Virus record (IMG/VR): IMGVR_UViG_3300006922_000143
Span: 1-26,674 of that record
Direction: 5' to 3' (one strand)
Length of the DNA stretch: 26,674 nucleotides
From: a virus
The notes beneath the pieces are model-generated. The model was not told the DNA's origin. It ran no database searches and saw only the letters and a list, made by a program, of their open reading frames with translations. The position numbers and the translations under genes were made by a program. Positions 1-26,674 of the stretch are shown in pieces (position 1 is the first letter of the stretch; each line of letters opens with the position of its first letter).

Positions 1-2070
1 ATTACATTAGGACACAGCACCTCAGAGGTTACAGTCGCAGATAATCTTACAGTTACAGGTGACTTGACTGTATCAGGCACAACCACAACAGTAAACTCTA
101 CGACTGTAAATCTTAATGATCACAACATTGTTCTTGATAGTGGCAACAGTACATCTGCTGTAGTCAACGGTGCAGGTATTACACTAGAAGGTGGCAGTGG
201 TGACGATGCTACATTTACATACAACACTACAGGCCCAAAGTTTGAGTTAAAGTTAGGTTCTAATCACGAAGACTTACAGGTTGATGGGCTTATTGCGGCT
301 TCTTTAGATATATCTGGAGATGTGGATGTAGATGGTACACTAGAGGCAGATGCAATAACAGTTAATGAAACACCTCTAGCCGAATTTATTTCTGATACTG
401 TGGGAGCAATGGTATCCTCTAATACTGAAAGCGGTATTACAGTAACTTATCAAGACGCTGATAATACGATTGACTTTACAGTGGGTACACTTAATCAAGA
501 CACAACAGGTAATGCCGCAACTGCTACAGCTTTAGCATCTGCAGTGAACATACATGGTGTAAGTTTTGATGGCAGTGCGAATATAGACTTATCAGAAGTT
601 ATTCAGGATACTGTAGGAGCTATGGTATCTAGCAACACTGAAAGTGGCATTACAGTAGCGTATCAAGACGGTGATGGTACTCTAGATTTTACAGTGGGTA
701 CACTCAATCAGGATACTACAGGTACAGCAGCCCTAGCCACACAAGTAACTATATCTGCAAACAATACTGCAAATGAAACTATTTTTCCAGTGTTTGTTGA
801 TGGTGCTACAGGAAGTCAAGGATTAGAAACTGATACAGGTTTTACTTACAATCCAAGTACAGGAAGGTTGACAGCAACTCAATTATCTGGTACATTACAA
901 ACAGCAGCGCAAACTAATATTACATCACTAGGTACACTAACTGCTCTAACTGTAGATGATATAACAATCAATGATTCAACTATATCCGATGGTGGAGATT
1001 TTACTATTGATGTTGGTGGTAATATTACTATTGATGCTGATGGTGGAAATATTCTTTTAAAAGATGGTGGCACTCAATTTGGTCAATTAGCAAGTAATAA
1101 TAATGCAGGGTATTATTTTTATTCTGCAATATCTGATGGAGATATGGTTTTTCAAGGCAACGATGGTGGATCAACTGTAACTGCCCTCACCCTTGATATG
1201 TCCGACGCAGGATCAGCCACATTTAATAATTTGATTAAAGTTGGTAATACTGTTCTAACTGGTGCTAGTTTATCTGAAACTGGTGATTTTACCTTAGACG
1301 TTGGTGGTGATATTATTCTTGATGCTGATGGTGGTGATTTCTTTTTTAAGGATGGTGGTACAAGTATTGGTCTATTAAAAAATAACAGTAGTGATTTTGA
1401 GATGAGGTCACTTGTTAATGATAAAGACATTAAATTTAGTGGAGAAGATGGTGGTAGTACAATAGTTGCCCTTACCCTTGATATGTCAGCAGCAGGAGCA
1501 GCTACGTTTAATGCAGGAGCTAACTTTGGTGGCAACGTTATTTCAAACTCACAAGCACATGACGGTGGTGCTGAAATATTAGCAGCTAATAACAACCAAT
1601 CAACAAAATTAAAAATTCAAGGGAAGTCTTCTGGAGGAACAGAACACAATTGGTTTTTAGAAGTAGCAAGAAGCGCTGATGAGTTTCGTATCGGAGATGG
1701 CAGTTCAACCGCTATGACTATTGATTCTTCACTTGTTATAAGCGATGCAGACGGTAAAATAAGAGCCATCCCTCAGTCTGGCTCTGCCAAAACATCAGGC
1801 TATACTTTAGCTACAGGAGATGTAGGTAACTTTATAGAGGTTGGATCAAGTGGTGCAATAACAATTCCAAACAGTACATTTTCAGCAGGGGATGCTGTTT
1901 CTGTTTTTAACAACACAAGCGGAGATGTTACCGTGACTTGCTCAATTACAACTGCGTATATCGCAGGTACAGATGAAGATAAAAGCAGTGTGACTCTTGC
2001 AACTAGAGGGGTCTGTACAATTTTATTTATAAGCGGAACTGTCTGCGTAATATCAGGGAACGTAAGTTAA
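1..2070 (+). CDS. Phage tail fibre protein, 5' end cut by window edge
   Basis: The frame is open to base 1, so the true start is outside; the first internal start codon, a TTG at 64, is not credible. About 689 residues are visible. The protein is rich in Gly, Thr, Ser, Asp and Asn, with beta-type repeats such as VTGDLTVSGTTTT, typical of trimeric marine phage fibres that build beta-helical shafts and touch the host surface. Two internal duplications are visible, at 394-510/607-723 and 982-1227/1270-1512. The last ~100 residues (about 1750-2070) form a compact, less repetitive end with GDVGNFIEVGSSG and a valine-rich close, likely the tip or trimerisation domain. It ends TAATG, sharing one base with the next gene. 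Fibre identity is inferred from composition and repeats. Confidence 0.8.
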   Translation: MTLGHSTSEVTVADNLTVTGDLTVSGTTTTVNSTTVNLNDHNIVLDSGNSTSAVVNGAGITLEGGSGDDATFTYNTTGPKFELKLGSNHEDLQVDGLIAASLDISGDVDVDGTLEADAITVNETPLAEFISDTVGAMVSSNTESGITVTYQDADNTIDFTVGTLNQDTTGNAATATALASAVNIHGVSFDGSANIDLSEVIQDTVGAMVSSNTESGITVAYQDGDGTLDFTVGTLNQDTTGTAALATQVTISANNTANETIFPVFVDGATGSQGLETDTGFTYNPSTGRLTATQLSGTLQTAAQTNITSLGTLTALTVDDITINDSTISDGGDFTIDVGGNITIDADGGNILLKDGGTQFGQLASNNNAGYYFYSAISDGDMVFQGNDGGSTVTALTLDMSDAGSATFNNLIKVGNTVLTGASLSETGDFTLDVGGDIILDADGGDFFFKDGGTSIGLLKNNSSDFEMRSLVNDKDIKFSGEDGGSTIVALTLDMSAAGAATFNAGANFGGNVISNSQAHDGGAEILAANNNQSTKLKIQGKSSGGTEHNWFLEVARSADEFRIGDGSSTAMTIDSSLVISDADGKIRAIPQSGSAKTSGYTLATGDVGNFIEVGSSGAITIPNSTFSAGDAVSVFNNTSGDVTVTCSITTAYIAGTDEDKSSVTLATRGVCTILFISGTVCVISGNVS
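394..723 (+). repeat. Internal duplication in the tail fibre (39-codon unit, two copies)
   Basis: Bases 394-510 and 607-723 encode 39-residue copies starting DTVGAMVSSNTESGITV and ending GTLNQDTTG. They are almost identical in protein but differ at many third codon positions. They are separated by about 96 bases of unrelated fibre sequence. Confidence 0.85.
982..1512 (+). repeat. Second internal duplication in the tail fibre (about 82 codons, two copies)
   Basis: Bases 982-1227 and 1270-1512 encode related units sharing GDFTxDVGGxIxxDADGG, KDGGT, and DGGSTxxALTLDMSxAGxATFN. The offset is 288 bases at the start and 285 at the end, so one codon was lost or gained. Divergence is greater than in the 394-723 pair, pointing to an older duplication. 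Confidence 0.8.
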
Positions 2071-4730
2071 TGTCAGGTATAATGATGCAGCTTTTAGGCG
2101 GTGGTGCAGGAGGACCTGCTGAAGGCCCAAATGTAGAAAGCCTTTTTAGCCTTAACTCTTGGAAAGGTGTTGAAGAAAATGGCACTACCATCGAAACAGG
2201 TCTTACTCTTGGAAATTTTGGTTTAGGCACTAGTACTAGGCTTGGAGGTAATAGCGATTACTTAGGGCGAGATAGTGACTTTAGTAGTAACTCTGATAGT
2301 AAAACTTTTACTTTTAGTGCTTGGGTTTTTAGAAGGAATGATAGTGGAAATCATTACATATATAGTGCTGACGATGGTACTTATTCTTTTCAGGTGTTTA
2401 TTAAAAACGGTAACGATATAGTTATATATGGTTGGCAAGGATCTAGTAGAAGATTATCAGCAACATCTAGCTCACTTAATCTTAAAGTTGGCTGGGTACA
2501 TATCTTAATATCTATGGAGTTAGGAAATAGTTCAAATAGATATATTTACGTTGACGATACGGATGAGACAAATCACTTTTCTTTTAGTAATTACGACAAT
2601 GACCCTATAGAATTTAGCCGTCAATATCATACGCTTGGAGGAGGGCCTGGTCGCTCTGGCGATTTTTTAGAAGGTAGATTAGCTCATGTATTTCTTGACT
2701 ACACCTATCGTGATTTATCTACAGAATCTAATCGTAGGATTTTTATTGATTCTAACGGTGGCGCTACTGCTGTCTCAACTTTATCTGCATTAAATCCTAT
2801 TATGTACTGTCCTTTAACAGAGGACTACGCTATTGGTAAAAACTTAGGCACTGGCGGTGACTTTACTGCCACTGGAAGAGTTTCTTTTGCTCAAGGAGGT
2901 GTTAATTATGTATCTGGTACTGCTGAAAGTGGAATGGTTTGGATTAAGTCTCGTGGTAGTGCCGTAAGCCATATTATTAACGATACAGTAAGAGGGGCAA
3001 ATAATTTCCTTAATTCTAGTGCAACCACAGATAATACACCTTCTTCTGGTTATATGACAGACTTTACTGCAAATGGTTTTAGGGTAGGCACTCAAAGTAG
3101 GGTAAATAATTCAAGCTATTTTTATCAGTCGTGGTCTTGGAAAAAGGCTCCTAAATTTTTTGATGTAATAACATGGACAGGCAACGGAAGCGACAATAGA
3201 GCAATAAGCCATAGTTTAGCTTCCGTTCCTGGGATGATTATAGTTAAGAAAACTAGTTCGCAAAATGAACAAAACTGGATAGTGTGGCATAATAGTTTAA
3301 GCGCAGGTGAATTTTTACTTCTAAATGATACTAATGCAAAAAATACAAACAACGCTTTATTTACAACAACGCAACCAAACGCAAGTAATTTTTATGTAGG
3401 CACTGATGAAGCAGTCAATGGAAATAATTCAAGTTACGTGGCATATTTATTTGCACATAATAATGGCGATGGTGGTTTTGGTATTACAGGGGATCAAGAT
3501 ATCATCAAATGCGGCACGTATCAATCAGACGGATCTGCTAGTGAAATAGATGTAAATCTAGGATTTGAAGCTCAATTTATTATGGCTAAAGCAATCAGTA
3601 CAACTGGAAACTGGCATGTTCAAAACATGTTAACAGGAGGGGCAGCAGACGGTATTTCTAATAATCCTTACTTACAATGGAATACAAATGATGCTGAAAG
3701 TGGGGATGGAACTGCAGGGGGTATCATACCCATTAATAATGGTTTTAGGGTTGGGCTTTTGGGTGACATTAACATTTTTAATGCAACGCAAACCTATGCG
3801 TACATGGCAATACGAAGAGGACCAATGGCAATTCCTACAAAAGCAAGTAACGTGTTTGCCGTGGTAGATAGATTTGATGATGAAATACCACAATATAAAA
3901 GTAATTTTATCACTGACCTAGTGCTTAATCTTTACACCTCAAGTGGCACTGCAAATAGAAGAATTTATCATAGATTAACAGGACATAAAAAACTTTTTAC
4001 AGAAGCAACCAGCGCGGCTCAAGATGACACAGATCGTAAGTGGGATTTTAATGATGGGTTTTTAGGTGTAGAAAGCGATAACTACGATGGAATTATGTGG
4101 TCAAGAGCACCAAATTATTATGATCAAGTTCATTGGAATGGTACAGGAGCAAACAGAACGCAGGGCCACAATTTAGGGATAGCTCCTGAGATGATGTGGA
4201 TTAAGAAGACAAGCAGTACAAGTAACTGGGTTGTTTGGCACAAAAGTTTAACATCAACAACAAACGGCTATATTCTTTTAGACCAAGACTTTGATGAACA
4301 AACTATCTCAACAGCGTGGAATGGTACAGCACCAACAGATACCAATATAAGTTTAGGCACTTGGACTCAGGTTAATCAGTCGGGTCAAAGATATATTGCT
4401 AATTTATTTGGCACAGTCGATGGTGTTTCAAAGGTTGGAACTTTCACAGGTAATGGTACTAATCAGACAATTGACTGTGGGTTTAGTTCAGGGTGTGCTT
4501 TATTTATCGTTAAAAGAATTGATGGAACTAGCCCTTGGTTAATGTTCACAGATCATCATGGGATTGTATCAGGAAACGATACATTTTGGTTTTTGAATGA
4601 CACAAGTGAAAAAGTAACAGACTCTGACATAGTTGATCCTGCTGACTCTGGGATTATAATAAACTACGATTCAGCACGTTATATGAATGTAAGTAATGCA
4701 AAATATCTTTTTTATGCGATAGCCAAATGA
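2070..4730 (+). CDS. Lectin-like tail protein, probable receptor-binding or adhesin subunit (886 aa)
   Basis: It starts at the ATG of a TAATG junction with the fibre gene, with AGGGA about ten bases upstream. Residues ~60-250 resemble a LamG/concanavalin-like beta sandwich (KTFTFSAWVFRR, GWVHILISMEL, GRLAHVFLDYTYRDL). Two related domains follow, with F363-F364 matching Y683-Y684. Each contains xWxGxGxxRxxxHxL, a PxMxxxKKTSS segment, and NWxVWHxSL. I recall this domain type as DUF7483 in marine phage tail proteins, but could not check. No signal peptide or membrane segment is seen. Position after the fibre and carbohydrate-binding folds suggest host attachment. The exact role is inferred, and an enzymatic function cannot be excluded. 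Confidence 0.65.
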   Translation: MSGIMMQLLGGGAGGPAEGPNVESLFSLNSWKGVEENGTTIETGLTLGNFGLGTSTRLGGNSDYLGRDSDFSSNSDSKTFTFSAWVFRRNDSGNHYIYSADDGTYSFQVFIKNGNDIVIYGWQGSSRRLSATSSSLNLKVGWVHILISMELGNSSNRYIYVDDTDETNHFSFSNYDNDPIEFSRQYHTLGGGPGRSGDFLEGRLAHVFLDYTYRDLSTESNRRIFIDSNGGATAVSTLSALNPIMYCPLTEDYAIGKNLGTGGDFTATGRVSFAQGGVNYVSGTAESGMVWIKSRGSAVSHIINDTVRGANNFLNSSATTDNTPSSGYMTDFTANGFRVGTQSRVNNSSYFYQSWSWKKAPKFFDVITWTGNGSDNRAISHSLASVPGMIIVKKTSSQNEQNWIVWHNSLSAGEFLLLNDTNAKNTNNALFTTTQPNASNFYVGTDEAVNGNNSSYVAYLFAHNNGDGGFGITGDQDIIKCGTYQSDGSASEIDVNLGFEAQFIMAKAISTTGNWHVQNMLTGGAADGISNNPYLQWNTNDAESGDGTAGGIIPINNGFRVGLLGDINIFNATQTYAYMAIRRGPMAIPTKASNVFAVVDRFDDEIPQYKSNFITDLVLNLYTSSGTANRRIYHRLTGHKKLFTEATSAAQDDTDRKWDFNDGFLGVESDNYDGIMWSRAPNYYDQVHWNGTGANRTQGHNLGIAPEMMWIKKTSSTSNWVVWHKSLTSTTNGYILLDQDFDEQTISTAWNGTAPTDTNISLGTWTQVNQSGQRYIANLFGTVDGVSKVGTFTGNGTNQTIDCGFSSGCALFIVKRIDGTSPWLMFTDHHGIVSGNDTFWFLNDTSEKVTDSDIVDPADSGIIINYDSARYMNVSNAKYLFYAIAK

Positions 4731-4972
4731 TAGAGTTAACAGAAGAACAACTAGAAAATATGTTAGATCGTGCTGCTAAGAAAGGTGCAAGTAAAGCATT
4801 GCATGAGTTAGGTTTACAGGATGCCAGCGCAGCTAATGATATACGTGAGATGCGTGGACTGTTAGATGCTTGGAGACTAACTAAAAAAAGTATATGGGCT
4901 ACGACAGTAAAAATGGGAACAGTAGCAGTACTTACTTTTATAGCAACAGCAGTTTGGATGACATTTAAATAA
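4727..4972 (+). CDS. Small protein with one C-terminal membrane helix (81 aa), DUF6127-like
   Basis: The start overlaps the previous stop as ATGA, so translation is probably coupled. The first ~55 residues are charged and helical (LTEEQLENMLDRAAKKGASKA, then AANDIREMRGLLDAWRLTKK). One membrane helix spans roughly 61-79. The pattern of ALHELGL, a D-x-R-E-x-R motif and LLDAW resembles small alphaproteobacterial and phage proteins I recall as DUF6127; this is unverified. It sits between tail genes and another one-helix protein, so a role in lysis or in the virion at the membrane is possible. The sequence alone does not decide. Confidence 0.6.
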   Translation: MIELTEEQLENMLDRAAKKGASKALHELGLQDASAANDIREMRGLLDAWRLTKKSIWATTVKMGTVAVLTFIATAVWMTFK

Positions 4973-4999
4973 ACCACACTAAAAGTAGGGAGAGTGCTT

Positions 5000-5458
5000 G
5001 TGGACCCAGTTACCATCATAGGTGGTGCGACTGTAGCATTTAATGCGCTCAAGAAAGGCTTTCAAGTAGGTAAAGACCTACAAGATATGTCAGGACAGTT
5101 GACACAATGGGCAGGTGCTATGAGTGACCTGTCCTATGCTGAACAAAAAAATAAAAACCCTCCTTGGTGGAAAGCACTTAATGGAGGATCTGTTGAGGCA
5201 GAAGCTCTAGAAATATTTACAGCTAAAAGAAAAGCTGAATCTATGAGAAAAGAGCTAAAGGATTGGATCAGTTTCAGCATGGGGCCATCTGCATGGGATG
5301 AGCTTGTTGCTACTGAAGGAAAGATACGCAAGAAGAAGAAAGACCAAGAGTATCGTAAAGCAGAGATACAAGAAGCAATAGTTACTTGGACTCTTTCAAT
5401 ACTAATCATAATAACTGGAGCAGCGATGCTAGGTTTAATAATATACATGGTGACATAA
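5000..5458 (+). CDS. Hypothetical protein with C-terminal membrane helix (152 aa)
   Basis: A GTG at 5000 is preferred because the AGGGAG at 4987-4992 lies seven bases ahead; an in-frame GTG at 4994 would be only one base away. The protein begins VDPVTIIGGATVAFNALKKG, continues with long charged helices (KRKAESMRKELKDWI, GKIRKKKKDQEYRKAEIQEA) and ends in a strong membrane helix (about 126-150) with almost no tail. This is a soluble helical domain anchored at its C-terminus. I recall similar proteins beside tail genes in other marine phages, without assigned function. Its stop abuts the next ATG directly. Holin or spanin-like activity is possible but unsupported. Confidence 0.6.
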   Translation: MDPVTIIGGATVAFNALKKGFQVGKDLQDMSGQLTQWAGAMSDLSYAEQKNKNPPWWKALNGGSVEAEALEIFTAKRKAESMRKELKDWISFSMGPSAWDELVATEGKIRKKKKDQEYRKAEIQEAIVTWTLSILIIITGAAMLGLIIYMVT

Positions 5459-8400
5459 ATGGCTAAGTTTAAAGGTTTTAATACTCAACAAACATATCAG
5501 TTACTAACTGAACTAGGGTATGATGGCCCAGCAAGAAAAGAACAGATGGATGCATTTGTTGCAGCCACACCTTCTGCTGGTTCTATGCTAGGACGCTATA
5601 CTGAAATAGCCAAGCAACGTGTAGAGGGTGAACCCCTGTCAGGTATCGGTATGAACGAAGGTGGACCTGTATTAACAGATGTAGCCACAGGTGCGCAAGA
5701 CGATTCGGCCATGATTACTTTTCCTGATGGTAGTAAAGTTAGGGTTCAAAAAGGTTTTGCAGAAGCGTACTTAAATCACGCTAAGAATACAAACGTAGAG
5801 TTAAACTCTAGAGATGATTATAATAAGTTTTTTACAGATATGTCAGCAAAATCTGTTGATCCATATAGTATAGAGGCGGCTGTACACAAACAAGGTAATG
5901 ATCTTACTTTGAAATACAGAGCAGAAAAACAAGGTAAAACAGTAAATCAACTGCAAGAAGAGTCACAACAATATAATGCAGAAAATAAGTTGTTGAAAAA
6001 TGTTGGAACCGTAAGTGCTGCACCTAAACCAGAAGACTTTGATAATCGCATTAATCAAATTAAAATAGCACAAGAAAGTGGAAATCCAGAATTAGCCTCA
6101 AAATTATTAGTAGAATTACAATCAGAAGCTAATATACCTGACGCTGTAATTCAAGAAGCAGAGACAGCAGCAGGTACTACAGGTACTTCTACAGTTGGCA
6201 CAGAAGTTACAGGTGCAGCAGCAGGTACTACAGGTACTTCTACAGTTGGCACAGAAGTTACAGGAACAACAATTAAAGAAGACACACATAGTACTTTAAA
6301 AGATGCTTCTATAGGTTCTAATATAGGAGATAAAGTTGTTGTTGATGGTATAGAGTACACTAAAGTTGCAGGGGAGCCTGGCAGTGGTATTGAATCTAAG
6401 ATGGTTAAAACAGGAACTTCCTCTGGTACTGGCTCTGGTTCAACAGAAAACTATTTTAATCCAAATACTAACACATATCATTTTCAAGGAAAAGAGTACA
6501 CAAGTGCAGCAGACTACTCTGAAGCAGTTCAAAATTATAGGACATCCATAGGTTTACCTGTTGATAATGATTCTGCTGCAGTTTTAGATGGGAGAGATAT
6601 TGATGTCGATACAACTGTTATTGATGATACTAAAGAAGTAGAAGAGACAGGCGCTATCATAGATTTGACCAAAAAAGACGAAGAAACAGATGAAGAGGTA
6701 GACGATACAAAGGTAGACGATACAAAGGTAGACGATACAGTTATAGATGATAACCTTCAATCAATCTTAGATGAAGCACAGAAAGCTTATGCAGATGCAC
6801 AGAAAACTTTAACAGATGCACAACAAGCTTTTAATGATTTAACAGATCCATCAGGTTTATACACTAACTCTGAAGAAGCTTATGCAGGTGCTTTTGCAAC
6901 TGACTTCAATGAAGGTACAGATGGTAAGAATAAAAATTTAGATCAAGACAAAACATGGACTAAATCTACTTTACAAGAATATACCAATATAACAAAAGAC
7001 TCCAAAGTAGAACTTACTAAACCTGGTAAGTATTATCAAATATCATATCCAGATTTAGGTATCTCTATAAGTACAGGGCATCAGAATCAACAGTTTGCAC
7101 AAGGTAGATTAAATATATTAACTGCAGCAGTTACAGCAAACAGTAACTTAGTCTCTGCAGAAGAAAAAGAACGTTTAACGCAAGAGTACAACACTGCAAA
7201 AACAAATTTAGAAAACGCACAATCTTTAATAGAAAGTACCTACGCAGACTTACTTGCTGCAGAGGAGCGTGTAAAAGTTACAGAGATTCCTAGTGTGGCT
7301 GAATCTTTAGCTAAAACTATTTCACTCCCTACAAGCCTAGTAACAGATCAAGATGTATACAAAATAACTGAAAAGGATGGGCAGCTTATAGATTCTGAAA
7401 CAGGTCAGGTTTTAGATGCTGATGATGTAATTGTAAAGTTAGCCACTAAAGCTGGTGCAATAGATACACCAGAAAATCCTCGTGAGGCAACTTACGATGC
7501 AGTTACATCTCAAGAAAAGGTAAAAACTGCACTAGAAGATTTTGCTTCTGCAACAGGAACACCATCTGACGAAGCTTTGATGAAAGCTGAAACAATGAGT
7601 CCACAGGATTTAGCACAGCTTGGTTTGTCACCTGAAACTCTTGATACAATAAGACAGATACCAGAAGTAAAACGTAGTTTAGATAGCGGTGAGTTACCTA
7701 CTGCAGAGATATTTGACAGTTATGTTAAATCAACTACTGAACAGATTGAACAGCAAGGTGATATAGAAGCTGCTAAGTTTGCAGGGGATACACCTAAAGC
7801 AACTGCAGAAGTAGATTACACACTGAACCCTACTCAGTCAGCAGAGGCTTCCATTACAAAAGTGGCAGACGCTGCTAAGTTTTCTGAAGAGGCCAGTGCA
7901 GAAGAAAAGAAATCAGAGTTTAAACCAGATGTAACTGCAGAGGAAACAAATGTTTCTGCTTCTGAGTTAGTTGACGTAAACGAAATACTAAATGTAGAAG
8001 AGATTGTTGTCACTGGTGCAACTCTTACAGCACTAAATGAAGACTCCAAAGGTAAGGCCCAAACAGCTACTTTTTCTCAACAACTAGAAGCAAAGTTTGT
8101 TTTAGGTGAAGTTAGCCCACAGTCAACAGTAGAGGGTCAGCTAGAAAAACTTATGGCTTCATTTGACGATGGCACACCTGCATGGGCTGCAGGAGCTTTA
8201 CGTAGAGTTAATGAAGTTATGAACGCCAGAGGTTTAGGTGGTAGCTCTATGGTAGGAGCCGCCATGATACAAGCTGCTATGGAGAGCGCTATACCTATAG
8301 CTCAAGCTGATGCAGCTACATTTGCAGCTATGGATATGGAAAATGTTCGTAACAAACAAGCTGTAGCTTTATCTAACGCAGCAGCAGCACAGAAGTTTGA

Positions 8401-9940
8401 GTTACAGAATTTAAATAACAGACAAGCTATGGCAGTGCAAAACAGCATGAACAATGCTAACTTACAGTTAACTAACCTAAGTAACACTCAAGAGGCTGTA
8501 CTAGCACAGGCACAACTTAGAGCAGGTCTACAAAATATAACACTGGGTATTAGTGAGAACGTGGCACTAGCTAACGCTTCTAGATACGCAGAAGTAAATA
8601 ACTTGAACCTGACAAATAGACAGCAGATGTCTATACTAGAATCCACACAGAATCTAGAAGTAGAGATGGCTAACCTGTCTAACTCACAACAAACTGCGTT
8701 GTCTAATCTACAAGTAAAAGCATCCATGATGGGGCAAGTTCTTTCTAACGAGCAACAGATGGCTGTAATAGAAAGCACTCAAGCATTTGAAACAGAGATG
8801 CAAAACGCTACAAGTAAACAACAAGCGTTTATACAGGATGCTGTTGCTACAGCAGCTATGGAAGGTAGAGTTCTAGATAACAGACAACAAACATCTTTGT
8901 TTAATGTGTCTAATCAGTTAGCAGAAAGAGAAATAGAGTTAAACAACGAACAACAAACTAGAATGTTTAACATGACTAATAAGTTAAACATCGAAGTAGA
9001 AAACTTATCTGCACGTCAACAAACTGCTCTTGCAAATGCACAGATAGAAGCAGCTATGAAAGGTCAAGAGCTTACTAATAAACAACAAGTAAATATTATA
9101 AGATCAGAACGTATTGCAGAGATAGCCAATCTAAACTTCACAGCAGAGCAAACTCGTGCTATCAGAAACTCTGAGTTAGCACAAACAGTTGACTTAGCTA
9201 ACTTAGATAACAGACAAGCTAAACTTTTAGCTGACGTTGCTGCTTTAACACAAGTGGATGTGACTAACCTAAACAACAGACAACAAGCTGCAGCACAACA
9301 AGCTCAAGCATTTTTACAAATGGACATGTCTAATTTAGACAACGAACAACAAGCTACTATGTTTGAAGCACAATCACTTGTACAAAGTATATTTTCTGAC
9401 CAAGCCGCTGAGAACGCATCTTTACAATTTAATGCTGAGAGCGCCAATCAAGCGGAACAGTTTTTTGCAAGCTTAACTACACAAGTAGATCAATTTAATC
9501 TAGCACAAGAAAATGCTATGGAACAGTTTAATGCAGGTGAAGAAAATAGTATGACTAAGTTTCAGGCAGAGCTTGATACACAACGTGATATCTTCAACGC
9601 ACAAAATCAATTAGTGATAGCGCAAGCTAATGCTGTATGGAGACAAAGTATAGCGACAATAAACAATGCTGCAGATAATGAGGCTGCTATGCGTGAAGCT
9701 ATGGCTGCTAACAATCTTACAGCAGCAGGTATCGCTGAGTTATGGCAACAAGAAAGAGATCTCATGGAGTATGTTTGGAGAACAGCAGACAATGCTATGG
9801 ATAGAGAAAATAAATTAGCCCTACAAAACATAGCCTCTGATGGTGAAAAAAGTGGTGGTTTAGCGAGTGCTGCAGGTACGTTTTTGGGCGCTATAGTTAA
9901 TGGCATGGCAACGAGTAAAGTAGGCATATTTGCTACATAA
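5459..9940 (+). CDS. Giant virion-type protein with C-terminal 22-residue helical repeats (1493 aa)
   Basis: The ATG follows the previous stop with no gap. Four parts are visible: an N-terminal domain (~1-110), a long acidic and Thr-rich linker region (~200-460) with small DNA repeats, a mixed helical part (~430-900), and a conserved-looking segment (GTPAWAAGALRRVNEVMNAR, then GLGGSSM, at ~905-940). Residues 962-1423 then form 21 units of exactly 22 residues, usually starting N-L-x-N-x-Q-Q. A 70-residue tail rich in Ala and Gly ends it. No signal peptide or enzyme motif is seen. I recall similar Gln/Asn-rich repeat proteins in marine phages, annotated only as structural. An internal core, tape-like or fibrous role is inference. 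Confidence 0.6.
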   Translation: MAKFKGFNTQQTYQLLTELGYDGPARKEQMDAFVAATPSAGSMLGRYTEIAKQRVEGEPLSGIGMNEGGPVLTDVATGAQDDSAMITFPDGSKVRVQKGFAEAYLNHAKNTNVELNSRDDYNKFFTDMSAKSVDPYSIEAAVHKQGNDLTLKYRAEKQGKTVNQLQEESQQYNAENKLLKNVGTVSAAPKPEDFDNRINQIKIAQESGNPELASKLLVELQSEANIPDAVIQEAETAAGTTGTSTVGTEVTGAAAGTTGTSTVGTEVTGTTIKEDTHSTLKDASIGSNIGDKVVVDGIEYTKVAGEPGSGIESKMVKTGTSSGTGSGSTENYFNPNTNTYHFQGKEYTSAADYSEAVQNYRTSIGLPVDNDSAAVLDGRDIDVDTTVIDDTKEVEETGAIIDLTKKDEETDEEVDDTKVDDTKVDDTVIDDNLQSILDEAQKAYADAQKTLTDAQQAFNDLTDPSGLYTNSEEAYAGAFATDFNEGTDGKNKNLDQDKTWTKSTLQEYTNITKDSKVELTKPGKYYQISYPDLGISISTGHQNQQFAQGRLNILTAAVTANSNLVSAEEKERLTQEYNTAKTNLENAQSLIESTYADLLAAEERVKVTEIPSVAESLAKTISLPTSLVTDQDVYKITEKDGQLIDSETGQVLDADDVIVKLATKAGAIDTPENPREATYDAVTSQEKVKTALEDFASATGTPSDEALMKAETMSPQDLAQLGLSPETLDTIRQIPEVKRSLDSGELPTAEIFDSYVKSTTEQIEQQGDIEAAKFAGDTPKATAEVDYTLNPTQSAEASITKVADAAKFSEEASAEEKKSEFKPDVTAEETNVSASELVDVNEILNVEEIVVTGATLTALNEDSKGKAQTATFSQQLEAKFVLGEVSPQSTVEGQLEKLMASFDDGTPAWAAGALRRVNEVMNARGLGGSSMVGAAMIQAAMESAIPIAQADAATFAAMDMENVRNKQAVALSNAAAAQKFELQNLNNRQAMAVQNSMNNANLQLTNLSNTQEAVLAQAQLRAGLQNITLGISENVALANASRYAEVNNLNLTNRQQMSILESTQNLEVEMANLSNSQQTALSNLQVKASMMGQVLSNEQQMAVIESTQAFETEMQNATSKQQAFIQDAVATAAMEGRVLDNRQQTSLFNVSNQLAEREIELNNEQQTRMFNMTNKLNIEVENLSARQQTALANAQIEAAMKGQELTNKQQVNIIRSERIAEIANLNFTAEQTRAIRNSELAQTVDLANLDNRQAKLLADVAALTQVDVTNLNNRQQAAAQQAQAFLQMDMSNLDNEQQATMFEAQSLVQSIFSDQAAENASLQFNAESANQAEQFFASLTTQVDQFNLAQENAMEQFNAGEENSMTKFQAELDTQRDIFNAQNQLVIAQANAVWRQSIATINNAADNEAAMREAMAANNLTAAGIAELWQQERDLMEYVWRTADNAMDRENKLALQNIASDGEKSGGLASAAGTFLGAIVNGMATSKVGIFAT
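6165..6264 (+). repeat. 51-base direct tandem repeat in frame, two nearly perfect copies
   Basis: Two copies with a 51-base period encode AAGTTGTSTVGTEVTG twice inside the linker of the 1493-aa protein. Copies are near-identical at DNA level, so the duplication is recent or kept uniform by slippage or recombination. Confidence 0.9.
6698..6740 (+). repeat. 15-base tandem repeat (VDDTK), about three copies
   Basis: The unit GTAGACGATACAAAG occurs twice perfectly, followed by a third copy that changes after GTAGACGATACA. It encodes VDDTK-VDDTK-VDDTV in an acidic linker of the 1493-aa protein. Period 15 keeps the frame. Confidence 0.9.
8342..9727 (+). repeat. 21 tandem 22-residue protein repeats (66-base period)
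   Basis: Residues 962-1423 of the 1493-aa protein divide without gaps into 21 blocks of 22 residues. Most begin with N or E or V, then L, a polar residue, N, a charged residue and QQ (NLNNRQQ, VLDNRQQ, ELTNKQQ, NLDNEQQ). The last five blocks diverge toward Phe and Asn (QFN, QFNAG). DNA copies are strongly diverged, so this is an old protein-level repeat. Twenty-two residues equal two hendecads, consistent with a long helical bundle. Confidence 0.85.
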
Positions 9941-9964
9941 TAGCATTAATAGAGGATTATTGTA

Positions 9965-11269
9965 ATGGAAGACAACTTTGAGAACTTTGTAGCAAACGTA
10001 ATAAGAAATAACTTTGCACAAATAGATGAAGAAGCTCTTGATGCCAGAGAACAAAAAGGTCTTGGTCAAAGGTCTATAGCCAACAAGCCAATAAAACAAG
10101 AAGAGTTGCCGCCAGCCAAAACACCAGTGTCTACTGCAACTCGTGTTTTAAATGATATGTCTGATCCATTATACTATCAGCCTGATGAGTTTCCTACTCA
10201 GGAGGTCCGTGTAGACAGAGCACCTAGATTTAGCAACGTAAATAGATCTACTGTGTTAGATATACTGAGTGCTAACCGTGACGGTCTAGAGAAGCAAGGC
10301 ATAATAAAAATGCCTATGGGTATGATGCGTAAAGCTGATCCCACATTAGACATAGACAGTTTACAAAGTAGACTGCTAGATAAGTTGGATTTAAGACCGC
10401 CAGAGGGCAGTGTACAAGATATCCAATACGGACTTGACTCACAAAAACTAGGAGAGGTTAGAGATGAGGTTGAAAGTGTTGATGTTGATAGTGACCGCAT
10501 TAATATTGATGAGGTGCGGCTTGATCCTATACCAGAAGGAGGGCTGGGTAGCCCTAGAATAGCCGTAAAAACAGGAACAACCGTAAAAGATGCACAGCAA
10601 ACTTTAACTGATTTAGGGTACAAGCCACAGGGTGTAGATGGCATACTAGGTAAGGGTTCAGCAAGAGCTATAAGAAAGTTACAAAAGGCTTCTGATTTAC
10701 CTATAACAGGTGAGCTAACTGCGGAAGTAATAGCCTTACTTAACTCAGGTAATGCTCCTGCATATTTTGATCCACCTAAACCTGATGCCAAAGTAGAAAA
10801 TATTCCAGAAAGTTTATTTAATACATTTAGAGAGACTATAGCACAAAAGGAAAGTTCAGATCGTTATAACATTAGAGGAGGAGCAAATAAACATTATGAC
10901 GGTAGGTATCAAATGGGCGAGGTTGCTAAATTGGATGCAGCAAGAATATTGGGCATAACTTTAAAACACGATGCTAAATCACGAAAGGCTTTTAGAAAAG
11001 ACAAGGATCTACAAGATAGAGCATTTAAAGCGTATACTACAGCAAATCACATAGCCTTAACAAAGAACTCTCAGGAGTATAGAGATATGTCTATGAAAGA
11101 AAAGCTTGGAGTTTTAGGTTATGCACATAATCAAGGAGCAGTTTCTGCAGAAGAGTGGTTGTATACAGGTGTATCAGGAGCAGACTCTTTCGGAACTAAA
11201 GGTGATGAGTATACACGTCTAGTAAGAGATGCTTTTTCAGAAGAATCGCCTAGCGATACTCCAAATTAA
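9965..11269 (+). CDS. Peptidoglycan-binding and lysozyme-like virion protein (434 aa)
   Basis: The ATG has AGAGGA about eight bases upstream. Residues 1-200 are unrecognised and polar. Residues ~203-262 match a PG_binding_1-type domain (VKDAQQTLTDLGY, GVDGILGKGSARAIRKLQK). Residues ~283-425 look like a lytic transglycosylase or lysozyme fold: E296 in AQKESSDRYN is the likely catalytic acid, YDGRYQMG (311-318) takes the place of the GLMQ-type motif, and AHNQGA (387-392) that of the AYNAG motif. It has no signal peptide. It would cut host peptidoglycan, either during genome entry as a virion enzyme or at lysis. Location among virion-type genes favours entry, but the adjacent holin-like gene leaves lysis open. 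Confidence 0.75.
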   Translation: MEDNFENFVANVIRNNFAQIDEEALDAREQKGLGQRSIANKPIKQEELPPAKTPVSTATRVLNDMSDPLYYQPDEFPTQEVRVDRAPRFSNVNRSTVLDILSANRDGLEKQGIIKMPMGMMRKADPTLDIDSLQSRLLDKLDLRPPEGSVQDIQYGLDSQKLGEVRDEVESVDVDSDRINIDEVRLDPIPEGGLGSPRIAVKTGTTVKDAQQTLTDLGYKPQGVDGILGKGSARAIRKLQKASDLPITGELTAEVIALLNSGNAPAYFDPPKPDAKVENIPESLFNTFRETIAQKESSDRYNIRGGANKHYDGRYQMGEVAKLDAARILGITLKHDAKSRKAFRKDKDLQDRAFKAYTTANHIALTKNSQEYRDMSMKEKLGVLGYAHNQGAVSAEEWLYTGVSGADSFGTKGDEYTRLVRDAFSEESPSDTPN

Positions 11270-11285
11270 TCAAGGAACATAACTA

Positions 11286-11729
11286 ATGTTTGGCCTACCC
11301 CTAGAACTAATCACTATGCTGTTCTCCACTATACTAGGTGGAGTGATGTCTATATGGGGGCAGTCCATAAAGGCTAAAGAAGCTAACAACAAAATGCTTA
11401 TGGAACGTGCCAACTTCAGGAAGCAAGCTGTAGATGAAGCACGTAACGCTGGCAAGGATGACAAGCACTTTGCTTGGACTAGAAGATTAATAGCTTTATC
11501 TGCAGTGTTTAGCATTATTGTCTTGCCAAAGCTAGTCGCAGTATGGTATCCTGAAGTAAGTGTATATGTAGGATATACAGAAGCAACTGGTGGTTTTTGG
11601 AACTGGATGTTTGGACCTGATGACGCTATACAATGGAAGATGGCTAAAGGCTTTGTAATTACACCACTAGATACACACATAGTATCTGCCATAGTAGGAC
11701 TATACTTTGGCGCTGGATTTACTAAATAG
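11286..11729 (+). CDS. Three-helix membrane protein, holin-like (147 aa)
   Basis: The ATG is preceded by AAGGA about eight bases away. Three hydrophobic helices are visible at ~4-24, 67-88 and 126-145. Between the first two lies a charged helical loop (KAKEANNKMLMERANFRKQA). Small size, three helices and position directly after the lysozyme-like gene fit a holin that would permeabilise the inner membrane. I recall similar proteins in marine phages with the same MFGLPxExIT start and ITPLDTHxxSAIVGLYFG end, often unnamed. Holin activity is inferred from topology and context only. An alternative is a membrane partner of the virion injection proteins. Confidence 0.55.
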   Translation: MFGLPLELITMLFSTILGGVMSIWGQSIKAKEANNKMLMERANFRKQAVDEARNAGKDDKHFAWTRRLIALSAVFSIIVLPKLVAVWYPEVSVYVGYTEATGGFWNWMFGPDDAIQWKMAKGFVITPLDTHIVSAIVGLYFGAGFTK

Positions 11730-11738
11730 GAAAACAAA

Positions 11739-12329
11739 ATGGAAGAAGTAAACTTTGGAGCACCAATACCAGGACAGTCGTTAACCACAACGCCTAAAGA
11801 AAGACCGTGGGAACGCCCTTCTGAAACAAGCACAGTAGATCAAGCATTAGGATACTACTTTACAAACTTTCGTGATCCAGAAATAATAGATGATATAATG
11901 ACTGTAGTTGACATGGGCATACCTCTACAGCCTATTGTTAAAACATTGTACATGTCTTCTGTTATGAACGGTATACACAATTTAGATGTAGGGTTAGTGG
12001 TTGCTCCTGTGCTAACAGAGTTTCTAGCGGCTGTAGCAAAAACATACGAGATAGATTTCAAATACAGTGCAGTAGATCCGCAAGAACAGCAAAAAGAAAA
12101 AGAACAGAAAAAAGTAGAGATGATGCTTAGAGCAGCAATTGATAGGGGTATTGAAGCAGGTGGAGAAGATGATAAAGGTGTTCAGTTACTAAAGGACATG
12201 GCAGCTTCACTTGAAGAACAAGGTGCTACAGAAGTAGAAACAAAAGAGGATACTGTAGATGCACCGCCAGAGCCAGTAGAACTACAGGCCGTAGAGAAAA
12301 AAGGCTTAATGGCTAGGGAGGACATGTAA
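11739..12329 (+). CDS. Conserved virion-type protein (196 aa)
   Basis: The start has AGGA seven bases upstream. It opens with PIPGQSLTTTPKERPWERP, followed by a helical domain including VDMGIPLQPIVKTLYMSSV and LDVGLVVAPVLTEFLAA, then a Lys/Glu-rich coiled segment (~115-135) and an acidic tail. I recall this opening and middle from virion proteins of unknown function in marine phages, including cyanophages. The hydrophobic stretches are helical-bundle-like rather than clear membrane segments. It lies between the holin-like gene and two larger structural candidates, with one base between its stop and the next start. Function is unknown. Confidence 0.6.
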   Translation: MEEVNFGAPIPGQSLTTTPKERPWERPSETSTVDQALGYYFTNFRDPEIIDDIMTVVDMGIPLQPIVKTLYMSSVMNGIHNLDVGLVVAPVLTEFLAAVAKTYEIDFKYSAVDPQEQQKEKEQKKVEMMLRAAIDRGIEAGGEDDKGVQLLKDMAASLEEQGATEVETKEDTVDAPPEPVELQAVEKKGLMAREDM

Positions 12330-12330
12330 G

Positions 12331-14070
12331 ATGGCATTTGATTGGAACTCATTTACAACAAACTTTCTTAACACTATAAGCACAGGTATAAATCAAAGAG
12401 TTGAAGCACAGAAAGATGAAAAAGATTTACTAGATGAAGAGTACAAACAGGCTCAAGTAGTATTTAAGAATAGAAAAAAATTAGTAAACAACGGTATCAT
12501 GTTAGCTGGACAGGCACGTAACTTAGGTGCAAGTCCTCAACAAATAAAAGCTGCTATATCTTCAGGTGAAAATGGACTGCCTAACTTTGTAAAAGGCTTA
12601 ACTAAGTACAGTGCTGCAAAAGGTGGCGGTACTTTAAGTTTCTCAGAGGTAGACACTTTAGTTGAAGGTGCAGAACTATTTGAAGAGGGAGATGTAAAAG
12701 AATTTTTAGAGCGTTCATATGGTCTATTAGCTAACGAACAAGATATGTCTGTTCCTACTGACGAAAGAACAACGTTTCAAAAACTACTTGCTGTTGATCC
12801 TAAGAAAGCTGCAAGAGTAGGGTATGATCCAAATAGGATGAGCATGATAGAATTAGCTAGACAGGATGCTTATGATAGCCTAGCTTCCGACAGAGCCTCT
12901 GTATACTTGACTGTGGATCAGGCTACAGCAAATGTATATGATCCTGTAGATACATACGATAAATATTTAAGACAAAAAGAATCAGCCCTTTCAGATCTTA
13001 GAAAGACAGAGCTTTACAAAAAATCTTTAGGTGAAGGTGAGCAACAAGGACTAGAAGATAAAGCAGAGTTAATGGTTGTAAAGAAGTTCTATAAACTTTA
13101 TGGAGATGACTTTTTATCTGATATTCAATCCATGTCTAAAAATCCTCTTATAGAAGGTTTAGTGGCACAGGCAGAAGCAGACGAAAAAGATGATCTTAAA
13201 AAATCTGTTCTGTCATCTAAGCTAAAAAGTGCGATAGCAGCAGATCAAGGAAATACTATTACTGAAGTAAAAGATGGTACAACATTAAAATACAATGTGG
13301 ATGCAAATGGTAAATTGATAGGTAATATCTTTTTTAGTAGAATTAAAGCAGACGGTACTATGATCAACGAAGAATTAGATTCAGAAGATACCTCTGTTTT
13401 GGAGACTCTAAAGAAACGAGGGTTTAACTTTGACACAATGTATGAAGATGATGGGACTATAGATGCTGCTATTAGGGCTATTCCAGAGCCTAGTTTTTTA
13501 TTCCCTGGTCAAGAAATAACTGAAGAGGTGTTACCACCAGCAGAACTTGGTGGTCAAATGGCCCCACAAGCAGATGAGCGTAGAGATGCTGATCCTGAAA
13601 TAGAAATACCAGAAACTAAAGTAGACCCTAAAGATACGCCAAGTTTATTTGATGACATAGGACAGTTCTTTCGTGAGGGAGGGCTTTCTGGAAGAGCAGA
13701 GAAAAGAAGAAGAGAAGAAAAGGAACAGGAAGAAGCTAAACCTAAGATCACAGTTTATTCAACACAGAATTTAGGAGGTCAGAGTTTTAGTGTAACACCT
13801 GATGGAAAAGTATACATAAATGATGCTGAGACAGGAGATCCAAAATCAGAGGTAACAGATAGTGCTGTAACTGAATCTGTTTTAAATCAGAGTAAAGAAA
13901 GAACTACTTTAGTTATTAACACATTTGTAAAAGATGCCAGAGATAAGGGCATACTAAATGATAAAGATAAGTTACTAGCTTATTGGAACAGATTTTCTGG
14001 TAAGAATAGACTATCCCCTTATATAACTAAAACAGTTATAGATGAATTAATTAAACAGTTGGAGTTGTAA
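12331..14070 (+). CDS. Virion-type coiled-coil protein (579 aa)
   Basis: The ATG is eight bases after a strong AGGGAGGA (12315-12322). The N-terminus (MAFDWNSFTTNFLNT, then charged helices to ~60) predicts a coiled coil, followed by helical sequence to ~300. Residues ~310-370 look like a small beta domain (TEVKDGTTLKYNVDANGKLIG). An acidic, proline-rich linker (~385-440) contains PSLFDDIGQFFREGG. A basic-acidic helix (GRAEKRRREEKEQEEAKPK) and a C-terminal helical domain end it. No catalytic motif or membrane helix was found. It ends TAATG, coupled to the 1225-aa gene. An internal or injected virion role is inferred only from place. Confidence 0.55.
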   Translation: MAFDWNSFTTNFLNTISTGINQRVEAQKDEKDLLDEEYKQAQVVFKNRKKLVNNGIMLAGQARNLGASPQQIKAAISSGENGLPNFVKGLTKYSAAKGGGTLSFSEVDTLVEGAELFEEGDVKEFLERSYGLLANEQDMSVPTDERTTFQKLLAVDPKKAARVGYDPNRMSMIELARQDAYDSLASDRASVYLTVDQATANVYDPVDTYDKYLRQKESALSDLRKTELYKKSLGEGEQQGLEDKAELMVVKKFYKLYGDDFLSDIQSMSKNPLIEGLVAQAEADEKDDLKKSVLSSKLKSAIAADQGNTITEVKDGTTLKYNVDANGKLIGNIFFSRIKADGTMINEELDSEDTSVLETLKKRGFNFDTMYEDDGTIDAAIRAIPEPSFLFPGQEITEEVLPPAELGGQMAPQADERRDADPEIEIPETKVDPKDTPSLFDDIGQFFREGGLSGRAEKRRREEKEQEEAKPKITVYSTQNLGGQSFSVTPDGKVYINDAETGDPKSEVTDSAVTESVLNQSKERTTLVINTFVKDARDKGILNDKDKLLAYWNRFSGKNRLSPYITKTVIDELIKQLEL

Positions 14071-17000
14071 TGTCAGAAGTTTATAAAGGCAATATAGATG
14101 ATTTGTTTGACGATAGTTATGGCACAGCTTTAACTGTATCGCCTAAGAAAAAGTTCACAGGTTCTGTAGATGCTTTGTTTGATGATGATTATGATTCAGA
14201 AGAGGATCAGTTATTCGATACCACAGCCCCTGATAAAGTTCTTAAAATAAAAGATTTACATACACGCAGTAATCTAAATACCATACGTGAGTACATGTCT
14301 AGAAATAAAGGCGAAGACTATCGTACTATGGAGGATGACAATAAGCTAGTCAATGATTTTGTAGACCATATGCGCTGGTTTAATGCAAACACCTTATCAA
14401 CAGCAGGTGAGGTACAGTTTGTACGTAAGGGTAGTGAAGCAGACAAAGCTGCTGCTGCAGATGCGTATAGATTGTATGATAGTTTAGGTAACTTATTTAA
14501 CAGAGGCGAAACTCTTTCTGGTAAAATAGATGGTATAAAAGATTATGTCTTTGCTGCAGCAGCAGACCCATCCAACTACTTAGGTCTTCTTACTGGTGGT
14601 GTAGGTAGGGCTGCTACTTTAGGTGTAACTACAGCTAGTAAGAAAGCAATAAAAGAAGCTAGTAAGAGAGCCTACAAAGAGGCTATCAAAAAAGGAGCTA
14701 ACTCAAAAGAAGTTAAGAAAGCAGTAAAAAAAGCACAAGATGATTTAATAGGTAAAATAGGTAAAGGTGCAGCTAGAACTAAAGCAGGTAAACTAGCACT
14801 AGATCAGTCTGCAATTAATATTAGGTCTGAGTGGTATCGTAAGCTTGGGTATGAATCATTAAAAGACTTTAATCAAAATAGACTTAAAAAAGGAAAAGTA
14901 TTTGAGCTAGGTGCAACCTTTGGGGCAGACGCTACAGTTGCAGCCTTTCAAGACATAGCAATACAGGACATATACTTAGATGTAAACGTAGATGATTCTG
15001 TAGATACAATAAATAAAAAACAAGTATTACTTAGTACCATGTTAGGTGGTGCAGTTGCTCCTGCTTTTTCATTAGTAGGTAGTGGAGCAAGAGGACTAGT
15101 TGGCAAGACTAGTTTAGCAGATGCCCAAAAAGAGATGGCTATGCGTAAGTTTACTAAAAAAGGTTTAGTGGATGCAGATGTAGGATTTGAGGCTAGTAAA
15201 GTAATACGACAGGGATATAAGTCATGGGCTAAGAAAGTAGAAGCTGGTAAAGAAATCCGTGGTAATCAAATGATGCCAGAAGGTTTATTAGGTGAGATAC
15301 TTTTAGGGCCAGATAAAGAAACAGGTCTTGTAGGGCTATTGCGAAAAAAAGGTATAACGGTAAACAAAGATACTTTTATATCAGATTTTTTAACAGATGT
15401 AATACGTGTCATGCCTGACAAGGAATTTGTTGCCATGTCAAAAGACTTTGAGAAAGCTACAGGTATACACTTAGGAGATGCAGCAGCAGCTAAAGTAAAA
15501 CTTAGTGATGTGATAGCGTCTTACTCTAGTGGTTTAGGTAGAGAACTTTCGGTATTTGCTCAAGCGAAGAACAAACTAAACGCTGGTGTTGTTATGGGTA
15601 ATGACATAATTAATCAAGCGTTAGAGCGTAAAGAGATACGAGATGCCCTAGAGGATGGACTGCCAGGTTATCTGTCAAAAGAAAAACAACCGAAGCAACT
15701 TATGTATCTACAAAACGTGTGGCGTAGAACTCTTGTGTCATCTGTGCCTACAACTGCAGCTAATATATTTGGCTGGTCACAGTATTACTTAGGACAGTCT
15801 GTGGCTGATGCTTTAAACGGTGGTATGTTCTACGCTTACGGTATGTTAAGAGGCAACACAGAGGCAGGAAGAGAAGCAAGAAGAATAGGTAAGGTATACG
15901 CACAAATACAAGGAGACAAGTTTAGAAACTTACTTGATCCTTTTACTACGCATGATGCTTACATAAAGTTCTTAGATGAAAATAAAGAAGTAAAAAGCTT
16001 GCTGCACGAGACAGTGGGGGGAACTGGTGTAGAAATATCAGCAGATAAGTTTGATATGAATCCAAACAACAAGGTATATAGAACTATAGAGGGTTTTGTT
16101 GATGCATCTACCAAGTTAACAGGCGTTAGAGCACAGGATACCTTCACTAAATCTCAGATGTTTATGACAGAGCTAGACAAACAGCTTAGAATAAAAAACA
16201 ATGTAACTCTTGCTGATGCAATGCGTACAAACAACCTTAACGCAATAGACGAAGATGTAATGGGGCTTGCACTAGACAGTACAATGAAGAGTGTTTTCTC
16301 AAAAGACTACACGACTGTAGAGCAAGCGCCTGTTATTAGAACCACAGCTAAATTTGTAGAAAGTATATCCAACTTGCCTGTGTTAGGTTCTGTGTTACCG
16401 TTTGGTAGATTCTTCAATAACACTGTAGCCACTGTCTATCAGGTTGGTCCTGCAGGATTAATATCACCTACTGCTGCTATCATGCGAGGTAAAGCAGACA
16501 TAAAAACTATGGAGGCTTTTAGTCGTGCGGCTGTGGGTACTACAGGTTTAGTGCTAGCTGCTCGTATGGATCAAGAGAGACAAGACAGAGGGTTAGAGTC
16601 TACACAATTAGATGTTGGGGGTGGCACAGTTATCGACACGAAGAACGCCTTTCCTATGTCAGAGTTCTTAGCTATGGGTAGATTGTTTAACCAGTTATCT
16701 AGGCAAGGAACACTTGGACCTTTAGGTAAAGCTGCTGATCCTAGCCCTGTGAAGGACGGTGTGTTGCCTTACTATGCAACAAGTACACCAGAGGCAATAG
16801 AGGATAGTCTCGTTCAACTAGGTGTAGGTCAGTTTGCTAAAGACATACAGTTTGGTAACGATATGTATAGAATCCTTAACATGATGTTTGATGAAACTAA
16901 CGGAGAAGCTGGTGCAGCAGAACTACAAAGACGTGCAGGTAGTTTCTTAGCTGGATTTACTAGACCCTTTCAGACAATAGACAGGGCTGTAGGTTTTGTT

Positions 17001-17747
17001 CGTGATACAGATATACATAAAGATAAAAGACAAAAAGCTGTGGTTAGTGACACTGGTGAAGTAGAGTTAATTAAAAGGGGTGGGGGAGAAGTATTTTCTC
17101 TTGAAGCTACCAGATACCTAGATAATATACTAGACATATTTCGTGATACTAACGAAGAGAATGAATTTAGTCAGCTACGTGCTGCAACTAGAGAAGGGGA
17201 TTTGTACGATCCTAATCCACTAAGTTCTATATTTGGTGTTAGGGTAGTCAGGGGTAAAACGGCTGCTGAAAAAGTATACACTATGGCAGGGCTAAGAGGA
17301 TTTAGAGCAAACAAAAGAAGTCAGGTTGCTATGTACGACAGGCTGTTTAACGAAACCCTATCTCCTTTGCTTGAAAGAAAAGCCAGAAAGTTATTAGCTG
17401 ACAAGGACTTTATGAAAGGTACAAACACTTATCGTAGACAAGAAGTAAGCAGGATAATAAAAGAAACTAGGTCTGCAGTAAATGAAGCTATGCCTTTTCT
17501 ATCTGAAAACCATAGGATAAACAAACAGAAATACGATACGATAAACTACTCTGGCAATAGTGAACAGTACAAAAACGCTAAGAAAACTTTCCACAAGATA
17601 CGTTTAGAAAAGCTACGTGACGAAGGTGCAACGGAAAAAGAACTAAAAGCTATTAAAATAAAAGACCCACTAACCATGACAGAGAGTGAGTTAAATCAGT
17701 TTAGAGCTATACTATCTTTGTACAAAGACACTGCCAAAGGAGAATAG
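14070..17747 (+). CDS. Large putative internal virion protein (1225 aa)
   Basis: It starts in a TAATG overlap with TTGGAG five bases before. The N-terminus repeats an acidic motif (IDDLFDDSY at 9-17, VDALFDDDY at 33-41, EDQLFD at 45-50). Residues ~165-175 (ADPSNYLGLLTGG) precede a Lys/Ala-rich helical stretch at ~190-241. Hydrophobic Gly/Ala segments occur near 315-335 (LLSTMLGGAVAPAFSLVGSG) and in the middle, and the C-terminal ~200 residues are basic. Size, Gly/Ala-rich membrane-seeking segments and being last in the structural module resemble the large ejected core proteins of podoviruses (the T7 gp15/gp16 role). No homology is claimed. It is followed directly by the module terminator. Confidence 0.55.
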   Translation: MSEVYKGNIDDLFDDSYGTALTVSPKKKFTGSVDALFDDDYDSEEDQLFDTTAPDKVLKIKDLHTRSNLNTIREYMSRNKGEDYRTMEDDNKLVNDFVDHMRWFNANTLSTAGEVQFVRKGSEADKAAAADAYRLYDSLGNLFNRGETLSGKIDGIKDYVFAAAADPSNYLGLLTGGVGRAATLGVTTASKKAIKEASKRAYKEAIKKGANSKEVKKAVKKAQDDLIGKIGKGAARTKAGKLALDQSAINIRSEWYRKLGYESLKDFNQNRLKKGKVFELGATFGADATVAAFQDIAIQDIYLDVNVDDSVDTINKKQVLLSTMLGGAVAPAFSLVGSGARGLVGKTSLADAQKEMAMRKFTKKGLVDADVGFEASKVIRQGYKSWAKKVEAGKEIRGNQMMPEGLLGEILLGPDKETGLVGLLRKKGITVNKDTFISDFLTDVIRVMPDKEFVAMSKDFEKATGIHLGDAAAAKVKLSDVIASYSSGLGRELSVFAQAKNKLNAGVVMGNDIINQALERKEIRDALEDGLPGYLSKEKQPKQLMYLQNVWRRTLVSSVPTTAANIFGWSQYYLGQSVADALNGGMFYAYGMLRGNTEAGREARRIGKVYAQIQGDKFRNLLDPFTTHDAYIKFLDENKEVKSLLHETVGGTGVEISADKFDMNPNNKVYRTIEGFVDASTKLTGVRAQDTFTKSQMFMTELDKQLRIKNNVTLADAMRTNNLNAIDEDVMGLALDSTMKSVFSKDYTTVEQAPVIRTTAKFVESISNLPVLGSVLPFGRFFNNTVATVYQVGPAGLISPTAAIMRGKADIKTMEAFSRAAVGTTGLVLAARMDQERQDRGLESTQLDVGGGTVIDTKNAFPMSEFLAMGRLFNQLSRQGTLGPLGKAADPSPVKDGVLPYYATSTPEAIEDSLVQLGVGQFAKDIQFGNDMYRILNMMFDETNGEAGAAELQRRAGSFLAGFTRPFQTIDRAVGFVRDTDIHKDKRQKAVVSDTGEVELIKRGGGEVFSLEATRYLDNILDIFRDTNEENEFSQLRAATREGDLYDPNPLSSIFGVRVVRGKTAAEKVYTMAGLRGFRANKRSQVAMYDRLFNETLSPLLERKARKLLADKDFMKGTNTYRRQEVSRIIKETRSAVNEAMPFLSENHRINKQKYDTINYSGNSEQYKNAKKTFHKIRLEKLRDEGATEKELKAIKIKDPLTMTESELNQFRAILSLYKDTAKGE

Positions 17748-17785
17748 CCGCCAACAATTAAGTCAACGGCTACCCTTTTATTTTA
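17745..17785 (+). terminator. Probable Rho-independent terminator of the structural module
   Basis: TAGCCG (17745-17750) pairs with CGGCTA (17767-17772) around a 16-base loop, followed by CCCTTTTATTTT. The hairpin starts on the stop codon of the 1225-aa gene, and its T-run overlaps the end of the convergent 67-aa gene. Read leftward, the tract after the stem is TTCTCCTTT, so weak two-way action is possible. The stem is only six base pairs. Confidence 0.5.
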
Positions 17786-17981
17786 GACCATACTTTTCTG
17801 TAGCGTATTTAGCTATCATAAGTATGTCATCTATGTCCTGTAAAGCTCTGACTTTGTATATATCCTCACGCAGATTTTCTTCTATGTGTTTTCTTACAGG
17901 ACGTAACTTTACTTCTAGCTCCTCGAAGAAAAGCTTTAGTTTCCTTTCCATGTGTATCTTTGCTTCACGCTCTATATTCAT
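17778..17981 (-). CDS. Small charged helical protein (67 aa)
   Basis: The ATG overlaps the stop of the 63-aa gene as TAATG. The protein is almost entirely helical and highly charged (EREAKIHMERKLKLFFEELE, RKHIEENLREDI), ending in DIDDILMIAKYATEKYGLK. There is no membrane segment or signal peptide. It is last in the minus-strand module and ends inside the convergent terminator region. Coding is supported by the overlap, by phage-like composition, and by the absence of a better frame. Function is unknown; a small host-modulating or nucleic-acid-contacting protein would fit, but nothing proves it. Confidence 0.6.
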   Translation of the reverse strand: MNIEREAKIHMERKLKLFFEELEVKLRPVRKHIEENLREDIYKVRALQDIDDILMIAKYATEKYGLK

Positions 17982-18172
17982 TACACCTCTGTTGGTATTT
18001 CCGTACAGTATGCTGATACAGTGGACTCAGGTGTAGGCTTCTTACTTATAAGTTCACTGCGTATGTATGATGCGCTACTCTTGCACATCTCCATAGTAGG
18101 GTATACATGATTAATTGCTTGGACTTGGATATACCCTGGTGCAACAGACATTATGAGTACTAAGACATACAC
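17981..18172 (-). CDS. Small secreted or periplasmic protein with two cysteines (63 aa)
   Basis: The start is a GTG overlapping the previous stop as TAGTG, which decides the start and keeps the full hydrophobic N-terminus (VYVLVLIMSVAPGYIQVQA). That segment looks like a short signal peptide or membrane anchor. The mature part has C30 and C56, which could form a disulphide in the periplasm, and a PTPESTVSAYC segment. I recall similar short phage proteins with this hydrophobic start, a central Cys and the TPES motif, without known role. It sits between two other tiny genes downstream of the ribonucleotide reductase. Confidence 0.6.
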   Translation of the reverse strand: MYVLVLIMSVAPGYIQVQAINHVYPTMEMCKSSASYIRSELISKKPTPESTVSAYCTEIPTEV

Positions 18173-18339
18173 TACTCTGGATCTTCTGTAGTGATATCTT
18201 TAATAATGTCTACACTCTTTTCGTAAACGACAACACCTGTTTCGTAAGTTGCTTTTGCTACAGGTTTAGCTACATTATCGTAACCACCGTAAAGTGTTAA
18301 AGCGTAGACTACAGGTACAAGTAAATTAAATACTAACAT
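18172..18339 (-). CDS. Short unlisted protein with hydrophobic N-terminus (55 aa)
   Basis: The frame runs from ATG at 18339 to TAG at 18174-18172. A strong AAAGGAGA (complement of 18348-18355) lies eight to nine bases ahead, overlapping the reductase stop. The protein reads MLVFNLLVPVVYALTLYGGY, then DNVAKPVAKATYETGVVVYE, ending KSVDIIKDITTEDPE. The first ~18 residues could be a membrane anchor or signal peptide; the rest is soluble and mildly acidic. The stop overlaps the GTG of the 63-aa gene (TAGTG). It fills an otherwise empty 181-base gap. The ribosome-binding site, overlap and placement support coding; function is unknown. Confidence 0.7.
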   Translation of the reverse strand: MLVFNLLVPVVYALTLYGGYDNVAKPVAKATYETGVVVYEKSVDIIKDITTEDPE

Positions 18340-18353
18340 AATAATTATCTCCT

Positions 18354-20303
18354 TTATGTTAAGTCAACTATCTCACACGTATCGCCAGTACAGGCTAGTG
18401 TTTGCATAGCTGCAGTGTTATCTTCCTTTTCATAATCACACAAAGCTGACCACTCTATGCTACGAGGCATAGCTTTAAGGAGTTTGTTGTACTCCTCTTT
18501 GCTACACTCTTGATAGGGTGCTTGTTGGTATGTGTGGTCTGAGTGGGGTAGGAAGGATATACCACTCATCTCATCAAAGTGTTTATAAACAAAGGCTCCA
18601 ACCTCTAGCCATTCTTCGTCACGGACAGTGCAGGTGACGCTAGGTTTATGCTCGCACCAATGTCTTTGATACTCTAGCCATGTCTCTAGTTGTTCGATAG
18701 CTGTTAGGTCATTACGAGTAACTGCTTTGTTAGGAGACTTTATAGGAAAACTAAACACTACAGTGGTGTCAGGTTTCATAACGCATGGCTCATTAGGTAT
18801 GCCTTGATCTTTCATAAACTGTGTCAGTGGATCGTTTACGTCAGCGCGAACAGTACGGATATAATATGCACTATGACGAGAGTGTATACCACTGGCACTG
18901 TCAACCAACTGTGAGACAGTTCCCGATGGTTTGTTGCAGCTAATCGCAGCAGAGCAGGGTATGTTAAAAAGACTAGCATATTCAGCATTAGTAGATACAG
19001 ATACATCTCTTAGAAACTCCAATGTTTTATTAAGACCTTTATTCTTTGTTGTCATTAAAGGGTTATCCATTATCCCTGTGAGTGACAAACCCAACAATCG
19101 TTCTTCTTCGGTATTTCGCTGCCACACCTTTCGCAGATATGGGAACTTAGTATATGTGGACTGAATTGTTCCAAGTATTGCCGCAAGCCTGACTTTTCTC
19201 GCAATAGAATCCACGTCATCTCCAGCCCTGACAACAACTTCCGTAAGATTACAGAACTGATATGGCCTGAGTATAATCTCACTACATGGATTAGTTCCAA
19301 ACTCAAAAGCAGGATCACGCCTGTCATACTTTGCAGCTTGTTTCTTAGATGCTTCACGGTTAAATATTCCCCTTTCACCAGATTTACTTTCTACAAGTGA
19401 TGTCCACTCACGCAAGAAGGAGTCCATGTCGGGCTTCTCTGTGTAAGATACAGAGTTGTTTGCTAGAGCACGATGCCCTGCACTTTCCCACCATTGTCCT
19501 GACTTAGCATGGCGCATACGATCATCACTCAGGTTTGATAATGATATCATAGCACTGCGTCTAACGCCACCAGAAACTACTATCTGTCCTACAAAGCACA
19601 TGATATCGTGACACTCTAGTGCGTTTAGTTTACGTCCTTGTGCGTTTTTAAATGTTTGTACAGTAAAATTAAACAGATCTACCAATGGAGCAGGGCCACT
19701 AGCTCTACCACCAAACGTTTCTAGTCTAGCTCCTGCAGGTCTGATCTTAGACATGTTCCACTTAGGTATCTCACCTGCCCACAGTAAAGCTAGTAGTTGT
19801 CTAAAAGATTTAGCCCAACCTTCTTTGCTGTCCTGCACTACGATGGTAGTCTCACTGTCATATAAGTCAGGTACTTCAGGTAGCTTGTTTATGTATTGTC
19901 TCTCTACACTAAAGCCAACGCCAGTGCCACAGAGAAGGATAAACATAGCTTCATCAAAAGACTTTGGATCATCTACAGGTAGGTAGCTACAGTTGTATAT
20001 ACATGTATTATCTCTGTCTGCTGCTGCACCTGCAGTCATCATAGCTCTCATGGATGGCATGACTTCTAAGGTAAGTATAGCTTTTCTTATATCATCGTAA
20101 TCTTTTTTACCAAGCTTGTCAGCAACAATATTCTTCATGTAACGGTCAACTGTCTCTGCCCAACTCTCACGTCTTAGTTCTTTGGGTAGCCACTTGGAGT
20201 ACCTGGATTTGTGTATAAACGTTTGATAGTCTGTAGGCAACACGTTACCTGATTCTAGTTCGTTATAATATTCAAATGCTTCGATGTCACTAGCATTAAT
20301 CAT
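18354..20303 (-). CDS. nrdJ: Adenosylcobalamin-dependent (class II) ribonucleotide reductase, monomeric type (649 aa)
   Basis: It reduces ribonucleotides to deoxyribonucleotides for genome synthesis, using B12 to make the radical. The class is shown by FGTNPCSEIIL with radical Cys340 and Glu342, Cys351 in QFCNLTE, an early cysteine (C95 or C91) ahead of CGTGVGFSVE, and the C-terminal reducing pair C638/C643 (CTGDTC). No small-subunit (NrdB) gene is present, and the size fits the single-chain Lactobacillus-type triphosphate reductase. Glycyl-radical (class III) motifs are absent. The ATG has AGGGAG five bases upstream and overlaps the previous stop as ATGA. All expected active-site residues appear present. 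Activity depends on cobalamin in the host. Confidence 0.92.
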   Translation of the reverse strand: MINASDIEAFEYYNELESGNVLPTDYQTFIHKSRYSKWLPKELRRESWAETVDRYMKNIVADKLGKKDYDDIRKAILTLEVMPSMRAMMTAGAAADRDNTCIYNCSYLPVDDPKSFDEAMFILLCGTGVGFSVERQYINKLPEVPDLYDSETTIVVQDSKEGWAKSFRQLLALLWAGEIPKWNMSKIRPAGARLETFGGRASGPAPLVDLFNFTVQTFKNAQGRKLNALECHDIMCFVGQIVVSGGVRRSAMISLSNLSDDRMRHAKSGQWWESAGHRALANNSVSYTEKPDMDSFLREWTSLVESKSGERGIFNREASKKQAAKYDRRDPAFEFGTNPCSEIILRPYQFCNLTEVVVRAGDDVDSIARKVRLAAILGTIQSTYTKFPYLRKVWQRNTEEERLLGLSLTGIMDNPLMTTKNKGLNKTLEFLRDVSVSTNAEYASLFNIPCSAAISCNKPSGTVSQLVDSASGIHSRHSAYYIRTVRADVNDPLTQFMKDQGIPNEPCVMKPDTTVVFSFPIKSPNKAVTRNDLTAIEQLETWLEYQRHWCEHKPSVTCTVRDEEWLEVGAFVYKHFDEMSGISFLPHSDHTYQQAPYQECSKEEYNKLLKAMPRSIEWSALCDYEKEDNTAAMQTLACTGDTCEIVDLT

Positions 20304-20476
20304 AGTCTCTCCCTTATATTTAAGTTTTCTATATTCACATCGTCTATGTCGTGGAACGTATTGTGTATTAGATCATGTACATCTTCCACATGTGCATCCT
20401 CTACAGTTGATAGAACGTTACACGGTTCACCTACTTCTAGTAAAAATGTAACGCTAAACTTTTTCTTTTCCCTCAC
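20300..20476 (-). CDS. Short unlisted acidic protein (58 aa) upstream of the reductase
   Basis: The frame starts with a GTG at 20476 that overlaps the DUF3310 gene stop as GTGA and ends in a TGA overlapping the reductase ATG as ATGA. AAGGGA lies about nine bases ahead of the GTG. The protein begins VREKKKFSVTFLLEVGEPCN and continues with an acidic, His-containing part (EDVHDLIHNTFHDIDD). A basic start, one beta-like segment and an acidic helix resemble tiny accessory proteins of marine phages. It exactly bridges two flanking genes with four-base overlaps on both sides, which is strong evidence for coding. Function is unknown. Confidence 0.7.
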   Translation of the reverse strand: MREKKKFSVTFLLEVGEPCNVLSTVEDAHVEDVHDLIHNTFHDIDDVNIENLNIRERL

Positions 20477-20769
20477 TTGTGTATTTCCCTTAATGTTTCG
20501 TTAGCCCATGTCAGATACTGTTGTGCTTTCTTTAAGTCTTCTACAGGCGTGGCATTTTTGTACATGGCTCTATGATTGTACTTCATAACATTACCTCTAC
20601 AGTAAGCAACAAAACCTTCCTTGCCCAATACTTGTTTGATATAATCAATACACTCAACTCCATCATCTAAATTGTAGTGTGCAGGTTTATCTACTGGATC
20701 AAAAAACTTTGCATCTAAATCTGATGTAACTGTTTGTCCGTTCATAGTTAATGTATCAATAATACCCAT
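20473..20769 (-). CDS. DUF3310 family protein (98 aa)
   Basis: The hallmark is VDKPAHYN (27-34) followed by GVECIDYIKQVLG, YCRGNVMKYNHRAMYK and DLKKAQQYLTWANE, which match phage DUF3310 proteins. Some family members are annotated as nucleotide kinases by relation to T7 gp1.7; no classical P-loop is visible here, so kinase activity is not claimed. Position just before the ribonucleotide reductase fits a nucleotide-metabolism role. The ATG overlaps the previous gene as TAATG. The ~20 residues before the motif are variable linker. Confidence 0.82.
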   Translation of the reverse strand: MGIIDTLTMNGQTVTSDLDAKFFDPVDKPAHYNLDDGVECIDYIKQVLGKEGFVAYCRGNVMKYNHRAMYKNATPVEDLKKAQQYLTWANETLREIHK

Positions 20770-21119
20770 TATGCGCTTCCTTGTGTTTTTGTAAATCTAG
20801 TAAGCTTCAAGACTTTACCTTCTGTACCCTCTACCTTCTCGTATAGTGGCGTATCTTCTTCGTCCTCATAACCTACTAATTCGTTTCTATGTTCTTCAAC
20901 CATAGTATAAAGATCTTGATCATGTTGTGCAAGTTCTAAAAATGCACCCATGAGTGTAGCCAAGTGAACTAGGTAAGAAACATCTTCAGGACTAAGTAAA
21001 ATCTGTTCTCCTACTACAAGCCCTGTGTTTAACTCACCTGTCCACCTACCTTTATCATCAAAAGAACAAGGCTTTAATACTAATGATACTTCATCTGCTC
21101 CTATTTTATACTTAGTCAT
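20769..21119 (-). CDS. Hypothetical protein (116 aa)
   Basis: The ATG lies one base after the endonuclease stop (TAACATG), and the gene ends TAATG. A beta-rich N-terminal half (IGADEVSLVLKPCSFDDKGRWTG is the core, at ~6-28) is followed by SPEDVSYLVHLATLMGAFLELAQ, then an acidic part (~75-100) and a basic tail. No signal peptide, membrane helix or recognised motif is present. It is embedded in the replication and nucleotide operon, so an early intracellular role is likely. I do not recognise the family with confidence. Confidence 0.6.
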   Translation of the reverse strand: MTKYKIGADEVSLVLKPCSFDDKGRWTGELNTGLVVGEQILLSPEDVSYLVHLATLMGAFLELAQHDQDLYTMVEEHRNELVGYEDEEDTPLYEKVEGTEGKVLKLTRFTKTQGSA

Positions 21120-21120
21120 G

Positions 21121-21597
21121 TTACTTTCTTTCTCCTTTAAAAGGAATAAGTTTTAACTTCGTAGGTCTACCCTTCTCTTTTAACCACGCTTCAGGTATGA
21201 CACGATGATCCCACTGGAACTCATACTTATCACACCACTCATAGTATCGTGACTTAGCACCTTTGTACAACTTTGCTTTGCTGTTACTGAAAATAAACCG
21301 TATGTCTAACTCTGGATGTTGTTCTCGTATGGCTAGATGCTTACGTCTATCTTCTGAATCAAAGATACCTTTAGTTTCTATTATGATACCATTGTCTAAA
21401 ATAAAGTCAGGTGTGTACGTTCTGTAGCGTAAGTCTTCCCACTCTATCTTTAAACGTTCATACCTGACTTGGTTCTGTCTATCTCTTAGGTAGTCAGCAA
21501 CTTCTTTCTCTAGGCCACTGCGATACCTTCTAGGGTTACTCCTTCTTTTCTTTGGGCTTCTCAGCCCACGCTTCGTTTTCTGGGGTGTTTGGGTCAT
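21121..21597 (-). CDS. T7 endonuclease I family Holliday-junction resolvase (158 aa)
   Basis: It cuts branched DNA such as four-way junctions and can help break down host DNA or resolve replication intermediates. It closely follows T7 gp3: RSGLEKEV with Glu30 (T7 Glu20), Glu47 (near T7 Glu35), YTPDFIL with Asp64 (T7 Asp55), and ETKG with Glu74 and Lys76 (T7 Glu65/Lys67). RKHLAIREQHPELDIRFIFS and the KLYKG segment also match. The N-terminus is basic. The ATG at 21597 lies 62 bases inside the upstream gene, with AAGGA about 13 bases away; no better in-frame start is seen. All catalytic positions are intact. Confidence 0.92.
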   Translation of the reverse strand: MTQTPQKTKRGLRSPKKRRSNPRRYRSGLEKEVADYLRDRQNQVRYERLKIEWEDLRYRTYTPDFILDNGIIIETKGIFDSEDRRKHLAIREQHPELDIRFIFSNSKAKLYKGAKSRYYEWCDKYEFQWDHRVIPEAWLKEKGRPTKLKLIPFKGERK

Positions 21598-21847
21598 CTG
21601 CTATATAATGTCCTTTTTCGTTACGAGCACGAACTTTTTCTGTTCCTGGTTCTATTTCTTTTTCCTCTGTTAAAGACTTTTCTAGCTCTCTTGTCTTTAC
21701 CTCCCCGACAAACTTAACACATTGTAACCAGTGCTCTAACATATTTACAGATACTAAATTCTGTTGGAGCATTTGCACTGTGTTCTTTTGAGAATCAGAC
21801 ATATCATCTGTTGAGTAAACAGTTTCGTTTATTGTTATTGTAGTCAT
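21536..21847 (-). CDS. Small protein with DUF6447-like N-terminus and charged tail (103 aa)
   Basis: The start is the ATG of a TAATG overlap with the exonuclease gene. Residues 1-50 (TITINETVYSTDDMSDSQKN, then helical to ~50) resemble small proteins I recall as DUF6447, in which a short beta hairpin is followed by a helix. The C-terminal half is Lys/Glu-rich and contains GHYIADDPNTPENEAW, similar to linker or tail motifs in several marine phage proteins (from memory). The last 62 bases overlap the endonuclease start. No function can be assigned; the position between exonuclease and resolvase suggests a DNA-processing partner. Confidence 0.6.
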   Translation of the reverse strand: MTTITINETVYSTDDMSDSQKNTVQMLQQNLVSVNMLEHWLQCVKFVGEVKTRELEKSLTEEKEIEPGTEKVRARNEKGHYIADDPNTPENEAWAEKPKEKKE

Positions 21848-22710
21848 TAATATTCACCTCTTAGTTTTGTGTAGTGTACGGTAGGTGGCTCTTTCTTGCC
21901 ACTATATACCTTAGATGGTAGGCTCTTTAGTTCAGGCCAACATTTAAACTTATGGTTACAGAAGGTACAGGACTTGGGTAGCTTGTAGTTACCACTAGCC
22001 TTACCTCTATATACCTCTGGTTCGTCTGTAAAGCATCTCTCAAACGGTGCATTGCTATCAAGGTAGGTGTGTACATCCCTTATCTTTTGTAACACTCTAT
22101 CCTTGTCTACCTCTGCTGCTGAGACATACTTGAAGCTACCGTTGTTTTTATTAACAACCCACCAGCCACCAACTTTTTTCTTAGCTGCTGCAGCGTAGCC
22201 TACAAGCTGTGGCACATAGCCGAAGGAGTCACCCTTCTCTAGCGTGTAGAAGTCAACAAACTTATTCTCATATGACCATGTACTAGCTGACTTGACATCA
22301 TCTATCTTGCCATCCAACAGCATGTCATACTCACCAGAGACTTCATCCTTGTCGTTTAGTGACAGTGTTACCTTTTCATTGTCACCAAACTCTGTTCCAG
22401 ATGCTCTAAGCAAACCTTTTAGCAGAGCCTCCACCATGTCACCAAATATCATATTGATTTTAAATGACGTAGGCAGAGGCTCCTGATGATCGGGATTGTT
22501 CTTCTCGAACCATAGCTGACACTTTGGACGCCCAACGTTGGACATCCTAAGTTTAAACTCTCGCTTTTGTTCAACAGAATTGAACTGTTTGTCGAGAGCA
22601 GCACCAATATCATCTTTGATTTTATCTATAACATCCTGAGACATCGTAGACTTGCCCTCAATGGAGCTTCTAAGATACTGATGTAGTGCTAGTTCAGCAG
22701 GGTGGTTCAC
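21847..22710 (-). CDS. PD-(D/E)XK exonuclease with four-cysteine cluster (287 aa)
   Basis: The start is a GTG overlapping the previous stop as GTGA. The nuclease core shows FGDMVEALL, Asp129 in SGEYDMLLDG, Asp138-x-Lys140 in DDVKSAS, and Gln168-x3-Tyr172 in PQLVGYA, the RecB/Cas4 pattern. Cys64 (RPKCQLWF) together with Cys248, Cys251 and Cys257 (CTFCNHKFKC) match the 1+3 cysteine layout that binds a 4Fe-4S cluster in Cas4 and AddB-type nucleases. It probably degrades DNA ends, in the place of T7 gp6 exonuclease, between the polymerase and endonuclease genes. Cluster binding is inferred from spacing. Confidence 0.82.
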   Translation of the reverse strand: MNHPAELALHQYLRSSIEGKSTMSQDVIDKIKDDIGAALDKQFNSVEQKREFKLRMSNVGRPKCQLWFEKNNPDHQEPLPTSFKINMIFGDMVEALLKGLLRASGTEFGDNEKVTLSLNDKDEVSGEYDMLLDGKIDDVKSASTWSYENKFVDFYTLEKGDSFGYVPQLVGYAAAAKKKVGGWWVVNKNNGSFKYVSAAEVDKDRVLQKIRDVHTYLDSNAPFERCFTDEPEVYRGKASGNYKLPKSCTFCNHKFKCWPELKSLPSKVYSGKKEPPTVHYTKLRGEY

Positions 22711-23546
22711 TGGTCAAAATCCTCCACATCAACTATGTTGGTAACTATGTCTTGATCCTGTGATGATATTGTCTCTACATTATTCTCTGCCCATTTACTA
22801 ATAACATAATCATTACTAGAGTCAATGTAGTCTAGAAAGTTTTGTAGTGTTTCATTATCACCGTCAGACAAGCCAACGAACTCACTAAGTGAAGCGTTAG
22901 TTACCATGTACGGATTGCCGTTAGGCAAGCTGCGTGATTCACCCAGTAGAGCTATGGTGTGTTCTGCAGGGTTAATCTTTTTCTTAATTAGTTTACCTAT
23001 CATACCATCAATAAACTTCATGCTATCTCTGTTCTTAACATCCATAACAAAGTCAAACTCTTCTTCATGTCCTGTTACTGGATCACCACTTTCATAAAAA
23101 GGATCTACTAATCTAGCTTTACCCATCATAACTTTGACACGGCTAACGCTACGTATGAAATCCTGTTGATCTTTTGGTAAGCCTTGGAAGTCTTTAATGT
23201 AGCCTGACGGTCTACCCAGGTTGAACGTGCCAAGTGTATCTTTCAAGTCAACGTTTAGTGAGTTGGACATGACTGACTTCTGCATAGTCTTGTTCTCGCT
23301 ATCCCAACGTTGCCACTTTTGACGCTCTGCAAATAGTCTTACTTTTACTTCTCTGGCGTAGACTACATCATCTTCAGTTGTAATCTTAAATACAGGTGAG
23401 GAAGCTACCTTGCCATCAACAACTTCCTGTAAAATTGTGCCTGTAATCCTACCTAGACTAGACTGAGACTGCGTTGCAGGGCTTGAGAAACCCATAGCGT
23501 CCGTTAAGTTCATGTTGTCTACTTTAAGTGCTACTGCGTTATCCAT
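22707..23546 (-). CDS. Replication-module protein, possible single-stranded DNA-binding protein (279 aa)
   Basis: The ATG has AAAGG about eight bases ahead, after a 48-base gap from the polymerase. The sequence is mixed beta and helix (SLGRITGTILQEVVDG, DVVYAREVKVRLFAERQKWQ), with a large central domain and a strongly acidic C-terminal tail ending DIVTNIVDVEDFDQ. An acidic tail with an aromatic near the end is typical of phage single-stranded DNA-binding proteins such as T7 gp2.5, and gene order (polymerase, this gene, exonuclease, endonuclease) fits. No family motif was recognised, so the function is inferred from tail and neighbours. Confidence 0.5.
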   Translation of the reverse strand: MDNAVALKVDNMNLTDAMGFSSPATQSQSSLGRITGTILQEVVDGKVASSPVFKITTEDDVVYAREVKVRLFAERQKWQRWDSENKTMQKSVMSNSLNVDLKDTLGTFNLGRPSGYIKDFQGLPKDQQDFIRSVSRVKVMMGKARLVDPFYESGDPVTGHEEEFDFVMDVKNRDSMKFIDGMIGKLIKKKINPAEHTIALLGESRSLPNGNPYMVTNASLSEFVGLSDGDNETLQNFLDYIDSSNDYVISKWAENNVETISSQDQDIVTNIVDVEDFDQ

Positions 23547-23594
23547 AATTTTTACCTTTCATATGTAAAAAGTTTCAGAGTTAGAGTTATATCA

Positions 23595-25673
23595 TTAAAC
23601 GTCTTTTGTGTCAAGCCAATTATCTCCTATCTTTGATTCTAATAACAAAGGAACGTTTACTTTTATATTATATTCTTTTTGAATCATATCATTTAGATTA
23701 GAGTTAATCAAATTAATTGTACCTAACACATCATTTATTTCATCAGGGTGTGTGTCAATTACCATACTATCGTGGACACTGTTGACTAGACAAGACTGCA
23801 TAGGCTCAAGCAAACGATCAAGCTCTATGAGTACAACAGGTACAACATCACCTGTAGCAAAGCCTTGAACAGGGTAGTTCTTAATCATGGTAAAGTGAGA
23901 CACAGAGCCGTTCTCTCTACGATGCACGTCAGGAAAAGCGTACTGCCTACCACTGACATTAGTTATCTTACCCTCGTTAACTGCCTCGTCACCCAACCTG
24001 CTGTGCCACCTAGCTATACCTTTATACTTCTCTACGAACTGCTTATAGTATGCAGCTTCTGCCTTGCTTCTACCATATCCTGTAGCGCCAAAGAGAGGGG
24101 CGAAGGTGTGTGCCTTTGCTTCTTGTCTAGATGTAGGTTGCCCTGCATCACTGATAACCTTTGCCGTGTAGGAGTGTACGTCAAATCCTGTATCAATCTC
24201 CTGCATGGCTGTATTATCTTGTGCTAGGAACGCAGCCGTTCTAAACTCAAGTTGGGCAAAGTCGGACTCAATTATTTTGCCACCCTCCCACCGTGAGATG
24301 AACACACGTTTTATTGGGAAGGTTCCTCCTCTTGGCATGTTTTGCATGTTGGGATTTCGTCCAGAGAATCTACCTGTACTGGTGATATGCTGGGTAAGGT
24401 TGATGTGTAGTTTGCTACTTCTTTTACAGTTGGTGATAATGCCATCCACAAAGCTACTAAGATAACTACTAATAGCACTAAGCCTCTTAACGTCTTGTAA
24501 AAATTCAATTGCTTTCTCCATATTGTTGTTTTTAGCTGTGGCTATAAGTGCATCCAGGTTTGACTTACCTACACCAAAGCCATTGGCACTGACCCACTTT
24601 TTACTTGGAGGAAAAAAACCAAGCCCTGCCATCTCATTTGTTTCTGTGAGTAGGAAACCCCTACCATCACAGTCCTTACATTTATTTGGTATCTTATATA
24701 GTGTACCATCCTTTCTTTTTTTATGTACTCTGCCATACCCACCACAGTTAGGACAAGTAGATGCTTTTGTTTTAAACAAAGGATCACTAACAGACATCAC
24801 TATACTTTTAAACTTATCTTTACATGCTTTGTGTGATGCAAGTCTGTAATCACTACTGTCATCATAGTTAAAATAATTAATCCACTCTTTTTTATCTTTG
24901 GGTTTGCGACTAAAGATTACCCACGACATTTGTTCTGGGGAGTTAAGATTAATAGGTGTGCCACCCATCAGTTCCCTTGTTGTGGCTTGCAGTCTATCAA
25001 GTATTTCGTTGCGCTCTCGCTCGAATTTATCACGGACGTTTTCGAGGGCATCTCTATCCACCCTGATTCCTGCCATTGACATCCTTGTGAGGACTTTGCA
25101 GGTTCTAAAGGTGACGCTTTTGACTGCTTGTAAAGAGGCAGAGTCAGGACTGTTGAAGTCTTCTTCAATTGCTTTGTACAACTCGCCAGTGGTAAGAAGA
25201 TCAAGGTCAAGATAATGACTGAGTTCATCAAGTGGTATCTCATTGGTATTGTATCCTTTCTTGTAGTACGTCTTAAGTGTATCATCTTTCTGATACTGTA
25301 GCTCACGCCTGATAGCGCACTGCTCTAGACTAAGAGGTTGCTTCTGTCCACGTAAAAGTAAATACTCTGCAAGCATTGTGTCATATATGTCACCATCATA
25401 CTTAAAGTCGTTAGCCCATAGCCAGGCTAGATCGTACTGTAGGTTGTGTCCTATCAGCAAAGTTGTATTGTCTAGCATCCTCTGTAATACACAGGAGTTA
25501 GACTTATGCTGTTCTGTTGCTTCTTTGTGGTCAAACGGTAGTAGTCTCTTCTCTCCTGTATCTAAGCACAACACACCCACCTCAGTAAGCGTGTTAGCAG
25601 GTTCATATGGATCATTAAATATCTTACCATCTCGTAGAGTTATAGAGTTCTCTACATCTAAGACTCTCCTCAT
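23595..25673 (-). CDS. Family A DNA polymerase with 3'-5' exonuclease and DnaJ-like zinc finger (692 aa)
   Basis: It replicates phage DNA. The ATG at 25673 overlaps the helicase stop as ATGA and has AAGG upstream; an in-frame start at 25727 would overlap the helicase by 58 bases. Exonuclease motifs: Asp6/Glu8 (LDVEN), Asn77/Asp81 (HNLQYD), Tyr154/Asp158. Polymerase motifs: A, Asp471 (ESDFAQLEFR); B, Arg516/Lys520/Phe524 with GATGYG; C, His634/Asp635 (NSVHDSMV). Between NLNSPEQ (232-238) and GVGKSNLDALIA lies an insertion with C307/C310 (CPNCGGYG) and C332/C335 (CKDCDGRG), two DnaJ-type zinc repeats. The combination is known from HMO-2011-type marine phages. All catalytic residues are present. 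Confidence 0.95.
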   Translation of the reverse strand: MRRVLDVENSITLRDGKIFNDPYEPANTLTEVGVLCLDTGEKRLLPFDHKEATEQHKSNSCVLQRMLDNTTLLIGHNLQYDLAWLWANDFKYDGDIYDTMLAEYLLLRGQKQPLSLEQCAIRRELQYQKDDTLKTYYKKGYNTNEIPLDELSHYLDLDLLTTGELYKAIEEDFNSPDSASLQAVKSVTFRTCKVLTRMSMAGIRVDRDALENVRDKFERERNEILDRLQATTRELMGGTPINLNSPEQMSWVIFSRKPKDKKEWINYFNYDDSSDYRLASHKACKDKFKSIVMSVSDPLFKTKASTCPNCGGYGRVHKKRKDGTLYKIPNKCKDCDGRGFLLTETNEMAGLGFFPPSKKWVSANGFGVGKSNLDALIATAKNNNMEKAIEFLQDVKRLSAISSYLSSFVDGIITNCKRSSKLHINLTQHITSTGRFSGRNPNMQNMPRGGTFPIKRVFISRWEGGKIIESDFAQLEFRTAAFLAQDNTAMQEIDTGFDVHSYTAKVISDAGQPTSRQEAKAHTFAPLFGATGYGRSKAEAAYYKQFVEKYKGIARWHSRLGDEAVNEGKITNVSGRQYAFPDVHRRENGSVSHFTMIKNYPVQGFATGDVVPVVLIELDRLLEPMQSCLVNSVHDSMVIDTHPDEINDVLGTINLINSNLNDMIQKEYNIKVNVPLLLESKIGDNWLDTKDV

Positions 25674-26674
25674 GCTGAGTACCTTGCTCTCTCTCCATCT
25701 AACTGACAGTGAACAACCCCATGCCATCCACCCTTTAGTTTATTCTTTGCTACGTTCAAGTGTCTCTGTGTGTCTGACTCAAACTCACCCTCTACTTGTG
25801 GATTCTTTGATATCAAAACCATCAGGTCACACTCAGCAGCTTTACCTGTCTTACTACCTTCAAGCATAGATTGATCTACATATATCTTACCCTCTGCCTC
25901 TGCTGATAGCTGAGACATCCAGATCACAGCACAGTCATACTGCTTGGCAATATTCCTAGCGTGTATCGCTGCATCCTTGAGGTATACATGAGAGTCTGCA
26001 CCTGTCTTACTGGCAAACTTGTCACCCATATCAAGTACAACTACGTCTGGCTTGTGGTTCTTAACTACTGCCTCAACCCACACCATGTCCTTACCTGTGC
26101 TATCAACTATCTTAATGTTGTCATACACTGGTTTGTATCTTGTAGATGCTAAAGCGTAGTTAGCTTTGATCTCTTCCATAGGCATGTTAGATGCAGCACT
26201 AAGATACCTAGCACCAACACGAGTGTAGTCTTCTTCGTTACATAAGATGATACACTTAGCCCCTTGTCTAGCAAAGCCACGCTCAGATGCAATCAGAGAG
26301 GCATGAAAGGATGTTTTACCTGTGTTAGGTCTAGCACCCACCAAGACTAAATGTCCACCTGATATGCCCTCTACCTTACGCTGTAGTGACGGTATATTAA
26401 ACTGCCACTTAGACTGTATCTCATTAGCTACCAATAGATTGTCAATAGATATGTCACCCCAATCAACTTTTAAGTTAGGCATGAAGTTATCTTGATAGTC
26501 AGTCAGTATATTACGCAGTGGCTCAAGTGTGTTCTTCTCACCATTAACGTAGTCGAAACCTAAGTTGGCTACCTCTTCACCTACTACCTGTTGAAACAGA
26601 TTAGACATAACCTCTTGAGCTACCTCTTGGTTCATAGGTCTTTCTTGTCGCAGCTTATCAAACAATCTTTTGTA
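25670..26674 (-). CDS. DnaB-type replicative DNA helicase, 5' end cut by window edge
   Basis: It unwinds DNA ahead of the polymerase, as a hexameric RecA-fold ATPase. The frame is open to the right edge, so the start is outside; a TTG at 26665 is not credible. Counting from that TTG, the core shows Walker A GARPNTGKT (110-118), a likely catalytic Glu in LCNEED (143-146), Walker B VVVLDMGD (208-215), the sensor-like MSQLS (250-254), and basic AKNKLKGGW near the C-terminus. At least 334 residues are visible, and ~100 precede the core. No primase zinc finger or TOPRIM motif is in the visible part; primase may lie upstream. It overlaps the polymerase start by four bases. Confidence 0.85.
   Translation of the reverse strand, partial: YKRLFDKLRQERPMNQEVAQEVMSNLFQQVVGEEVANLGFDYVNGEKNTLEPLRNILTDYQDNFMPNLKVDWGDISIDNLLVANEIQSKWQFNIPSLQRKVEGISGGHLVLVGARPNTGKTSFHASLIASERGFARQGAKCIILCNEEDYTRVGARYLSAASNMPMEEIKANYALASTRYKPVYDNIKIVDSTGKDMVWVEAVVKNHKPDVVVLDMGDKFASKTGADSHVYLKDAAIHARNIAKQYDCAVIWMSQLSAEAEGKIYVDQSMLEGSKTGKAAECDLMVLISKNPQVEGEFESDTQRHLNVAKNKLKGGWHGVVHCQLDGERARYSA

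Follow-up and report, generated by a model that had tools for sequence, protein, structure and literature searches.

The polymerase locus

Within the window (the whole 26,674 nucleotide stretch of viral DNA analysed here), a family A DNA polymerase with 3'-5' exonuclease and polymerase domains is encoded on the minus strand at positions 23,595–25,673. Counted from its likely start at M19 the protein is 692 aa, and the gene overlaps the stop codon of a helicase gene. The open reading frame (ORF) is longer (710 aa, 23,595–25,727, minus strand), with a start that falls within the helicase gene. M19 (position 25,673) is the start in most of the close relatives compared and leaves a 4 base overlap with the helicase stop codon; it is probably the true start. 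Residue numbers given below for this polymerase refer to the 710 aa ORF. Directly upstream, a gene for a DnaB-like replicative helicase (25,670–26,674, minus strand; DnaB_C, E=1.5e-13) runs past the end of the window, and the C-terminal end of its product (...GERARYSA) has no acidic character.

The polymerase matches the Pfam family DNA_pol_A (PF00476; E=2.4e-48, 165 bits, cut-off 34) and is 65% identical to the polymerase of CRP-603 and 54% identical to that of HMO-2011. Its DNA_pol_A domain, conserved catalytic residues and modelled Pol I fold place it in family A, and the combination of an exonuclease, a partial DnaJ domain with two CXXCXGXG motifs and PolA makes it an HMO-2011-type polymerase. 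As the exonuclease and polymerase catalytic motifs are intact, and invariant among HMO-type relatives, the product appears to be a functional replicase.

The position that aligns with the tyrosine of LIYG in Klenow falls in a tripeptide LFG (residues 545–547, about 24,087–24,095). Most relatives have LYG here, and CRP-603 also has LFG.

HMO-2011-type phages are a dominant and widely distributed group in the ocean (PMC9038755). The partial DnaJ domain with its two motifs is their published hallmark, by which more than 2000 sequences have been selected (PMC9038755, PMC6918029 and PMC8528129). The first-pass annotation had said that this domain was known in HMO-2011-type phages and that its role was not; the accessible parts of these papers contain no tested function of the domain.

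An insertion at the tip of the thumb

The polymerase carries an insertion of ~105 residues (24,582–24,905, minus strand, residues ~275–382) between thumb helices H1 and H2. H1 (24,912–24,938, minus strand, residues 264–272) follows NLNS and lies within NLNSPEQMSWVIFSR; it was assigned from the secondary structure of the model and from alignment to Klenow and cellular Pol I. H2 (24,528–24,566, minus strand, residues 388–400) was assigned from the model and from alignment with the cellular sequence GYSTDVTVLETL. The insertion starts directly after H1 and stops before H2. It is carried by all HMO-type relatives and is missing at that site in cellular Pol I and in T7.

Three lines of evidence support this placement. 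A phmmer comparison aligned FNLSSTKQLQTILFEKQ of Klenow directly with INLNSPEQMSWVIFSRK of the window polymerase, and the alignment then ends. Cellular Pol I sequences taken from genome contigs read NLNSPKQLGYILFEKL...VVKKTKTGYSTDVTVLETL, whereas the window polymerase reads NLNSPEQMSWVIFSR, the insertion and then GFGVGKSNLDALI, and NLNSP and TGR lie 86 residues apart in the cellular enzymes versus 191 in the window polymerase. Exactly at the H1–H2 site, cellular Pol I has a short basic loop, VVKKTKTGYST. The third line is an AlphaFold2 model of the polymerase (93 sequences, pLDDT 92.2, pTM 0.85), in which H1 (264–272) is followed by helices at 279–286 and 300–312, strands at 314–324 and 358–366, and H2 (388–400). 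Within the insertion pLDDT is mostly 85–96, except at about 281–300, and falls below 50 only at 289–291. Among the matches listed, the model aligned with Bst and Taq Pol I over 510–540 residues (Z 33–34.5, rmsd about 3). The 50 structural matches listed do not include T7 gp5, an absence that carries no weight. Thus, in a confident model, the insertion is predicted to be mostly ordered and the polymerase fold to be retained.

That the insertion splits the thumb after NLNSPEQ, as the first-pass annotation had it, is therefore confirmed by the alignments with Klenow and cellular Pol I and by the model. The extent proposed at that time, residues 257–354, agrees with numbering from M19, but the zinc motif makes up only about 33 residues of the insertion; the remainder is modelled as two helices and flanking strands.

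The cysteine motif and the basic hairpin

Both cysteine motifs reported earlier are indeed present in the polymerase, on the minus strand: CPNCGGYG at residues 325–332 (24,732–24,755) and CKDCDGRG at residues 350–357 (24,657–24,680). They bound a putative single-site DnaJ-like zinc ribbon (24,657–24,755, minus strand, residues 325–357), in which a basic hairpin, RVHKKRKDGTLYKIPNK (24,681–24,731, minus strand, residues 333–349), lies between the cysteine pairs.

As the published criterion is the motif itself, a check on relatives gathered without reference to cysteines matters, and ours were collected by similarity over the whole polymerase. From IMG/VR the set draws 283 complete or nearly complete HMO-type polymerases, of which 278 cover the motif region and the other 5 are fragments that start inside or after the motif. 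The four cysteines are kept at fixed spacing in all of those covering the region (278/278), as CXXC-X21-CXXC in 255 and CXXC-X33-CXXC in 23, and no relative without the cysteines was found. Judged from these sequences, the motif is not a product of chance.

Across an alignment of 93 sequences, the interval from 275 to 360 has just seven invariant positions (C325, C328, G330, G341, C350, C353 and G357), and the stretch around them is otherwise variable. Residues K336 (88% K, 9% R), 338 (80% K, 17% R) and K339 (84% K) are near-invariant. The 17-residue hairpin has a net charge of +4 to +7 in 105/105 non-redundant members, and the glycine at its turn, G341, never varies. In the long form, found in a CRP-738-like subgroup, the hairpin is 12 residues longer and its net charge is +7 to +11. 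Because hairpin charge and G341 are maintained while the surrounding sequence varies, we conclude from the alignments that the charge of the tip is under constraint alongside the putative metal site.

The basic hairpin with the 12-residue insertion (QKFKxxTRQKNGKKYRxQGEPYKN) is seen in CRP-738 (locus L062), in loci L340, L339, L385 and L378, and in similar ones.

The match to PF00684 (E=2e-5; profile positions 13–54 of 65) scores 25.2 bits, below the cut-off of 32.7. By sequence, the best match among solved structures is to motifs 2 and 3 of Escherichia coli DnaJ (1exk, E=0.001), followed by Anti-TRAP/RtpA (E=0.04). The likeness to these proteins lies in a pair of CXXCXGXG motifs that would surround one zinc, corresponding to DnaJ motifs 2 and 3 in a small single-pair form like that of RtpA. 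However, the DnaJ central domain has four such motifs and two zinc sites and the window polymerase has two motifs only, in a module that has a strongly basic hairpin and sits inside a polymerase. No J domain, the part that stimulates DnaK, was found among the Pfam matches of the polymerase, which is thus not a DnaJ/Hsp40 protein. 'Single-site DnaJ-like zinc ribbon', with zinc binding presumed, appears to be the right label.

Comparison with the T7 polymerase

In T7-type polymerases the insertion that separates thumb helices H and H1 binds thioredoxin, with a gain in processivity. In the T7 gp5 record the extra sequence, which is this thioredoxin-binding domain, stops immediately ahead of FNPSSRDH and so lies on the opposite side of H1. 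A profile alignment of the family with T7 gp5 was rejected, as it superimposed the two insertions in a misleading register, and cellular Pol I sequences were used instead as the bridge between the window polymerase and T7. On this comparison, the earlier view that the site differs from the thioredoxin-binding site of T7 is correct: the T7 insertion precedes H1 and the one described here follows it. The same bridged comparison revealed no T7-type insertion before H1 in the HMO-type lineage, where no more than a few residues are added. The further suggestion, a role as a stand-in for thioredoxin, is not established, as no T7-type insertion precedes H1 and phage polymerases that lack the zinc motif enlarge the same H1–H2 site.

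The two insertions are nevertheless alike: each is an accessory addition to a phage family A polymerase, placed in the thumb and provided with basic residues, and the T7 domain works near duplex DNA, as we propose for the one described here. They differ in that the T7 domain has no zinc motif and needs thioredoxin, whereas the HMO-type insertion has its own putative metal site. Crosslinks between T7 polymerase and nucleic acid centre on thumb helices H1, 6c, 6d and H2 (T7 residues 346–355, 360–373 and 388–394; PMC9198812), which makes a role in processivity reasonable and supports, by analogy, a position of the H1–H2 region on the DNA path.

Zinc-free insertions at the same site

The H1–H2 loop is also enlarged in polymerases of the Autographiviridae (such as Alteromonas H4/4 and phiV141), ICP2 and MEP401. 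These share the insertion site, a lysine-rich loop and a clade with the HMO-type polymerases, and the Autographiviridae insertion is of similar length, but they lack the zinc motif; no CXXC occurs in the thumb region of 77/79 Autographiviridae polymerases. The lysine-rich loop is conserved in 57 Autographiviridae-type members, with a net charge of +2 to +6 in 57/57, two invariant glycines, K343 in 96% and K345 in 82%. In a model of one Autographiviridae insertion (pLDDT 90.9) the fold is all-beta, with strands around the basic loop. The idea that the Autographiviridae insertion is the same fold with its cysteines lost was rejected, as this model is all-beta and the HMO-type insertion is modelled as a helix/strand module. 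Going by the models, HMO-type and zinc-free insertions appear to have only site and charge in common, and homology of the loops is not established.

In a tree of the polymerase domain, phage polymerases with an H1–H2 insertion cluster apart from T7 and cellular Pol I (support 99/93). How the two zinc groups branch relative to the zinc-free one has support of 63/21 only, and long branches (T7, MEP401) limit the tree, which is compatible with a single gain as well as with a loss. Across the polymerases aligned, the H1–H2 site is not special to zinc.

The polymerases of ICP2_2013_A_Haiti (L065) and MEP401 (L067) are each encoded by two ORFs, and the break falls between TGR and motif A. The gap in MEP401 contains a 77 aa ORF, and in other ICP2 isolates the matched region contains an HNH endonuclease gene.

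The neighbouring acidic-tailed protein

Phage single-stranded DNA-binding (SSB) proteins combine an OB fold with an acidic C-terminal tail, and such a tail is a hallmark of SSB proteins. In related loci the polymerase gene is followed by one for a fast-evolving, very variable protein of ~280 aa, and in the window this is a 279 aa protein (22,707–23,546, minus strand) whose last 20 residues, ISSQDQDIVTNIVDVEDFDQ (22,710–22,769, minus strand), are acidic by net charge. A net charge of −4 or lower was found for the last 20 residues in 70/70 relatives; among the tails of 238 other ORFs in these loci the share was 4.6%. Sequence searches found no convincing family, fold, PDB or T7 gp2.5 match, and a gp2.5-like identity was set aside for this lack of similarity. 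Gene position and the acidic tail make the protein a candidate SSB-like protein.

Possible roles of the insertion

We propose that the insertion is a zinc-stiffened basic element at the thumb tip that grips the product duplex and raises processivity without thioredoxin, and hold this with about even confidence. Such an accessory module would be built on one zinc ion with four cysteine ligands, and the zinc would pin the base of the lysine/arginine-rich hairpin and fix it in a rigid position at the thumb's end. At the H1–H2 loop, where family A polymerases contact newly made duplex, the positively charged hairpin would give the enzyme a further hold on DNA that has left the active site; this would slow dissociation and raise processivity, with no need for thioredoxin. 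Trimming of the thumb tip of Klenow reportedly affects processivity, which is not counted here as evidence. As the T7 crosslinks fall in the region that is enlarged here, added grip on the duplex would be the simplest role for a rigid basic hairpin. The site, the conservation of cysteines and charge, the confident ordered model and the sharing of the site with zinc-free phage polymerases are directly supported; zinc binding, DNA contact and an effect on processivity are what we infer.

Against a grip on DNA, the basic surface might just as well be a binding site for the acidic tail of a protein. These roles are not mutually exclusive, and the thumb-tip element possibly also docks the SSB-like protein of the same phage by its acidic tail. 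That docking of this neighbour is what the insertion is for seems to us a rather unlikely alternative, though one with several points behind it. The tail is acidic in every relative, far above the background of other ORFs, despite the variability of the protein; the charge of the hairpin is better conserved than its sequence; and the thioredoxin-binding region of T7 binds the acidic tails of helicase and SSB (PMC5997990 and PMC7699545). However, the neighbour has no detectable similarity to SSB proteins, an acidic SSB tail can have many partners, and the helicase does not end in an acidic tail. We are similarly doubtful of a stronger form of the proposal, in which the zinc-pinned hairpin alone replaces thioredoxin, keeping a basic thumb loop ordered so that the polymerase can clamp duplex DNA and also bind the SSB of the same phage by its acidic tail. 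If true, it would be a factor-independent module for processivity and replisome assembly at a second thumb site, used without zinc by related phages.

A passive structural or fidelity element, in which zinc stands in for the hydrophobic core of a decorative insertion and processivity and partners are little affected, would fit the differing folds of the insertions between lineages, as for a tolerant surface loop, and the zinc-free forms that need no metal. It is distinctly unlikely, as the basic residues and turn glycine of the hairpin, besides the cysteines, are conserved in a variable region. Docking of a host protein, thioredoxin or another, was also raised in the first-pass annotation and has a precedent in T7 (PMC9198812), and the annotated part of CRP-603 (the first 50 kb) lists a glutaredoxin and no thioredoxin. 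We nonetheless consider it very unlikely, as the site is not that of the T7 thioredoxin-binding insertion and the presence of one conserved module across phages of SAR116, Roseobacter and SAR11 hosts does not speak for a specific host partner, though it could have a conserved one. Recruitment of host DnaK to the replication complex by a borrowed DnaJ function appears highly improbable. The best structural match by sequence is indeed to DnaJ motifs 2 and 3, and DnaJ in phage (lambda) replication is mentioned in the HMO-2011 literature (PMC9038755), but there is no J domain, only two of the four motifs are present, the hairpin sequence is unlike that of DnaJ, and CXXCXGXG pairs also occur in unrelated zinc proteins such as Anti-TRAP.

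Relation to described polymerases

The polymerases of HMO-2011, CRP-1/2/3 and HTVC033P are the same gene, with a partial DnaJ domain, two CXXCXGXG motifs and 34–67% identity (PMC9038755 and PMC6918029), and we see no essential difference between them and the window polymerase. In the published description of this type the domain is placed 'between exonuclease and polymerase domains', which is refined here to the thumb H1–H2 loop with a conserved basic hairpin. Plant organellar polymerases also have lineage-specific thumb insertions proposed to contact duplex DNA, but these are unrelated and linked to lesion bypass, and the accessible text of PMC7699545 mentions no zinc motif in them. In the open-access literature, outside which most subscription journals lie, we found no published zinc element in a family A thumb, nor the thumb-tip site, basic hairpin, zinc-free counterparts or acidic-tailed neighbour. 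The domain itself is thus already published, and what this analysis adds is the thumb-tip site, the basic hairpin, the site shared with zinc-free polymerases and the acidic-tailed neighbour. The placement, the hairpin and the zinc-free counterparts turn a 'partial DnaJ domain' into specific testable proposals, and could reveal another way in which family A polymerases have evolved processivity, as well as a processive enzyme that is free of thioredoxin.

HMO-type phage contigs of up to 63 kb (loci L395–L402) were found inside bacterial and archaeal metagenome-assembled genomes (MAGs) assigned to Euryarchaeota, Flavobacteriales and Neomarinimicrobiota. The same contigs appear in two different MAGs, and these are probably binning artefacts.
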